From Holdemania sp. Marseille-P2844 (GTDB taxonomy: Bacteria > Bacillota_I > Bacilli_A > Erysipelotrichales > Erysipelotrichaceae), in assembly GCF_900120005.1 (NCBI RefSeq), contig NZ_LT635454.1:216759-280758 (forward strand): DNA of 64,000 nt. The letters are read 5' to 3'. The notes below the pieces were generated by a model. It ran no database searches, was not told the DNA's origin, and was given only the letters and a program-made list of their open reading frames with translations. Positions 1-64,000 of this stretch are shown here, piece by piece (the first letter of the stretch is position 1; each line of letters begins with the position of its first letter). A program made the translations under genes and the position numbers.

Positions 1-2
1 AC

Positions 3-431
3 AGTGCGCTGATGTTTGTCCGAACGCTGAATTCCGTGCGGTTTGGCGGGGCGATTCTGGTGGCGGGCTTAAGCGCGCTGGCGATTTTCTTGATCGCGAA
101 CACGATCAAGCTGACGATTTACGCGCGAAGCAACGAGATTGCGATCATGCGGGACGTCGGTGCGACGAACGGGTTTATCCGGGCGCCGTTTGTGGTGGAA
201 GGAATGATCATCGGAGCGCTGGGCGCGATTATTCCGATTCTGTTTACGATCTTTGGTTATATCTTAATCTATGACAAGCTGGGCGGAGTGTTGTTTTCGG
301 AGATGTTCAGGATGACGCCGCCGCATCCGTTTGTATTGCAGCTGTCGCTGATCTTATTAGGGATCGGCATGGTTGTCGGGTTGATCGGCAGCTTCATGTC
401 GGTAACGAAATATCTGAGGTGGAAACGATGA
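3..431 (+). CDS. ftsX: Cell-division ABC transporter permease FtsX, C-terminal part (5' end outside window)
   Basis: Only the last ~143 codons are present; the reading frame is open to the window edge. The visible part has three hydrophobic membrane segments, and between the first two a cytoplasmic stretch of the FtsX/MacB type (SNEIAIMRDVGATNGFI), which in the family contacts the ATPase FtsE. It ends in a short basic tail. FtsX with FtsE forms an ABC complex that does not move a solute but transmits ATP hydrolysis to a cell-wall hydrolase outside the membrane. The stop codon overlaps the ATG of the next gene, an M23 peptidase with a long coiled coil, which fits this role. ftsE is expected just upstream. 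The assignment to FtsX rather than another MacB-type permease rests on the partial sequence plus that neighbour. Confidence 0.8.
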   Translation, partial: SALMFVRTLNSVRFGGAILVAGLSALAIFLIANTIKLTIYARSNEIAIMRDVGATNGFIRAPFVVEGMIIGALGAIIPILFTIFGYILIYDKLGGVLFSEMFRMTPPHPFVLQLSLILLGIGMVVGLIGSFMSVTKYLRWKR

Positions 432-1789
432 AAAAAGCAGGACTGATTCTATTAAGCGTCCTGTTAATGACGGGCATGGTTTTGCCGGTCATGGCGGACG
501 ACGACGAAGACGTTTATTATTTGACGATGTGTTCCGGTTCCAATCTGACTGAGGCTCAGAAGACGGAATGTCAGAATTACGCAGCCAAGCGTAACAGCGA
601 GCTGCAGAACGAATTGAATGAAATTAAAAAGAAGCGGAAGGAAATTGAAGCCGATCTGGCGAAGGTCGGTCAGGAAATCAAGGATTATGATTCGCAGATT
701 TCCTCGCTGCAGGGACAGATCAACACGCTGAACGCGCAGATTACCGAAAAGGAAAATTCGATCGCGGCGCTGGAAGAACAGATTCTCCAAAAAGAAAATG
801 AGATTAACGCGCTGCGGGAAAAGGTGGAACAGCGGTTGGTCCGTTCCCAACAGACAATGCACACGAATCAGTTTCTGGATTTTTTAATGGGGGCGGAGGA
901 TTTTGCTTCACTCCTGCGCCGGATTCAGGGCGTTAACGATATCATGAATTATGATAAGAAGTCGCTGGAAGAATTGAAGACATTGATGGATCAGCTGAAC
1001 GCCGATAAGGAACAGCTGAATGTGGAAAAAGAAGAACTGGAAGTCGCGAAGACGGACGTTGAAAGCAAGAAACGCCAGGTTGTCAGCTTAAAGGCGACGG
1101 CCGAGCTGGCGCAGAAAGAATATGAAAAGCAGGCGGCTAAACTGGAAGCCGAAGGAAATCAGATTTCCGGCAGCCTGAATGAATTAAAAGGGATGATCAA
1201 GTCGCTGGGGTTGGATTCGATCGTGACCTCCAGCGGCTTCACCCGTCCGACCAGCGGCGGCCGGTTGTCCGCGGGGACCTGGCATTATGGCCTGAACGTC
1301 AATGGCGGCGTTCATCTGGGTATGGATATCGCGGCTGGGGTTGGCACGCCGATCTTTGCGGCCGGCAACGGCGTGGTGTTGGCCAGCGCTGACGGCTGTT
1401 CCAACGACGGCTATATCGGCAACTCCTGCGGCGAAGCTCAGGGCGGCAGCCGCGGCGGCGGAAATCAGGTGTACCTGTTGACGAGCATTAACGACGTCAC
1501 CTATGCCGTGAAGTATCTGCATATGAGTCCGGGGACGCCGTTAAAAACCGGAACGGTCGTCAACGCCGGCGATCAGATCGGTGCGATCGGCAAGTCCGGC
1601 AACGTCACCGGCGCGCATGTGCATATCGAGGTGTTTAAGCTCGGTACGATGTCGCTGGAAAGCTATGCCAGCAGCTGGAGCGGCGATTTAGCCTTCGGCG
1701 CCGGCTGGGGCGCGGCCGGATTGAACCGGCTGTGCGCGAACGTCGGCGCGCCGTGCCGGGTTAAACCGGAAACGGTCTTCGGGTATTAA
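428..1789 (+). CDS. Secreted coiled-coil M23 (LytM) peptidoglycan endopeptidase, EnvC-like FtsEX partner
   Basis: 453 residues. The ATG at 428 is chosen over the in-frame GTG at 419: GAGGTGG lies 7 nt before it and it begins a clean signal peptide (MKKAGLILLSVLLMTGMVLP, cleavage near VMA). Residues ~35-245 are charged heptad-rich coiled coil; the C-terminal ~180 residues form a LytM domain. All zinc ligands and the catalytic His of active M23 enzymes are visible: HLGMD (H296, D300), a YLHM motif, and HVH (H397, H399). E. coli EnvC, the classical FtsEX-regulated protein of this shape, has a degenerate LytM domain and acts through amidases. This protein could instead cut cross-bridges itself. 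The 4-nt overlap with ftsX implies coupled translation. The cysteines in the LytM domain (CSNDGYIGNSC) may form a disulfide. Confidence 0.87.
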   Translation: MKKAGLILLSVLLMTGMVLPVMADDDEDVYYLTMCSGSNLTEAQKTECQNYAAKRNSELQNELNEIKKKRKEIEADLAKVGQEIKDYDSQISSLQGQINTLNAQITEKENSIAALEEQILQKENEINALREKVEQRLVRSQQTMHTNQFLDFLMGAEDFASLLRRIQGVNDIMNYDKKSLEELKTLMDQLNADKEQLNVEKEELEVAKTDVESKKRQVVSLKATAELAQKEYEKQAAKLEAEGNQISGSLNELKGMIKSLGLDSIVTSSGFTRPTSGGRLSAGTWHYGLNVNGGVHLGMDIAAGVGTPIFAAGNGVVLASADGCSNDGYIGNSCGEAQGGSRGGGNQVYLLTSINDVTYAVKYLHMSPGTPLKTGTVVNAGDQIGAIGKSGNVTGAHVHIEVFKLGTMSLESYASSWSGDLAFGAGWGAAGLNRLCANVGAPCRVKPETVFGY

Positions 1790-1870
1790 ATCCGGATTTG
1801 AAATGCGGAAGAACTAAGCTTTCGTTCACTTACTCATGAAAATTGAAATTTCCTGCTTTCCAGGAAGAAT

Positions 1871-1931
1871 AAAACACCCGGGAGGGATGACTGAAACGAT
1901 ATTCAGCCACTGTCCCCAGGTGTTTTTCTTT
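1871..1931 (+). terminator. Rho-independent terminator of ftsX-M23 operon
   Basis: Arms AACACC (1873-1878) and GGTGTT (1919-1924), an inner CTGAA/TTCAG stem (1891-1906), then a T-rich tail. A second inverted repeat, GCTTGAA...TTCAAGC, lies at about 1967-1992. Confidence 0.6.
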
Positions 1932-2102
1932 GTTAGGAAAGTGCCGTTCAAAGGAATAAAAAAACGCTTGAACAGTTCATGACGTTCAAGCACTTCAAAG
2001 AAAAGCCTGTCGGACTTCTGAAAAAGGTTAAAAATAGGATTGGATCACGAAAACAGGGATCTTTGCGTTGTGCTTTCATTTTGCGCCAATGACTTTAACG
2101 GT

Positions 2103-2273
2103 TCATCGCAGTGTTTCTTCCTCAAGAACCCAGTTAAGGATCAGTTCGGTAAGTTTTCGTTTATGAAAAGGTTCAGCGGAATCGCCAAGGTAGATTTCAC
2201 TGCGGCAATGATGAGAAGCAGTCCAGGTTTTTCCACACTTTTTTGGTCCTTCGATACAAACTGCGCCGATCAT
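2103..2273 (-). pseudogene. Relic of a DUF4143-type AAA ATPase
   Basis: Read on the minus strand from an ATG at 2273, a 56-residue frame begins MIGAVCIEGPKKCGKTWTA. This matches the start of the bacterial AAA_14/DUF4143 ATPases, in which an IEGPKwcGKTtTA Walker A stretch follows a short N-terminal segment. The Walker A motif GPKKCGKT is intact. Family features continue (a SEIYLGD stretch, then LTELILNWVLEEETLR, resembling the family's LxELxPSLLLEGETPR), but the middle is shortened and a TGA follows. The family is normally ~400 residues with a C-terminal DUF4143, so this is a decayed N-terminal fragment. No ribosome site precedes it. A plus-strand frame in the same place (2040-2309) has no recognisable content. 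Confidence 0.55.
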
Positions 2274-2291
2274 TCTGATAGATTTTATAAA

Positions 2292-2383
2292 TCCATTCAG
2301 AGAGTTTAATTGTTTTCAATCAGAGCGATTTTACGAGTTCAATCAGAGAGATTAGTCATTTTCAATCAGAGAGATTTCGACTG
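2292..2383. repeat. Four-copy 23-bp tandem repeat
   Basis: Copies start at 2292, 2315, 2338 and 2361, an exact 23-nt period. The last three share the core TTCAATCAGAGNGATT with at most one difference; the first is degenerate (13 of 16 core positions). The rest of each unit varies. It lies immediately upstream, in minus-strand sense, of the ATPase relic. The stretch 2384-2620 holds nothing else I can recognise. Confidence 0.8.
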
Positions 2384-2623
2384 ACTTCAAAGCATTTCAT
2401 AAGGGTGAACCTCAATACTGTGAATTAGGAAGCATCAAAGAAAGGATTAACATTTAATGATCGGTAACGGTCGTTCCGGTTTTCAACAGAAAATACGGCT
2501 GATATTGTCACTGAACACTTGTCCCTGTGAAGCGAGGATGATCCGATTGCGTTCTTCCCGGCTTTGAATTTCAGGTCATCCCTTTTCTATTTCTTACGAT
2601 TCGCAAAAAAAGCAGGAAAAACA

Positions 2624-2652
2624 TTGATCTCCTTCGGAACAGATCGGATAAT
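2624..2652 (+). promoter_or_regulatory. Promoter of the DUF1266-ankyrin operon
   Basis: TTGATC (2624-2629), 17-nt spacer, GATAAT (2647-2652). It precedes the AGGAGGT ribosome site at 2666-2672. Confidence 0.5.
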
Positions 2653-2680
2653 AAAGTTAGAAAACAGGAGGTAGTTCAGA

Positions 2681-3787
2681 ATGGCAGACGACTACAAAAA
2701 AGTTCAGGAAGAATATGAAAAAATGATGGATACGATGTTTTCCGGCAAATCCAGCGAGGAAGTCGCCGCTTCAATTCTGCAGCAGCAGGAAGCGATGATG
2801 CAGCACATGGATATGGATCAGGTCATGAAGGAAGCGATGGGCGCGGCCGCGGCGATGATGAATCAGACGGAAAGCCGGATCCAGGCCCAGACGGAAGCGA
2901 TGATCCAGAATTTGAGCGCGTCCATGGCAGGCGGAGAAAATCCGCTGGCCGGGCTGACGGATTCCATGGGTGATTTTGCGGATTTGTTCGGCGGCGATCC
3001 GGAGGAGCTCACGCGGATGTTCCTGGGCGGCGACGGCGATCCGGAATATGATCTGGAATCAATCAATGAGAAGATCCAGAGTCTGCGGGTTCTGGAAAAA
3101 GAACCGGGCGTAACGCTTTCGCGCAGCCATGAAACCTTCCGCACGTTTGAAATCTTGCTTACCGCCTACATGAGCTTGAAAAATGCTCATGAAATGGACG
3201 GCTTGGCGATGGAAGAGGATCCTGAGTTTATTGATCAGATCAAGGATATGCTGCAAAGCAGCTGGGGAATCACAAATTCGGCGGAACTGACGGAGAAGCT
3301 GCGCGAGCTGACGACAGCCGGGCATCAGGCGAAATATTCACGGTATCAGGCCGCGGCGGATCCGCAGGAACTGATGGACGATCCCGAGGATGAGGATGAA
3401 CTGGAATCCGTGCTGCCATGCTGGAAGCTGGCGCAGTATTTCAAGGATAAGTTGCCGGAAAATTATATTCTGGGCTGGGATTACGGCCGGGCGGCGACGG
3501 TTGTCCGCTGGGGCTATACGGTCGGTTACATCAATGAGGAAGACAGCTGGGCCTGGCTGGATCAGATCGCTGAGAAAATGATCGAAGTCTTTGATTCCTG
3601 GACGGAGTTCGGCTTGTCGTATGTCTTTGGTTCGTTGTTCTGGATCGCGGCGTTTGACGGCGAGGAAGGGATCAGCGAGCGCTTTGAGGAAGGCATCGAG
3701 CTTTTGACGGAGCTGCTGGATGAAGACGAGGACGGTCAGCCGGGCGTCTGGGCGCAGTGCGCGTGGATCGGCGAACTGACGGATTAA
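2681..3787 (+). CDS. DUF1266 domain protein
   Basis: 368 residues, cytoplasmic, no signal peptide. The N-terminal ~130 residues are acidic, Met- and Gln-rich and of low complexity (long helix, many AMMQ/MMNQ runs). The C-terminal ~220 residues carry the DUF1266 pattern: WDYGRAATVVRWGYTVGYI, then a SWAWLDQIAEKM helix and FDSWTEFGLSYVFGSLFW. DUF1266 proteins are of unknown function; several appear in Gram-negative and Firmicute genomes beside immunity-type or repeat proteins. An AGGAGGT site lies 8 nt before the ATG. It is followed after 3 nt by two ankyrin-repeat genes, so the three form one operon. I cannot assign a reaction. Confidence 0.75.
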   Translation: MADDYKKVQEEYEKMMDTMFSGKSSEEVAASILQQQEAMMQHMDMDQVMKEAMGAAAAMMNQTESRIQAQTEAMIQNLSASMAGGENPLAGLTDSMGDFADLFGGDPEELTRMFLGGDGDPEYDLESINEKIQSLRVLEKEPGVTLSRSHETFRTFEILLTAYMSLKNAHEMDGLAMEEDPEFIDQIKDMLQSSWGITNSAELTEKLRELTTAGHQAKYSRYQAAADPQELMDDPEDEDELESVLPCWKLAQYFKDKLPENYILGWDYGRAATVVRWGYTVGYINEEDSWAWLDQIAEKMIEVFDSWTEFGLSYVFGSLFWIAAFDGEEGISERFEEGIELLTELLDEDEDGQPGVWAQCAWIGELTD

Positions 3788-3790
3788 TTC

Positions 3791-5287
3791 ATGCTCGAAC
3801 AATTCAAAGCGGCGCTGGCGGAGAATAACCGGACGCGGCTGACCTTGCTTCTCGACGAGATCGATCCGGATGAAACCGACGACGCTGGCAATACCGCACT
3901 GCATTTGGCGGCGGAGCAGGCGGATGAGAAAATGATTCAGGAATTGTTGATCCGCGGCTGCGATCCGTTCGCGGTGAATCGTTACGGCTGGACCGCGCTG
4001 CACAGTCTGGTCCGGTTCCGGGATTTTGCCGAATACCCCGGGTTGGTAACCGAATGCTGCGTCCGTCTGCTGAAAGCCGGCTGTCCGAAAGAAAAACGTG
4101 ACGAATCCGGACTGACGTTTTATCAGCTGGCTGCCCAGCGCGTCAACGTCCCGATCTTTGAAGCACTGCTTCTTTTCCATCTGCATCCTGCGGCGATCGT
4201 GCTGTCCGACGGCGATACGACGCTGCATCTTGTATGCCGAAGTCTGAATCTGATTGAGTCCGCGCAAGGCGAAGCCCATGCCCGGCTGGAACAACCCTAC
4301 GTGCGGATTGTGGAAATCCTGCTCGAACTGGGACAGGATCCTGAACAGAAAAATAACAGCGGTCTGACGCCGCGGCAGCTGGCCGTGCAGTTTGGCGGCA
4401 AAGCGGTAGCGGCCTTGTTAAGCGGACAGACGGAAGCCAGCGGTGGTTTGACGCTGTTTGAAGCCGCCCGCCAGAACGATCAGGACAGCCTGCGCTATTG
4501 GATCAGCCAGCCGATTGATCTGGACGCGGCGCTGGACGAGGGCGAAGAGCAGGGGATGACCGCGCTGGCGCTGGCCTGCCGGTTTCTCAACGAAGAAGCG
4601 GTAAGTCTGTTGCTGGAAGCGGGCGCTGAACCGCTGGCGTTTGAAGGTAAAGTGGAAAACTGCGCGCTTTACCAGTTTCTAACCGCTCTGAAATCCCGGA
4701 CGCGGATCACGCATTCGGTAACGATCCGTTCGATCAAAAAGATGTTCCGCGGCTTAACCCGGCAGCTGACGATGCTGGATCAGCCGGTAACGGAAAAGGG
4801 CGAAACGCCGGTGCACGTGCTGTGCGGCCATATCGACGCCGGCTGGTGGGTGGAAGACCGGGAATTTCAGGAGATTCTGCTGGAAATGATGATCCCCCGC
4901 GACGTCTGGCGTCAGCGAAGCGCCGACGGCCGTCAGCCACTGCATTATCTGGCGGAACACCCATGCGCGGAAGCGGAGAACTTGATTTCCATGATTCTTG
5001 AGCGCTGCGACGTCAACGCGCAGGACAATGAAGGCAATACCGCTCTGATGATCGCCTGCGGCCGGAAGCTGATCGGCGAAACGCCGGTGGAAACGATGCT
5101 GATCCGCGCCCGCAACCGTGTCGATCCTTCCGGCGCGGCGGCGTTGGTCACCCAGCTGCTGCAAGCGCCGGACATTAATTTATCACTCGTCAATAACAAG
5201 TCGATGACGGCGTTGGACATCGCCGTGGAAAATGAATTTGAGCTGGTTGTCAATTTATTGCTGAAAAAGGAGGGAGAATGTGGCTGA
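3791..5287 (+). CDS. Ankyrin-repeat protein A
   Basis: 498 residues, cytoplasmic. Repeats of the ankyrin type (G.TALHLAA...LL..G.D) are clear near residues 35-80 (DAGNTALHLAAEQA; NRYGWTALHSL), 135-215, 250-280 (QGMTALALACRFL), 335-350, 380-430 (GRQPLHYLAEHP; GNTALMIACG) and 470-490 (KSMTALDIAVEN), with irregular linkers. Ankyrin stacks bind other proteins; no catalytic domain is present. No strong ribosome site precedes the ATG, which lies 3 nt after the DUF1266 stop, so translation is probably coupled. The gene end overlaps the next ankyrin gene by 8 nt. Confidence 0.85.
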   Translation: MLEQFKAALAENNRTRLTLLLDEIDPDETDDAGNTALHLAAEQADEKMIQELLIRGCDPFAVNRYGWTALHSLVRFRDFAEYPGLVTECCVRLLKAGCPKEKRDESGLTFYQLAAQRVNVPIFEALLLFHLHPAAIVLSDGDTTLHLVCRSLNLIESAQGEAHARLEQPYVRIVEILLELGQDPEQKNNSGLTPRQLAVQFGGKAVAALLSGQTEASGGLTLFEAARQNDQDSLRYWISQPIDLDAALDEGEEQGMTALALACRFLNEEAVSLLLEAGAEPLAFEGKVENCALYQFLTALKSRTRITHSVTIRSIKKMFRGLTRQLTMLDQPVTEKGETPVHVLCGHIDAGWWVEDREFQEILLEMMIPRDVWRQRSADGRQPLHYLAEHPCAEAENLISMILERCDVNAQDNEGNTALMIACGRKLIGETPVETMLIRARNRVDPSGAAALVTQLLQAPDINLSLVNNKSMTALDIAVENEFELVVNLLLKKEGECG

Positions 5288-6245
5288 ACTCTTAATTAAA
5301 GCCTGCCGCACCGGCCAGAAGGGCGTAGCGCTGGCACTCTTAAAAAAACCGGACCTTGACGTTAACGAACGCGACAGGCAAGGCCGGACCGCGCTGTTTT
5401 ATGCCTGCGCGCAAGCGCAGCGGGACGTCGTGATCGCCTTGTTAAAGCGGGGCGCGGACACGACGCTGGCGGATAATCACAGCGTTACGCCGCTGCATCA
5501 GGCGGCCGCCGTGGGAAACCGGGAAATCATGGGCCTGTTGTTGGAAAGCTGTCCGGCGGAGGTGAGCGACGATCAGGGCGTTACGCCGCTGATGAGTGCG
5601 ATCAGTTATAAAAAAGTGGAAGCCGCCAAGTTTCTGATCAGTCAGGGCGCGAACCCGGAAACGAAGGATAATGCCGGCCACAGCGCCGCCGATTATGCCG
5701 CGGCCAACGGCTTGAAAGCGAGCGAACTGTGGGAAGCCAGCGACAGCCAGAAGGATGGTGAGGGCAACACCCCCTTGCATATCGCCTGTCTCAGCGGACA
5801 AGGCGAGCTCGTCAGGACGTTAATACAAAAGCATCCCCAATGGCTCAACGAGGTCAACGACCGTCATGAAACGCCGTTGCTTTTAGCGGCGGGAACTAAT
5901 AATTTAATGATCGCCCAGCTGCTGATTCAGGCTCAGGCGGACGTGAATCTGCGCTCCAACCGCGGCAGCACGCCGCTCCATCTGGCGGCTTATCGAAACA
6001 ATGCGCCGTTAACGACGTTGTTGATCGAAGCCGGCGCGGAATTGAACGGCGTCGATCAGGCGGGACAGTCGCCGCTGATCCTGGCTGCCAAAAACGGCAA
6101 TCTGGACTGCGCGCGCAAACTGATCGAAGCCGGAGCCGACGTGAATCAATGCGATCAGAATCAGAAAAGCGTCCTGGATTACGCGATTCAGGGAGGCTAT
6201 ACGGAAATGGTCGAGCGGCTGTTGGAGGCCGGGGCCGGCGCATAA
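5280..6245 (+). CDS. Ankyrin-repeat protein B
   Basis: 321 residues, almost entirely canonical ankyrin repeats: about nine consecutive ~33-residue units (e.g. QGRTALFYACAQAQ, HSVTPLHQAAAVGN, EGNTPLHIACLSGQ, RGSTPLHLAAYRNN, AGQSPLILAAKNGN). It starts at GTG 5280; an AGGAGG site ends 8 nt upstream, and the nearby ATG at 5278 is out of frame and stops after five codons. The start overlaps the end of ankyrin protein A. It is more regular than its neighbour, giving a continuous solenoid for protein binding. Function unknown; the operon suggests a complex with the DUF1266 protein. Confidence 0.88.
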   Translation: MAELLIKACRTGQKGVALALLKKPDLDVNERDRQGRTALFYACAQAQRDVVIALLKRGADTTLADNHSVTPLHQAAAVGNREIMGLLLESCPAEVSDDQGVTPLMSAISYKKVEAAKFLISQGANPETKDNAGHSAADYAAANGLKASELWEASDSQKDGEGNTPLHIACLSGQGELVRTLIQKHPQWLNEVNDRHETPLLLAAGTNNLMIAQLLIQAQADVNLRSNRGSTPLHLAAYRNNAPLTTLLIEAGAELNGVDQAGQSPLILAAKNGNLDCARKLIEAGADVNQCDQNQKSVLDYAIQGGYTEMVERLLEAGAGA

Positions 6246-6307
6246 AACGGGGGCAATGAAAACACTGGCGACGAAGTTTTCAATTTAAATTCAAAAAATG
6301 AGACGAT

Positions 6308-6346
6308 AAAAAAACCAGAGCTGAACGGAAGTTCACTCTGGTTTTT
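6308..6346. terminator. Bidirectional terminator between convergent units
   Basis: A-tract, stem ACCAGAG(C)TGAAC / GTTCACTCTGGT with loop GGAA, T-tract. It serves the ankyrin operon (plus) and the dehydrogenase gene (minus). Confidence 0.85.
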
Positions 6347-6370
6347 GTCCTGTTTAAATCAGGGAGGAGA

Positions 6371-7270
6371 TTAAGCGTTTCGCTGATTCAGGAAATTTTC
6401 CATGTTGGCCAGCACCTTCTGTCCCAGCCGGTCGATGCACTGCACCGAATTGCCAGCCGAAGTCCGTAAGCAGCGCACCCGCGGATGATCGAGCAGCGCT
6501 TCATCGCCCAATGCCCGTTCGCTGTCGCAGAAGAAATGTGTATCCGGCAGCGCCAGCCAGGCTTTCAGCGCTTCGACGTCGTGGCCCGGACCGATCGACG
6601 TGTTGAAGACAATTTTATGATCCCCCAACAACCGGAACTGTTCCGGCCCCATCACAATTGCGTTTTTATTCAGACATTCGCAGATCACGTCGTTCTGCCG
6701 CAGCAGTACGTCCAACGGCTGATATTCCATTCCTTCCGCTTCACATTCCGGCTTGCGCGTCCGGCTGTAATACTGAATCCGCGAGCCGAAATGCATCAAT
6801 CCCCGGGCGATGATCTGGCCTGTGGTTCCCATGCCGAGAATGCCAACCTTCAGATCTGTCAGCTCCAGTGGAACCGGCTTGAACGACGGCTGGCGGTAAC
6901 CGTTAAGAAAGCCGATCAGCTCGTATAATACATATTCGACAACCCCTTCGTCGCCATAGTCGCGGATGCCCGTTACCGTGATGCCCAATTCCCGTGCCGC
7001 GGCGATATCGACGTTGGCGCTCGCTTCTGAATACAGGCTGCAGCACATTCCGATGTAGACGATCGACGGACACTGGCGCAGCACCGAAGCGGGAATTTCC
7101 GTCCGCCAGCTGACCAGCACGCAGTCCGCCTGTCCGATCCGCTTTATCAGTTCTCCTTCACTGGTCGGGGAGTTTGGATATTCGATGACTTCCTCCGCCA
7201 GCTGACGCAGCCGTGCCTGCGCGCTTTCGTTCATCCCGACGGGTTCGACGATGACACATTGTTTAAACAT
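6371..7270 (-). CDS. D-isomer 2-hydroxyacid dehydrogenase family protein, catalytic residues altered
   Basis: 299 residues with the two-domain fold of the family. The Rossmann motif GMGTTG is at about residue 144, followed by YYSRTRK; the Arg after the second strand favours NADP(H) over NAD. In active enzymes the coenzyme domain has N-x-[SA]-R-G and a C-terminal T-P-H motif. Here these read NTSIGP and RTSAG, so the substrate-binding Arg and the acid-base His are both replaced. The Glu of the relay may remain (DSERALGDEALL). It may act on an unusual substrate, or only bind nucleotide. A strong AGGAGG (7281-7286) precedes the ATG. It is transcribed alone and diverges from the protease gene. Confidence 0.75.
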   Translation of the reverse strand: MFKQCVIVEPVGMNESAQARLRQLAEEVIEYPNSPTSEGELIKRIGQADCVLVSWRTEIPASVLRQCPSIVYIGMCCSLYSEASANVDIAAARELGITVTGIRDYGDEGVVEYVLYELIGFLNGYRQPSFKPVPLELTDLKVGILGMGTTGQIIARGLMHFGSRIQYYSRTRKPECEAEGMEYQPLDVLLRQNDVICECLNKNAIVMGPEQFRLLGDHKIVFNTSIGPGHDVEALKAWLALPDTHFFCDSERALGDEALLDHPRVRCLRTSAGNSVQCIDRLGQKVLANMENFLNQRNA

Positions 7271-7407
7271 ATTCGTTGTTCCTCCTGCCTTTGATTATAT
7301 CACGATCAGACTGAAATCTGCCGGTCATCCGAATGATTCGAGGGGAAAGAGGCTGTCTTCGCAGACTGGACGCTGCGGGTGAAACGCTAGGCAAAGGGCG
7401 ATCTCTG

Positions 7408-7416
7408 TGCTATACT
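7408..7416 (+). promoter_or_regulatory. Extended -10 promoter, distal, for the S41 protease-uvrB operon
   Basis: TGC-TATACT with no good -35. It lies in the 265-nt divergent region between the dehydrogenase and the protease. Confidence 0.4.
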
Positions 7417-7505
7417 AGAACTTGAAAAAAGTTAAAGCCGATTTCCGGTTGGAAGATGAAAATCTGTTCAAAATAACAGAGAGGTCAGGCCAAAACGACA
7501 AACTG

Positions 7506-7514
7506 TGGTACAAT
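7506..7514 (+). promoter_or_regulatory. Extended -10 promoter, proximal, for the S41 protease-uvrB operon
   Basis: TGG-TACAAT, 21 nt before the ATG at 7536. Its position inside the open frame that continues upstream argues that the protein starts at 7536, not further upstream. Confidence 0.45.
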
Positions 7515-7535
7515 AAAAAAACTGAGGTGACCCGA

Positions 7536-9053
7536 ATGAGTGAAAATGAAAAGAAAACAGTGAAGATTAAATTAGAACGCCACCTGTGGCCGGATGAGAT
7601 GCGCGAGCGTCAGCGGCGCAAGCAGGTCACGGCGCTGATGATCGCCTCGCTGGCGGTCGTTTTTATCGTCGGCTTTTTGTTAGGCGGCACGCTTCATCCT
7701 GTTCGTTCTTCCGCCGGTGTCGGCGGCACGGTCAATCAAGACAAGTTTGCCCAGGGCAAGCTGGATTCGATTTACAGCATCATGAAAAATGAATGGTATT
7801 TCGGCAAGGATGACGAGAATCTGGAACAGGATCTGATCGACAGCGCGCTTTACGGCATGAGCAGCTCGGCGCTGGATCCGCATACCACCTACATGTCGGC
7901 GGAACAGACGCTGGCGTTTTCCACCGCGATCGACAACAATTTCGTCGGCATCGGCATTCAGTACAACGCGTCCGGACCGAAGATCGTGACCCGCGTGTTC
8001 GCCGATTCCCCGGCCTATCACGCCGGCGTGCAGGTCGGCGATATCCTGATGAAGGCCGATGGGCAGGATCTGACCGATCTGCCGAGCGACGACGTCGCGG
8101 ATCTGGTGCGCGGCGAGGCTGGGACGCAGGTTGAGCTGGAAGTGCTGCGCGACAACGAACCGGTGACGATGACGATCACCCGCGGCGAGGTCAACAACAC
8201 GGTCTATGGCGAAATGCTCGACGGATCGCTGGGCTATCTGGAAATCATTTCGTTCGGCTCGACGACCGGCGTGGAATGCGAGCGGTATTTAAGCATGATG
8301 AGCGAGCAGGGATTGGAGCGGCTGATCATTGATCTGCGCGACAACGGCGGCGGCTATCTGGACGCGCTGGTCAGCGTATCCAGCCTGTTTCTGCCGGAGG
8401 ACACACTGATCATGACGCAGGAATACAAGGACGGCCGGCGGGTGGAAAGTCATACGACGGCCGGACAGTTTGAAAATATTCAAGGAATTGTGATCCTGAT
8501 CAACGGCGATACCGCCAGCGCTTCCGAGGTGCTGACGCTGGCGCTGAAGGAACAGCGCGATGACGTGACGCTGGTTGGCACGCAGAGCTACGGCAAGGGC
8601 AGCGTGCAGGTGCAGCGGCCGTTCGCCGACGGTTCAGTGCTGAAATACACGAACTCCCGCTGGCTCTCGCCGAACGAGGAATGGATCAACGGCGTCGGCA
8701 TCACGCCGGATCAGATCGTCGAGCTGCCGCCGGTGCTGCAGACGACGACGGCTTCCTTTATGATGGAAGAGGACGAAAGTTATACGCTCGATCAGGTCAG
8801 CGAGCATGTCGCTTCGGCGCAGAAGGCGCTTGCTTTCCTGGACTATCCGGTCGGCCGCAGCGACGGCTATTTCGACGCTTCGACGGCGCAGGCGCTGCGC
8901 CGGTATCAGGCGGAGCATAATTTAGAGGCAAGCGGGGTGCTGGACGCCGCCACGCTGCAGTCATTGGTTTCGGGCGTCCGCTATCGCTGGTCGATGGATA
9001 AAAGCATCGACAATCAGCTGCAGAAGGCGGTGAGCATCCTCAATGGCGAATGA
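7536..9053 (+). CDS. S41 C-terminal processing peptidase (CtpA/CtpB type), membrane-anchored
   Basis: 505 residues from ATG 7536, with GAGGTGA 5 nt upstream. Order: cytoplasmic basic N-terminus, one membrane segment (~31-52), linker, PDZ domain (~140-225; the carboxylate-binding region starts near FVGIGIQY), S41 protease core with Ser in [10 protein letters not shown] and Lys in [10 protein letters not shown], and a C-terminal peptidoglycan-binding repeat (~435-490, [15 protein letters not shown]...[11 protein letters not shown]). These are the features of Gram-positive CtpA/CtpB, which trim extracytoplasmic substrates by a Ser-Lys mechanism. The end overlaps uvrB by 11 nt, so the two are co-transcribed. 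The substrate is not apparent. Confidence 0.92.
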
Positions 9054-11022
9054 ACATTTTCAGCTCGTTTCCAAATACAAGCCGACCGGTGATCAGCCCC
9101 GTGCGATTGACAAGCTGGTCGCCGGCTTACAGGCCGGTAAGAAAGAACAGGTATTACTGGGCGCGACCGGAACGGGCAAGACGTTTACGATCGGCAATGT
9201 GATCGAGCGCGTCAACCGGCCGACGCTGGTGTTCGCCCATAACAAGACGCTGGCCGGCCAGCTGTATTCTGAATTCAAGGAGCTATTTCCTCACAACCGT
9301 GTGGAATACTTCGTTTCCAATTTCGATTACTACCAGCCGGAAGCGTACATGCCCAAGACGGATACGTATATTGAAAAGAACGCGATGACCAACGACGAGC
9401 TGGACATGCTTCGGATGGCGGCCGTCAACTCCGTACTGGAACGGCGCGACACGATCATCGTCGCCTCCGTCGCCTGCATCTATGCGGCGTCCGATCCGAA
9501 TCAGTACCGCGACATGTTCTTCACGATCCGCGTCGGCGATCACATCGACCGCAACGATCTTCTGCGCAAGCTGGTCGACCGTCAGTACAAGCGCAACGAT
9601 ATGGACCGGGCGCGCGGGACGTTCCGCGTGCGGGGCGATACGATCGAGGTCAACATGGGCCATACCGACGCGTTCATGCTTCGGATTGAAATGTTTGACG
9701 ACGAGATCGAACGCATCTGCGAAGTCGATCCGCTGACCGGCAAGCTGCAGAACGCGTACACGGTTTACAACGTCTTCCCGGCCAGCGGCTATGCCCGGCC
9801 GAAGGATCAGATTGAACGGGCCTGTCAGGAAATTGAGGAAGAACTGGAGCTGCGCTTAGCCGAATTGGACCGGCAGGGCAAACTGGTCGAGAAACAGCGG
9901 CTGGAACAACGCTGCCGCTATGATCTGGAAGCGCTGCGGGAATTCGGCGTCTGCCCGGGGATCGAAAACTATTCCTCGCATATCGACGGCCGGCCCGCGG
10001 GGCAGCGGCCGTGGAACCTGTTCGACTATTTCCCGAAGGACTTCTTACTGGTCGTCGACGAATCGCACGTCTCGCTGCCGCAGATCCGCGGTATGTATAA
10101 CGGCGACCGGGCACGTAAGGAAACATTGGTGGAATACGGCTTCCGTCTGCCCAGCGCGCTGGATAACCGGCCGATGCGCTTTGAAGAATTTGAAACACTC
10201 GTTAATCAGGCAATTTATGTTTCCGCAACGCCGGGCAATTACGAGCTGGAAAAAGTCCATGGCGAGGTCGTCGAACAGATCATCCGTCCGACCGGCCTGC
10301 TGGACCCGGAAATCACAGTGCGGCCGACACGCGGTCAGATCGACGATCTGCTGGATGAGATCCATCACTGCATCGCGGCCAACGAGCGTGTGCTGATCAC
10401 GACCTTGACTGTCAAGATGGCGGAAGACCTGACGGATTATCTGAAAAAGAATGATCTGAAGGTTGCCTATCTGCATCATGAAACACTGACGCTGGAGCGC
10501 ACGGAAACGATCCGCGACCTGCGCCGGGGCAAATACGACGTGCTGGTCGGCATCAACCTGCTTCGCGAGGGCATTGATATTCCGGAAGTATCGCTGGTCG
10601 CAATACTGGACGCCGACAAGGAAGGCTTTTTGCGTTCAGAACGCTCGCTGATCCAGACGATCGGCCGCGCCGCCCGAAACGCGCATGGCCGCGTCGTCAT
10701 GTATGGCGATAAGATGACTGATTCGATGAAGAAAGCGATTGAGGAAACCAACCGCCGACGTGCGATTCAGATCGCCTACAATGAAGAACATCACATCACG
10801 CCGACGACGATCGTCAAGGACATCGGCGAAGCGATCCATGGCAAGGAAACACAGGAAATGGCCGCCCGCTACATGAAGAAAAAATCCAAGCTGGGCAAAA
10901 AGGAACAACAGAAGCTGATCGACAATCTCGAGAAGGAGATGAAAGACGCCGCCCGGGTGCTCGATTTCGAGCGTGCTGCCGAGCTGCGCGACATGCTTCT
11001 GGAACTCAAGGCCGCGCTGTAA
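9043..11022 (+). CDS. uvrB: UvrABC excinuclease subunit B
   Basis: 659 residues, the usual length. Walker A GATGTGKT at residues 40-47, the damage-clamping beta-hairpin region [17 protein letters not shown], the Walker B-type DESHVSLPQ, a helicase motif near RAARNAHG, and a C-terminal UVR helix pair ([19 protein letters not shown]) that binds UvrC. UvrB verifies damage delivered by UvrA and loads UvrC in nucleotide excision repair. The start overlaps the protease gene by 11 nt. uvrA is not in the window. Confidence 0.98.
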
Positions 11023-11040
11023 ACTGTTAAAATGGGATAT

Positions 11041-11066
11041 AAACCGGCGTTTTCGCCGGTTTATTG
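11041..11066 (+). terminator. Terminator after uvrB
   Basis: Perfect stem AAACCGGCG/CGCCGGTTT with TTTT loop; the tail TATTGCTTT is modest. Confidence 0.7.
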
Positions 11067-11078
11067 CTTTGTGAGAGC

Positions 11079-11107
11079 TTGGACATCGTCGAAATTTGTG
11101 CTACAAT
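11079..11107 (+). promoter_or_regulatory. Promoter of the flavodoxin-fold lipoprotein gene
   Basis: TTGGAC (11079-11084), 17-nt spacer, TACAAT (11102-11107). The start site would be near 11114, giving a ~150-nt leader. A GCCGGA/TCCGGC hairpin (11119-11135) opens the leader. Confidence 0.7.
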
Positions 11108-11150
11108 AGATCCCGGAAGCCGGAAATTCTCCGGCAGAGCTTTAGTTCTT

Positions 11151-11250
11151 TCTTGCTCGTTAAACTCGAAAACTGAGCTTTTAGTTTTTCCTGCTCACAA
11201 AACTCGGAAACTGAGCTTTTGGTCGATCCTGCTCACAAAACTCGGAAAAC
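11151..11250 (+). repeat. 38-bp direct repeat in the 5' leader, 2.6 copies
   Basis: Copies start at 11151, 11189 and 11227. Each begins TC(C/T)TGCTC and contains AAACTCG(G)AAA; the first two also share CTGAGCTTTT. The third is cut where the ribosome site of the lipoprotein gene begins. Confidence 0.8.
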
Positions 11251-11264
11251 GCAAGGAGGAAAGC

Positions 11265-12140
11265 ATGAAAAAACTGATTCTCATTTTGACTGCGGTTCTG
11301 ATGCTGGCGGGCTGCGCCACTCAGACGCCACAAGCCACCCCAACGCCGGAAACCACGCCGGAAACCACAACGACGCCGGAAAGCACGGCCAAGACCGATT
11401 CTTTTACCGGTCCGACTGTCGATTCGGTCACTTCCGCTTCCATCGTTCAGGAAGCCTACATTCAGGATTATACGCCGGCTGGATTCACGGACAGCGATAA
11501 GGAAAAAGCGCTGTTTGTCATCGGCGATCCGCGTCACAACAGCGTGCTGTGGGATATGGCCCGCACAGCGATGAAGCACATGGAAGAACAGGGCATGGAA
11601 GTGGAAATGCGCGATCTGTATACGATGAACTTCAATCCGGTTCTTTCCGCGGCGGATTTCTATTACGCCAAGGACGGTCAGGGTGAACCGTCGGCAGATA
11701 TCAAAAAGGAACAGGATCTGGTCAGCCAGGCCGATCATCTGATCTTCGTCTATCCGAACTGGCATGATTCTGAAATCACCATCGTCAAAGGATATAAAGA
11801 AAAAGTCTTCGCGAAGAAATTTGCTTATCAGGACGGTGCAAACGGTCTGGAAGGTCTGTTAAAAGACAAGAGCTACTTCACGATCATGAACTGCGGCTAC
11901 CTCGGCGGCGGACGCGGTTATATCGGCGACGGCGTCGGCATTGAAGATGAAAAATGGGATACTTACATGAACGCCTTCAAGGTCTTCGACGACGATACCT
12001 CAGCCTTCTGGGGCACGACCAACTACGGCCGGTTTGTCAACGACCGCACCCCGGGCAATGAATCGGAAAACTATGGGGAAGAAATCGAGCAGCTGCGCTC
12101 GGATCTGAACGCTTTCCTGGACAAGGTTTACTTCAACTAA
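11265..12140 (+). CDS. Lipoprotein with a flavodoxin-like NAD(P)H:quinone oxidoreductase fold
   Basis: 291 residues from ATG 11265 (AAGGAGG upstream). The lipobox is LMLAGC with lipidated Cys17, followed by a Thr/Pro/Glu-rich linker to about residue 45 and then a Flavodoxin_2-type domain. Family features: ALFVIGDPRHNSVLWDMA in the flavin-phosphate position, DLYTMNFNPVLS, then the quinone-reductase pattern FVYPNWHDSEITIVKGYKEKVF (canonical P.WW...PA.LKG..D.VF), and a NCGYLGGGRGYIG turn. The cytosolic relatives are FMN/FAD reductases. An exported, lipid-anchored version would act at the outer face of the membrane, perhaps in extracellular electron transfer, but its reductant there is unknown. 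Two aromatic/Pro positions differ from the canonical motif, so activity is not assured. Confidence 0.78.
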   Translation: MKKLILILTAVLMLAGCATQTPQATPTPETTPETTTTPESTAKTDSFTGPTVDSVTSASIVQEAYIQDYTPAGFTDSDKEKALFVIGDPRHNSVLWDMARTAMKHMEEQGMEVEMRDLYTMNFNPVLSAADFYYAKDGQGEPSADIKKEQDLVSQADHLIFVYPNWHDSEITIVKGYKEKVFAKKFAYQDGANGLEGLLKDKSYFTIMNCGYLGGGRGYIGDGVGIEDEKWDTYMNAFKVFDDDTSAFWGTTNYGRFVNDRTPGNESENYGEEIEQLRSDLNAFLDKVYFN

Positions 12141-12150
12141 ATAAACAAAG

Positions 12151-12190
12151 ACGCTGCGCTGGCGATGAAATGCCGGCCGCGGCGTTTTCT
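12151..12190 (+). terminator. Terminator after the flavodoxin-fold lipoprotein
   Basis: GC-rich stem 12151-12163 with 12172-12185 (ACGCTGCGC.. / ..CGCGGCGT, G-U pairs included), then TTTTCTTTT. Confidence 0.65.
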
Positions 12191-12301
12191 TTTGGCTCTT
12201 TTGCGACAGGCTCTTTCAAACATGGTATTGGTAAGAAAACCTTTCTTTTTCCGCCACGTTTACGGTTGTCATAAAGATTTAAGAAAATGCGAAATCCGCT
12301 A

Positions 12302-12310
12302 TGTTATAAT
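12302..12310 (+). promoter_or_regulatory. Extended -10 promoter of the PASTA protein gene
   Basis: TGT-TATAAT with no clear -35 element; 58 nt before the ATG at 12369. Confidence 0.55.
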
Positions 12311-12368
12311 AAATAAGGTTATCAGACACTGTTTGGATTATGGAAAGAAAAAGGAGAGGAGAACCGTA

Positions 12369-13949
12369 ATGGCAGAACCAAAAAAAGATTATTTAAGCTC
12401 CCTGGCCTCCGAGATTGAGAAAAAGCCGGACAGCTTCAAAGAAGAAAAAGTGGAACGCATCGTCAAGCCGAAGCGCAGCATGGATCCGAAGATCATGATC
12501 GGCGCGGCCGCGGCTTTGATCATCGCGATCATCGGCGTGTATTTCCTGTTTTTTGCCCCGAAGATCAAGGTTGAGAACTTCGTCGGCAAGACGACCAACG
12601 ACGTTGGAATCTGGGCGAAGGAAAACGGCATCGACACCAAGAATATCGTCATGAATCAGGTATATTCAATGGATTATGACGCCGATCAGATCATTTCCCA
12701 GAATAAAAAAGAAGGCAGCAAGATCAAGAAGGATTCAACGTTGATTTTCGAGGTGTCCAAGGGCGCCGATCCCGATGAGAAGATCGAATTCCCGGATATC
12801 AAGAACATGACGCTTGACGAGATCAACGACTGGATCAGCAAGAACAAGCTGTCGAAGGTGAAGGTGAATACCGTTTACAGCGACACGGTGGAAAAGGATC
12901 AGGTTATTTCTTTCGATCTGAAATCCGTGAATGAAAACAACTTCACGCGCGGCACCAATCTGACGATCAGCGTATCCAAGGGACCGCAGCCGGCGGGTGA
13001 GGTTACCGTCGACGACTTCGTGAAGAAGGAAGTGTCCAGCGCTGAAGCCTGGGCGAAAAGCAAGAAGGTCGAGCTGGAGATCGTCGAGGTTTACCATGAT
13101 ACGATCGCGACCGGACTGATCGTTTCCCAGTCGATCGAATCCGGTAAAACGATGAAGCAGGGCGATACGCTGACCTTGACCGTTTCCAAGGGGAAAGCCG
13201 TCAAGGTTCCGCAATTAGTCGGTTATACGAAGGATCAGCTGGAAGCCTGGGCCGCGAACAAGGAAAACGCGGTTTCGATTGTGAAGAAAGAAGTTTACAG
13301 CGATGCGCCGGCCGGCAGCGTCATCTCACAGTCGATTAAGGCGGGCAGCCAGGTCGATTCCGGTACGGTTCTGGAACTGACAATTTCCCTGTATATGCCG
13401 CAGCTGCAGACCAACAGCCGCGAATATCTGGGCAAGGATTACCTGGCGTTGAACGCGTGGGTTGACGATGTCAATTACCGCGGCGCCAGCATCACGGCAG
13501 GCGCATGGGACGGCGAAGAGTGCTCGGATGAATATCCGACACCGGGCCAGATCATCAGCTATCACTGCATGGCTAATGATGGAACAGATCTGCCGCATGG
13601 CTGCGACCGGCCATTGCCGCTGAATGCGAAGATCGGATATAAGAAATCCACTGGCGGCTGTACGCCGAAGCCGGAGGAACCGAAAGAGGTTCAGATCGGC
13701 CTGACGCCGCTGGGCTCGGAGGCCGCGATGAAGTCGTTTTGCGATGAGAATAAATTGGCTTGCAGCTTCACTTACGTGTCAACAAATGATTCAGCAGGTA
13801 CAGGCAAAGAAGACGGACAGATTAGTGTGAAAAAAGGCGGAGAGCCGGTAGATCCGAATACAACTGTGAAAGCTGGCGACGCTTTAAGCATAGAAGTATT
13901 CTATAACCCGGATAAATTAAATAATCCGGACAAGAATGACGAAAATTAG
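12369..13949 (+). CDS. Single-pass membrane PASTA-repeat protein without kinase domain
   Basis: 526 residues from ATG 12369 (AAGGAGAGGA upstream). A ~40-residue cytoplasmic basic segment is followed by one membrane segment (~42-62) and four consecutive PASTA-like repeats (~65-350), each closing with an L.(F/I).VSKG-type strand (TLIFEVSKG, NLTISVSKG, TLTLTVSKG, LELTISL). The C-terminal third is a less regular region with six cysteines (DGEECSDEY, ISYHCMAND, PHGCDRP, GGCTPK, SFCDENKLACSF) and ends in an Asn/Asp/Lys-rich tail. PASTA repeats bind muropeptides or lipid II in Ser/Thr kinases and PBPs. Here no kinase or transpeptidase domain is attached, so the protein may be a wall sensor or scaffold. 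It lies just before the duplicated ABC unit. Confidence 0.82.
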   Translation: MAEPKKDYLSSLASEIEKKPDSFKEEKVERIVKPKRSMDPKIMIGAAAALIIAIIGVYFLFFAPKIKVENFVGKTTNDVGIWAKENGIDTKNIVMNQVYSMDYDADQIISQNKKEGSKIKKDSTLIFEVSKGADPDEKIEFPDIKNMTLDEINDWISKNKLSKVKVNTVYSDTVEKDQVISFDLKSVNENNFTRGTNLTISVSKGPQPAGEVTVDDFVKKEVSSAEAWAKSKKVELEIVEVYHDTIATGLIVSQSIESGKTMKQGDTLTLTVSKGKAVKVPQLVGYTKDQLEAWAANKENAVSIVKKEVYSDAPAGSVISQSIKAGSQVDSGTVLELTISLYMPQLQTNSREYLGKDYLALNAWVDDVNYRGASITAGAWDGEECSDEYPTPGQIISYHCMANDGTDLPHGCDRPLPLNAKIGYKKSTGGCTPKPEEPKEVQIGLTPLGSEAAMKSFCDENKLACSFTYVSTNDSAGTGKEDGQISVKKGGEPVDPNTTVKAGDALSIEVFYNPDKLNNPDKNDEN

Positions 13950-14050
13950 AACGGCAATGAGGGCAGCCCGGCCGCTGAATAAAGCGGAGGACTGTGTCTC
14001 TGAACTGTTGACAGTCTGAATTTTAACCTCAGAAGGGAAGAATGAGAATT

Positions 14051-15643
14051 ATGAATTTTTTCAATCGAGCGCTTAAGAATGTGACCCGGAAGATTTCCAA
14101 ATCGGTTCTTCTGGCCGTAACCTTTTTCCTGATTGGCAATCTGGTCATCATTGGACTGGGGATCAATAACGCGGCTGAAAATGCAAAGATTCTGACCCGC
14201 CAGAAAATGCGGGCGGTCGTTTCGCTGGAATTGGATTATACGGCCTATTACAACGACGCGGATAAGATCACTGATGACGATGAACGTGAAGCATTTTATA
14301 AAAATCCGCCGCGGTTAACGATGGATAAGATTGAAAAATTGAAAGCGGACAGCCGGGTCAAGGCGGTCAACTTCATCTCTACTCAGCAGATGTATTCCCA
14401 AGATTTCGAATCGGTTCCGCTGAATAATGAGTTTGACAGTAATTACAAGCCGCAGGAAAACACAGAGTCGGAAGTCGACGGCGCTGTTTCTGTGATGTCT
14501 TATAGTTGGAAGCCGGCGGATCTGCGCGTGCAGACCAATCGCTATCCGGATATGATCGAATTCCAGGACGGTACCTATGAGATGCTGGAAGGGCGTTTCT
14601 ACACCCAGGAAGAGATTGACAATTCCGCTGCCGTCGTCTGCGTTCCGCAGGAACTGGCAGAGCTGAACAACCTGCACGTCGGCGACACGATCAGCGTCAA
14701 CATCACTGATTCTTCGCAGATCGAGCAGATGGAAGGCTCGGGAATTACCGAGGAGGATCTGCTTCTTTCTCTGGAAATCATCGGCATCTATAAAAGCAAC
14801 GAACAGCTGGATCCGAATTCTGACGAATATAAATGGATGGCCCGTTATGAATCGCCGCAGAACACGCTGTTGATGCCAGCGACGACCGCTTCCGACAAAT
14901 ATTATGATTTCTACGTTAAATCGTATCGTTATTATATGACGACGACGCCGGAATATTATAAAGAGGAAGACATCATGGCGAAGGAAGATTACGGCATGGC
15001 TTCCAAAGCCGTTTATCTTTTAGAGGATCCGCTGCAGGTCGATCAATTTGTTGAGGATTATCAGGATCAGACCGGCAATTATGTCATTCTGAACGCCAAT
15101 AATGATACGTTTAAGAAACTGGCGCGCCCGCTGGATACGCTGTCGCTGTTCTCCAACATCATCGTCTGGATCGTCGTGATCAACGCTGTCGTCATCATCA
15201 CCCTCGTCACAGCCTTAACGCTGAAAACGCGTGAGTATGAAATCGGCGTGCTGCTTTCGATCGGCGTATCCAAGATGAAGATCGTGGCGCAGTTCTTCGT
15301 CGAACTGATCATCGTCGCGCTGATCGGCTTCACCCTGTCAGTCGTCAGCGGTTCGTTAGTCGCCAAGCAGGTGGGCAAGATGGTGCTGAACTATCAGGTC
15401 GATACGGAAAACAAATATGCGGATGAGAATGACAACAACAATAACTTCTATTATGGCGAGACCAATTACTTCACCGAGATCACTCAGGATGATCTGTTAG
15501 AAGAATACAACGTGCAGATCAATCCGATGATCATTGGAGAAATCTATATTCTGGGCATCGGCGTTGTCTTCATCTCAATCCTGATTCCGTCGTTTATGAT
15601 CATGCGGTTCAATCCGAAGAAGATCTTGATGAATCAGAATTAA
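14051..15643 (+). CDS. FtsX/MacB-type ABC permease, copy 1
   Basis: 530 residues. ATG 14051 is preferred over 14042: AGAAGGGAAG sits ~10 nt before it, and the paralogue at 16473 starts with the same MNFF. Topology: membrane segment ~15-35, large extracytoplasmic domain ~40-350, then three membrane segments in the C-terminal part (~370-395, 415-440, 495-520). The cytoplasmic loop KTREYEIGVLLSIGVSKMKIV is the ATPase-coupling element of the FtsX domain family. Such proteins work as mechanotransmitters, in lipoprotein or peptide export, or in antimicrobial-peptide defence. The ATPase gene follows after 14 nt. From about NNDTFKKLARPLD onward it is almost identical to copy 2, while the extracytoplasmic domain is clearly diverged. 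Confidence 0.88.
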   Translation: MNFFNRALKNVTRKISKSVLLAVTFFLIGNLVIIGLGINNAAENAKILTRQKMRAVVSLELDYTAYYNDADKITDDDEREAFYKNPPRLTMDKIEKLKADSRVKAVNFISTQQMYSQDFESVPLNNEFDSNYKPQENTESEVDGAVSVMSYSWKPADLRVQTNRYPDMIEFQDGTYEMLEGRFYTQEEIDNSAAVVCVPQELAELNNLHVGDTISVNITDSSQIEQMEGSGITEEDLLLSLEIIGIYKSNEQLDPNSDEYKWMARYESPQNTLLMPATTASDKYYDFYVKSYRYYMTTTPEYYKEEDIMAKEDYGMASKAVYLLEDPLQVDQFVEDYQDQTGNYVILNANNDTFKKLARPLDTLSLFSNIIVWIVVINAVVIITLVTALTLKTREYEIGVLLSIGVSKMKIVAQFFVELIIVALIGFTLSVVSGSLVAKQVGKMVLNYQVDTENKYADENDNNNNFYYGETNYFTEITQDDLLEEYNVQINPMIIGEIYILGIGVVFISILIPSFMIMRFNPKKILMNQN

Positions 15644-15657
15644 GGAGGGCAGAGAAT

Positions 15658-16335
15658 ATGACAACGATATTAAAGTTAGAAAATCTGAACTATGGCTATG
15701 AAGACGGCGGCTACAAGCGTCAGATTCTGAAAGATCTGTCCTATGAGTTTGAACAGGGGCAGTTTTACACGATCCTCGGTCCATCCGGCAGCGGTAAGAC
15801 GACGCTGTTGTCGATCATCGCGGGGCTGGACAAGCAGGAAAGCGGGAAGATCTATTACGAAGGCGACGATCTGGATAAGATCGGACTGTACAAGTACCGC
15901 CGCAACAAGATCGGCATCGTATTCCAGCAATACAACCTGATCAGCTATCTGACCGGGCTGGAGAACATCGAGCTGGCGATGACGGAAACGGACAATGCCA
16001 TTCCGAAGAATCAGAAGGAAGTGGCGTATGCGCTGCTGGAGAAATTCGGCATCGTGAAATCAAAAGCAGATCGTCTGGTGACGAAGCTGTCCGGCGGCGA
16101 GCAGCAGCGGGTGGCGATTGCACGGGCGATCGCGTCCAACGTCGATTTAATCTTCGCGGACGAACCGACAGGCAACCTGGACACGGCGACGGAACAGGAG
16201 ATCATCAAGATCTTCCGGATGTTGACAGAGGAATTCGGGAAGACGGTTATCGTCGTCACCCACTCCAACGTCGTATCGGAGCTGAGCGATCACCGGGTAG
16301 TTCTCAACGAGGGACAGCTGAAGGATATTCAATAA
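15658..16335 (+). CDS. ABC transporter ATPase (LolD/MacB family), copy 1
   Basis: 225 residues. Walker A GPSGSGKTT at ~41, Q-loop FQQYN, signature LSGGEQQRVAIARA, Walker B LIFADEPTGNLD and H-loop VTHSN are all intact. It pairs with the permease directly upstream (14-nt gap with an AAGGAGGG site). It differs from copy 2 at three residues only: Y/F in GKI-YEGDD and the last two residues (IQ against RE). Confidence 0.95.
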   Translation: MTTILKLENLNYGYEDGGYKRQILKDLSYEFEQGQFYTILGPSGSGKTTLLSIIAGLDKQESGKIYYEGDDLDKIGLYKYRRNKIGIVFQQYNLISYLTGLENIELAMTETDNAIPKNQKEVAYALLEKFGIVKSKADRLVTKLSGGEQQRVAIARAIASNVDLIFADEPTGNLDTATEQEIIKIFRMLTEEFGKTVIVVTHSNVVSELSDHRVVLNEGQLKDIQ

Positions 16336-16382
16336 TCAAAAATAAGGCTGAGGTTCAATCCTTGGCCTTTTCCTTAATAAAT

Positions 16383-16413
16383 TTGAAAGGAATTCAGTCT
16401 GAAGTTCTATGAT
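16383..16413 (+). promoter_or_regulatory. Possible promoter of the second ABC unit
   Basis: TTGAAA (16383-16388) and TATGAT (16408-16413), spacer 19 nt. A weak stem (AAGGCTGAGG/CCTTGGCCTT, ~16344-16371) just upstream may end the first unit. Confidence 0.3.
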
Positions 16414-16472
16414 ACTATGAAGTTGTAGAATAAACCTGACGCAAAGTCAGGGAGGAAAGGGGAAAATAAACG

Positions 16473-18044
16473 ATGAATTTTTTTACACGCGCGATCAAGA
16501 ATGTGACGCGGCGCATGTCGAAATCAATCCTGTTGGCGATCACCTTCTTTTTGATCGGCAATTTAGTCATTATCGGATTGGGTATCAACAACGCTTCGGA
16601 ACAGGCGAAGATTGAAACCCGGCGGAAGATGCGGGCTGTCGTTTCGTATGAAACGGATTATATGGCCTTCTATGATTATGCCGACGCGCTGGAAGGGGAG
16701 GAACAACAGGAAGCTTACAAGAATTATCCGTCGGTAAAGCTGGAGGACATCAAGAGCCTGATGAGCGACGAGCGGGTCAAAACGGTCAATGTTGTCAGCA
16801 CCAATATGCTTTATTCCAATGATTTTGAAACAGTGCCGCTGAACAATGAGCGGGAAAGCAACGGCGGCGGAACGATGACCTATGAAGATGGAACCACCGT
16901 GGAATACATTGAGCCCGATCTGAAATTTCAGACCAATTTCTTTCCGAATATGATCGAGCTGGAAGACAAGATGTATGAAATTGTGGAAGGCCGGTTTTAT
17001 AACCAGGCAGAAGTAGACGAAGGCAAAATGGTCTGCCTGATCACCGACAAACTGGCCAGCCATAACAATCTGCGTGTCGGCGATACGATTACGATTGATT
17101 TGATCAGCGCGAACGATATGCGGTATTACGAACAAAGCGGCGTTACAGATGAGGATATCCACATGACGCTGGAAATCATCGGGATCTATCACAATAACGA
17201 GGAACTGGATGAGAATTCTGACGAATACAAATGGATGAGCCGCTATGATTCGCCGGACAATACAATTCTGGCCCCGGCGCTGGCTTACGGCAATGCTTTC
17301 TATAAGATCGGCATGAAGCAATATGAATACTCTAAAGAACAATATCCGGAAGATTACACGGATGTGGAAGTGCCGACCCCGGAAAGCTATACGTATGTCA
17401 ACAAAGCGGTCTTCCTGTTGGACGATCCGCTGAATGTCGATCAGTTCGTGGCGGATCATCAGTCTGATTTGAAGGAGTTCATGAAGATTGACGCGAATAA
17501 TGATACGTTTAAGAAACTGGCGCGGCCGCTGGATACACTGTCGCTGTTCTCCAACATCATCGTCTGGATCGTTGCGATCAATGCCATCGTCATCATTACG
17601 TTAGTCACAGCCTTAACGCTGAAAACCCGTGAATATGAGATCGGCGTGCTGCTTTCGATCGGTGTTTCCAAGATGAAGATTGTGGCGCAGTTCTTTGTTG
17701 AATTGATCATCGTCGCACTGATCGGCTTCACCCTGTCAGTCGTCAGCGGTTCGTTAGTCGCCAAACAGGTTGGCAAGATGGTGATGGATTATCAGGTTGA
17801 TACAGAAAGCCAATATGGAACGCTGGACGATCAGAACAACGGCACAATCTATTGGGGGGAGACGAACTACTTTACGGAAATCAGTCAGGATGACCTGTTA
17901 TCGGAATATGAAGTGCAGATCAATCCGATGATCATTGGAGAAATCTACGTTCTGGGCATCGGCGTCGTCTTCATTTCAATCCTGATTCCGTCGTTTATGA
18001 TCATGCGGTTCAATCCGAAGAAGATCTTGATGAATCAGAATTAA
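16473..18044 (+). CDS. FtsX/MacB-type ABC permease, copy 2
   Basis: 523 residues, same topology as copy 1: N-terminal membrane segment, large outer domain (~40-345), three C-terminal membrane segments. GGGAGGAAAGGGG precedes the ATG. The N-terminal ~35 residues and everything from NNDTFKKLARPLD to the end closely match copy 1, apart from a short variable loop after the second C-terminal segment. The outer domain shares only scattered blocks with it (ESxxVPLNNE, VGDTI, DEYKWM.RY). The 3' end, intergenic gap and following ATPase gene are nearly identical at DNA level too. The two outer domains probably recognise different partners while using the same ATPase. Confidence 0.88.
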   Translation: MNFFTRAIKNVTRRMSKSILLAITFFLIGNLVIIGLGINNASEQAKIETRRKMRAVVSYETDYMAFYDYADALEGEEQQEAYKNYPSVKLEDIKSLMSDERVKTVNVVSTNMLYSNDFETVPLNNERESNGGGTMTYEDGTTVEYIEPDLKFQTNFFPNMIELEDKMYEIVEGRFYNQAEVDEGKMVCLITDKLASHNNLRVGDTITIDLISANDMRYYEQSGVTDEDIHMTLEIIGIYHNNEELDENSDEYKWMSRYDSPDNTILAPALAYGNAFYKIGMKQYEYSKEQYPEDYTDVEVPTPESYTYVNKAVFLLDDPLNVDQFVADHQSDLKEFMKIDANNDTFKKLARPLDTLSLFSNIIVWIVAINAIVIITLVTALTLKTREYEIGVLLSIGVSKMKIVAQFFVELIIVALIGFTLSVVSGSLVAKQVGKMVMDYQVDTESQYGTLDDQNNGTIYWGETNYFTEISQDDLLSEYEVQINPMIIGEIYVLGIGVVFISILIPSFMIMRFNPKKILMNQN

Positions 18045-18058
18045 GGAGGGCAGAGAAT

Positions 18059-18736
18059 ATGACAACGATATTAAAGTTAGAAAATCTGAACTATGGCTAT
18101 GAAGACGGCGGTTACAAACGTCAGATTCTGAAAGATCTGTCCTATGAGTTTGAACAGGGGCAGTTCTACACGATCCTCGGTCCGTCCGGCAGCGGCAAAA
18201 CGACGCTGTTGTCGATCATCGCAGGACTGGACAAGCAGGAAAGCGGGAAGATCTTTTACGAAGGCGACGATCTGGACAAGATCGGACTGTACAAGTACCG
18301 CCGCAATAAGATCGGCATCGTGTTCCAGCAATACAACCTGATCAGCTATCTGACCGGGCTGGAGAACATCGAGCTGGCGATGACGGAAACGGACAATGCC
18401 ATTCCGAAGAATCAGAAGGAAGTAGCGTATGCGCTGCTGGAGAAATTCGGCATCGTGAAATCAAAAGCAGACCGTCTGGTGACGAAGCTGTCCGGCGGCG
18501 AGCAGCAGCGGGTGGCGATTGCACGGGCGATCGCGTCCAACGTGGATTTAATCTTTGCGGACGAACCGACAGGCAACCTGGACACGGCGACGGAACAGGA
18601 GATCATCAAGATCTTCCGGATGTTGACAGAGGAATTCGGGAAGACGGTTATCGTCGTCACCCACTCCAACGTCGTATCCGAACTGAGCGATCACCGGGTA
18701 GTTCTCAACGAAGGACAGCTGAAGGATAGGGAATAA
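18059..18736 (+). CDS. ABC transporter ATPase (LolD/MacB family), copy 2
   Basis: 225 residues, 222 identical to the product at 15658. All nucleotide-binding motifs are intact (GPSGSGKTT, LSGGEQQRVAIARA, LIFADEPTGNLD). Synonymous differences from copy 1 are few, so the duplication is recent or kept uniform by gene conversion. It pairs with the permease upstream. Confidence 0.95.
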   Translation: MTTILKLENLNYGYEDGGYKRQILKDLSYEFEQGQFYTILGPSGSGKTTLLSIIAGLDKQESGKIFYEGDDLDKIGLYKYRRNKIGIVFQQYNLISYLTGLENIELAMTETDNAIPKNQKEVAYALLEKFGIVKSKADRLVTKLSGGEQQRVAIARAIASNVDLIFADEPTGNLDTATEQEIIKIFRMLTEEFGKTVIVVTHSNVVSELSDHRVVLNEGQLKDRE

Positions 18737-18787
18737 AGATCAGTCAGCGCCGTTTCACCGGTATGGCGATATAAGATAAAAAAGAAG

Positions 18788-18815
18788 GGATCAGGGAAAC
18801 CTGATCCTGTTTTGT
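18788..18815 (+). terminator. Terminator after the second ABC unit
   Basis: Perfect stem GGATCAGG/CCTGATCC with GAAA tetraloop, then TGTTTTGTT. Confidence 0.85.
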
Positions 18816-18906
18816 TGAAAATTTTCAATAAAATCCGAGAAAATTGTCATGATTTTCAGAAACAGACGGCGAAACTTGCCCCGCAAGCCTGTTTTTTATG
18901 ATATCC

Positions 18907-18912
18907 TATAAT
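18907..18912 (+). promoter_or_regulatory. Candidate -10 of the Lrp-aminotransferase operon
   Basis: TATAAT, without a convincing -35. A ~200-nt leader follows. It holds a GC-rich inverted stretch (GCCGG/CCGGC elements, ~18920-18957) and a 14-codon frame (19030-19074). Confidence 0.45.
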
Positions 18913-19029
18913 CATTCAGCGTGCCGGCGGCCGGTTTGAGCCGGAACTATCCGGCAATCAGAAACAGCTGGAAGCCAAAGCGCATGATTGACATGAAGCA
19001 GAAGCGTGGAAAGTGGGGGAAGTTCGGAA

Positions 19030-19074
19030 ATGAGAATGTGGAAAATGACAAGACTCGTTTCCTGGATGGCCTGA
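19030..19074 (+). CDS. Possible 14-residue leader peptide rich in Met and Trp
   Basis: Frame MRMWKMTRLVSWMA: four Met and two Trp in 14 residues. A purine-rich GTGGGGGAAG site ends about 8 nt before the ATG. It stops 47 nt before the Lrp-family gene. Leader peptides enriched in one amino acid can control attenuation, but I see no clear terminator/antiterminator pair here, so this remains a candidate only. Confidence 0.25.
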   Translation: MRMWKMTRLVSWMA

Positions 19075-19121
19075 CGGCGGGTAATATCAGGTCATAGGAA
19101 AAAAGAAAGCGAGGAATACTC

Positions 19122-19610
19122 ATGCAGGAGATTCAATTATTAAAAGCGATCGAACAGGATGCCCGGATATCCGTTACCGATCTTGCCGATATTTTAAACT
19201 CAACTCCACAACAGGTAGACGGCGAAATGAAGAAGCTGGCCGAGGAAAAGGTCATCTGCGGATATCACACCGTCATCAACTGGGATAAGACGAATCAGGA
19301 TCACGTTATGGCGCTGATTGAGGTCAACGCTTCGCCGGAGCGCGACTGCGGCTATGATAAAGTCGCGGAGAAAATTTACCGTTACCCTGAGGTCAGCAAC
19401 ATGTATCTGATTTCCGGCCGGTCCGAATTCATCGTGATCGTCAAGGGCCGGACGATGCGCGAAGTTGCCGATTTTGTCGGTCAGAAGCTGGCTCCGATTG
19501 AGGGGGTCAAGGGCACGGCCACTTACTTTGTTTTAAAACAGTATAAAGTCGAAGGTGTGATCATTGATCAGCAGGAAGATGATCAGGAACGACTGCTGGT
19601 GACCCCATGA
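19122..19610 (+). CDS. Lrp/AsnC family transcriptional regulator
   Basis: 162 residues. N-terminal winged helix-turn-helix (~5-55: IEQDARISVTDLADIL...EEKVICGYHTVINW) followed by the RAM/AsnC ligand domain (~65-145, VEGVKGTATYFVLKQY). Lrp-family proteins bind amino acids and control their metabolism. The stop overlaps the ATG of an aminotransferase gene by 4 nt (ATGA), as in Gram-positive operons where the regulator responds to the substrate or product of the enzyme. The ligand is not visible from sequence. Confidence 0.92.
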   Translation: MQEIQLLKAIEQDARISVTDLADILNSTPQQVDGEMKKLAEEKVICGYHTVINWDKTNQDHVMALIEVNASPERDCGYDKVAEKIYRYPEVSNMYLISGRSEFIVIVKGRTMREVADFVGQKLAPIEGVKGTATYFVLKQYKVEGVIIDQQEDDQERLLVTP

Positions 19611-20770
19611 ACCCCAAGTCATTGTTAAACGACGTCATCGGGACGATCCCGCCGTCAGGCATCCGCAAGTTTTTTGATCTGGCCAGTTCGATGGAAGGCG
19701 TTATTTCACTGGGCGTCGGCGAACCGGATTTTGATACTCCGTGGCATATCCGCGAGGAAGCGATCTATGCGATTGAAAAGGGGCGGACATTTTATTCCGC
19801 CAATGCCGGACTGCCGGAATTGCGCAAGGAGATCTGCCGTTATCTGAAACGGAGATTCCAGCTGGAGTATGCGTGGAACAGCGATATTCTGGTTACGGTC
19901 GGCGGCAGCGAAGCGATTGATATCGCCTTCCGCTCGTTATTGAATCCGGGAGATGAAGTGATCGTGCTGTCTCCGGGTTATGTCGCCTATGAACCATGCG
20001 TGCGTCTGGCGGGCGGTGTTCCAGTGATCGTGGAATTAAAAGAAGAAGATAAATTCAAACTGAAAAAGGAACAGCTTAAACAGGCGCTGTCCCCGAAGAC
20101 CAAAGCGATTTTAATGAATTTCCCGGGAAATCCTACCGGCGGCATCATGACAAAGGAAGACTTCAGCGAGATTGTGCCGTTGATTCAGGAATCCGGGATC
20201 GCGGTGGTTACGGATGAAATTTACGCTGAGTTGACCTACAGCGGCAAGCATTGCTCAATTGCTTCCTTTAATGAGATCAAGGATCAGGTGATTTTGATCA
20301 GCGGTTTCTCCAAAGCCTATTCGATGACCGGCTGGCGGTTAGGCTATATCGCCGCTCATCGGGATTTGATCGCCGCAATGAATAAGGTTCATCAGTACGC
20401 GATCATGTGTGCACCGACAATCAGCCAGTATGCCGGCATTGAAGCGATGGCCAAGGGCGATGGGGATGTTGAAATGATGAAGGATTCGTTTGAACGCCGC
20501 CGCAATTTTATCGTCAACGGCTTAAACCGGATGGGATTGCAATGCCCAATGCCGCAGGGGGCATTCTATGTGTTCCCTTCGATCAAGCATACCGGGATGA
20601 CCTCGGAAGAATTCTGCGAGAAGCTGCTGGAAAAAGAAAAGGTTGCGGTCGTACCGGGCAACGCCTTCGGCGCCAGCGGCGAAGGCTTCGTGCGGATCTC
20701 TTACGCTTACAGCATTGATGAAATCAAAGGTGCGCTAAAACGTATCGCCCATTTCCTTGAAACATGTTAA
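19607..20770 (+). CDS. Class I/II PLP-dependent aminotransferase
   Basis: 387 residues. PLP Lys in SGFSKAYSMTGWRLGY (about K236), the conserved NFPGNPTGG stretch, Asp of VVTDEIYAELTY, and the C-terminal carboxylate-binding Arg in EGFVRISYA. This matches the aspartate/aromatic aminotransferase subgroup I-gamma (PatA/AspB-like). It is translationally coupled to the upstream Lrp-family regulator. A strong terminator follows. The preferred substrate cannot be read from the sequence. Confidence 0.92.
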   Translation: MNPKSLLNDVIGTIPPSGIRKFFDLASSMEGVISLGVGEPDFDTPWHIREEAIYAIEKGRTFYSANAGLPELRKEICRYLKRRFQLEYAWNSDILVTVGGSEAIDIAFRSLLNPGDEVIVLSPGYVAYEPCVRLAGGVPVIVELKEEDKFKLKKEQLKQALSPKTKAILMNFPGNPTGGIMTKEDFSEIVPLIQESGIAVVTDEIYAELTYSGKHCSIASFNEIKDQVILISGFSKAYSMTGWRLGYIAAHRDLIAAMNKVHQYAIMCAPTISQYAGIEAMAKGDGDVEMMKDSFERRRNFIVNGLNRMGLQCPMPQGAFYVFPSIKHTGMTSEEFCEKLLEKEKVAVVPGNAFGASGEGFVRISYAYSIDEIKGALKRIAHFLETC

Positions 20771-20782
20771 ATTATAGAATTA

Positions 20783-20825
20783 CAAAGCTCTGAATTCCTC
20801 GGTGAAGTTCAGAGCTTTGTTTTTC
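20783..20825 (+). terminator. Terminator after the aminotransferase
   Basis: Perfect 12-bp stem CAAAGCTCTGAA/TTCAGAGCTTTG, then TTTTTCC. Confidence 0.9.
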
Positions 20826-20885
20826 CTGCAGGCTTGTTCAGAACGTTGGGGGAAATAAGCAGCGAAGGCTGCGGCAGATGAAAGG

Positions 20886-21737
20886 TCAGGACTGCCACCA
20901 GGATGTTGGCGGCTGCTTTGTCATCAGACCTTCAATGATCCAGCCGGAAATTGAGTCTCCGTTATGATGCGGCTGACGGCGGCACCACAGCCAGCCTGTC
21001 GAGGTTCCTTTTTTCAGCTGGGACATGCCGGGATCCTCAACCGTGAATTGCAGCTGGAAGCAAGCCTGCTCCCGCTGAATTTGCCGCGCCGTGATTTCAC
21101 AGTCGGCAATTTTGACCGTACTCCAGAACAGGGGGCCGTTGGGATCCGCAGGCGCGTTATAAAGCGCGGCGAGCCGGGCGTAATCCTGAGAAAGAACTGC
21201 TTCCTGATACGCTTTGGCAAGCTGATCAGCACTTTCAACCGGACCGCGCCGGGTTTGATCGTTCGCCATCCAGAGACTCTGATCCACTAGCCAGGTCTGA
21301 TCTTCGTTGACCAACGTTAAGACAAGCGCATAAGCCGCAGGCGTGTCCCCATAAGAAGCTTTGATCTGAGCCAAAACCGTGTTGTCATTGATCGTCAGGA
21401 TTTCGCAGCTTTCCAGCTTGCCTAACCGGGTCAGGCCATAATCCGTTCCGCTGACGGCTTGATTGGCAATGATAAACCGTTCGCGGCAGGCTTCGGTCAA
21501 ATGGGAAGCTAAACCTTCACCTGCACGCTGAAAGCGCAGTTTGACCACATCGTTGACCAAAGCGGCGATGACTTCCGGGTTTTGTTCCGCGAATTCCGGA
21601 CTTTTCTGATTTTCAGCATGCTGCTTCTGATAATCGGCAGAGACGGTGGTCAGACCGATTTCCGCAGGCTGATGTTGGCAGCCGGTCAATAAAAGCAGGA
21701 TCGAAAAGGCGATCCATCCCTTTCGGTATGATTTCAT
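20886..21737 (-). CDS. Lipoprotein of unknown function
   Basis: 283 residues, start taken at 21737 (AAGGAGC upstream) because the longer frame adds 28 residues in front of a perfect lipoprotein signal (KGWIAFSILLLLTGC, Cys20). The mature part is soluble, with alternating helices and strands: ALVNDVVKLRFQRAGEGLASHL, then AYALVLTLVNEDQTWLVDQSLWM and a second ENPxxxQLQF-like stretch. It resembles two NTF2-like/DUF4878-type halves, but I do not recognise a family. It is convergent with the aminotransferase gene and divergent from the rpsF operon. Confidence 0.6.
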   Translation of the reverse strand: MKSYRKGWIAFSILLLLTGCQHQPAEIGLTTVSADYQKQHAENQKSPEFAEQNPEVIAALVNDVVKLRFQRAGEGLASHLTEACRERFIIANQAVSGTDYGLTRLGKLESCEILTINDNTVLAQIKASYGDTPAAYALVLTLVNEDQTWLVDQSLWMANDQTRRGPVESADQLAKAYQEAVLSQDYARLAALYNAPADPNGPLFWSTVKIADCEITARQIQREQACFQLQFTVEDPGMSQLKKGTSTGWLWCRRQPHHNGDSISGWIIEGLMTKQPPTSWWQS

Positions 21738-21762
21738 AACGACGCTCCTTTTTTCTAACTTT

Positions 21763-21791
21763 ATTATATAGGAAACGTCAGGGAAAAGGCA
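21763..21791 (-). promoter_or_regulatory. Promoter of the minus-strand lipoprotein
   Basis: On the minus strand: TGCCTT, 17-nt spacer, TATAAT (21768-21763). Confidence 0.5.
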
Positions 21792-21880
21792 GTTGAATAC
21801 CGTGAAATCGAGGATTGGCAAAGGAAAATAGGCTTGAAATGACAGGCTTATTTCAAAAATAAAATAACAAAAAAAACATG

Positions 21881-21909
21881 TTTACTTTCGCTGGGGAGTT
21901 TGCTATACT
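21881..21909 (+). promoter_or_regulatory. Promoter of the rpsF-ssb-rpsR operon
   Basis: TTTACT (21881-21886), 17-nt spacer, TATACT (21904-21909). Confidence 0.75.
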
Positions 21910-21945
21910 AGATAAACGGGTAGATATAAAAAATATTTACTCCTT

Positions 21946-21967
21946 GCTTATCCGCCAAGCGATAAGC
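21946..21967 (+). promoter_or_regulatory. Candidate S6:S18 autoregulatory leader element
   Basis: Stem GCTTAT/ATAAGC closes a 10-nt CCGCCAAGCG loop, ~11 nt before the rpsF ribosome site. rpsF leaders in many bacteria carry a CCG-containing stem element bound by the S6:S18 complex to repress the operon. Position and CCG fit; I cannot confirm the covariation model. Confidence 0.45.
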
Positions 21968-21993
21968 CAATAGACCATAAGGAGGTGTGCTAC

Positions 21994-22284
21994 ATGAAAA
22001 AGTATGAAGTCATGTACATCGTAAACGCATCCCTGGATGATGCAGCTCGTCAGCAGGTTATCGACGGACTGCACGCCATCATCACCGACAACGGAGGAAA
22101 AATCCTGAAGGTAGATGACTGGGGAGTCAAAGAGTTTGCGTATCGTATCGAAGACATGACCAAAGGTTACTACATGGTTGTAACTTTTGAAGCTGACAAT
22201 GCAACGGTTAAAGAATTTGATCGTCTGTCCCGCATTAATGCGAACATTGTCCGTTACATGATCATCAAACAGGACGAAAAATAA
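21994..22284 (+). CDS. rpsF: 30S ribosomal protein S6
   Basis: 96 residues from ATG 21994; AAGGAGGTG ends 6 nt upstream. Typical S6 content: KYEVMYIVNASLDDAARQQV at the N-terminus, WGVKEFAYRIEDMTKGYYMVVTFEA in the middle, NIVRYMIIKQDE at the end. It binds 16S rRNA as a pair with S18, encoded two genes downstream. Confidence 0.97.
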   Translation: MKKYEVMYIVNASLDDAARQQVIDGLHAIITDNGGKILKVDDWGVKEFAYRIEDMTKGYYMVVTFEADNATVKEFDRLSRINANIVRYMIIKQDEK

Positions 22285-22312
22285 GCGATAAAGTACTGAA
22301 GGAGGAGCTGTC

Positions 22313-22792
22313 ATGATTAATCGTGTCATTTTAGTCGGGCGTTTAACCCGCGATCCAATGCTGAGAAAGACCCAGAGCGGACTTTCTGTCGCAACCTTCA
22401 CCGTCGCCTGCGACCGTCGGTTCTCCGGCGGCAACGGGCAGGACCGGCAGACTGATTTCATCAGCTGCGTGGCCTGGCGGCAATCTGCGGATTTCCTCGG
22501 CCAGTATGCGCACAAAGGGGCGCTGGTCGGCGTTGACGGACGGATCCAGACACGGAACTATGACAATGCTTCCGGTCAGAAAGTGTACGTCACAGAAGTG
22601 GTCTGTGACAGCGTACAGCTGCTGGAATCGAAATCGGCTTCTGAAAATCGTTCTGCTTCGATGGGCTATCAGCCGCAGAACGCCGGTTATGCCCAGGCCA
22701 ACCCGTTTGGGGACGCTGCGGCGAACGATGGATTCGATGATTTCAGCGCTGGTCCGACACTGGATATTTCCAGCGATGACTTACCATTTTAA
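22313..22792 (+). CDS. ssb: Single-stranded DNA-binding protein
   Basis: 159 residues. N-terminal OB fold (~1-105; [35 protein letters not shown]), a Gln/Asn/Gly-rich linker, and the acidic C-terminal tip ending DDLPF that recruits replication and repair partners. Lies between rpsF and rpsR, the standard Firmicute arrangement. Confidence 0.97.
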
Positions 22793-22809
22793 TTGAAAGG
22801 AGATCGACT

Positions 22810-23040
22810 ATGGCATTCAAAAAACAGCGTATGGGACGCAAAAAGGTTTGCTATTTCACAAAGAACAATATCACTTCGATCGACTATAAAGATGTTGAAC
22901 TGCTGAAGCGGTTTGTTTCTGCCAACGGCAAGATCATTCCACGGCGGGTTACCGGCACGCGCGCGAAGTATCAGCGCATGCTGGCGACTGCGATTAAACG
23001 CGCACGCCAGATGGCTTTGCTGCCTTACGTTAACGACTAA
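22810..23040 (+). CDS. rpsR: 30S ribosomal protein S18
   Basis: 76 residues. Contains the S18 pattern [25 protein letters not shown] and a basic helix [19 protein letters not shown]. The N-terminal [13 protein letters not shown] has a single Cys, not the four-Cys zinc-ribbon form. A terminator follows at once. Confidence 0.97.
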
Positions 23041-23052
23041 GTTATGAAAAAG

Positions 23053-23083
23053 CCTCCATCAGTGATCTGGTGGAGGTTTTTGC
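23053..23083 (+). terminator. Terminator after rpsR
   Basis: Stem CCTCCATCAG/CTGGTGGAGG (one G-U), loop TGAT, then TTTTT. The next gene starts only 20 nt further on, so some read-through into DUF2232-gdpP is likely. Confidence 0.8.
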
Positions 23084-23102
23084 CATTCACAGGAGGGACA
23101 AC

Positions 23103-24026
23103 ATGAATAATAGTGTAAGAAAAATAACCGACGGCGCGATGATGGTCGCCCTGATCGGTCTGTTTCTGTTTATAAACCGGCAGCTGGCCGGGCTTTTGGA
23201 TTTGTACGCCGCGTGGCTGGTGCCGCTGCCGATGGTGATGTACGCGGTGAAATACGGATGGAAAAGCGCGCTGGTTCCGTTTGTTTCCGTTATTTTTCTT
23301 TCATTTATTATCGCCGGTCCGCAAACCTGGTTTTACGTCATTACAGCCTGCGTTTGCGGCGTAGTGTATGGTCAGGGAGTGAAAAGCGGATGGAATAATC
23401 TGCGCCTGATGCTGACGACGATGATCTTTACCATTCTTTCAAATTTAATCACAACGGTTTTATTTGCGTCCTTTTTCGGTTATGATATAGCTATGGAAAT
23501 TTCCGAAATGGGCAAAATGATGACGCAGATGTCGGAAAATTTCAATGTGCAGCTGCCGGCGAGTCTGGATATCACGGGATTTCTCAAAATGATCTTCGTT
23601 TTGTCAGCGGTGCTGACCGGCGTGATGGAAGGCATCATCGTCCATCTGCTTTCGAATTTCATGCTGAAGCGGATGAAGATTAAAGTCGCGCCGCCCAAGC
23701 CGTTAAGCGAGATCATGATCCCGAAGGCGCTGGCCTACGTCTGCTTTCTTCTGTTTATCGCCAGTAATTTTACCAGCCAGCTGGCAACGCTGCCGTCCTG
23801 GGCGACGGAGCTGATCCTGATCGGCGGGGTGTTGGGCGCGCTGGTACTGGTCTTTTTCGGGTATATCTGCTGCCTGGTTTACGGGGCGGTCCGCTACCAT
23901 AAAAACGTCGCGCTGTTCGTCATTCTTATCACGTTCTTGATGCTGCCGATCATGCTGCCGCTGCTGGCGATCGTCGGCTTCCTGTATGTCACGACCGATA
24001 TGCGGGAGAAAATTCTAAGGAGGTAA
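23103..24026 (+). CDS. DUF2232 family membrane protein (YybS-like)
   Basis: 307 residues from ATG 23103 (AGGAGGGAC upstream); the open frame upstream of it would cross the terminator and is rejected. About eight hydrophobic segments, with a short amphipathic outer or inner loop near residues 135-155 (MGKMMTQMSENF). In Bacillus and relatives this family (YybS) is encoded immediately before gdpP, as here. Its molecular role is not established; the conserved pairing suggests a link to c-di-AMP signalling or membrane-associated assembly. It is followed after 5 nt by gdpP. Confidence 0.85.
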   Translation: MNNSVRKITDGAMMVALIGLFLFINRQLAGLLDLYAAWLVPLPMVMYAVKYGWKSALVPFVSVIFLSFIIAGPQTWFYVITACVCGVVYGQGVKSGWNNLRLMLTTMIFTILSNLITTVLFASFFGYDIAMEISEMGKMMTQMSENFNVQLPASLDITGFLKMIFVLSAVLTGVMEGIIVHLLSNFMLKRMKIKVAPPKPLSEIMIPKALAYVCFLLFIASNFTSQLATLPSWATELILIGGVLGALVLVFFGYICCLVYGAVRYHKNVALFVILITFLMLPIMLPLLAIVGFLYVTTDMREKILRR

Positions 24027-24031
24027 CGTTT

Positions 24032-25984
24032 GTGTCTGAAAAAATTGGAAAGATCAAAACGCTGCTGCTGATCCTGATTGTTGTCGAAGTGCTGGGCTTA
24101 GTCTGCCTGTATTTCCTGTTCGATCTGGATATCAAGCTCGCCGCTTTATACTTCATCATCAATACCCTGACGGTGTATTTCCTCGTGCAGTATTTTCAAG
24201 AGGACAGCCAGAACCGGATGTTCGGCGTTTCCCGAATTCTGGGCAGCGAAGCCAAGGATGCTTTCCAGTTTGGTCAGATTGGAATTCTGACGTATGATGA
24301 AAACTACACGATCACCTGGATGAGCGAATTGTTCGCTGATCGCGGCATCAACCGCATCTCCAAAAAGCTGACGATGTGGCTGCCAGAGGTCAATGATCTG
24401 ATTCAGGGGGATGTGGAAAAGGTCCAGGTCCAGATCGACGACCGGACCTATGAAATCGCGCGCAAGGAAGACGCCCGGATTTTGTTTTTCCAGGATGTCA
24501 CCGAGCAGCAGCAGCTGGAGAAAGCGTATCAGGAAGAACAGGTCGTCGTCGGTCTGATTCATCTCGATAACTACGAAGAATCCACGCAGTATGAAGAAGA
24601 ACAGGAGATCGCGATGATCAACAACAATATCCGCCAGCCGGTCGTCGAATGGGCGAAGAATCACGGCATGCTTCTGCGGCGGTTAAAGTCCGACCGGTTC
24701 CTCGTCGTTTTAAACGAGCGGATTTTCAAGCAGATCGTGGACGAGCGTTTCAGCATTCTGGCCCAGACCCGCAAGGCATCCCAGCAGCTCGATGTGGCGA
24801 TCACCCTGTCGATGGGCTTTGCCCGCGGAAGCAGCGATGTGGCGCAGTTGGATGAAATGGTCAACCAGCTGCTGGAACTGGCGCAGAGCCGGGGCGGCGA
24901 CCAGGTGGCGATCCGCCGTCAGGGCGAGGACGTCAAATATTTCGGCGGCAGCAGCGAAGCGCAGGAAAAGCGCAGCCGCGTGCGCGTGCGGATCATGGCG
25001 CATACGCTGCGCGATCTGATCAAGAAGAGCACGAACGTTATTTTATTAGGCCATAAGGAAGCTGATTTTGACTGTCTCGGTTCGCTGATGTGCTTAAGCC
25101 GAATCGTTCAGGCATATGACAAGCCATGCTGCATCATTTCCAAATCCGGCGGGATGGAGGAAAAGCTCAGCGGCGCGATGAATCTGTATAAGAAGGAACT
25201 GGAACCGCGTCATAAATTTGTCACGGAAAACGAAGCGCTGAACCAGCTGCGGGACGGAACGCTGGTCATCATGGCCGATCACCATCACCCAAGCCAGTCC
25301 AACGGCGCGCAGGTATTGGAAAAAGCCAAGAAGATCGCGATTTTCGATCATCACCGCCGCCGTACCGATCTGGATATCAACCCGATTCTTGTCTACATCG
25401 AACCGAGCGCATCCAGCGCTTGCGAATTGATCTCGGAATTTGTGCCGTATCAGACGGGAAAAGTCGACTTTATCAGCGAGGAAGCGACGATCATGCTGAC
25501 AGGGATGATGATCGACACCAACCGCTTTAAAGTCCGCACCGGCACCCGCACGTTTGAAGCCGCGGCGATGATTCGCCGCTGGGGTGCGGATCCGCAGGAA
25601 GCCGATAATTTATTAAAGGATGAATATTCTGAATTTGAAACGAAAACAAAGGTTTTAAAATTCTGTGAAAAAAGAGATAATGGTATTGTCATTTCCGCAG
25701 TGACGGACAATGAGATTCTTTCCCGCGCGATGCTGTCGCAGGTTGCCGATACGATTTTGATGATTAAAGGCGTGGAAGCCGCTTTTGTCATCGCCAGGAT
25801 CAGCGATTCCCAGACGGCGATCAGTGCGCGCAGCCGCGGCCATGTCAACGTGCAGGTGATTATGGAACGGATGCACGGCGGAGGGCATTTGAGCGCCGCC
25901 GCGCTGCAGCGGGAAAATACGAGCGTGGAAGATTTACGAACCGAGTTGATCGCCACGCTGGACGAAGTAATGAAGGAGGAATAA
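24032..25984 (+). CDS. gdpP: Cyclic-di-AMP phosphodiesterase GdpP
   Basis: 650 residues, the expected length. GTG start with AAGGAGGT 8 nt upstream. Two N-terminal membrane segments, a degenerate PAS domain (~65-155), a GGDEF-like domain without its signature (~165-300), then a DHH phosphoesterase domain (GHKEADFDCLGSLM, MADHHHPSQSNG, IFDHHRRR) and a DHHA1 domain (GGGHLSAAALQ). The metal ligands are all present. GdpP cuts c-di-AMP to pApA and so controls potassium, turgor and wall stress. Co-transcribed with DUF2232, rplI and dnaB. Confidence 0.96.
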   Translation: MSEKIGKIKTLLLILIVVEVLGLVCLYFLFDLDIKLAALYFIINTLTVYFLVQYFQEDSQNRMFGVSRILGSEAKDAFQFGQIGILTYDENYTITWMSELFADRGINRISKKLTMWLPEVNDLIQGDVEKVQVQIDDRTYEIARKEDARILFFQDVTEQQQLEKAYQEEQVVVGLIHLDNYEESTQYEEEQEIAMINNNIRQPVVEWAKNHGMLLRRLKSDRFLVVLNERIFKQIVDERFSILAQTRKASQQLDVAITLSMGFARGSSDVAQLDEMVNQLLELAQSRGGDQVAIRRQGEDVKYFGGSSEAQEKRSRVRVRIMAHTLRDLIKKSTNVILLGHKEADFDCLGSLMCLSRIVQAYDKPCCIISKSGGMEEKLSGAMNLYKKELEPRHKFVTENEALNQLRDGTLVIMADHHHPSQSNGAQVLEKAKKIAIFDHHRRRTDLDINPILVYIEPSASSACELISEFVPYQTGKVDFISEEATIMLTGMMIDTNRFKVRTGTRTFEAAAMIRRWGADPQEADNLLKDEYSEFETKTKVLKFCEKRDNGIVISAVTDNEILSRAMLSQVADTILMIKGVEAAFVIARISDSQTAISARSRGHVNVQVIMERMHGGGHLSAAALQRENTSVEDLRTELIATLDEVMKEE

Positions 25985-25987
25985 ACG

Positions 25988-26437
25988 ATGAAAGTCATTT
26001 TATTAAGCGATGTCAGCAAGGTAGGCAAGAAAGGCGCGATCGTGGAGGTTGCCGACGGATATGCCCGCAACTTTCTGATCCGCAACCGTCTGGCTGTTCA
26101 GGCTACGGCCAAGAGTCTGGAAATTCTGGACGAACAGAAGGTTCAGGCGAAGCTGAACGAAAAGGAAATGGAAGCTCAGGCCCGCGAAACGGCGGCGAAG
26201 CTGGAAAAGATCATGCTTCAGTTCTCGGTTAAGAGCGGCAAGGAAGGCCGCGTCTTCGGTTCCGTATCGACGAAGCAGATTGCCCAGGAATTAGAGCGCA
26301 AACACGGCATTCATATCGACAAACGCAAGATTCTCGATACCGCGCCGATCCAGAGCCTCGGCGTCACCAATGTCCGGATTGAACTGTATAAGGACGTGAT
26401 CGGGACGATCCGCGTCCAGGTTACAGGAAAAGAGTAA
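25988..26437 (+). CDS. rplI: 50S ribosomal protein L9
   Basis: 149 residues. N-terminal L9 signature (MKVILLSDVSKVGKKGAIVEVADGYARNFLI reduced: GKKG...VADGYARNFLI), long central helix, C-terminal domain with SVSTKQIAQEL. Starts 3 nt after gdpP with GAAGGAGGA. Confidence 0.97.
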   Translation: MKVILLSDVSKVGKKGAIVEVADGYARNFLIRNRLAVQATAKSLEILDEQKVQAKLNEKEMEAQARETAAKLEKIMLQFSVKSGKEGRVFGSVSTKQIAQELERKHGIHIDKRKILDTAPIQSLGVTNVRIELYKDVIGTIRVQVTGKE

Positions 26438-26443
26438 TCGCGT

Positions 26444-27775
26444 ATGCGGCAGATGCCCAGCAGTATTGACGCCGAACAGTCGTTGTTGGGTTCGCTCTTC
26501 ATCTATCCCAACAGCGTCCGCATCGCGTCTGAAGAAGGACTGCGCAGTGAAGAATTCTTTTTAGAAGCACATCGCAAAATCTACGCCGCCGTGGAAACAC
26601 TCAACGGCGAAGGCAAACCGGTCGACGCCGTATCGGTAGCCAGTCTTCTGACCGATCAGGGACTGTTGGCTTCAGTCGGCGGTCTGGAATACATCATGCA
26701 GCTGGCGGACAGTTCCGTAACCTCCGCCAGTACGAAATACTATATCGAGCTGATCCAGTCCAAAGCGTTATTGCGCAATTTAATTGAAACCGCGCAGAAT
26801 ATCGCAGAGGAAGGGATGCAGAATGCCGGCGACATGGAAACGATGATGGACATGGCGGAAAAGCAGATCCTCGACGTGACGCGCCGGCGCAAGACGACCG
26901 ATTTTAAATCCAGCAACGAAGTCGTAAACGAGGTCATTGAAAATATCCATAAAATGAGCGCGCAGAAATCCGGCGTGACCGGCGTGGCGACGGGGTACCG
27001 CGATCTGGACAACACGACCAACGGGTTCCAGCGCGGCGACCTGATCATCCTGGCGGCCCGACCTTCGATGGGCAAGACTGCCTTCGCGTTAAACGTCGCA
27101 ATGCAGATCGCGCAGCTCAACCATCAGGCCGCGGCGATCTTTTCTCTGGAAATGCCTGCCGAGCAGCTGATCTCCCGTATGCTTTCCGCCAAAAGCCGGG
27201 TTCCGGGCGGCCAGCTGCGCACCGGCTTTCTCAACAACAACGAATGGAACCAGCTTAACGAAGCCGCTGCCGATTTGAAGGCGACGAAGATCTTCATTGA
27301 CGATTCTCCGAACGTGCGGGTTTCCGAGATTCATTCCAAATGCCGCAAGCTTCAGGCGGAGCACGGTCTGGCCGTCATCCTGATCGACTACATTCAGCTG
27401 ATCACCGGCAGCGGCCGCAATCCCGATAACCGCCAGCAGGAAGTTTCGGAGATTTCCCGCGGTCTCAAAGGGCTGGCGCGTGAGCTGCAGGTGCCGGTCA
27501 TCGCTTTGTCGCAGCTGTCCCGATCTGTTGAAAAACGTGAGGACAAGCGGCCGATGCTGTCCGACCTGCGTGAATCCGGAGCCCTGGAACAGGATGCCGA
27601 CATCGTTATGTTCTTATACCGCGATGAATACTATCAGCGGGAAAAGAGCGAGGAAGGCACGGAAAAAACAGAAATTAACATCGCCAAGCATCGTAACGGT
27701 CCGACCCGTCAGATCGAGCTGGCGTTTGAACGCAACATCAACGCCTTTTACAACTATGAGAATCAGAATGGGTAA
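26444..27775 (+). CDS. dnaB: Replicative DNA helicase DnaB/DnaC type
   Basis: 443 residues. N-terminal domain with PSSIDAEQSLLGSL, linker helix, and RecA-type motor: Walker A ARPSMGKTAFALN, Walker B VILIDYIQLI, the QLSRSVEKREDKRP segment and DLRESGALEQDADIV near the end. It is the hexameric helicase at the fork (called DnaC in B. subtilis). ATG 26444 or 26453 are both possible; the first is used. Confidence 0.97.
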   Translation: MRQMPSSIDAEQSLLGSLFIYPNSVRIASEEGLRSEEFFLEAHRKIYAAVETLNGEGKPVDAVSVASLLTDQGLLASVGGLEYIMQLADSSVTSASTKYYIELIQSKALLRNLIETAQNIAEEGMQNAGDMETMMDMAEKQILDVTRRRKTTDFKSSNEVVNEVIENIHKMSAQKSGVTGVATGYRDLDNTTNGFQRGDLIILAARPSMGKTAFALNVAMQIAQLNHQAAAIFSLEMPAEQLISRMLSAKSRVPGGQLRTGFLNNNEWNQLNEAAADLKATKIFIDDSPNVRVSEIHSKCRKLQAEHGLAVILIDYIQLITGSGRNPDNRQQEVSEISRGLKGLARELQVPVIALSQLSRSVEKREDKRPMLSDLRESGALEQDADIVMFLYRDEYYQREKSEEGTEKTEINIAKHRNGPTRQIELAFERNINAFYNYENQNG

Positions 27776-27797
27776 CGACCCCGAAAGGGAGGATTGA

Positions 27798-29306
27798 ATG
27801 AAAAAATGGATACCGATTGCCGCCGCGCTGGTTTTAAGCGCGCTGATCGCCGGGCTGTGGCCATCCCTCTCCCGGGCGAATCAGGTTGTCGCGGCACAGG
27901 GAAAGGTGGAAGAAAGTTTGCTTCCCCAGCAGGTTGTAAGTCTTTCCGCTCAGCCGCAGACGGTAAAAAAAATCTATAACGCCGGAAAACTGGTCGGCGT
28001 CGTCAACGATTACGCGAAAGTCGAAGCACTGTTGGATGAAGTCTACCACAGCGTTTATGAGGATGATTTTCCCAATACCCGTCTGGAGCTGGGGGAAGAT
28101 CTGATCGTGACCGACGAGCTGAGCTACACCCGGTACGAGAATATCGACGCGGCGATTTGCGCGTACTTGAAGGAAAACGATCTGTTTTCCGTCGAAACCA
28201 ACCGGATTGACTTTTCGGATGAAAACGACGTGTACGCGACGATCTACGTTAAGAATCTCCAGGATTTTTATGACGCCCGGGATCAATACCTGTTGAATTT
28301 CGTGTCCAAAGAGACGCTGGATACAGTGCGGATGGGACAATCCACACCGGAGCTGAAGACCTACGGCACCCGCGAGGTCAGCATCGACGTGCTTGAGAAA
28401 ATGACCGTTACCAATGGCCGGGCTTCATCTTCCAATATTCTGAAAGACAAGCAGGAAATCCTGCACTATTTAAGCTATGGGGCCGACCCGAATCTGGAAA
28501 TGAAATACTACACGGTTGTCGAAGGCGATATGATCGACGGCGTCGGCACGAAGAACGGGCTGTCCGCCCAGCAGGTCGTGTCGATCAACAGCGATCAGCT
28601 GGACAATGTCGATCAGCTGATCCAGCCGGGCATGGTGCTCAACGTCACCAATTTCCAATCTCCGATTACGATCAAGGTTACCAAGGAGCGCGTCGCCAAA
28701 GAAGAAGTTTATCCGGAGGATCCGATTTACAAGGAAGATCCGAATATGAAGGAAGGCTCCTCCGTCATTGACGTGCATGCTCAAAATGGTTCACGCAACG
28801 CGTTCTATGAGGAAGTCTGGATTAATGGCGAGAATACCGGCGGTACGCTGGTGTCCTCGATTATCACCCGCCAGCCGGTCCGCGAAGAAACGCGCGTCGG
28901 CACGAAGGTCATCCCGGGCTATGGCACCGGTACATTCCGCTGGCCGGTTGACAATCCGTCGATTACCTGCCGCTGGGGCTGTTACAGAGGGCATCAGGCG
29001 ATCGACATCAAGAACTCCTATAACCGCTATGGTAATCTGTATGCGGCTGACCGCGGCACGATCGTAGAAGCCAGCTACAGCCCGATTAACGGCTACTATC
29101 AGATCATTGACCACAATAACGGCTATAAGACCTATTACGGCCACATGAATCAACCTGCCTTCTTCAAAGTCGGACAGAACGTCGAAAAAGGCGAGATTAT
29201 CGGCCAGATCGGCATGACCGGCCGGGCGACCGGGCCGCACGTTCATTTCTTCATCATGAAAAACGGCGTGCGTCAGAATCCGTGCAACGGGTGGCTGCCA
29301 TGTTAG
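27798..29306 (+). CDS. Exported M23 peptidase with LysM-like and G5 domains
   Basis: 502 residues. AGGGAGGA precedes ATG. Signal or anchor segment (~4-25), a ~180-residue domain of unknown type, a LysM-like stretch (~230-285: YYTVVEGDMIDGVGTKNGLSAQQVV...IQPGMVLNV), a G5 domain (~290-370, KVTKERVAKEEV...VREETRVGTKVI), and a C-terminal M23 domain with HQAID, YYGHMN and HVHF, so metal ligands and catalytic His are present. It should cleave peptidoglycan peptide bridges. It sits between dnaB and the yycJ-htrA-rlmH set, and its stop codon overlaps the start of yycJ. Confidence 0.9.
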   Translation: MKKWIPIAAALVLSALIAGLWPSLSRANQVVAAQGKVEESLLPQQVVSLSAQPQTVKKIYNAGKLVGVVNDYAKVEALLDEVYHSVYEDDFPNTRLELGEDLIVTDELSYTRYENIDAAICAYLKENDLFSVETNRIDFSDENDVYATIYVKNLQDFYDARDQYLLNFVSKETLDTVRMGQSTPELKTYGTREVSIDVLEKMTVTNGRASSSNILKDKQEILHYLSYGADPNLEMKYYTVVEGDMIDGVGTKNGLSAQQVVSINSDQLDNVDQLIQPGMVLNVTNFQSPITIKVTKERVAKEEVYPEDPIYKEDPNMKEGSSVIDVHAQNGSRNAFYEEVWINGENTGGTLVSSIITRQPVREETRVGTKVIPGYGTGTFRWPVDNPSITCRWGCYRGHQAIDIKNSYNRYGNLYAADRGTIVEASYSPINGYYQIIDHNNGYKTYYGHMNQPAFFKVGQNVEKGEIIGQIGMTGRATGPHVHFFIMKNGVRQNPCNGWLPC

Positions 29307-30118
29307 GCTCGATGGAATTTTACCTGTTGGCGAGCGGTTCCAAGGGTAACTGTTTTGTGTTAAAAACCGCCGCCACGCAGATCGTGATCGACTGCGGCAC
29401 GACCAGGACTTATTTAACACGCAGTTTTCACATGATCGGTGTAGACTATCTGAACACAGAAGCACTGTTGGTCACCCATGGTCACCGCGACCATACAAGC
29501 CAGCTCAAGATGTTTTCCGGTGTTGAAGCCTATGCGGCTTTCAGTCTGGAAAACCGTGCGGATCAGCACTGGATCAAGCCCTATACGCCATTTCAGGTGG
29601 GCGATCTCAGAGTGACGCCGCTGCCGCTGTCCCACGATGCTGAAAATACCGTTGGCTTCGTTTTGGAAACGGCGCAGGAAAAGCTGGTGTACATTACCGA
29701 TACCGGATATGTCCGGGAGGAATGCGTGCCGTTGATCGCCGATGCGGACTATTACGTGATGGAAAGCAATCACGATGTGGGAATGCTGATGCAGACCCGC
29801 CGTCCCTATCCGATCAAAATGCGCATTCTTTCCGACAGTGGACATCTGTGCAACGAGGACTGTGCCCATCTGCTGACGCGCTTAGTCACGCCGCGGACTC
29901 GTTCGATCTTCTTGGCGCATCTCAGCGAAGAAGCGAACCAGCCGCAGCTGGCCCGGCAGGTCAGCGCCGACGCTTTGAAACAATGCGCCTGCCGAAAGGA
30001 TCTGGTGCTGAAAGCCGCGGGACAGTATGAAATACTCATGGGAGGATGCCGATATGAAGAAAGGCTTGATTCTGCTTACCGCCCTGCTGGCGTGCTGGAA
30101 CTTGGTTCTGACCGTTGA
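29300..30118 (+). CDS. yycJ: YycJ/WalJ-type metallo-beta-lactamase-fold protein
   Basis: Begins MLGSMEFYLLASGSKGN; ATG 29300 is used (GGGTGG upstream) although 29312 is also possible. Metal motif THGHRDHTSQL with further ligands in PLSHDAENTVGF, YITDTGYV, ESNHDVGML and HLSEEANQ. WalJ proteins are MBL-fold nucleases/hydrolases encoded with the WalRK wall-stress system; here walRK is absent but the downstream htrA-rlmH order is the usual one. The end overlaps htrA by 65 nt. Confidence 0.87.
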   Translation: MLGSMEFYLLASGSKGNCFVLKTAATQIVIDCGTTRTYLTRSFHMIGVDYLNTEALLVTHGHRDHTSQLKMFSGVEAYAAFSLENRADQHWIKPYTPFQVGDLRVTPLPLSHDAENTVGFVLETAQEKLVYITDTGYVREECVPLIADADYYVMESNHDVGMLMQTRRPYPIKMRILSDSGHLCNEDCAHLLTRLVTPRTRSIFLAHLSEEANQPQLARQVSADALKQCACRKDLVLKAAGQYEILMGGCRYEERLDSAYRPAGVLELGSDR

Positions 30119-31145
30119 GCTGTGGCAGGTAAAAAAAGAGAAGTCACAGGAACCGCCGACGCAGGATCCGCAGCAGTCGACGCGCCCGGTTTCGGTCGTT
30201 ACCTCGGATATCACCAAGATCGTGGAGCGCAGCGAAGCGAAGGTGACCGGCGTGTCGGTTCTGGATGAGACTGGCGAAGATCTGATCGCCAGCGGCAGCG
30301 GCACGATTTACAGTACGACCAGCGAGGCCGTGTATATCATAACCAATCAGCATGTCATCACTTCCGGCGGCCCGATCCACGTATCGTTTGCCAATGGCGA
30401 ACAGCTGCCGGCGGAGTTAGTCGGAGCCGATCCCTATACCGATCTGGCCTTGCTGAAGGTGATTCCCGATTTCCGGGCCGAAGCCTTCGATCAGGGCGAT
30501 TCGTCGCTGTGCAAAAAAGGCGAGTGGGTCATGGCGATCGGACATTCGATGGGGGCGGAAGCCGACGGCAGCGTGACGGTCGGCGTGATTTCCTCCAAAG
30601 ACCGCACGATTTCAATGGATGTGGATAAAGACGGAACGGACGATTGGGACATGCTTGTGCTGCAGACCGACGCGGCCATCAATGCCGGCAACAGCGGCGG
30701 CCCGTTGATCAATATGAACGGCGAGCTGATCGGCATTACGACGATGAAGCTGCAGGGGAATTCTACCGAGGGCATCAGCTTCGCGATTCCGATCAACGAA
30801 GTCACGACGATTGTGGAACAGCTGAAGGCCAGCGGCAAGGTCAACCGGCCGTTTGTCGGCATCAGCGGCAAGGACGTCAGCGCTCTGACCAGCTATCAGA
30901 AAAGCTATATGGGCATCAGTCTGGATCAGACCGAAGGTCTTTTGGTCACCAAGATTGCTGAGGAATGCCCGGCTGAAAAAGCCGGCGTGCATGTCAACGA
31001 CATCCTGATCCGTTTCGACGGATCGCCGGTGGACAGCTATAAAACCTTCCGCAAGCTGCTGTATGGCAAAACGATCGGCGATCCGGCTGAGCTGGTCGTT
31101 CTGCGCAACAATCAGGAAGTCAAGCTGAGCGTGACGATTGAATGA
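30054..31145 (+). CDS. htrA: HtrA/DegP-type serine protease, membrane-anchored
   Basis: 363 residues from ATG 30054 (GGGAGGATG upstream; the longer frame adds nine residues without a site). N-terminal membrane segment (~3-22), trypsin-like domain with catalytic triad in TNQHVIT (His), YTDLALLKV (Asp) and INAGNSGGPL (Ser), then one PDZ domain (~265-360; CPAEKAGVHVNDILIRFDG). It degrades or refolds misfolded exported proteins. Overlaps both neighbours, indicating tight coupling with yycJ and rlmH. Confidence 0.95.
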   Translation: MKKGLILLTALLACWNLVLTVELWQVKKEKSQEPPTQDPQQSTRPVSVVTSDITKIVERSEAKVTGVSVLDETGEDLIASGSGTIYSTTSEAVYIITNQHVITSGGPIHVSFANGEQLPAELVGADPYTDLALLKVIPDFRAEAFDQGDSSLCKKGEWVMAIGHSMGAEADGSVTVGVISSKDRTISMDVDKDGTDDWDMLVLQTDAAINAGNSGGPLINMNGELIGITTMKLQGNSTEGISFAIPINEVTTIVEQLKASGKVNRPFVGISGKDVSALTSYQKSYMGISLDQTEGLLVTKIAEECPAEKAGVHVNDILIRFDGSPVDSYKTFRKLLYGKTIGDPAELVVLRNNQEVKLSVTIE

Positions 31146-31618
31146 TCCGGGTGATCGCCGTCGGGCGCATTAAGGAAAAACCGATGCAGCAGTGCATCCA
31201 GGAATACCTGAAACGGCTGCAGCCGTATTGTAAGACGGAGATTGTTGAAGTCGACGACATCGCCGCGCCGCAATCCAATTCCCCAGCGCAGAACGAGCAG
31301 GTGAAGCAGAGGGAAGGCGAACGGATTCTGGCGAAGCTGAAAAAAGAAGAAACCGTGGTTCTGCTCGATTTAAAAGGCAAGTCCTATACTTCCGAGCAGC
31401 TGGCAGAGCAGATCCAGCAGATTTTCAGCTACCAGGGCAGTCAGATCGCTTTCGTCATCGGCGGCTCGCTGGGCGTCAGTCCGGAAGTGATCGCCCGGGC
31501 CGATCTGCGCTGGAAGCTTTCGGATCTGACATTTCCCCATCAGCTGTGCCGTTTGTTGGTTCTTGAACAAATTTATCGAAGTTTCAGGATTTTAAATCAC
31601 GAACCTTATCACAAATGA
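31142..31618 (+). CDS. rlmH: 23S rRNA pseudouridine-1915 N3-methyltransferase
   Basis: 158 residues, SPOUT fold. IRVIAVGRIKEKPMQQCIQEYLKRLQPY at the N-terminus (key part GRIKEK...EYLKRL), SAM-knot FVIGGSLGVSPEV, and C-terminal LTFPHQLCRLLVLEQIYRSFRI (key part HQLCRLLVLEQIYR) ending NHEPYHK. ATGA overlap with htrA. Confidence 0.96.
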   Translation: MIRVIAVGRIKEKPMQQCIQEYLKRLQPYCKTEIVEVDDIAAPQSNSPAQNEQVKQREGERILAKLKKEETVVLLDLKGKSYTSEQLAEQIQQIFSYQGSQIAFVIGGSLGVSPEVIARADLRWKLSDLTFPHQLCRLLVLEQIYRSFRILNHEPYHK

Positions 31619-31658
31619 AAGCGGTGACTGAAAGCCCTATCGTTTCTTCACTTTCTTC

Positions 31659-31687
31659 TTGTAACACGTTCAAAAATGAGTTAAAAT
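31659..31687 (+). promoter_or_regulatory. Promoter of ptsH
   Basis: TTGTAA (31659-31664), 17-nt spacer, TAAAAT (31682-31687). Confidence 0.7.
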
Positions 31688-31719
31688 GAATTCAGGTAGA
31701 GCAGGAGGTAAAAAACAAA

Positions 31720-31986
31720 ATGAAACAGATTTCTGTATTGGTTATTGATCCAGTTGGCTTACATGCACGTCCGGCAACGGTTGCAGTCAACGCTGCCAGC
31801 AAGTTTAAGAGCGAAGTGAAGGTTGCTTATAAAGGACGTTCTGTCAACATGAAATCCATCATGGGTGTTATGTCCCTGGGCATTCCGACACAGTCCGAAG
31901 TGACGGTAACCTGTGAAGGCGAAGACGAAGAAGTCGCAATCACAACAATCGAAGAAGTTCTGCGTGCACAGAAAGTAATTGCATAA
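31720..31986 (+). CDS. ptsH: Phosphocarrier protein HPr
   Basis: 88 residues. Active-site His15 in GLHARPAT and regulatory Ser46 in NMKSIMGVMSL are both present, so it should carry phosphate for the PTS and also be phosphorylated by HPr kinase to act as CcpA corepressor. It is transcribed alone: its own promoter before and a strong terminator after; ptsI is not adjacent. Confidence 0.97.
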   Translation: MKQISVLVIDPVGLHARPATVAVNAASKFKSEVKVAYKGRSVNMKSIMGVMSLGIPTQSEVTVTCEGEDEEVAITTIEEVLRAQKVIA

Positions 31987-32000
31987 GTTGGATTGAATAA

Positions 32001-32030
32001 GAAGATGCGCGGCATCTTCTTTTTTTTCCA
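32001..32030 (+). terminator. Terminator after ptsH
   Basis: Stem GAAGATGC/GCATCTTC with a 3-nt loop, then nine T. Confidence 0.9.
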
Positions 32031-32037
32031 AGGGCTA

Positions 32038-32051
32038 TGTAAGCGCAAACA
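32038..32051 (+). promoter_or_regulatory. Candidate catabolite-responsive element (cre) before pgcA
   Basis: TGTAAGCGCAAACA matches the CcpA consensus TGWAARCGYTWNCW at 13 of 14 positions. It lies 34 nt before the pgcA start. Confidence 0.55.
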
Positions 32052-32084
32052 TTGTCGAAATTGATCATCAAGGGAGGAAAAACT

Positions 32085-33779
32085 ATGATCGAAGAATTGT
32101 ATCAGCGGTGGCTGAATCATCCGCACATCGACCCGCAGCTGAAAAAAGAGCTGGCGGGCATGAGTGAGAAAGAAAAGCAGGATGCGTTCTATACGAATAT
32201 TGAATTTGGTACGGCGGGCATGCGCGGTCTGTTAGGCGCGGGCACCAACCGCATCAACATCCACACGATCCGCAAGGCGAACGAGGGCTTTGCCCGCTAC
32301 ATCGTCGGCTGCGGCGAGGAAGCGATGCGCCGGGGCGTGGCGATTGGTTACGATAACCGCCACATGTCCAGCGAGTTCGCACGGGAATCCGCGGCGGTCT
32401 TAGCGAGCCATGGGATTACCAGCTATGTTTTTGAAACACTGCGGCCAACGCCGGAGCTGTCCTTCGCTGTTCGGAATCTGAACTGTTTTGGCGGCATCAT
32501 GATCACCGCTTCGCACAATCCGCGGGAATACAACGGTTATAAGCTGTATGATGAAACCGGCTGTCAGTTAGTGCCGGATTTAGCCCAGCAGGTCATCGAT
32601 CAGGTCAACGCCGTCGAGGATGAACTGGCGATCGATCCGCAGCTCACATCCGCGCAGCAGGAGCTGATCCACATGATCGGCAAAGACGTCGATGAAGCTT
32701 ATTATGAAAACGTGCTTTCGATTCAGTTAAATCCGGACGTCAATCGCGATCTGGTGGAAATCGTCTTCTCACCGGAACATGGCACCGCCAACATTCCGGT
32801 CCGCGAAGTCTTTACCCGCGCCGGTTATCATTTCACGCCGGTTGAGGAACAGTGCACGCCGGATCCGGATTTCTCCTGCACCAAGACTCCGAACCCGGAA
32901 GAAAAGGGGGCTTACGAGCTGGCGTTAAAGCTGGCTGAAGAAAAGAAGGCCGATATCATTCTGGTCTGCGACCCGGATGCCGACCGGATGGGCGTCGGCG
33001 TGCTGCATGAGGGCGAGTATGTGCTGCTCAGCGGCAACCAGAGTGGTTCCGTTTTGATCGAATACATCCTTTCTCAGCTGCAGGCGAAAGGCAAGATGCC
33101 GCAGAATCCGGTGATGTTCAATACGATCGTTACCAGCGATCTGGGTGAAAAAATTGCTTCCAAATACGGTGTGGAAACGGAAAAGACGCTGACCGGCTTC
33201 AAATTCATCGGCGAAAAAGTCGCCAAGTATGAAAAGACGCAGGCCAAGAACTATGTGTTCGGGTATGAGGAAAGCTACGGTTCTCTGATCAAACCGTTTG
33301 TCCGCGATAAAGACGCGCCGCAGGCTTGTCTGATGCTGGCGGAAGCAGCTTGCTTCTATAAGGCTCAGGGCAAGACGCTGGTCGACGTGCTGAACGGTCT
33401 GTACGCCGAACTGGGCTATTACAAGGAGAGCCAGACCTCGCTGACGTTGAAGGGTCAGAAGGGTGCGCTGCGGATCAAAGAGATTCTGGACACGCTGCGC
33501 AAGGACAAGCCGGCGCAGATCGGCGGTACTGCGGTTGCCGCGATTGAAGACTATCAGGAAGCAACCCGCGAGGAAAACGGCGTGATCGCTGCTCTGGAGG
33601 GCTTCTCCAGAAGCAACGTGCTGAAATACTATCTGGCCGACGGTTCCTGGATAGCGATCCGTCCAAGCGGCACTGAACCGAAATGCAAGTTCTATTACTG
33701 CATCAAGGGAACCAGCGCGCAGGATGCCGAAGCCAAGACGGAAGTCATGCAGAAAGCGATTGCCGATTTAGTCGCATAA
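32085..33779 (+). CDS. pgcA: Phosphoglucomutase (alpha-D-phosphohexomutase family)
   Basis: 564 residues from ATG 32085 (AAGGGAGGA upstream). Phosphoserine loop TASHNPREYNGYK, metal loop DPDADRMGVG, sugar-binding GYEESYG and phosphate-binding RPSGTEPKCKFY. It interconverts glucose-6-P and glucose-1-P, linking glycolysis to the glycogen genes elsewhere in the window. Length and motifs match the PgcA/YhxB type of Firmicutes rather than GlmM. Confidence 0.93.
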   Translation: MIEELYQRWLNHPHIDPQLKKELAGMSEKEKQDAFYTNIEFGTAGMRGLLGAGTNRINIHTIRKANEGFARYIVGCGEEAMRRGVAIGYDNRHMSSEFARESAAVLASHGITSYVFETLRPTPELSFAVRNLNCFGGIMITASHNPREYNGYKLYDETGCQLVPDLAQQVIDQVNAVEDELAIDPQLTSAQQELIHMIGKDVDEAYYENVLSIQLNPDVNRDLVEIVFSPEHGTANIPVREVFTRAGYHFTPVEEQCTPDPDFSCTKTPNPEEKGAYELALKLAEEKKADIILVCDPDADRMGVGVLHEGEYVLLSGNQSGSVLIEYILSQLQAKGKMPQNPVMFNTIVTSDLGEKIASKYGVETEKTLTGFKFIGEKVAKYEKTQAKNYVFGYEESYGSLIKPFVRDKDAPQACLMLAEAACFYKAQGKTLVDVLNGLYAELGYYKESQTSLTLKGQKGALRIKEILDTLRKDKPAQIGGTAVAAIEDYQEATREENGVIAALEGFSRSNVLKYYLADGSWIAIRPSGTEPKCKFYYCIKGTSAQDAEAKTEVMQKAIADLVA

Positions 33780-33794
33780 GTGAAGAATAAAAGA

Positions 33795-33828
33795 AATCAG
33801 ATCCCGATAGTCAGGATCTGATTTTCTT
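33795..33828. terminator. Bidirectional terminator after pgcA
   Basis: Stem AATCAGATCC/GGATCTGATT, loop of 9 nt, T-rich on the plus side. The right arm covers the last codons of the minus-strand gene. Confidence 0.75.
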
Positions 33829-34512
33829 TTTCAGCAGTTCTTTGACTTGTTTTCGCTGTTCGTTTTTGTCTTCAACCCGAGTGAGGACTCCGATCAAAGA
33901 GGTGAATTCATCCATACCGAGCATATCGACGGCATGTTCATCTCGTTCGCTCAGGTCCATCCGCTGACTCAGGACAACCTTGATCAACGCTCGCTGACCC
34001 GCTTCCCAACCCTTGTGGAAACTTTCTTCGCTTGCCCTTTCCAAGCGGCGCTGCTCGTCGACTTTATCAAACTGCGCGCGCATGCAGGCGATTGCCATCC
34101 GGGTGTTACTCAAATAATCGGCCCGGCTTTCTTTCTTTTCCTGATCGGATTTCTCAGGCTGCGGATTCAAGCGCCGCCGACTGACGAGCGCTTCGATTTG
34201 TTTTCGCAGATCTTTGCCATCTTCAAGGCTGTCCAAAATTTGCACTAAGGCGGCAATGTCGTCTTCTTCAAGCAGAAAGATCAGACGTATCTCACTTTCC
34301 GTTAACGCCATCCGCTGTTGGACAAGGTCTGTGAATAAAGCCCGCCGGCCTTCGATCAACCCTTCCGCTTTGCCCGCTTTCCAACCGTTATCCCATGCTT
34401 CTTCTTTATTGCCGCCAAGCACTAACCACTCGTCAATGTCATTAAAATAATCCCGGATCCGGCAAAGCAGCGAGTCCGTATCCTGCAAAAAGTCCAATTC
34501 CTCTTCAGTCAT
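33811..34512 (-). CDS. Hypothetical protein with an internal duplication
   Basis: 233 residues, very charged, all-helical, no signal peptide. Two related segments are visible: ~41-112 (GWKAGKAEGL...VQQRMALTESEIRLI...LVQILDSLEDGKDLRKQIEAL) and ~167-230 (GWEAGQRALIK..LSQRMDLSERDEHAV...LIGVLTRVEDKNEQRKQVKELL), compared here only through short key blocks: GW-AG, QRM-L-E-, and D-K--RKQ---L. Similar GxxxGxxxG helices with a basic tail end the Rpn/PD-(D/E)XK nuclease-like transposase proteins, but no nuclease domain is present. It could be a detached C-terminal part of one. AGGAG lies 9 nt before the ATG. Confidence 0.6.
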   Translation of the reverse strand: MTEEELDFLQDTDSLLCRIRDYFNDIDEWLVLGGNKEEAWDNGWKAGKAEGLIEGRRALFTDLVQQRMALTESEIRLIFLLEEDDIAALVQILDSLEDGKDLRKQIEALVSRRRLNPQPEKSDQEKKESRADYLSNTRMAIACMRAQFDKVDEQRRLERASEESFHKGWEAGQRALIKVVLSQRMDLSERDEHAVDMLGMDEFTSLIGVLTRVEDKNEQRKQVKELLKKKIRS

Positions 34513-34542
34513 CTGCCAATCGCTCCTTTTATTATTAATTCA

Positions 34543-34580
34543 TTTGAGTTTATTATAACTCAAAAAGGTTTTTGAAGCAA
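34543..34580 (-). promoter_or_regulatory. Promoter with palindromic operator for the internally duplicated protein
   Basis: On the minus strand TTGCTT (34580-34575), 17 nt, TATAAT (34557-34552). A perfect inverted repeat TTTGAGTT-6 nt-AACTCAAA (34543-34564) covers the -10, as a repressor site would. Confidence 0.6.
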
Positions 34581-34705
34581 GCGCCTGAAAATGATTTCCT
34601 ACCTGAAGCGTTGATTCTTACAGTTACAGGTGATGATGAAAACAGATTATCTGAATCCTCCCATCTGCTTTCCCGGGATTGGAGTATAAATTCCGAAAAA
34701 AATTC

Positions 34706-34734
34706 TTGAACTGAAAAAAGCCTTCCTGTATAAT
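34706..34734 (+). promoter_or_regulatory. Promoter of the ANTAR-pyrG operon
   Basis: TTGAAC (34706-34711), 17-nt spacer, TATAAT (34729-34734). Start site expected near 34741. Confidence 0.75.
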
Positions 34735-34746
34735 ACTTCCGTTGAA

Positions 34747-34796
34747 CGAAGGGGTTCATGAAAAGTCAGCTTTTCATGTCCCCTTTTCTTGTTGAA
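34747..34796 (+). terminator. Leader terminator (attenuator) directly behind the promoter
   Basis: Perfect 9-bp stem CATGAAAAG/CTTTTCATG with loop TCAG, extended by GGGG/CCCC across a small internal loop, then TTTTCTT. It starts only a few nt after the predicted transcription start, so it would end a ~50-nt RNA unless read through. Confidence 0.65.
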
Positions 34797-34811
34797 ATTG
34801 AGGTGAAGCCG

Positions 34812-34980
34812 ATGCTGAAAAATAAGCAAATTTCCTTCCATCCAGTTCAGGAACACGAGGTCCGGTTTAACCGGCTGATCTTTGGCGGATTGCCTGAAGA
34901 AATGTCGGGACCGGCGATGAGACGGGGATATATCCGCTGTCCGCTGTCCACACTAACAGAGGAAAGACAGGCGAAACTCA

Positions 34981-35006
<26 letters not shown>
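34812..35006 (+). CDS. Small protein of unknown function before the ANTAR gene
   Basis: 64 residues from ATG 34812, with GAGGTGA 6 nt upstream. The frame is open further back to ATG 34758, but that ATG lies inside the leader hairpin, so the shorter form is used. Basic and soluble (NRLIFGGLPEEMSGPAM, YIRCPLSTLTEERQAK). No family recognised. The end overlaps the ANTAR gene by 26 nt, so at least a coupling role is possible. Confidence 0.45.
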
Positions 35007-37152
<2,146 letters not shown>

Positions 37153-37153
<1 letters not shown>

Positions 37154-37175
37154 AACCCAAAGCGGGTTTTCGCTC
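37153..37175 (+). terminator. Weak terminator after pyrG
   Basis: Short stem AAACCC/GGGTTT, then TTCG; weak. It touches the pyrG stop codon. Confidence 0.35.
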
Positions 37176-37540
37176 AGCATTTATCCAGGAGGAATAGAAA
37201 AGAAAAATCCAATCCTGCTTAATCGAAACGGCCCAGCTGATCCGCGGAATATTTGATGGAATGAAGTTGCAATTCCTTTTGAGCAAAGCTCAAATGACAG
37301 GCAGGACAGATATTTCAATGTCCTCAGAGCACAATGTCCATGCGGGAAAAGGAGAAGTCTGGAAGCGATGCTCAGCCGTCCTCATACCGCAATAAAACAA
37401 AAACAGAATACCTTGAAAACCCTCGAGACCATCCTGAATTCAGAATGACCTCAGAGCCAGCCGGCAGTTTTAAACTGATCCGGTTTTCTTTTTGTCCCCT
37501 TTCCGATGGATAGTAACAACTTTAGTGTAAACGAGTTCTG
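37176..37540. other. Intergenic region without recognisable gene
   Basis: Contains a stray AGGAGG (37187-37192) with no start codon at a suitable distance and only short open frames (up to ~58 codons) without ribosome sites or recognisable content. It may be the remains of a lost gene. Confidence 0.5.
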
Positions 37541-37547
37541 GAAGTAG

Positions 37548-37576
37548 TTGACAACTTTTTTGTTTGAGCATATAAT
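37548..37576 (+). promoter_or_regulatory. Consensus promoter of the cold-shock gene
   Basis: TTGACA (37548-37553), 17-nt spacer, TATAAT (37571-37576): perfect sigma-A consensus. Confidence 0.88.
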
Positions 37577-37608
37577 ATTAACAGATTTAGACCGTTGGAT
37601 GATATGAT

Positions 37609-37653
37609 AACGCGCTGTGAGATCATGCTTCAAGAGGTGATTTCGAGCGCGTT
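37609..37653 (+). promoter_or_regulatory. Long hairpin in the cold-shock 5' leader
   Basis: Outer stem AACGCGCT/AGCGCGTT (8 bp) and inner stem GAGATCA/TGATTTC around an AGGTGA-containing strand. It lies in a ~120-nt leader before the csp ribosome site, the usual place for temperature-dependent RNA structure in csp mRNAs. Confidence 0.6.
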
Positions 37654-37704
37654 TTAGCTTATTGACCCATTAAGTTCTAAATTCAATAAGGAGGGTATTT
37701 CATA

Positions 37705-37914
37705 ATGAATACTGGAAAAGTAAAATGGTTTAACGCTGAGAAGGGCTACGGATTTATCTCTGACGACAACGGACAGGGTGATATCTTCGTTCATTTCTCT
37801 GGCATCAACGGCAGCGGCTACAAGTCCCTGGAAGAAGGACAGAAGGTTTCTTACGACGTTGAAAACGACGAAAGAAGCGGCAAGACACGCGCAGTCAACG
37901 TTACCGTTCTTTAA
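37705..37914 (+). CDS. Cold-shock protein (CspA family)
   Basis: 69 residues, one cold-shock domain: [15 protein letters not shown] (RNP1 KGYGFI) and DIFVHF (RNP2). Binds single-stranded RNA as a chaperone. AAGGAGGGT upstream. Confidence 0.97.
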
Positions 37915-37931
37915 TCAAAACCATCTGCTTT

Positions 37932-37956
37932 GAGGCCTGCGGGCCTCTTTTATTTT
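37932..37956 (+). terminator. Terminator after the cold-shock gene
   Basis: Stem GAGGCC/GGCCTC with TGCG loop, then TTTTATTTT. Confidence 0.85.
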
Positions 37957-38013
37957 ATCCGGATTCATGGAAAGAAGACGGAAATCCGAAGTAAGTATAT
38001 TGAAGGAGGGTCT

Positions 38014-38556
38014 ATGATCAAATCCTTAAGTGAAGCTGAAATGACCGAGGTGTATCGCCAAAGGATGAAGCGGGATTTCCCGCCGAACGAATTAAAGCCG
38101 TTAACTCGGATTTTAGCGCAGAAGCGGAAACATATCGCGCTGTGCCTCGGTTATTTCAAACAAGATCAGCTGATCGGTTATGCCGTGCTGCAACAGGACG
38201 AGCGGCAGCGCTGTCTGCTGCTGGACTATTTCGCGATATTTGACCACAACCGCGGACAGGGCGTGGGAACCTGCTTTCTCAACGAGTTGAAAACGATGTT
38301 TGCCGATCGGGAAATGATCGTTATTGAAGCGGAAGCCGCAGTCACGGAACAAGCGCGGAAACGGATTGCGTTTTACCAGCGCGCCGGGGCGCGAATAAGT
38401 GGAATTCAGCTGCATCTCTACCATGTTGATTACGCTGTGCTGACGCTGGATCTGGCGGCCGTGCTGGATGATACACAGGTGCGCCGACGGATTACAGATC
38501 TCTATCGGCGGATTTATCCGGCATTTTTCCGCAAACTCTACCTGCGCATGGAATAA
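38014..38556 (+). CDS. GNAT family N-acetyltransferase
   Basis: 180 residues from ATG 38014 (GAAGGAGGG upstream); the open frame further upstream would cross the csp terminator. Acetyl-CoA loop in YFAIFDHNRGQGVGTCFLNELK (key part NRGQGVG), preceded by LIGYAVLQ and followed by VIEAEAA...RKRIAFYQRAGAR. It transfers an acetyl group from acetyl-CoA to an unknown amine. It shares the transcript with the next gene (14-nt gap). Confidence 0.87.
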   Translation: MIKSLSEAEMTEVYRQRMKRDFPPNELKPLTRILAQKRKHIALCLGYFKQDQLIGYAVLQQDERQRCLLLDYFAIFDHNRGQGVGTCFLNELKTMFADREMIVIEAEAAVTEQARKRIAFYQRAGARISGIQLHLYHVDYAVLTLDLAAVLDDTQVRRRITDLYRRIYPAFFRKLYLRME

Positions 38557-38570
38557 AGGAGAAATGGACA

Positions 38571-39074
38571 ATGGAGAAAAAAATGGAAGAAAAACTTCAG
38601 GTTCTGATTCAGCTGGCGACGTTATTGAACGAGAATCAGATCCTGTGGGCCGTCGGCGGATCGCTGCTGCTGTACTTCAATGGTTTGGTTTGCGACTTTC
38701 ACGATCTTGATCTGATGATCGACGAACATGCGTGCGAACAGGTTGCGCGGTTGTTCAGCCCGCTTGGAATCCGGCATCCTCAGCTGCCGTCGCCGCAGTT
38801 TCATACGCAGTGCTTCATGGAATTTACGATCAGCGGCGTGGAGATTGATGTGATCGGTAATCTGGGAATCGAACATGAAGGCCAGATCGTTTCATTTCCG
38901 CTGCAAAGCGAGGAAATTGAGGGACAAATCATCCTGGGCGGCCAGCGGATACCGCTGCACTCTTTGCGGCAATGGGAACGTTGTTATGCGCTCATGGGCC
39001 GGACGGAAAAAGCGGCGATGCTGCGCCGGGCGCGGGAAGCGGAAGAATTGGGGAAGGCCATAAAAAAATCCTGA
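38571..39074 (+). CDS. Nucleotidyltransferase-fold protein
   Basis: 167 residues. N-terminal helix followed by AVGGSLLLYFNGL and FHDLDLMID: a GGS motif, then the Asp-x-Asp pair in the position used for metal binding by polymerase-beta-like nucleotidyltransferases. A third acidic residue is in GVEIDVIG. This is the layout of MNT/DUF-type minimal nucleotidyltransferases, some of which are antitoxins or drug-modifying enzymes. Substrate unknown. Confidence 0.7.
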   Translation: MEKKMEEKLQVLIQLATLLNENQILWAVGGSLLLYFNGLVCDFHDLDLMIDEHACEQVARLFSPLGIRHPQLPSPQFHTQCFMEFTISGVEIDVIGNLGIEHEGQIVSFPLQSEEIEGQIILGGQRIPLHSLRQWERCYALMGRTEKAAMLRRAREAEELGKAIKKS

Positions 39075-39230
39075 CAGACAAAAAAAGAAACTGCGAAGTG
39101 GGCGATCAGCCTGTTTTCAATGAGAAGGTAATCATTTACCGGAATTTTCCATAAGCGGTAAACACCGCGAAGTCAAAGAAAAGCGGGGCTTTGAAATAAG
39201 AAAGGGCTTTCAAAAGACGACAAGAAAAGA

Positions 39231-39259
39231 TTGAACTGTCCGGCTCAATGTTGTAATAT
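39231..39259 (+). promoter_or_regulatory. Promoter of glgB
   Basis: TTGAAC (39231-39236), 17-nt spacer, TAATAT (39254-39259). A ~145-nt leader follows. The rest of 39075-39230 shows nothing clear. Confidence 0.6.
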
Positions 39260-39324
39260 GATAGTAGGTAAAACACAGGCGAAAGCCGCTCTCTTTTTAA
39301 TTGAGATCTGGAGGAACGAAGATC

Positions 39325-39354
39325 ATGATGCTGAAAAAACGCTGGAAGGAATAG
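39325..39354 (+). CDS. Possible 9-residue leader ORF before glgB
   Basis: MMLKKRWKE, with GGAGG 10 nt upstream. Ends 2 nt before a second small frame. Confidence 0.3.
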   Translation: MMLKKRWKE

Positions 39355-39356
39355 AC

Positions 39357-39413
39357 ATGTTCAGCGGTTTTCGGCATAAAAGAAAAGAGAGAGAAACAGG
39401 AGGAAATCCATGA
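39357..39413 (+). CDS. Possible 18-residue ORF coupled to glgB
   Basis: MFSGFRHKRKERETGGNP, very basic. Its TGA overlaps the glgB ATG (ATGA), and the glgB ribosome site AGGAGG lies inside it, so its translation would feed ribosomes to glgB. It has no good site of its own; reinitiation from the preceding 9-codon frame is conceivable. Confidence 0.3.
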   Translation: MFSGFRHKRKERETGGNP

Positions 39414-41383
39414 ATCAGACAACACTCATTGAAAGCTTTCATCAAGGGCACTGCATTGACGCTTACGAGCTTTTCGGTGCTCATTTCACGTATGAACGAG
39501 TTAACGGCGTGCGGTTTACGGTCTATGCGCCGCATGCGCGCAGCATCCAGGTCGTCGGTGATTTTAACGACTGGAACGGCGAGAACGCAAACATGGAGCG
39601 GCTGCCGGAAGATCAGGGGATCTGGAGCCTGTTCATCCCGGATTTAAAAGAAGGGCAGTTGTATAAATACCGGATCGAGGATTCAGCCGGCAACGTTTTC
39701 GACAAGTCCGATCCGTATGCTTTCTACAGCGAGATGCGTCCGAACAGCGCTTCGGTCATCGTCAATCTGAAAGGCTTCCAATGGAAAGATCAGATCTGGT
39801 TGGGCGAACGTTCCAAGAATTTCTCGGAACCATTAAACATCTATGAGGTCCACGCCGGCAGCTGGAAAAAGAACGGTCCGTACTGGTTAAGCTACCGCGA
39901 ACTGACGAAGGAGCTGATTCCCTACGTCAAGGAGCATGGTTTTACGCACATCGAGCTGATGCCGCTGAATGAACATCCGTTTGACGGCAGCTGGGGCTAT
40001 CAGGCCAGCGGTTATTTCAGCTGTACTTCCCGCTATGGGCAATGTAAGGATTTAATGGAATTCATCAACGAATGCCACCGCCAGCACATCGGCGTCATCC
40101 TCGACATGGTTCCGGTGCATTTTGTCAAGGACAGTCATGGACTGCGTTACTTCGACGGCGAAGCGCTGTATGAATATCCGAATGTCAACGATGCGCACAG
40201 CGAATGGGGAACGATGAATTTCGACCTGTGGAAAGAGGAAGTCCGCAGTTTCTTGATGTCGTCCGCGTCGTTCTGGTGCGATCTGTATCACATCGACGGC
40301 ATCCGCATCGACGCCGTCAGCAACATCATTTACTGGGGCGGAAACAAGAACCGCGGCACCAACGAAGGCGCGCTTGCGTTTATCCGCCGGCAGAACTATT
40401 ATTTGTCGAAGAAATATCCGGAGGTCATGTTGATCGCGGAGGATTCCTCGGATTATCCGAAGGTTACCAAATCGACGCTCGAGCTGGGGCTGGGTTTTGA
40501 TTATAAGTGGGATCTGGGCTGGATGAACGATACCCTCAAATATTACGGCCGCGATCCGATCTACCGTAAATACCATCACAACGAGCTGACCTTCTCAATG
40601 GCCTACTTCTATTCCGAACGGTTTATCCTGCCGTTAAGCCACGACGAGGTCGTCCATGGCAAGCATACGATCGTCGACAAGATGTGGGGCAGCTACGATC
40701 AGAAATTCGCGCAGGCCAAAAACCTCTATCTCTATCAGTTCACTCATCCGGGCAAGAAGCTGAACTTCATGGGCAATGAGATCGGCATGTTCCGCGAATG
40801 GGACGAAGCCCGCGAGATGGATTGGTTTCTGCTGGGGTATTCCCGCCATGCGGCGTTTGCGCGGTATTTCCAGGATATCAGCCGGATCTATTCCCATCAC
40901 CGGGCGCTGAGCCGCTATGATTATGATTACCAGTATTTCCGCTGGATCGACGCGGATAACGGCGATCAGAGCGTATACAGCTATTATCGGGAAGATGAAC
41001 AGAATATCATGGTCGTCGTCCTCAACATGACGCCGGCTTCCTATGAGCATTTCCGAATCGGCGTACCGCAGGCCGGCACTTACAGCGAGCTGATCAATAC
41101 CGAAAAGGATATCTACGAAGGCTGCAATATGTGCAACTTCAAGCCGGTGGCGACGGAAACCGTACCGGCGCATCACTTTGAACAATCGCTGGATATCCGC
41201 GTCGCGCCGTTTGCGGGCATCCTGTTAATCTGTAAGAAAAGCGCGAAGAAAAAAGCCGCGAAGAAAGCGGAGAGGAGCGAAGCGGCAAAGCCGGAAACGG
41301 AGATGGAAAAATCGACGCCGGCGGACGCTGGTAAAACGGCGCCGAAAAAGAAGAAAACAACCGTCCGAAAGAAAGCCGAATAG
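39410..41383 (+). CDS. glgB: 1,4-alpha-glucan branching enzyme with a lysine-rich tail
   Basis: 657 residues. CBM48 domain (~20-110; FTVYAPHARSIQVVGDFNDWNG reduced: VGDFNDWNG), GH13 barrel (~150-500) with nucleophile Asp in GIRIDAVSN, acid Glu in LIAEDSS and third Asp in LSHDEVVHGK, and a C-terminal beta domain ending APFAGILLI near residue 607. It makes alpha-1,6 branches in glycogen. The last ~48 residues are not part of the family: a Lys/Ala/Pro/Glu-rich, histone-H1-like tail (SAKKKAAKKAERSEAAKPE ... KKKKTTVRKKAE). The gene begins the glgB-glgP-pulA block. Confidence 0.95.
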   Translation: MNQTTLIESFHQGHCIDAYELFGAHFTYERVNGVRFTVYAPHARSIQVVGDFNDWNGENANMERLPEDQGIWSLFIPDLKEGQLYKYRIEDSAGNVFDKSDPYAFYSEMRPNSASVIVNLKGFQWKDQIWLGERSKNFSEPLNIYEVHAGSWKKNGPYWLSYRELTKELIPYVKEHGFTHIELMPLNEHPFDGSWGYQASGYFSCTSRYGQCKDLMEFINECHRQHIGVILDMVPVHFVKDSHGLRYFDGEALYEYPNVNDAHSEWGTMNFDLWKEEVRSFLMSSASFWCDLYHIDGIRIDAVSNIIYWGGNKNRGTNEGALAFIRRQNYYLSKKYPEVMLIAEDSSDYPKVTKSTLELGLGFDYKWDLGWMNDTLKYYGRDPIYRKYHHNELTFSMAYFYSERFILPLSHDEVVHGKHTIVDKMWGSYDQKFAQAKNLYLYQFTHPGKKLNFMGNEIGMFREWDEAREMDWFLLGYSRHAAFARYFQDISRIYSHHRALSRYDYDYQYFRWIDADNGDQSVYSYYREDEQNIMVVVLNMTPASYEHFRIGVPQAGTYSELINTEKDIYEGCNMCNFKPVATETVPAHHFEQSLDIRVAPFAGILLICKKSAKKKAAKKAERSEAAKPETEMEKSTPADAGKTAPKKKKTTVRKKAE

Positions 41384-41393
41384 GGAACGACGC

Positions 41394-41447
41394 ATCGCCC
41401 CTGCAGCACACACGTATTGGGGAATTCGCTGCAGGGGCGATTTTGTT
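41394..41447 (+). terminator. Terminator after glgB
   Basis: Perfect 13-bp stem ATCGCCCCTGCAG/CTGCAGGGGCGAT, 22-nt loop, TTTTG tail. Confidence 0.85.
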
Positions 41448-41651
41448 GAAAAATGGTCATTTATTTTTGCTTCCCTTTGCCGGAAAGAGGGAATCGTCAG
41501 CGGCATGAAGACAGGGTTAAAGCCGGGGAGCAGCCATATAAATTTGAGAAAAGATTTGAATAAACCAGAATCAGGATTAAGGAAAAAAACGAATAGTAAC
41601 GCTGATTCAGGTAAAAATGAGGAAGTAACCGCTTTTATTAACAGGAAGCGA

Positions 41652-41679
41652 TTGCGTTTTAGGGAAAAACTGGTAAAAT
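41652..41679 (+). promoter_or_regulatory. Promoter of glgP
   Basis: TTGCGT (41652-41657), 16-nt spacer, TAAAAT (41674-41679), 18 nt before the ATG. Confidence 0.5.
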
Positions 41680-41697
41680 ACACGCGGGAGGAATTTT

Positions 41698-44106
41698 ATG
41701 TTCAATAACAAACAGGAATTCGTAGAAGAATTCACCAAACGGATCGAGGAAAATTACGGACGATCTGTCGAACAGTCCCATCCGACAGAACGATTTATGG
41801 TGCTGGGCGGGATGGTTCGTGATTTTGCGGGCATCCATTGGAAAGAAACCAAAGAGAAGATCGCTGCGGATCAGGCTAAGCAGATGTATTACTTCTCGAT
41901 GGAGTTCTTGATCGGCCGGCTTTTAACCAATAATTTAATGAACTTAGGCATTTATGAACTTGTCCGCGACGGCTTGCAGGATCTGGACATCGACATCAAC
42001 GAGCTGGAAGACCTGGAATCCGACGCGGGTCTTGGCAACGGCGGTCTGGGCCGCCTGGCTGCCTGCTTTCTGGACTCGCTGGCGTCGCTGCAGCTGCCGG
42101 GCAACGGCAACTGCATCCGCTATCAATACGGATTATTCCGCCAGAAGATTGAAAACGGCTATCAGGTGGAGGTTCCGGATCAGTGGCTGAAACTGGGCAA
42201 CGTCTGGGAAGTCCGCAAACCGAAGAGCGCGGTCGACGTGAAGTTCTGGGGTCATGTCGAAATGCGCAAGGATGAAAACGGCGAACTGATTTTCGATCAT
42301 GTCGACGCGGAACACATCCGCGCCGTGCCGTATGATATGCCGGTGGTCGGTCATGGCACCAAGGAAACCAACACGCTGCGCTTATGGTCAGCGGAGGCCT
42401 CCGACATCATCCCGACCAATAAGGATTTCCGGTTATACTTACAGGAGCTGCAGGAAATCTGTCTGAACGTCTATCCGGACGATTCGACCGACGATGGCAA
42501 GATCCTGCGTCTGAAGCAGCAGTATTTCTTTGTTTCGGCCGGTGTGAAGTCGATCATCCGCTCGCATCTGCGCGTCTATCCGACGCTTGACAACCTCGGC
42601 GAAAAGATCGCAATCCAGCTCAACGATACGCATCCGGTACTGGCGATTCCGGAACTGATGCGCGTTTTGATGGACGAGTATCACTATGATTGGGATCATG
42701 CGTGGGCGATCACAAACTCCGTCATGGCCTACACCAACCATACGATCTTGTCGGAAGCCCTGGAGAAATGGCCGATCGCTTTCGTTCAGCGGCTGCTTCC
42801 AAGAATTTATATGATCATCGAGGAAATCAACCGCCGCTTCTTGAAGGAAGTCGCGGAGAAATTCCCGTATGAACGCGATATCGCCTATCGCGTCGCGATT
42901 TTAAAAGACGATCAGGTTCACATGGCGTCCCTGGCGGTCGTCGGCTCGCACAGCGTCAACGGCGTCGCTCAGCTGCACACCGACATTTTGATCAACGACC
43001 TGTTCCACGACTTTGTCCGGCTGTATCCGGATAAGTTCAATAACAAGACCAACGGCATCACGCACCGCCGCTGGCTGTTGTACTCCAACCCGCAGCTGCG
43101 GAAAATGCTCGACGAGCTGATCGGCGAGGGCTATGAGTATGATCTCAACGAAATTGAAAAGCTGATGGAGTATGTCGACGATCCGGCGATTCAGAATCAG
43201 TTTCTGGACATCAAGCGCCAGCGCAAGGAAATCCTGGCGAAGCTGGTCAAAGACCGCTGCGGCGTCGAGATCGACCCGAATTCCATCTTTGACGTTCAGG
43301 CCAAGCGTCTGCATGCTTACAAACGGCAGCTGCTCAATGCCCTGCACATCATCTACCTCTATCAGCGGATGAAGGAAGACCCGTCGTTTACGATCACGCC
43401 GACGACGTTCATCTTCGCGGCCAAGGCGGCTCCGGCCTATTATTTCGCCAAGAAGGTCATCAAGCTGATCAACAGTCTGGGCGATGTGATCAACAACGAT
43501 CCGGCGGTCAATTCGATGTTAAAAGTCGTATTCATTCCGAATTACAGCGTATCCATCGCCGAAGTGCTGATGAACGCGGCGGATGTGTCCGAACAGATTT
43601 CTACGGCTGGCAAGGAAGCCAGCGGCACCGGCAACATGAAGTTCATGATGAACGGCGCGATCACGCTGGGCACGCTGGACGGGGCCAACGTCGAGATCGA
43701 CGAACGCGTCGGCCGCGATAACGACGTGATCTTCGGCTTAACTGTCGATCAGGTGACGGAACTGAAGAAGAACTACAACGCCTGGGATTATTACAACGGC
43801 GACGAACGGCTGAAGAAAGCGATTGATTCGCTGGTCGACGGCACCTGGGCCGCGGATCATGACGAGTTTAAGCTGATCTTCGACGAGCTGATGTATAAGA
43901 ACGACGAATATCTGCTTCTTGCGGATTTTGACAGCTATGTCAGAGCGCATGAAGAGATTCAGCGGCGCTATGGCGACCGTGGTCAGTGGGCGAAGTCCTG
44001 CCTGATCAACATTGCGAAGTCAGGCTATTTCAGTTCTGACCGCACGATCCAGCAGTACGCCGATGAAATCTGGCACATCAAGCCGGTCCGGATCGACGAT
44101 AAATAA
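41698..44106 (+). CDS. glgP: Glycogen/starch phosphorylase
   Basis: 802 residues, normal length. N-terminal YFSMEFLIGRLL and LGNGGLGRLAACFLDSL, and the C-terminal PLP-binding signature EASGTGNMKFMMNGAITLGT (Lys in NMKF). It releases glucose-1-P from glycogen; pgcA then feeds it to glycolysis. GGGAGGA precedes ATG. Followed by its own terminator and pulA. Confidence 0.97.
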   Translation: MFNNKQEFVEEFTKRIEENYGRSVEQSHPTERFMVLGGMVRDFAGIHWKETKEKIAADQAKQMYYFSMEFLIGRLLTNNLMNLGIYELVRDGLQDLDIDINELEDLESDAGLGNGGLGRLAACFLDSLASLQLPGNGNCIRYQYGLFRQKIENGYQVEVPDQWLKLGNVWEVRKPKSAVDVKFWGHVEMRKDENGELIFDHVDAEHIRAVPYDMPVVGHGTKETNTLRLWSAEASDIIPTNKDFRLYLQELQEICLNVYPDDSTDDGKILRLKQQYFFVSAGVKSIIRSHLRVYPTLDNLGEKIAIQLNDTHPVLAIPELMRVLMDEYHYDWDHAWAITNSVMAYTNHTILSEALEKWPIAFVQRLLPRIYMIIEEINRRFLKEVAEKFPYERDIAYRVAILKDDQVHMASLAVVGSHSVNGVAQLHTDILINDLFHDFVRLYPDKFNNKTNGITHRRWLLYSNPQLRKMLDELIGEGYEYDLNEIEKLMEYVDDPAIQNQFLDIKRQRKEILAKLVKDRCGVEIDPNSIFDVQAKRLHAYKRQLLNALHIIYLYQRMKEDPSFTITPTTFIFAAKAAPAYYFAKKVIKLINSLGDVINNDPAVNSMLKVVFIPNYSVSIAEVLMNAADVSEQISTAGKEASGTGNMKFMMNGAITLGTLDGANVEIDERVGRDNDVIFGLTVDQVTELKKNYNAWDYYNGDERLKKAIDSLVDGTWAADHDEFKLIFDELMYKNDEYLLLADFDSYVRAHEEIQRRYGDRGQWAKSCLINIAKSGYFSSDRTIQQYADEIWHIKPVRIDDK

Positions 44107-44114
44107 AGAGAGTT

Positions 44115-44150
44115 TCCCGTGTTTTTCTAAAAACGCGGGATTTTCTTTTG
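44115..44150 (+). terminator. Terminator after glgP
   Basis: Stem TCCCGTGTTTTT/AAAAACGCGGGA (one G-U) and TTTTCTTTT tail. Confidence 0.85.
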
Positions 44151-44179
44151 GCTTTCGCAAAAAAGTCGGAGGGAAATGC

Positions 44180-44209
44180 TTGTTGTGCAGCGGTCTTGTC
44201 CATTATAAT
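44180..44209 (+). promoter_or_regulatory. Promoter of pulA
   Basis: TTGTTG (44180-44185), 18-nt spacer, TATAAT (44204-44209). Confidence 0.6.
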
Positions 44210-44265
44210 AGAAGAACAGGCGATTTGAAAAAGTAAAAAAGACGACATCAGAAAAGAGGGAACGT

Positions 44266-46395
44266 ATGAAAGAGAATACAAGCATGGAAGCTTTTCTGGA
44301 CGATTATGGGAAAATTGTAGTCTATTTGTCACAACGGTTTTATAACGGGAAAAGCGACCGGTTTTATCTGGAGCGGCCGCAGGGGGAAGCGACGGCGTGT
44401 CAGATCCGGGAGCTGGAATCGCATGAGAGCTATACGCGGTACACGCTGACCGGCCCGGCCGAAGTCCAGATTGGCGAATCGTTGGAAATTGTGGAGGAAC
44501 ACGGACACCGCGCGGTGCTGCAATACCGCCGGATCGTCCAGACCGCCCGGTTTGATCAGGATTTTGCGTATGAGGGTGAACTGGGGGCGTTCTGTGAGGA
44601 AACTCAGACACGGTTCGCGTTGTGGGCGCCGACGGCTTGCGAGGTGCAGCTGGATCTGCGTTTGGCCGGTAAGCAGGTGCTGGCCGCGATGACGCGGGGG
44701 GAAAAAGGTGTCTGGCGTTTGACGGTAGAGGGGGATTGGGATGGGGGAACCTATCTGTATCAGGTCAAGGTGAACGGCGAGCTTCATCTCAGTCCGGATC
44801 CCTACGCCCTCTCTTCGACTGCCAACGGCCTTCGCAGCGGTTTGGTCAACTGGAAACGGATGGCGCAGATGCCCAATTCCGCACTGCCGCCCTTTACCAG
44901 CTATACCGACGCCGTGATTTATGAATTGAGTGTGCGCGATTTTACTCATCAGGCCCAATGCGGCACCCGCACCCACAGTCAGTACCGCTCGCTGTGCGAG
45001 GTGGGGACGACGCTGCAGGGCAAGCCGACGGGACTGGATTATCTGGCTTCCTTAGGCGTGACGCACGTGCAGCTGATGCCGGTCGCTGATTTTGCGACGG
45101 TCGACGAGGAACATCCGGATCTGTTTTACAACTGGGGCTACGATCCGCTGCAGTACGGCTGTCCGGAAGGCAGCTATGCCAGCGATCCCAACGATCCGCG
45201 CTGCCGGGTGCGCGAACTGAAGCAGCTGGTCGCGACGCTGCATGCGCGCGGACTGCGCGTGAATCTGGACGTCGTGTTCAATCATCACTACGATATCCAG
45301 TTCTCCGCATTCGGCCAGTGCGTGCCCTATTACTATTTCCGCACTACGCCGTCGGGCTTTCTGTCCAACGGTTCCTTCTGCGGCAACGATACGGATTCTC
45401 TGATGCGGATGATGCGCAAGTATATCGTCGATATCGTGTGCCGCTGGATCGAGGTTTACGACGTCGACGGCTTCCGTTTTGACTTGATGGGCATTCATGA
45501 CGTCGACACGATGAACGCTGTCGTGGCGGCCGGCCGCAAGCTGAAGCCGGAGTTAATGGTCTATGGCGAGGGCTGGGATCTGCCGACGGCGCTCAACGAC
45601 GATCTCAAGGCGTGCCAGCGCAACAACGCGAAAATGCCGCAGGTCGCGCATTTCAACGATTATTTCCGCGACGTCGTCAAGGGCAAGACTTCCGATTTCG
45701 ACGTGCAGGCCAAGGGCTATGCGACGGGCAATTTATATCAGGCTCACGATATGCCGTCCGCCCTGTGCGCCAATACGCTGAACAAGGAAATGTATAAGAT
45801 TTACCAACAGCCCTCCCAGAGCATCAACTATGTCGAATGTCATGACAACGCGACGAGCTGGGATAAGATGAAGGATTGCTGCAAGGATGAGGTGCGGGAG
45901 ATCCGCGTCAAGCGTCAGAAGCTGATGATCGCCGTGACGCTGGTCGCCCAGGGCGTGCCGTTTTTGCAGAGCGGTCAGGAATTCTGCCGGACGAAATACG
46001 GCTATCACAATACCTACAATGCGCCGGACAACGTGAACCAGATCGATTGGGAACGCAAGAACCGGCACGAGGAGGTCGTGGAATATACCCGCGACTGTCT
46101 GCGGCTGCGCAAGCTGATCCGTGCGTTCCGCTTTGCCAGCGCCGAAGAAATTGAAAGCCATGTTCATTTTGAAGTGACGGAAGGCCAGATGCTGCTGTAT
46201 CAGCTCAATGATGTGGAAGCCTATGGCGGCTATCAGACGATCAAGGTGTTCTTCAACCCTTCGCCGGCCGTCCAGTATGTCGAGCTGGAGGAAGACTATC
46301 AACAGATCTTCAATGAAGCCGGCCTGCTGACGACGCCGGTCATGGTCCGCAATCTGGCGGTCAATCCGATCACGATGGTGGTCGTCGTCAAATAA
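44266..46395 (+). CDS. pulA: Type I pullulanase (glycogen debranching), intracellular
   Basis: 709 residues, no signal peptide. N-terminal beta domain, CBM48 (~115-200; RFALWAPTACEVQLDL), then GH13_14 barrel with the pullulanase signature YNWGYDPLQYGCPEGSY, VNLDVVFNHHY, nucleophile Asp in DGFRFDLMG, acid Glu in YGEGWD and YVECHDNATSWDK. It removes alpha-1,6 branches from glycogen-derived dextrins, completing degradation with GlgP. GAGGGAACGT upstream. Confidence 0.95.
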   Translation: MKENTSMEAFLDDYGKIVVYLSQRFYNGKSDRFYLERPQGEATACQIRELESHESYTRYTLTGPAEVQIGESLEIVEEHGHRAVLQYRRIVQTARFDQDFAYEGELGAFCEETQTRFALWAPTACEVQLDLRLAGKQVLAAMTRGEKGVWRLTVEGDWDGGTYLYQVKVNGELHLSPDPYALSSTANGLRSGLVNWKRMAQMPNSALPPFTSYTDAVIYELSVRDFTHQAQCGTRTHSQYRSLCEVGTTLQGKPTGLDYLASLGVTHVQLMPVADFATVDEEHPDLFYNWGYDPLQYGCPEGSYASDPNDPRCRVRELKQLVATLHARGLRVNLDVVFNHHYDIQFSAFGQCVPYYYFRTTPSGFLSNGSFCGNDTDSLMRMMRKYIVDIVCRWIEVYDVDGFRFDLMGIHDVDTMNAVVAAGRKLKPELMVYGEGWDLPTALNDDLKACQRNNAKMPQVAHFNDYFRDVVKGKTSDFDVQAKGYATGNLYQAHDMPSALCANTLNKEMYKIYQQPSQSINYVECHDNATSWDKMKDCCKDEVREIRVKRQKLMIAVTLVAQGVPFLQSGQEFCRTKYGYHNTYNAPDNVNQIDWERKNRHEEVVEYTRDCLRLRKLIRAFRFASAEEIESHVHFEVTEGQMLLYQLNDVEAYGGYQTIKVFFNPSPAVQYVELEEDYQQIFNEAGLLTTPVMVRNLAVNPITMVVVVK

Positions 46396-46402
46396 TCTCA
46401 AG

Positions 46403-46432
46403 GCGCGGGCAGCCGCGCTTTTTCGTTTTTGA
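46403..46432 (+). terminator. Terminator after pulA
   Basis: Stem GCGCGG/CCGCGC, GCAG loop, then TTTTTCGTTTTT. Confidence 0.8.
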
Positions 46433-46541
46433 CAATCAGCCGGTCAAAACTGCTTTCCAGACGGATCAGAAACAAGGAGAGCGAAGATGCTGAGATTTTC
46501 ATAAAGAGAGGCGAAGCGGCGGCTTCGTAAGGAGGATAACG

Positions 46542-47285
46542 ATGATTTCAAATGTTCATTCCCATTCCCGCTGGTGCCGGCATGGCCGGGGAACGCTGGA
46601 AGAGTATGTGAAGGAGGGGCTGCGCTGCGGCCTGGAAGAAATGGCGGTGTGCGAGCATGTGGCCAGCGAAGAGCCGATGGGTCCGCGGATGACCTGGGGC
46701 GAAATGCCGGCATTTCTGGCGGAAGCCGATGATGTTATTGGCCGCTATGGCGATCAGATCTCTCTTTTCAAAGCGTTGGAATGCGAATATTTCCCGGAAG
46801 AAATGAATCGGTTTGCCCAGCTGCGCGATCATCAGAATGTGAAGCTGTGGATTCTGGGGCAGCATGAAAGCGCCGATCATCGCTATGATTATTTTGCGAT
46901 GCAGGACCGGGATCGGGAAACGATGCAATATACCGAAGATGTGATCGCCGCACTGAACACCGGATTTTTTCAGCTGCTTGCCCATCCCGATGTGATTATG
47001 GTGAATTACGAGCAGCCGACGCCGCTTCTGCTGGAGTGCATGGATCGGATCTTTGCGGAATGTGAAAAACGGAACGTGGCGGTAGAAATCAACGCGAATG
47101 GCCTGCGTCGCTCGGTTGGCTATCCCAACGCCAAGATCTGGCAGCTCAGCAAGCGCTACAAACTGACGACGATCATCAGTTCGGACGCTCATGATCCGCG
47201 CGATCTGGTCGACGGCGCGGTGCGTCAGGCGGAACAGCTGGCAGTGGACTGGGGAATCACAGTGACACCCAAACTGACGTTTTAA
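46542..47285 (+). CDS. PHP-domain phosphatase (histidinol-phosphatase family)
   Basis: 247 residues. PHP metal motifs: NVHSHSRWCRHGRGT at the N-terminus, CEHV, CEYFPEE, GQHESADHRYD, LAHPDV, and SSDAHDPRDL near the end. The fold hydrolyses phosphomonoesters with a trinuclear metal site. HisK-type histidinol phosphatase is the nearest named function, but no histidine genes are nearby, so the substrate is open. AAGGAGG upstream. Confidence 0.85.
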   Translation: MISNVHSHSRWCRHGRGTLEEYVKEGLRCGLEEMAVCEHVASEEPMGPRMTWGEMPAFLAEADDVIGRYGDQISLFKALECEYFPEEMNRFAQLRDHQNVKLWILGQHESADHRYDYFAMQDRDRETMQYTEDVIAALNTGFFQLLAHPDVIMVNYEQPTPLLLECMDRIFAECEKRNVAVEINANGLRRSVGYPNAKIWQLSKRYKLTTIISSDAHDPRDLVDGAVRQAEQLAVDWGITVTPKLTF

Positions 47286-47347
47286 ACAGGAAGCGAATCC
47301 AGTGAAACAACGCTGTTTCGTGGGATGAGACTGACTTTGCGGCGTGA

Positions 47348-47376
47348 TTGCCAAAGCTGCTGAAACAGTGTATGAT
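47348..47376 (+). promoter_or_regulatory. Promoter of the small ORF-secA operon
   Basis: TTGCCA (47348-47353), 17-nt spacer, TATGAT (47371-47376). Start site near 47383. Confidence 0.72.
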
Positions 47377-47423
47377 TAAACGGATATCAATTTGAAGCGG
47401 AAAGCGAAAGGAGGCGGAAGCCG

Positions 47424-47777
47424 ATGATCCCTGCTTTTTTACGATGGCTGTCGCTGAGCTTCTGCCTGCTTTTATCCTGGGGGATGTTCGCTGTCCCGCA
47501 GACCCGGCTGCCGCAGCCGGCCCTGACGATTCAGACGGAGGCGGCCGGTGAGAAGGAAGCGCAGCTGCAAAGCGCGGAAACGCTGAATAAGAAGAAAACC
47601 ACGGGGCCTTCGACGCCGTTAGCGACCGGCGGTGTTCAGCCGGTCTTGGCTTTGATGCCGGACAGCTTGTGGAACGCCGTGCCGGTGATCGAGCGGGCAG
47701 CGCAGGTGGCAAGACCGAAGATTCTGGCCGTGCCGGTCGGTCGGCTGGCCCCGCCCTTTCCTGTTTGGATCATTTAA
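47424..47777 (+). CDS. Small secreted protein upstream of secA; candidate SecM-like arrest peptide
   Basis: 117 residues; AAGGAGG ends 9 nt before the ATG. N-terminal signal/membrane segment (~8-27: WLSLSFCLLLSWGMFAV, with Arg7 before it), a polar middle rich in Gln, Glu, Lys and Thr, and a C-terminal part with ARPKILAVPVGR followed by LAPPFPVWII and the stop. It matches no enzyme family I know. The features recall SecM of E. coli: a small exported protein with a gene just before secA, whose C-terminal Arg-Ala-Gly-Pro stretch stalls the ribosome when export is slow. Other arrest peptides use Arg-Ala-Pro-Pro. Here Arg-Leu-Ala-Pro-Pro lies 7 codons before the stop. The codons after it form a stem with the secA ribosome site (next entry). 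The gene is convincing; the arrest role is inference. Confidence 0.8.
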   Translation: MIPAFLRWLSLSFCLLLSWGMFAVPQTRLPQPALTIQTEAAGEKEAQLQSAETLNKKKTTGPSTPLATGGVQPVLALMPDSLWNAVPVIERAAQVARPKILAVPVGRLAPPFPVWII

Positions 47778-47797
47778 AAAAGGAAACAAACAGGAGG
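47757..47797 (+). promoter_or_regulatory. Hairpin sequestering the secA Shine-Dalgarno site
   Basis: Left arm 47757-47767 (TTTCCTGTTTG, the Phe-Pro-Val-Trp codons of the upstream gene) pairs with 47787-47797 (CAAACAGGAGG): 11 continuous pairs, two of them G-U. The right arm contains the complete AGGAGG of secA; the upstream stop codon is in the 19-nt loop. Confidence 0.7.
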
Positions 47798-47803
47798 AAA
47801 ATC

Positions 47804-50152
47804 ATGAATCTTTTACAATCACTAAGTCCCGACGGCCGCCAGTTAGCCAAAGCTGAGAAGCTGGCGAAGAAAATTGAAGCGCTGAGCGGGGAATACAAAG
47901 CCTTAAGCGACGCTGAGCTTCAGGCGAAAACCAGCCAGTTCCGCCAGCGCTTAAGCCAGGGCGAAAGCCTGGACGAGCTGCTTCCGGAAGCCTTCGCCAC
48001 TGCGCGCGAAGCGGCTGAACGGGTGATCGGCGAGCGGCCCTATCCCGTCCAGCTGATGGGCGGCGTCCTGCTTCATCAGGGCGATATCGCGGAGATGAAA
48101 ACCGGCGAAGGGAAGACGCTGACCTCAATTCTGCCCGTTTACCTCAACGCGCTGGAGGGCAAAGGCGTGCACGTCGTGACCGTCAACCCCTATCTGGCTC
48201 ACCGCGACGCCCAGTGGATGGGACAAATTTATCAGTTTCTGGGGCTGAGCGTCGGCTGCAACGACCGCACTCTGACTTCAGCGCAGAAGCGCGCGGCGTT
48301 TGCCTGCGACATCACCTATACGACCAACTCCGAGCTGGGCTTCGATTATCTGCGCGACAACATGGTCATGAATCTGGAAAGCCGCGTTCTGCGCGGACTC
48401 CATTTTGCGCTGGTCGATGAAGTCGACTCCGTGCTGGTTGACGAAGCCCGCACGCCGCTGATTATTTCCGGCGCCGGGGAAATGCTGGACAAGCAATATC
48501 TGATGGCCGATCAGTTCGTCAAGGCGCTGCGCAAGGATGAGGTTGAAGTCGATCATCAGGAACGTCAGGTTTATCTGACGGAAAAAGGGATCGTGCACGC
48601 CGAGCGGTTCTTCAAGGTCGCCCATCTCTACGATCACAGCCACGCCGATCTGGTGCATTATATCCAGCAGGCGCTGAAAGCCAATTATGTCATGATGCGC
48701 GATGTCGAATATGTCGTCGAGGACGGCGAAGTGATCATCGTCGATCAGTTCACCGGCCGTAAAATGGAAGGCCGTGAGTTCTCGGATGGGCTGCATCAGG
48801 CGATCCAGGCCAAGGAAGGCGTCGGGATCAAGCAGGAAACCAAGACGCTGGCGACGATTACCTACCAGAATTTTTTCCGCCTGTATGACAAGCTGGCCGG
48901 GATGACCGGTACGGCCAAGACGGAGGAACAGGAATTCTTAAGCATCTACAATATGCGCACAATCGTTGTGCCGACAAACAAGCCGATCGCCCGGATTGAT
49001 TATCCGGACGCGGTCTATAAGACCAAAGGCGAAAAATACGACGCGATCGTGGAAGAAGTCGTCCAGCTGCATGCCCAGGGCCAGCCGGTGTTAGTCGGTA
49101 CCCCCTCGGTGGAAATCAGTGAAATCCTTTCCCGGCGGCTGACGCAGAAAAAGATCCCGCATCCCGTGCTGAACGCGAAGAACCATGCGCAGGAAGCCGA
49201 GATCATCGCCCGGGCCGGGCAGAAGGGCGCGGTCACGATCGCGACGAACATGGCCGGCCGCGGCACCGACATCAAGCTGGGCGAAGGCGTCGTCGAGCTG
49301 GGCGGACTGGCCGTCTTAGGTACGGAACGGCATGAATCCAAGCGGATCGACAACCAGCTGCGCGGCCGTGCGGGCCGTCAGGGCGATCCGGGCTTTTCCC
49401 GTTTCTATGTGTCGATGCAGGATGATTTCATCATTCAGTACGCTTCCGATTTGCAGAAGGAAAGCATTGCGAAGTTCTGCGAGGATAAACTGCCGGCGGA
49501 AAAGCTGCGCAAAACAATCGATCTGATACAGAAGCGCGCCGAGGATCTGCATTACGATTCCCGGAAGCGTGTGCTGGAATATGACGATGTTCTGATGGAA
49601 CAACGCCGGATTATCTTCGGCCAGCGCGATCAGATTCTCATGCAGGACGACTTAAGCGAACTGGTCGGTTCCCTGATGGATCAGGCGGCCGCCAGTCTGG
49701 CCGCGTCCCTGGTGAACGCCAAACGCGCCAATCCTGCGCAATGGGAAACCGTGCTGCAGGAAGCAAGCAAGACCTGGCTGCTCAGCGAAATCGATAAGGA
49801 GCTCGATCAGGCGAAGGACGAGAAGACCCTTCAGGCCATCCTGAAGCAGGAATTCCATCGTCAGCATCAGCTGAAAAAGGATGAAGCGCCCGAACAGATC
49901 GCCCAGCTTGAAAAGATGATCCTGCTTTCCGTGATCGACCATCAGTGGAACGACCACGTTGATTCGATGAACCGTCTGCGCGAGGGCATCTATCTGCGTT
50001 CCTACGCGCAGATCAAACCCGAGGACGCCTACCGTCAGGAAGGCTTTGAGCGCTTTACAAACATGATGGCCAACATTACCGATCAGGTGGTGCTGACGCT
50101 GCTGCACATTCAGAAGCGCGAGCCGCAGCCGCCGGTCAATCCGGAAGCTTAA
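47804..50152 (+). CDS. secA: Protein translocase ATPase SecA, without C-terminal zinc motif
   Basis: 782 residues from ATG 47804; AGGAGG 6 nt upstream. The open frame reaches back to 47669 inside the small gene, but that part has no site and the family begins at MNLLQ. Walker A MKTGEGKT (98-105), DEVDSVLVDEARTPLIISG (key part DEVDSVLVDEA, ~205-215), the PPXD, motor 2 (ATNMAGRGTDIKLG, GRAGRQGDPG), helical scaffold and the C-terminal ISVIDHQWNDHVDSM-like segment are present. SecA drives preproteins through SecYEG. It ends in PQPPVNPEA without the CxCxSGx5CH zinc motif of long SecAs, so it is short for a housekeeping SecA. It could be a SecA2, but no second secA is visible here to compare. Confidence 0.95.
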   Translation: MNLLQSLSPDGRQLAKAEKLAKKIEALSGEYKALSDAELQAKTSQFRQRLSQGESLDELLPEAFATAREAAERVIGERPYPVQLMGGVLLHQGDIAEMKTGEGKTLTSILPVYLNALEGKGVHVVTVNPYLAHRDAQWMGQIYQFLGLSVGCNDRTLTSAQKRAAFACDITYTTNSELGFDYLRDNMVMNLESRVLRGLHFALVDEVDSVLVDEARTPLIISGAGEMLDKQYLMADQFVKALRKDEVEVDHQERQVYLTEKGIVHAERFFKVAHLYDHSHADLVHYIQQALKANYVMMRDVEYVVEDGEVIIVDQFTGRKMEGREFSDGLHQAIQAKEGVGIKQETKTLATITYQNFFRLYDKLAGMTGTAKTEEQEFLSIYNMRTIVVPTNKPIARIDYPDAVYKTKGEKYDAIVEEVVQLHAQGQPVLVGTPSVEISEILSRRLTQKKIPHPVLNAKNHAQEAEIIARAGQKGAVTIATNMAGRGTDIKLGEGVVELGGLAVLGTERHESKRIDNQLRGRAGRQGDPGFSRFYVSMQDDFIIQYASDLQKESIAKFCEDKLPAEKLRKTIDLIQKRAEDLHYDSRKRVLEYDDVLMEQRRIIFGQRDQILMQDDLSELVGSLMDQAAASLAASLVNAKRANPAQWETVLQEASKTWLLSEIDKELDQAKDEKTLQAILKQEFHRQHQLKKDEAPEQIAQLEKMILLSVIDHQWNDHVDSMNRLREGIYLRSYAQIKPEDAYRQEGFERFTNMMANITDQVVLTLLHIQKREPQPPVNPEA

Positions 50153-50180
50153 CTCTCGAAATCATTTCAAAAAATAAAAA

Positions 50181-50230
50181 AGAGAACGGCCGGTTTCCCA
50201 TCTGGAAATTCCGATCCGTTCTCTTTTACG
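50181..50230. terminator. Terminator after secA
   Basis: A-tract, stem AGAGAACGG/CCGTTCTCT around an inner GGTTTCC-like stem, then TTTT. It may serve both directions. Confidence 0.75.
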
Positions 50231-50278
50231 TTGTCTTGACTTAAGCTGACGATCACTTTGCGGCTTTAACCCAGGCGG

Positions 50279-50725
50279 TCATCCCAGCATCGCCGCGTGA
50301 ACCTGGCCTTCGTGGGAATAAATCCGCAGGCAGCTGCCGCCCTCGTCGCTTTTCATAAAGCAGTCGGCGATCACATCGGTTTCCGCATCGGTCCGGGTTT
50401 CGATCACCGTTTCCATGAGTGCCTGCAGCGACGATTTGTCCGTGATCACCCGGTATTCCGCCATTAAGATAAACGTCGGCTTGGATGCCTGCGATCCATC
50501 GAAGTCATAATGCACAGTGTTTAGGCAATCGTCGAAGCTGCGCAGCGCTAATTGCCGATACGGCGGATTCATCATGTGGCGCAGGAAATCATACGCCTTT
50601 TCCTTATCCGGCGCGACGACGCACAGCCGCATCAAACCCGTCACCGCTTCGGGACATTGGGCGAAATCCGCCGCGGCCGGGCGGTAATCCATCATTTCTT
50701 TTAAGGACATGGTTCTTTGAAGCAT
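50279..50725 (-). CDS. Hypothetical protein
   Basis: 148 residues from ATG 50725 (AAAGGAGG upstream; the longer frame adds 67 residues without a site and overlaps the promoter). Mixed alpha/beta, soluble: a MSLKEMMDYRPAAADF start, LMRLCVVAPDKEKAYDFLRHMM, then strands with FILMAEYRVIT and DEGGSCLRIYSHEGQVHAAML. I do not recognise the family. It is divergent from the transglutaminase lipoprotein gene. Confidence 0.6.
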   Translation of the reverse strand: MLQRTMSLKEMMDYRPAAADFAQCPEAVTGLMRLCVVAPDKEKAYDFLRHMMNPPYRQLALRSFDDCLNTVHYDFDGSQASKPTFILMAEYRVITDKSSLQALMETVIETRTDAETDVIADCFMKSDEGGSCLRIYSHEGQVHAAMLG

Positions 50726-50749
50726 GAGTTGCGCCTCCTTTGCGTTCTT

Positions 50750-50755
50750 ATTATA
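50750..50755 (-). promoter_or_regulatory. -10 element of the minus-strand hypothetical gene
   Basis: TATAAT on the minus strand, 25 nt before its ATG; no good -35. Confidence 0.4.
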
Positions 50756-50797
50756 CAAAAATTGAAAGGGAAACGAAAGAAAGAAATCCGCGGGACG

Positions 50798-50806
50798 TGG
50801 TATACT
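50798..50806 (+). promoter_or_regulatory. Extended -10 promoter of the transglutaminase lipoprotein
   Basis: TGG-TATACT, 25 nt before the ATG. Confidence 0.5.
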
Positions 50807-50831
50807 GAAAACGAGAAAGGGGACAGGCGGT

Positions 50832-51749
50832 ATGAAAAAGAAATGGAAATGGCTTTTGGGTTTGTGTTTTATGTTGACAGCCTGTTCCGGAAAGTCGCTT
50901 GCGCTGCCTGATGTTCTGGGCGGCAAGCGGGAAACAGTGACGTTCAGCGATTCGCTTTATCGCCCTGATCAGGAATTTGAAAAGATCAGCTGCGACGTCC
51001 GTGAAGGATGTTATGCCGTGGACAGCGAGATGGAAGCAGGACTGCTGATCGGCAATCTTGTCCGCAGCGGCCAGCGGGAAGCCGCGATCGTCGCGAATGA
51101 GGATCTGGATCTGGATAAAATTTTCATCTATGCCTTAGCGCTGTCGCCTTCGACCTTTGAAGCCCAGTACACGCAGCGGCGGATGATGAATGGCACGCGC
51201 CGCACGATCTTCACAGTCACGATGGAGGATGAACAGCAGCTGCAGCGAAACCGCGTTCAGGCCCGCCGCATCGTGGAAGAAAACGTGAGTGCGGAAATGG
51301 ATCAGACGGAAACGATCCGCGTGCTCCACGACTGGCTGGTGCTGCATACCCAATACGACGAGGAAGCCGTCGCCTTGAATGAAGAAGAACGCCGTCAGAG
51401 TCTTGCTTTCCGCGCCTCCGGCGTCTTTGAGCGGGGGAAGGCGACCTGTTCAGGTTATATGGAAGCGATGGATCTGCTTCTGGAGGCTGCCGGGATCGGC
51501 TCCATCCGTGTTTTCAGCAACACGATGGATCACGCCTGGAATCTGGTCAGTCTGGATGGGGAAATGCGTTACCTCGACGCGACGTTTGACGATCCGGTGC
51601 CGGATCAGCCCGGCCGGGTGATGTACGACTTTTTTCTGATCGAGCCGGATACGCTGAAACAACGGGGGAAATACGAATTCGACCCGGCCACGCCGACGAC
51701 GATTTCCCAGACGGAATACGAAGCCTTTTTCAATTATTGTCTGCGGTGA
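50832..51749 (+). CDS. Lipoprotein with a transglutaminase-like domain
   Basis: 305 residues. Lipoprotein signal KKWKWLLGLCFMLTAC with Cys18. The C-terminal half carries a transglutaminase-core triad: Cys in RGKATCSGYMEAMDLLL, His in TMDHAWNLV and Asp in RYLDATFDDP, preceded by VLHDWLVLHTQYDE. In bacteria this fold is usually a cysteine protease or peptidoglycan/pseudomurein-type amidase rather than a cross-linker. It is placed on the outer face of the membrane; substrate unknown. Confidence 0.87.
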   Translation: MKKKWKWLLGLCFMLTACSGKSLALPDVLGGKRETVTFSDSLYRPDQEFEKISCDVREGCYAVDSEMEAGLLIGNLVRSGQREAAIVANEDLDLDKIFIYALALSPSTFEAQYTQRRMMNGTRRTIFTVTMEDEQQLQRNRVQARRIVEENVSAEMDQTETIRVLHDWLVLHTQYDEEAVALNEEERRQSLAFRASGVFERGKATCSGYMEAMDLLLEAAGIGSIRVFSNTMDHAWNLVSLDGEMRYLDATFDDPVPDQPGRVMYDFFLIEPDTLKQRGKYEFDPATPTTISQTEYEAFFNYCLR

Positions 51750-51752
51750 AAA

Positions 51753-51778
51753 GCACGGTTGCGCCGTGTCTTTTTTTG
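51753..51778 (+). terminator. Terminator after the transglutaminase lipoprotein
   Basis: Stem GCACGG/CCGTGT, TTGCG loop, C and seven T. Confidence 0.75.
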
Positions 51779-51784
51779 GTTTAG

Positions 51785-51812
51785 TGGACAAGCCTGAAAG
51801 AGGTGATATACT
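51785..51812 (+). promoter_or_regulatory. Promoter of nagA
   Basis: TGGACA (51785-51790), 16-nt spacer, TATACT (51807-51812). Confidence 0.5.
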
Positions 51813-51840
51813 GAAGCTAAAGAAAAAGTGGAGGTACAAA

Positions 51841-52950
51841 ATGATCATTCAAAGCACTCACGTCTGGATTCATGATTGTCTTCAGCCCGCTCAGCTGGAA
51901 ATCGCCGACGGACTCATTCAAGCGGTTTTGCCCTATGGGGAAAAACAGCCGGATCACGATTATCAGGATCTGTGGATTCTTCCGGGATTCATTGATATTC
52001 ACACGCACGGCTGGAACCGCTGCGAGGCGGGCAAACCGACGCTGGAAGCGATGCGCCGCTGGCAGAAGCACATGCCGGAAGAAGGCGTAACCGCGTTTCT
52101 CGCAACCACCGCGACGCAGAGCCAGCGCCAGAACGAACAAGCCCTGCCGGTTCTTAGAGAAGCGATCGAAGCCCCGGGGGAAGGGGCGGAAATCCTGGGC
52201 ATCAATATGGAAGGCAATTTCATTTCGCATCAGTTTCATGGTGCGCAGGATCTTTGCACGATCGTTAAACCCGATCCGGAGGTTCTGCTTCACTATCAGG
52301 ATTTAGCCGGCGGACATATCATGACGGTGACCTGCGCTGTTGAGTTTGACGAGGATTATGCGTTTGTTAAAACGGCCGCAGCGCATCATATCCGCGTTTC
52401 CTGCGGCCACAGCGGCGCCAGCTTTGATCAGGTCAAGGACGCCGTCGCCGCCGGAGCTACCGGCATTACACACTGCGGCAACGGCATGCGCCCCTTCCAT
52501 CACCGCAATCCCGGAATTTTCGGCGCAGCCTTGAATCTGGACGAACTCTACGCTGAGGTGATCGGCGACGGAATTCATGTGCATTTTGAAACGGCACATC
52601 TGATCGGAACGATGAAAGGCGCGGATAAACTGATCCTGGTCACGGATTCCGCTGAATGCAAGGATGATCCGGCGGCGGAGCAGTACAGCCGGGAAGGCGC
52701 GTTCCGGCTGCCGGACGGGACTTTATTCGGCTCTGCTTTATATGTGAATCAGGGCGTGGATAACCTGCATCGCAAAGCCCGGCTGCCGTTGGTAACGGCG
52801 ATTCATGCGGCGACGATCAACCCTGCGCGCTATTTGGGGGTCGCTGAGCGCAAAGGCTCACTGGAGACGGGAAAGGATGCGGATCTGGTCGTCTGCGATG
52901 AAAACATTCAGCTAAAAGCAGTGTACTGCAAGGGGGTTCGTCAGGCTTGA
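51841..52950 (+). CDS. nagA: N-acetylglucosamine-6-phosphate deacetylase
   Basis: 369 residues from ATG 51841 (TGGAGGT upstream). Amidohydrolase barrel: PGFIDIHTHG, metal Glu in NMEGNF, His in SCGHSGA and THCGNGM, a Pro-Phe-His (MRPFHHRNPG) and catalytic Asp in LVTDSAEC. It deacetylates GlcNAc-6-P from wall recycling or dietary amino sugars. nagB is not next to it. Confidence 0.93.
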   Translation: MIIQSTHVWIHDCLQPAQLEIADGLIQAVLPYGEKQPDHDYQDLWILPGFIDIHTHGWNRCEAGKPTLEAMRRWQKHMPEEGVTAFLATTATQSQRQNEQALPVLREAIEAPGEGAEILGINMEGNFISHQFHGAQDLCTIVKPDPEVLLHYQDLAGGHIMTVTCAVEFDEDYAFVKTAAAHHIRVSCGHSGASFDQVKDAVAAGATGITHCGNGMRPFHHRNPGIFGAALNLDELYAEVIGDGIHVHFETAHLIGTMKGADKLILVTDSAECKDDPAAEQYSREGAFRLPDGTLFGSALYVNQGVDNLHRKARLPLVTAIHAATINPARYLGVAERKGSLETGKDADLVVCDENIQLKAVYCKGVRQA

Positions 52951-52987
52951 TAAGCAGTTTTCCCACTGCCTAAGATAATTCAAAGAG

Positions 52988-53037
52988 AACCGGAAAAGAC
53001 GGCCTTGCCTAAAAGGATTCATTTCCGGTTTTTTTAT
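52988..53037 (+). terminator. Terminator after nagA
   Basis: Stem AACCGGAAA/TTTCCGGTT with a 25-nt loop and T-tract. Confidence 0.8.
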
Positions 53038-53049
53038 TCATTTTCCGGA

Positions 53050-53077
53050 TTGACAACGTGAATGGTTGTGCTATGAT
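53050..53077 (+). promoter_or_regulatory. Promoter of the MFS pair
   Basis: TTGACA (53050-53055), 16-nt spacer, TATGAT (53072-53077). Confidence 0.7.
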
Positions 53078-53120
53078 ACTCAAGACCAAAAAGGAAATCA
53101 TTTTCCAGGGGGATTGTTTT

Positions 53121-54344
53121 ATGAAAGCGCTGAGCTCCAACGAACGTCTGTTAATCCTGATCAACTGTTTTTTCAACCTCGCCAACGCGATGTCGGCGGT
53201 CTTCATGAATGTTTATCTGTATGCTTATACCGGATCGCTGGTGGTGATGTCGATCTACACGATCGTGCGCATCGGCCTGTATCCGTTCTTCTTTACCATT
53301 GGCGGCAAGTGGGCGCAGAAGCACCGCTTCTCGCAGACGCTGACGGCCGGATTGATCCTCATCATGTTCAGCCTGTTGTTTGTGCTGGGCGCCAGCGATG
53401 CGTTTGAACGCATTCCGCAGCTGGTGTACGTCGTGGCGGCGTTAGTCGGCATGGGCGAAGGACTGTACTGGCTGAGCATCAACAGCCTGAACCAGATTGT
53501 TTCAACGGCGAAAACCCGCTCGCTGTTTATCTCCGACATTGGCATTTTCAACAACCTGTCGGCGATCATCGCGCCGTTGATCTCGACTTTTATTATTGAA
53601 CTGGCCGGTACAGATACGGCGGGGTATGTCGAAATCTTCAAGATTGTCTTAGTGATCTACGGTCTGATCGCGCTGCTTTCCACACGCGTCAGCGCCCGCA
53701 GCGCCAGCCACAGCTTCTCCGTGCTCCGGCGCATGCGGCTGGACGATCCGCAGTGGCGTTACTGCATGATCTCAACGTTTCTTTATGGGATGCGTGATTC
53801 GCTGATCTTAACGCTGGCCGGTTTGTTAGTGTATAACGCGACCAACGGCAGCGGCAGCGCTTATGGCAAGCTGCTGGCGGTCTTCGCAGTGCTGACAATT
53901 CTGGCCTACGCCTGGGTATCGCGGACGATGCGCCGCAGCAACCGGATGCGCTATTATCAGATCGGTTCGCTGTTAATCGCATCCAGCACGATTGTGCTGG
54001 TGCTCTGGCCGTCGCTGGCGGGAGCCATCTATTACGGGGTCGTCAACGCGATCGCCACGCCGATGTATGCCAATCCGTATACGATCATCATGATGAATGC
54101 GATCCAGGACTACGCTGCGCAGGAAAATATCGTCGGCCGCGTGATCGCCAAGGAAGCCTATCTGTCGATCGGCCGCTGCCTGGGGATGGTGCTGATCGTG
54201 CTGTGTTCCCTCCTGTTGCCGGAAACGCTGTATCTGCCGACAGCGGTTGTGATGTGTTCGCTGTTCCCGGTCATTCTGACGCTCTATGCGACGGTTTATC
54301 ATCGTGAACGCGACCGGCAGAAGCAGCTGGGTCTTGTAAAGTAG
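53121..54344 (+). CDS. MFS-type membrane transporter, copy 1
   Basis: 407 residues from ATG 53121 (CAGGGGGA upstream; earlier in-frame starts would lie at or before the -10). Twelve hydrophobic segments in two halves, with a basic central loop (ISTRVSARSASHSFSVLRRMR, shown only in part: SARSASHSFSVLRRM). N-terminal helix FNLANAMSAVFMNVYLYAYTG. It looks like a major-facilitator member; no substrate can be read. It is followed after 13 nt by a close paralogue. Confidence 0.8.
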   Translation: MKALSSNERLLILINCFFNLANAMSAVFMNVYLYAYTGSLVVMSIYTIVRIGLYPFFFTIGGKWAQKHRFSQTLTAGLILIMFSLLFVLGASDAFERIPQLVYVVAALVGMGEGLYWLSINSLNQIVSTAKTRSLFISDIGIFNNLSAIIAPLISTFIIELAGTDTAGYVEIFKIVLVIYGLIALLSTRVSARSASHSFSVLRRMRLDDPQWRYCMISTFLYGMRDSLILTLAGLLVYNATNGSGSAYGKLLAVFAVLTILAYAWVSRTMRRSNRMRYYQIGSLLIASSTIVLVLWPSLAGAIYYGVVNAIATPMYANPYTIIMMNAIQDYAAQENIVGRVIAKEAYLSIGRCLGMVLIVLCSLLLPETLYLPTAVVMCSLFPVILTLYATVYHRERDRQKQLGLVK

Positions 54345-54357
54345 GGGTTGGTAAAGC

Positions 54358-55587
54358 ATGCGTAAGCAGAAATTCACGCGTGATGAAACGACGACGATCC
54401 TCATCGCCTGTCTGTTCAATCTGGCCAACGCGATGTCGGCGGTGTTCATGAACGTCTATTTGTACGCCTATACCGGCTCGCTGGTTGTCATGTCGATCTA
54501 CACGATCGTGCGGATCGGCTTGTTTCCCTTTTTCTTCACCCTCGGCGGCAAGTGGGCGCAGAAACACAGCTTTGCCGGACCGTTGACCACGGGGCTGGTC
54601 TTCATCATGCTCAGCCTGTTGTTCGTGCTGGGGGCGCAGGATCAGTTTGCCGTGCATCCGCAGCTGGTCTACGGCGTGGCGGCGCTGACAGGAATCGGGG
54701 AAGGCTTGTTCTGGCTAAGCCTGAACAGTTTGAATCAGATCGTGTCTTCGCCCCAGTCCCGCTCCCGCTTTCTTTCCAGCGTCGGCATCTGCAACAACAT
54801 CGCCGCGATTGCCGCGCCGCTGATCTCGACGATGATCATCGACATGGCGGCTTCGGATACCGCAGGCTATGTGGAAATCTTCAAGATCGTCTTAGTGATA
54901 TACGCCGGGATCGCGTTGATCTCGCTGCGCGTCAAGGCCCGCAGCGCGCCGCAGCCGTTCTCCGTGCTGAAACGGATGAAGCTGGACGATCCGCAATGGC
55001 GCTACTGCATGATCACGACGTTCTTCTACGGCATGCACAACTCACTGTCGCTGACATTGGCCGGATTGCTGGTGTATAACGCAACCCAGGGCAGCGGCAG
55101 TACGTATGGCAAACTGCTGGCGTTCTTCGCCCTGATCTCGATTATCGCGTTCGCATTGGTTTCGCGCGCCATGCACCGCCGCAACCGCATGAGGTTCTAC
55201 CGGATCGGCGCCGTACTGATCGCTTCCAGCGCCGTCGTGCTGGTGCTCTGGCCGACACTGGGCGGGGCCGTCTATTACGGCGTGGTCAACGCGCTGTCGA
55301 CGCCGATGTACGCCAATCCGTATCAGATCATCGTGATGAACGCGATCGCCGATTACGCCGCGCAGGAAAATATCGTCGGCCGGGTGATCGTGCGGGAAAC
55401 CTACCAGTCGATCGGCCGCTGTCTGGGCATGGCGGCGATTGTGCTGTGCTCCTGGATTTTCCCGGAAACACTCTATTTGCCCGTCGCCGTGATCTTCTGT
55501 TCCCTCTTTCCGATCGCGATGGCTGTTTACGCGACGATCTATCATCACCGGCGCGATCAGCTCAAAGCGCAGGGATTGGTGAAATAG
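54358..55587 (+). CDS. MFS-type membrane transporter, copy 2
   Basis: 409 residues, twelve membrane segments, colinear with copy 1 over its whole length and sharing long blocks (FNLANAMSAVFMNVYLYAY, KMKLDDPQWRYCMI against RMRLDDPQWRYCMI, DYAAQENIVGRVI). Differences are spread evenly and the C-termini match (GLVK), so this is an older tandem duplication, not a recent one. TAGGGG precedes ATG. Two near-identical transporters could form a heterodimer or handle related substrates. Confidence 0.8.
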   Translation: MRKQKFTRDETTTILIACLFNLANAMSAVFMNVYLYAYTGSLVVMSIYTIVRIGLFPFFFTLGGKWAQKHSFAGPLTTGLVFIMLSLLFVLGAQDQFAVHPQLVYGVAALTGIGEGLFWLSLNSLNQIVSSPQSRSRFLSSVGICNNIAAIAAPLISTMIIDMAASDTAGYVEIFKIVLVIYAGIALISLRVKARSAPQPFSVLKRMKLDDPQWRYCMITTFFYGMHNSLSLTLAGLLVYNATQGSGSTYGKLLAFFALISIIAFALVSRAMHRRNRMRFYRIGAVLIASSAVVLVLWPTLGGAVYYGVVNALSTPMYANPYQIIVMNAIADYAAQENIVGRVIVRETYQSIGRCLGMAAIVLCSWIFPETLYLPVAVIFCSLFPIAMAVYATIYHHRRDQLKAQGLVK

Positions 55588-55605
55588 GACGAACAGTGCT
55601 ATAAT
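55576..55605 (+). promoter_or_regulatory. Promoter of ung-folC
   Basis: TTGGTG (55576-55581), 18-nt spacer, TATAAT (55600-55605), overlapping the end of the MFS gene. Confidence 0.5.
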
Positions 55606-55606
55606 G

Positions 55607-55637
55607 AAACCGGAAAAAATCCGGTTTTTATTTTTGT
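55607..55637 (+). terminator. Terminator of the MFS pair
   Basis: Stem AAACCGG/CCGGTTT, A-rich loop, TTATTTTT tail. The left arm begins at the start site expected for the ung promoter, so it should act on read-through from the MFS genes only. Confidence 0.7.
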
Positions 55638-55662
55638 CAAGAAGACCCTAAGGAGGAGCACA

Positions 55663-56328
55663 ATGTTTCAGAATGAATGGACCCCGTTTTTGAAAGAGGA
55701 ATTTCAAAAGCTTTATTTCCAGCAGTTATCCGCTTTTCTGCGCCAGCAGTATGCGACGACGAAGGTGTATCCGCCTCGTCTGCAGGTGTTCTCGGCGTTT
55801 GAATTTACCAACTATTCCGACGTGAAGGTCGTCATCCTGGGGCAGGATCCTTATCATCAGCCCAATCAGGCGCATGGAATGTGTTTCTCAGTGCGTAAGG
55901 GCGTCAAGGTACCGCCAAGTCTCGTTAATATTTATAAGGAACTGCATGACGATCTGGGCTGTACGATTCCCCATCACGGCTATCTGATGAAATGGGCTCA
56001 GCAGGGCGTGTTTCTGATGAACACCGTGCTGACGGTCGAAGATTCCAAACCACTGTCCCACCGCGGCAGGGGGTGGGAAGAATTCACCGACGAGGTCATG
56101 CGCAAGCTGAACGACCATCCTGATCCGCTGGTCTTTATCCTGTGGGGCCGCAACGCGCAGGACAAGGGCCGCTGGATCACCAATCCGAAGCATTTGATCC
56201 TGAAATCGCCGCATCCTTCGCCGTTATCGGCCAACTACGGCTTTTTCGGCACGCATCCGTTCTCCAAGGCCAATCAATTTCTGATCGATCAGGGCCGCGC
56301 GCCGATCGACTGGCAGATTGAGGATTAA
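55663..56328 (+). CDS. ung: Uracil-DNA glycosylase, family 1
   Basis: 221 residues. Water-activating Asp62 in GQDPYHQ, uracil-binding FSVRKG region, and catalytic His in SPHPSPLSA. Removes uracil from DNA to start base excision repair. AAGGAGGAG upstream; ends 1 nt before folC. Confidence 0.97.
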   Translation: MFQNEWTPFLKEEFQKLYFQQLSAFLRQQYATTKVYPPRLQVFSAFEFTNYSDVKVVILGQDPYHQPNQAHGMCFSVRKGVKVPPSLVNIYKELHDDLGCTIPHHGYLMKWAQQGVFLMNTVLTVEDSKPLSHRGRGWEEFTDEVMRKLNDHPDPLVFILWGRNAQDKGRWITNPKHLILKSPHPSPLSANYGFFGTHPFSKANQFLIDQGRAPIDWQIED

Positions 56329-56329
56329 G

Positions 56330-57559
56330 ATGACGACAATTCAGGAGGCCGTCGATTGGATTACAGCCCGGCATAATTTTCACCATGGCTTCGATCACTT
56401 CCAGCGGTTTATGGCCAGCCAGGGCGATCCGCAGGACCAGTTGCGTACGATACATGTCGCCGGCACCAACGGCAAGGGCAGCACCGTCAGCTATCTCGCC
56501 AGCGTCCTGCGCGAAGCCGGCTATACCGTCGGCACGTTCACCTCGCCGCATCTGGTCGCCCATCAGGACCGGATCCGGATTCAGGAGCGCTGGATCGACG
56601 ACGCCACGTTTGTCCGCTATGTCGATACCTACCGGGATTTACTGGAACAATGGGATCTGGCGATGTTTGAGATCGATTTCTTTTTCGCCTGTCTGTGGTT
56701 TATCGAACAAAAGGTTGATTTCGCGGTGATCGAGGTGGGGCTGGGCGGTCTTCTGGATTCGACGAATACGCTGCGTCATCCTCTGTGCAGCGTGATTGTG
56801 TCAATCGGCCTGGATCACATGGAACGCCTAGGCAGCACGGAGGAAGCGATCGCCTTGCAGAAAGCAGGGATCATCAAACATAATGGGCTGGTCGTCAGCG
56901 GCGTGACGCAGCCGGAATGCCAGGCGGTGATCAAAACAGTCTGCGCAAAAAAGCAGGCGCGGCTGATTTCGGTTCCCGCCGTTACGGTTCAGCCGGGATC
57001 CGAGATTCACTTTACGATGGAAGATCAGACCTATACGCTGCATACCCGTGCTCAATATCAAGCCCGCAATGCGGCGGTGGCCCTGACGTGTCTGCGGACC
57101 TTGAAGCAGCAGGGAGAGCTGACCCTCAGTGAGGAAGCGCTGCGCGAAGGACTGCGGAAAGCAGAGTGGCCCGGCCGGTTTGAAGTTCTTCAGGAGCATC
57201 CGCTGACGATCATCGACGGGGCGCACAATGCACCGGGAATCGAAGCGCTGTGTGCGTCCGCACAAGCTCTGCCCCATCCGCGCGTCATCGTGTTTACCGC
57301 GCTGAAGGATAAGGAAACTGAGGTCATGGCCAAACAGCTGAAACAGATCAGCGACACTCTGATCATCACGCAATTCGACTATTTCCGCGCCCAGACGGGT
57401 GCGCAGCTGATGATCGAAGGCAGTGAATTGATCGAAGACTGGAAAACCGCGGTCCGCACAGCCCACGACAAGGCCGGGGCTGAGGGCACGGTAGTGATCA
57501 CCGGTTCGTTGTATTTTATTTCCGAGGTTCGCGCGTGGCTGATGAACGCCGGTTTGTGA
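56330..57559 (+). CDS. folC: Folylpolyglutamate/dihydrofolate synthase
   Basis: 409 residues from ATG 56330 (GAGG upstream; the TTG four codons earlier is less likely). ATP loop GTNGKGST (45-52), FTSPHL, EVGLGGLLDSTN, and C-terminal IDGAHN. Adds glutamate to folates, and may also make dihydrofolate. Its end overlaps the next gene by 25 nt. Confidence 0.94.
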   Translation: MTTIQEAVDWITARHNFHHGFDHFQRFMASQGDPQDQLRTIHVAGTNGKGSTVSYLASVLREAGYTVGTFTSPHLVAHQDRIRIQERWIDDATFVRYVDTYRDLLEQWDLAMFEIDFFFACLWFIEQKVDFAVIEVGLGGLLDSTNTLRHPLCSVIVSIGLDHMERLGSTEEAIALQKAGIIKHNGLVVSGVTQPECQAVIKTVCAKKQARLISVPAVTVQPGSEIHFTMEDQTYTLHTRAQYQARNAAVALTCLRTLKQQGELTLSEEALREGLRKAEWPGRFEVLQEHPLTIIDGAHNAPGIEALCASAQALPHPRVIVFTALKDKETEVMAKQLKQISDTLIITQFDYFRAQTGAQLMIEGSELIEDWKTAVRTAHDKAGAEGTVVITGSLYFISEVRAWLMNAGL

Positions 57560-58347
57560 GAACCGCGCGGCGCTGGCAGCTTCTGTACTGGCTGGAAGTG
57601 ATTTTATTCGCAGGCGTTCTGGTGGCGGATTTTGTAATCGAGAACAGGCTGGGCATCCGCAGTCACCGCGGCACCCTCGCCGGTGGTTTCTTGTTTGCGT
57701 TTGCGTGGTGGTTTGCGATCAAACCGACCCGGCAGCGGTTTGTGAATGTATGCCATCAGGCTGGCTTTCAGGCAGAGCTGACCCGGCAGTTTGCGAATGT
57801 GAGCGCGGCGGAGCCTTCCGCACTGGATATCGGCTGGGACAGACAGCTGGGGCTGAATCCTGCCCGCTATCGCTGCGAGTGGGATTGGGCGGTTCAGGGT
57901 GAAGCGCAGGGCATCCCCTTTCAAATCGGACGCTTTACGCTGCGGCGGGAAAGCGAGAAACAGCCGGTGATCAAAAACGGATTGTGGATTCAGCTGAAGC
58001 GCTGCGGAAACAGCGGGGATGGCTGGCGGCATCTGCGCGGCGGCTGCTGGTATCCCTGCGGGCAGTCTCTGCCTTCCTTTGCGGAAGTGTTAGAGCCAAA
58101 GGAAGGTCAGGTTCTGAGGGAGTCCGGCAAGCAGACGCTGCAGGACTGCGGGTTTGGCTTGGATGAGCTGTTAGTTCGCAAACAAAACGACCGTTTGATC
58201 CTTGCCGTGCGTGAAAAACACCCGGTCCATGCCGCGGCGATGACAGGAAAGTGGGATTTATCAAAAGACGCTGACGGGACACGCTGCGCAGCGCTGATCA
58301 AAGCCTCCGCAGAAATGATCTTAAATCAGGAAATGATGCAGAAATAA
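57535..58347 (+). CDS. Hypothetical membrane protein
   Basis: 270 residues from GTG 57535 (GAGG 7 nt upstream). Two membrane segments (~15-34 and ~44-62) near the N-terminus and a ~200-residue soluble C-terminal part with several Trp and Cys (CEWDWAVQGE, KRCGNSGDGWRHLRGGCWYPCG). I recognise no family. It may be expressed by coupling from folC. Confidence 0.6.
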   Translation: MADERRFVRTARRWQLLYWLEVILFAGVLVADFVIENRLGIRSHRGTLAGGFLFAFAWWFAIKPTRQRFVNVCHQAGFQAELTRQFANVSAAEPSALDIGWDRQLGLNPARYRCEWDWAVQGEAQGIPFQIGRFTLRRESEKQPVIKNGLWIQLKRCGNSGDGWRHLRGGCWYPCGQSLPSFAEVLEPKEGQVLRESGKQTLQDCGFGLDELLVRKQNDRLILAVREKHPVHAAAMTGKWDLSKDADGTRCAALIKASAEMILNQEMMQK

Positions 58348-58374
58348 CGGGATTTTGACCGTTATTTTATTTTT
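58343..58374 (+). terminator. Terminator after the folC operon
   Basis: Stem AATAACGG/CCGTTATT, 8-nt loop, T-rich tail TTATTTTTT. Confidence 0.85.
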
Positions 58375-58388
58375 TATCAGTCTTAAAT

Positions 58389-58402
58389 TGGAAGCGGTTA
58401 CG
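58389..58402 (+). promoter_or_regulatory. LacI/CcpA-type operator candidate 1 upstream of glgC
   Basis: TGGAAGCGGTTACG: 11 of 14 against the cre consensus. Shares CGGTTAC with the element at 58501. The surrounding 58375-58690 is AT-rich with no gene. Confidence 0.35.
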
Positions 58403-58500
58403 GCACAGGTAATCATTTTAGTCAAAAATTGAATTGATTGGGAGTAAATTGATTTTCCGTGATGGAATGTGAAAAAATTAGAAATGCGGAAAAGTCGAAT

Positions 58501-58514
58501 TGAAACCGGTTACT
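58501..58514 (+). promoter_or_regulatory. LacI/CcpA-type operator candidate 2 upstream of glgC
   Basis: TGAAACCGGTTACT: 12 of 14 against TGWAARCGYTWNCW, with a palindromic AACCGGTT centre of the LacI-family kind. Confidence 0.45.
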
Positions 58515-58695
58515 TTTTTAATAAATTTGAGCTGATGTCGTTTTTTAGCAAAATTTTCCGCGAAAATGGTTTAAAAAAACGGTGAAATTGCTTCTAAACC
58601 GGATTTTCCCTGCCGTTTCGCAAATAATTTTGATTATCAACTGAAAATGTACGTTTTTCAATTTTGAAGAACATGGAAATTATGATTTTTAATCT

Positions 58696-58724
58696 TTGAA
58701 AAACAGACAGGAACACGCTATAAT
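58696..58724 (+). promoter_or_regulatory. Promoter of the glgCDA operon
   Basis: TTGAAA (58696-58701), 17-nt spacer, TATAAT (58719-58724). Confidence 0.8.
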
Positions 58725-58756
58725 AAAATCATAAAGAAACTATGGGGGCTAAAGGT

Positions 58757-59890
58757 ATGAAACAAAATAATATGGTTGCCATGATTTTAGCGGGAGGACG
58801 CGGAAGCCGTCTTCTTGATCTTACAAAAAAAGTCGCTAAACCGGCAGTCTACTTCGGCGGAAAGTATCGTATTATCGACTTTCCTTTAAGCAACTGTGCC
58901 AACTCGGGAATTTCCGTTGTCGGCGTTTTAACGCAGTATGAATCCGTATTGCTGAACTCTTACGTCGCACGGGATCACCATTGGGGACTGGACGCGCGCG
59001 ACAGCGGCGTCTTCGTTCTGCCGCCGCGGGAAAAGGATAAGACCGGCTTGGGCTTATATCGCGGCACGGCAGATGCGATCACGCAGAACATCGACTTTCT
59101 GGATCAGATGGAAGCGGAATACGTGCTGATTCTGTCCGGCGACCACATCTACAAGATGGACTATGCCAAGATGCTGGCGCACCACAAAGCCAACAACGCC
59201 GACGCGACGATCGCCGTGCTGGCCGTTCCGTTAAAGGAAGCGAGCCGTTTCGGCATCATGAATACGGATGAAACCGACCGGATTATTGAATTTGAGGAAA
59301 AACCGGCGAAGCCGAAGAGCAATCTGGCTTCGATGGGCATCTATATTTTCAACTACAAGACGCTGCGCAAGTATCTGACCGCCGATGAAAAGGATCCGAA
59401 TTCCAGCCATGACTTCGGCAAGGATATCATCCCGGCCTTCTTGCGCGACAACAAGATTCTGACCGCTTACCGCTTCAAGGGCTATTGGAAAGACGTCGGA
59501 ACGATCGACAGCTTGTGGGAAGCCAACATGGACCTGCTGAATCCGGACAACGAACTGGATCTGGGCGATTCCCAATGGAAAATTTATACCGAGGACGTAC
59601 CGACGCCGCCGCAGTTTATCGGCGAGGAAGCGGTTGTTGAAAACTGCTATATCAATCAGGGCTGCATCGTCAACGGCAGCGTGAAAAACTCCGTCCTGTT
59701 CACCAACGTCGAAATCGGCAGCGGCGCGCAGGTTATCGACTCTGTCATCATGCCGAACGCCGTGATCGGCGAGGGCGCGAAGGTAACCCGCTGCATCGTC
59801 GCGGACAATGTGGAAATCAGTCCGGGTGCTGTCGTGGGACACAAGGACAGCGAGCATATCGAACTGATCGCAAAAAAGAGAGTGAAATAA
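58757..59890 (+). CDS. glgC: Glucose-1-phosphate adenylyltransferase, catalytic subunit
   Basis: 377 residues from ATG 58757 (GGGGG about 7 nt upstream; ATG 58742 has none). Nucleotide loop AGGRGSRL, glucose-1-P binding [11 protein letters not shown] and [12 protein letters not shown], and a C-terminal left-handed beta helix ([14 protein letters not shown]). Makes ADP-glucose, the committed step of glycogen synthesis. First gene of glgC-glgD-glgA. Confidence 0.97.
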
Positions 59891-59903
59891 GGGGGACGGA
59901 AGT

Positions 59904-61019
59904 ATGTGTGACGCATTAGGAATTATTAACTTTGAAGACGCCTGTGTCGATATCACAGGTCTGATGGATTACCGCCCGGCCTCTGCGATCTCCTTTCTGG
60001 GTCGTTACCGTTTGATCGACTTCATGCTTTCCAACATGACCAATTCTGGAATTTCCCAAATCGAAGTGTTCATCAAGGACAAACCGCGTTCCCTGATCGA
60101 GCATCTGGGCAACGGTCGGCAATACAACATCAACTCCAAGCGCGGGCGTCTGAGCATCCTGTATGGTGAAAACCGGATTATGTCGGATGTTTATAACCAC
60201 GACATCGCCAACTTTATGGACAATATTCAGTATATTGAAGAAGTGAATAAACCGTATGTCATCATCGCGCCGAGCTATATGATTTATCAGATCGATTTCA
60301 ACGAAGTTCTCAAATATCATGCGGAGAAGAATTCCGACGTTACCGTCATCTACAAATCGACGGATAACGCGAAGGAAGAATTCATCGGCTGCGATACGTT
60401 GTCGATGGACAAGGACAAGCGGATCGTGACGTTTGAGAAGAACCGCGGCAAATACAAGACCCGCAACGTATCGCTGGAAGCGTATGTTATGACCAAGAAG
60501 CTGTTTTTGGAATTGGTCCGCAAAGCAGCCAATACCAGCTCGCTGTATTGGTTCAAGGATATCCTGGCTGACAGCTGCGAGGATCTGCGGATCAACGGCT
60601 ATGCGTTTAAGGGCACCGTTTACTGCATCAACAGCCTGCGCAGCTACTTCAAGGCGAATATCGAACTGCGCACGCACGCTAAAGCGCGTGAGTTGTTTAA
60701 AGAAGACTGGCCGATTCACACCCGCACTAACGATTCTGCGCCGTCGCAATACATGCCGGAGGCGAAGATCCGCGGCTGTTCGATTGCCAACGGCTGCCAT
60801 ATCGAAGGAAATGTTGAAAACTGCGTCATCGGGCGAAACGTCATTATCAAGAGCGGCGCGGTCGTTAAAAACAGCGTCATCCTGCCGGGAGCCTATATTG
60901 GCGAGGGCGCGAAGCTGGATCATGTCATCGTCGATAAGGCGGCGATCGTCAACCATATTAAAAAGTTAGTGGGGACCGATGATTCCCCGATCTATGTTAA
61001 ACGCAGAGATCGGATTTAA
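59904..61019 (+). CDS. glgD: Glucose-1-phosphate adenylyltransferase, regulatory subunit
   Basis: 371 residues. Colinear with GlgC (FLGRYRLIDFMLSNMTNSGIS, C-terminal hexapeptide repeats) but the N-terminal glycine loop GGxGxRL is absent (DALGIINFEDACVD instead), as is typical for GlgD. It forms a heterotetramer with GlgC and raises its activity. GGGGGAC before ATG; 13 nt after glgC. Confidence 0.95.
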   Translation: MCDALGIINFEDACVDITGLMDYRPASAISFLGRYRLIDFMLSNMTNSGISQIEVFIKDKPRSLIEHLGNGRQYNINSKRGRLSILYGENRIMSDVYNHDIANFMDNIQYIEEVNKPYVIIAPSYMIYQIDFNEVLKYHAEKNSDVTVIYKSTDNAKEEFIGCDTLSMDKDKRIVTFEKNRGKYKTRNVSLEAYVMTKKLFLELVRKAANTSSLYWFKDILADSCEDLRINGYAFKGTVYCINSLRSYFKANIELRTHAKARELFKEDWPIHTRTNDSAPSQYMPEAKIRGCSIANGCHIEGNVENCVIGRNVIIKSGAVVKNSVILPGAYIGEGAKLDHVIVDKAAIVNHIKKLVGTDDSPIYVKRRDRI

Positions 61020-61031
61020 AGGAGGGGTCTT

Positions 61032-62468
61032 ATGAAATCAGTATTGTTTGTCGCGGCGGAAGGTTTGCCGTATATCAAGACCGGCGGACTGGCGGACGTG
61101 ATTGGCTCGCTGCCGAAGATCTTAAACGAAAAGGGCATGGATGCCCGCGTCGTACTGCCGCTGTATAAACGAATTGCTGAAAAATACCGCGGCGAGTTCA
61201 CGAAGCTGAAAACGATTCCGATTCATATCGGCGTCATCGACACGGTTGCGACGATTTACCAGTCGCAGTGGGAAAGCGTTACCTATTATTTCATCGAGCA
61301 TGCCGGCTATTTTGAAAGAGACGGATTATATGGGTATCCGGACGATGGCGAACGTTTCGCCTTCTATCAGAAAGCAGTGCTGGAAATGCTGTGGGCGATT
61401 GATTTCTTCCCGGATATCATGCACTGCCACGACTGGCATACCGGCATGATCGCGGCGATGTGCCACATTCAGTATCCGGATGATCAGCGTTATCAGCAGA
61501 TCAAGCATATGTATACGATTCATAACCTGGCGTTCCAGGGCAATTTCCCAGCCGATGTGCTGACGGACTGTCTGGGAATCGACCGGCGGTATTTCGACGA
61601 CGGCTCGATGCGTTTCCACAACGGCATCAGCTTCATGAAGACCGGCATTATTTTCTCGGATAAGATCACGACGGTGTCGCCATCCTATTCTCAGGAAATT
61701 CTGACGGCGCAGTATGGCGAACAGATGGACGAAGTGCTGCGTTTCAGACAGAGCGATCTGTACGGCATCGTCAACGGCATCGACACCAAGATGTGGGATC
61801 CGATGACCGACCCGGCGCTGCCGGCGCATTACAATGCGGAAACCGTATTGGAAGGCAAGCGGGCGAACAAAGCCGCTGTTCAGAAAGAGCTGGGGCTGCG
61901 GGTGGCGGACGATGTGATGATGATCGGTATCGTTTCGCGACTGACCTGGCAGAAGGGCGTCTATCTGATCATTGAAAAAATGGCGGATATCATGGGCCTG
62001 GACGTTCAGTTTGTCGTTTTGGGCACCGGTGAAACGCACATCGAAAACCAGTTTAAGATGATGGAAGACAAGTATCGCCGCCGTGCCGTGTATTACTGCG
62101 GTTACAACGACGAACTGGCGCATCGGATTTATGCCGGCTGCGACCTGTTCTTAATGCCGTCGTTATTTGAACCATGCGGAATCGGACAACTGATCGCGAT
62201 GCACTACGGTTCGTTGCCGTTAGTTCGGGAAACCGGCGGTCTGCGCGATACGGTTCATCCGTACAACCAGTACACCAAGGAAGGCAACGGGTTCAGCTTT
62301 ACGGCATTTAACAGCCATGACATGCTTTACACGCTGCGCTGCGCGGCTGATGCTTACTACCTCAACCGGGCGGATTGGGATCAGCTGGTCCAGCAGGCAA
62401 TGGGCACCGACGTGAGCTGGAATCTGTCGGCGGATCAATATACCAAGCTTTACAACGAGATGGAATAA
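61032..62468 (+). CDS. glgA: Glycogen synthase (ADP-glucose), GT5
   Basis: 478 residues. ADP-glucose-binding KTGGLADVIGSLPK, HDWHTGMIAAM, YTIHNLAFQG, SRLTWQKGVYLI and MPSLFEPCGIGQL with the two catalytic Glu. Extends alpha-1,4 chains in glycogen. AAAGGAGGGG upstream; terminator after. Confidence 0.97.
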   Translation: MKSVLFVAAEGLPYIKTGGLADVIGSLPKILNEKGMDARVVLPLYKRIAEKYRGEFTKLKTIPIHIGVIDTVATIYQSQWESVTYYFIEHAGYFERDGLYGYPDDGERFAFYQKAVLEMLWAIDFFPDIMHCHDWHTGMIAAMCHIQYPDDQRYQQIKHMYTIHNLAFQGNFPADVLTDCLGIDRRYFDDGSMRFHNGISFMKTGIIFSDKITTVSPSYSQEILTAQYGEQMDEVLRFRQSDLYGIVNGIDTKMWDPMTDPALPAHYNAETVLEGKRANKAAVQKELGLRVADDVMMIGIVSRLTWQKGVYLIIEKMADIMGLDVQFVVLGTGETHIENQFKMMEDKYRRRAVYYCGYNDELAHRIYAGCDLFLMPSLFEPCGIGQLIAMHYGSLPLVRETGGLRDTVHPYNQYTKEGNGFSFTAFNSHDMLYTLRCAADAYYLNRADWDQLVQQAMGTDVSWNLSADQYTKLYNEME

Positions 62469-62496
62469 GGAGCGGAAACGCTCCTTTCCTTTTGAG
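62469..62496 (+). terminator. Terminator after glgA
   Basis: Stem GGAGCG/CGCTCC with GAAA tetraloop, TTTCCTTTT. Confidence 0.88.
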
Positions 62497-62583
62497 CTGT
62501 CCGCGTCGTCAGGGAGGTGGGGGAAACGCTGGAGAAAACGGCTTGGCGAAGGCAAAAAACAACAATCCTGCAGGGTTGTCAAA

Positions 62584-62597
62584 AGAAAGCGCTATCA
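62584..62597 (+). promoter_or_regulatory. Candidate cre site upstream of pgk
   Basis: AGAAAGCGCTATCA: 13 of 14 against the CcpA consensus. It lies 36 nt before the -35, a position at which CcpA acts as activator in some Firmicute promoters. Confidence 0.6.
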
Positions 62598-62632
62598 CCT
62601 TGATAAGATGATCACAAGCGGCTTTTTCCTAG

Positions 62633-62661
62633 TTTACTTCACTTCTTTCGGGTGTTATAAT
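62633..62661 (+). promoter_or_regulatory. Promoter of pgk-tpiA
   Basis: TTTACT (62633-62638), 17-nt spacer, TATAAT (62656-62661). Confidence 0.8.
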
Positions 62662-62689
62662 TTGAAATGTAAAAGGAGGAATTCTTAAC

Positions 62690-63886
62690 ATGGCAAAACA
62701 AACTGTTCGTGACCTTGATGTTAAAGGAAAACGCGTCCTGGTTCGCGTCGACTTTAACGTACCTATCAAAGATGGAAAAATTACCAATGATAACCGGATC
62801 GTTTCCGCTCTGCCGACGATTAACTATCTGACGGAGCATGGCGCAAAGGTTATCCTGATGTCGCATCTGGGCAAGATCGATCATAAAGATCCTGAAAAGT
62901 GCGAAGCAGGCAAGAAAAAGAACAACATGGCTCCGGTTGCCGCACGGCTGCAGGAGCTGGTTTCCGGCAAAGTGACCTTCGTTCCGGTAACCCGCGGCGA
63001 AGAACTGGAAAATGCGATCGCGGCGATGAACGAAGGCGATATCGTCCTGATGCAGAACACCCGTTATGAAAAGGGCGAATCCAAGAATGATCCGGATCTG
63101 GCTGCGTATTGGGCAGGCTTAGGCGATCTGTTCGTTTCCGATGCGTTCGGCTCGGTTCACAGAGCGCATGCTTCCACCGTCGGCATTGCGACGCATCTGC
63201 CAAGCGCCTGCGGCTTCCTGGTTCAGAAAGAAATCGAGAACCTGAGCGCGGCGATCGACAATCCGAAGCGTCCGTTAGTCGCTATCTTAGGCGGTGCGAA
63301 AGTTTCCGATAAGATCGCTGTTATTGAAAACCTGCTGAACATCGCGGACAAGGTCATTGTCGGCGGCGGCATGGCGTACACCTTCTTAAAAGCTCAGGGG
63401 AAAGAAATCGGTACATCCCTGTTAGAAGAAGACCGGATCGAAATGGCGAAGGAATTTCTGGCTAAGGGCGGCGACAAGCTGATCCTGCCGGTCGACTCTG
63501 TCGTTGCCAACGCGTTTGAAAACGCAACGGAAGTCAAGACGGTCAGCAATGACGAAATTCCAGCGGGCTTTATGGGCCTGGATATCGGACCGAAGTCTGT
63601 CGAGCTGTTCAAGAAAGAACTGCAGGGCGCCAAGACGGTTGTCTGGAACGGACCGATGGGCGTCTTCGAGAACCCGGCTTATGCCAACGGCACGATCGAA
63701 GTCTGCAAGGCAATCTCCGAGCTGCCTGACGCGATGACGGTGATCGGCGGCGGCGATTCCGCGGCAGCGGCGATCCAGCTGGGCTTCAAAGATAAGTTCA
63801 CGCACATTTCCACTGGCGGCGGCGCTTCCCTGGAATACATGGAAGGCAAGGAACTGCCGGGCATCGCAATCATTCAGGAGAAATAA
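62690..63886 (+). CDS. pgk: Phosphoglycerate kinase
   Basis: 398 residues, the usual size. [44 protein letters not shown] and the C-terminal [13 protein letters not shown] and [10 protein letters not shown]. Makes ATP from 1,3-bisphosphoglycerate. AAAGGAGGAA upstream. Confidence 0.98.
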
Positions 63887-63890
63887 ATCA

Positions 63891-64000
63891 ATGAGAAAAC
63901 CAATTATTGTCGGAAACTGGAAAATGAATAAGACCTGCGCGGAAGCGGTCAGCTTCATCAATGAAATTGAACCGAAGCTGCACGACGGCGCAGATTACGG
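63891..64000 (+). CDS. tpiA: Triosephosphate isomerase, N-terminal part (3' end outside window)
   Basis: First 36 codons. [15 protein letters not shown] is the standard start, with the substrate-binding Asn and Lys of GNWKMNK. Follows pgk by 4 nt; the ribosome site (CAGGAG) overlaps the pgk 3' end. Confidence 0.96.

Follow-up and report, generated by a model that had tools for sequence, protein, structure and literature searches.

Within the window, the 64,000-nucleotide stretch of Holdemania sp. Marseille-P2844 DNA that was analyzed, a sigma-A-type promoter is followed by a hairpin terminator, a small open reading frame (ORF), a gene for an ANTAR-domain protein, and pyrG (Table 1). The original prediction had placed a promoter and then a terminator at 34706-34796, ahead of a small ORF, an ANTAR protein, and CTP synthase; these coordinates were right, and the three genes were borne out, the latter two by matches to PF03861 and to PF06418 and PF00117, respectively. 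It had overlooked a second hairpin that is mutually exclusive with the terminator. The 3′ end of the small ORF overlaps the ANTAR gene (34981-35006). Promoter and terminator, and the order promoter, hairpin, small ORF, ANTAR gene, and pyrG, were kept in four of four Holdemania genomes. In a collection of named genomes, the close relatives of the window species were H. filiformis, H. massiliensis, and an uncultured Holdemania. Nearby, a 233-amino-acid ORF on the minus strand (33811-34512) had no convincing Pfam or NCBIfam match. A cold-shock protein gene (37705-37914; region 37548-37914) has a perfect TTGACA-17-TATAAT promoter, a leader of about 120 nt, and a hairpin terminator at 37932-37947, and a nucleotidyltransferase-like gene (38571-39074) that matched PF10706 (aminoglycoside-2''-adenylyltransferase) at 23.1 bits, just above the cutoff, adjoins a GNAT acetyltransferase gene.

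Table 1. Features of the pyrG leader and the genes downstream of it, in window positions
Feature	Position	Strand	Basis
Sigma-A-type promoter TTGAAC-17-TATAAT	34706..34734	+	10/12 consensus bases; both boxes kept across the four Holdemania species
Antiterminator hairpin, UGAAC/GUUCA stem with single ANTAR-type hexaloop at 34748-34753	34743..34758	+	Folding, covariation
Intrinsic terminator and T-tract	34749..34793	+	−20.8 kcal/mol, z = −5.2; arm conservation
Ribosome-binding site gaggtg of small ORF	34800..34805	+	Direct reading; conserved in alignment
Small ORF, 64 codons, probable glnA stub	34812..35006	+	Collinear GlnA match; glnA position in relatives
ANTAR regulator gene, presumed antiterminator of the pyrG leader	34981..35523	+	PF03861 match
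pyrG, CTP synthase (glutamine-dependent)	35537..37153	+	PF06418, E 1.6e-128; PF00117, E 2.6e-42

The promoter boxes lie at 34706-34711 and 34729-34734. The promoter score alone was within chance, with 5 sites found in 5 kb against 4.3 expected. Across the four Holdemania genomes, identity was 100% in the −10 box and 83% in the −35 box, compared to about 29% in the spacer and upstream DNA, and the promoter was accepted as real because its boxes are conserved while the spacer and upstream DNA are not. Promoter spacing predicts a transcription start near 34741, within ccGttgaac, and in agreement with the original prediction the start region is not GGGC. The terminator hairpin begins about 15 nt past the promoter (34734 to 34749). 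Counted from the predicted start, the antiterminator hairpin would begin near +3, and the stem of the terminator would follow near +9.

The terminator hairpin (34749-34785) reads AAGGGGuuCAUGAAAAG-UCAG-CUUUUCAUGuCCCCUU, then UUUUCUUGUU. Its stem pairs AAGGGG (34749-34754) with CCCCTT (34780-34785) and CATGAAAAG with CTTTTCATG, interrupted by one small internal loop, and the T-tract TTTTCTTGTT follows directly 3′ of the hairpin, to 34793. None of 200 shuffled sequences was equally stable. A simple terminator scan did not list the hairpin in the window, presumably on account of the small internal loop. Moreover, the 5′ and 3′ arms were 71 to 88% invariant across the four Holdemania genomes and the tetraloop 0% invariant, a pattern that looks like selection on a stem.

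The second hairpin, UGAAC[GAAGGG]GUUCA, has a predicted energy of −4.9 kcal/mol alone. It shares 10 nt (34749-34758) with the 5′ arm of the terminator, and because these nucleotides are common to both, the two structures cannot coexist. When growing transcripts were folded, the hexaloop hairpin belonged to the most stable structure at lengths of about 21 to 39 nt, and the terminator became lowest in energy only from about 42 to 45 nt; in the model, hairpin first and terminator later is the folding order required of an antiterminator. The three other Holdemania species carry an AAAGGG loop, in keeping with the rule that an ANTAR hexaloop has A at position 1 (A1) and G at position 4 (G4). The window loop has G4 but carries G in place of A1, which the other leaders have. 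EutV makes no contact with A1 of its target (PMC8934654), and changes of A1 to U lowered induction in the eut system (PMC3369931). A dual-hexaloop target is defined by an A1/G4 hexaloop on a short stem, by a linker that connects an upstream hairpin, P1, to a downstream one, P2, by the overlap of P2 with the 5′ side of a terminator stem, and by an ANTAR protein whose binding increases readthrough (PMC3369931). The window leader has the terminator overlap and no P1-P2 pair: where the original prediction proposed to look for a two-hexaloop ANTAR target, only a single hexaloop was found, at the extreme 5′ end. An Rfam search of the whole window and of the loci of five relatives matched no family.

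The ANTAR protein is encoded by the sole ANTAR gene in the genome and matched PF03861 at 37.3 bits (cutoff, 27.3). AlphaFold predicted a receiver-like domain, a long helix, and a three-helix ANTAR domain (pLDDT 94.8). The top Foldseek matches were the EutV-RNA structure 6ww6, which was the best fold match, and Rv1626; matches by sequence were AmiR, NasR, Rv1626, and EutV, with AmiR (1qo0) the best match in the PDB (E 3e-9). The loop-contact residues A137, K138, E148, and M160 were invariant in 26 relatives. The loop contacts of EutV, with Met172 plugging the hexaloop and Tyr164 (PMC8934654), were used for comparison: M160 aligned with Met172 and H152 with the Tyr164 position, which is also His in AmiR. 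In the receiver, VNNA replaces the acidic pair, RP replaces KP, and D53 alone is kept. Pfam gave no Response_reg match in the protein, and the receivers of relatives often lack the phospho-acceptor Asp as well. Judged by these residues, the receiver is a degenerate, AmiR-like pseudo-receiver, and control by a kinase is unlikely. Without the phosphorylation pocket, the protein probably receives its signal through contact with another protein or a ligand and not from a histidine kinase.

A survey of 145 genomes of the family found an ANTAR protein above the PF03861 cutoff in 43, and most of the genes belonged to a glnA-ANTAR or a glnA-ANTAR-pyrG operon. A promoter, a single AAnG hexaloop, and an overlapping terminator precede glnA-ANTAR(-pyrG) operons, or a divergent glnN gene, which encodes a type III glutamine synthetase, or gdhA, in about 30 related genomes, and the loops include AAAGGC, AAAGGU, AAUGGC, AACGGC, AAAGAU, and AAGGAC. 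When the letters of the loop were left free in a scan of 300 kb of ANTAR loci, AAnG gave 36 hexaloop-over-terminator matches and any other class 0 to 2; the controls gave 0 to 4 (Markov-1) and 1 (reversed). Since AAnG dominates with the loop letters left free, the A1/G4 rule emerges from the data. Three scan matches (L084:3551, L085:3644, and L104:3678) had no promoter, were judged coding-sequence coincidences, and were excluded. A promoter of at least 9 of 12 consensus bases was present at 32 of 37 sites, and its −10 element ended 10 to 25 nt (median, 15 nt) ahead of the loop. We note that a leader on the minus strand of L092, with its hexaloop near 2120, precedes a probable glutamate dehydrogenase gene and enlarges the presumed regulon.

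Covariation supported the stem. Among 27 distinct leaders, 95.4% of cells were paired, a figure partly built in since sites were selected with a stem requirement, and the covariation score was 0.69, compared to 0.32 in shuffles (0 of 500) and at most 0.28 when the pairing partners were slid. Double stem changes, which like the free-loop result are less affected by the selection, numbered 29 against 8.8 in shuffles, and compensating stems included UGAAC/GUUCA, GGC/GCC, ACAGC/GCUGU, and AAGGC/GUCUU, among others. MAFFT misaligned the terminator 3′ arms between two leader types. The leader also occurred together with the ANTAR gene: beyond Holdemania, 31 of 36 ANTAR loci had it within the fetched stretch (29 detected by the scan, and L089 and L093 by eye), as did four of four in Holdemania, and it occurred in 0 of 13 regions upstream of glnN in relatives that are ANTAR negative. 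The association was significant by Fisher's test (p = 3e-8), although it was not blind, as leaders were sought beside ANTAR genes. One of the 13 glnN regions, L231, from a genome with no detected ANTAR gene, keeps a promoter and a terminator; its hexaloop is disrupted (AAC AATGATGGC GTT), and the leader may be a switch that has decayed. Finally, at loci of Ruminococcaceae and Lachnospiraceae in the Clostridia, AAnG hexaloops again occurred singly, close to the start and overlapping a terminator (20 AAnG matches, with at most 5 in any other class), and the single form is thus not confined to Erysipelotrichaceae.

The conservation of the loop bears on whether the attenuator is regulated at all. 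A fixed level of readthrough could set the expression of the operon while the ANTAR protein acts elsewhere, as the G at loop position 1 in the window species might suggest, but the hexaloop is kept across genera with a covarying stem and a strict loop consensus. Moreover, a search of the four Holdemania genomes for a TATAAT-hexaloop-terminator pattern, which would miss promoters with other −10 elements, found a matching stem only at the pyrG leader, and the ANTAR protein would then be left without an obvious target; the hexaloop alone, at up to three mismatches, was too unspecific for use genome-wide. We consider an unregulated attenuator unlikely.

To our knowledge, every characterized ANTAR antiterminator (eut, nas, and ami) carries two hexaloops, P1 and P2. 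A classical target of this kind would require that P1 lie farther upstream of the window hairpin and be transcribed from a promoter higher up. The same scan did recover P1 and P2 in other Bacilli (L257, L261, L266-L269, and L271), with P2 over the terminator and P1 43 to 54 nt before P2, loop to loop. No A1/G4 hexaloop with a stem was found within 90 nt upstream at the 24 of 37 sites that were checked, or within 75 nt upstream at clostridial sites. Furthermore, given the spacing of the −10 element, no more than about 10 nt of RNA would precede the hairpin, which leaves no room for P1, and the DNA upstream of the conserved promoter is not conserved. We regard a hidden P1 as very unlikely. In the dual leaders upstream of ANTAR-linked glnA (L257, L261, and L266-L269), the P1-P2 linkers are roughly 27 nt or longer, and the 5- to 12-nt linkers of the Enterococcus faecalis eut leaders (PMC3369931) are shorter than those of the other Bacilli.

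The original prediction also considered a nucleotide-sensing start site like that of Bacillus subtilis pyrG, at which low CTP causes pausing and reiterative addition of G at the start and the terminator is pre-empted. The presence of pyrG downstream and of a terminator no more than about 50 nt from the start recalls that system, but the predicted start has neither GGGC nor a homopolymer run, relatives have the equivalent leader ahead of glnA, glnN, and gdhA, and what is conserved is the AAnG hexaloop rather than the first nucleotides; a CTP sensor is highly improbable, and this part of the prediction was not supported. Least credible, to the point of being nearly negligible, is translation-coupled attenuation through a leader peptide starting at an in-frame ATG inside the hairpin (34758), for although an 82-codon frame runs from there through the small ORF, no evident ribosome-binding site is suitably spaced before that ATG, the frames through the hairpin vary in start codon and length among relatives, and the stems covary as RNA, not as codons.

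The small ORF occupies the position that glnA has in the operons of relatives. A profile of the four Holdemania ORFs was collinear with GlnA (residues 1 to 27 with 1 to 27; E 3e-7 in one comparison), and the best single stub (G001) scored 7.6 bits, above all 4,000 shuffles (top, 3.6 bits), with the stub of the window itself at 1.0 bit. None of the four Holdemania genomes yielded a type I GlnA when searched, and GlnN was present in all four. We conclude that the small ORF is probably the decayed N terminus of a lost type I glnA. Between the window and H. filiformis, dS was 0.26 in the small ORF and 1.02 in the ANTAR gene, and given the low dS the small ORF may be under some constraint at the nucleotide level. 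A 32-nt block (34945-34976; TGTCCACACTAACAGAGGAAAGACAGGCGAAA) before the start codon of the ANTAR gene is identical in three Holdemania species, and the flanking coding sequence diverges.

Holdemania and two further genera (G009 and G069) lack glnA in the operon, with the leader, the ANTAR gene, and pyrG remaining together. In a member of another family of the order (G037), pyrG has its own promoter, an AAAGAC[AAAGGC]GUCUUU hexaloop hairpin, and a terminator. Judged from the glnA-less operons and the leader of this pyrG gene, pyrG is itself likely to be a target. No hexaloop leader was found upstream of glnN in Holdemania, and the circuit has apparently shrunk there to the autoregulation of one operon.

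Based on comparative sequence evidence, we think it very probable that the pyrG leader is a protein-controlled transcription attenuator in which the ANTAR protein binds one hexaloop. Transcription would start near 34741, and the small hairpin UGAAC[RAAGGG]GUUCA could fold within about 20 nt at the extreme 5′ end. By default, the terminator would draw on AAGGGG and CAUG in the region of the hairpin, displace the hairpin at about 45 nt, and end transcription at the T-tract near 34785-34793. Active ANTAR protein would bind the single hexaloop, with the ANTAR domain reading G4, such that the antiterminator hairpin persists, the terminator is blocked, and transcription continues into the glnA stub and on to the ANTAR gene and pyrG. 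As the ANTAR protein is encoded by the second gene of the controlled operon, the circuit would be autoregulatory. The signal would be nitrogen or glutamine status, judged from the targets in relatives (glnA, glnN, gdhA, and pyrG), and its sign, like the readthrough itself, is predicted. The original proposal that the ANTAR protein relieves the terminator has strong comparative support from a hexaloop that excludes the terminator and from a family-wide leader, with the amendment that there is one loop, not two.

Two points raise doubts about the single-hexaloop reading: the G1 of the window loop and the two-loop requirement of eut, in which deletion of P1 abolished induction of eutP (PMC3369931). 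The prevailing model of ANTAR antitermination calls for two hexaloops. In structural work, the ANTAR binding site was redefined as one hexaloop and the natural role of single-hexaloop sites was posed as a question (PMC8934654). Published searches for ANTAR targets required two hairpins (PMC3369931; PMC8164766), and genome searches of that kind probably missed single-hexaloop leaders. In a literature search that lacked many subscription papers, "single hexaloop" appeared with ANTAR only in PMC8934654; a narrow whole-word search for ANTAR with "Erysipelotrich" found no paper, and for ANTAR with pyrG there was no ANTAR-domain paper among the matches listed. The single-hexaloop variant of ANTAR attenuation is apparently both widespread and hitherto undescribed. 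We give an even chance to the broader proposal that it is a distinct, widespread mode in which a 5′-terminal hexaloop is caught as it leaves RNA polymerase and the P1 "recruitment" hairpin is dispensable, with Holdemania reduced to a self-contained circuit of leader, ANTAR protein, and pyrG that ties CTP synthesis to nitrogen status via a nonphosphorylated pseudo-receiver. One hexaloop near the start, over a terminator in each case, is present in about 35 natural leaders of Erysipelotrichaceae and at about 20 clostridial candidate sites, and such natural leaders make the question posed in PMC8934654 directly testable with a 55-nt template. They also connect CTP synthase, which consumes glutamine, with a nitrogen regulon of the ANTAR type, and in the Holdemania operon glnA was lost and the switch kept.

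Like the Holdemania leader, the leaders controlled by EutV (eut), NasR (nas), and AmiR (ami) have a G4 hexaloop that excludes an intrinsic terminator, with A1 shared by the relatives of the window species, and a linked ANTAR gene and a nitrogen theme are common to all. The Holdemania leader differs in having one hexaloop, at most about 10 nt from the start, without the P1 recruitment hairpin. In the clostridial glnA-nitR arrangement, an ANTAR gene lies beside a glutamine synthetase gene, with presumed antitermination. That adjacency is found in the relatives of Holdemania, but pyrG is the third gene of their operons and the sole enzyme gene left in Holdemania itself; the nitR antiterminator is mentioned in PMC4676874. 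The Holdemania protein resembles AmiR of Pseudomonas aeruginosa in combining a pseudo-receiver, a coiled coil, and an ANTAR domain with His at the loop-binding aromatic position, whereas the target genes differ and no AmiC-like partner was identified for it. Finally, the B. subtilis pyrG attenuator and the Holdemania leader both place a terminator soon after the start of the pyrG transcript, but the Holdemania leader lacks the GGGC start, serves a different operon, and carries an ANTAR hexaloop.
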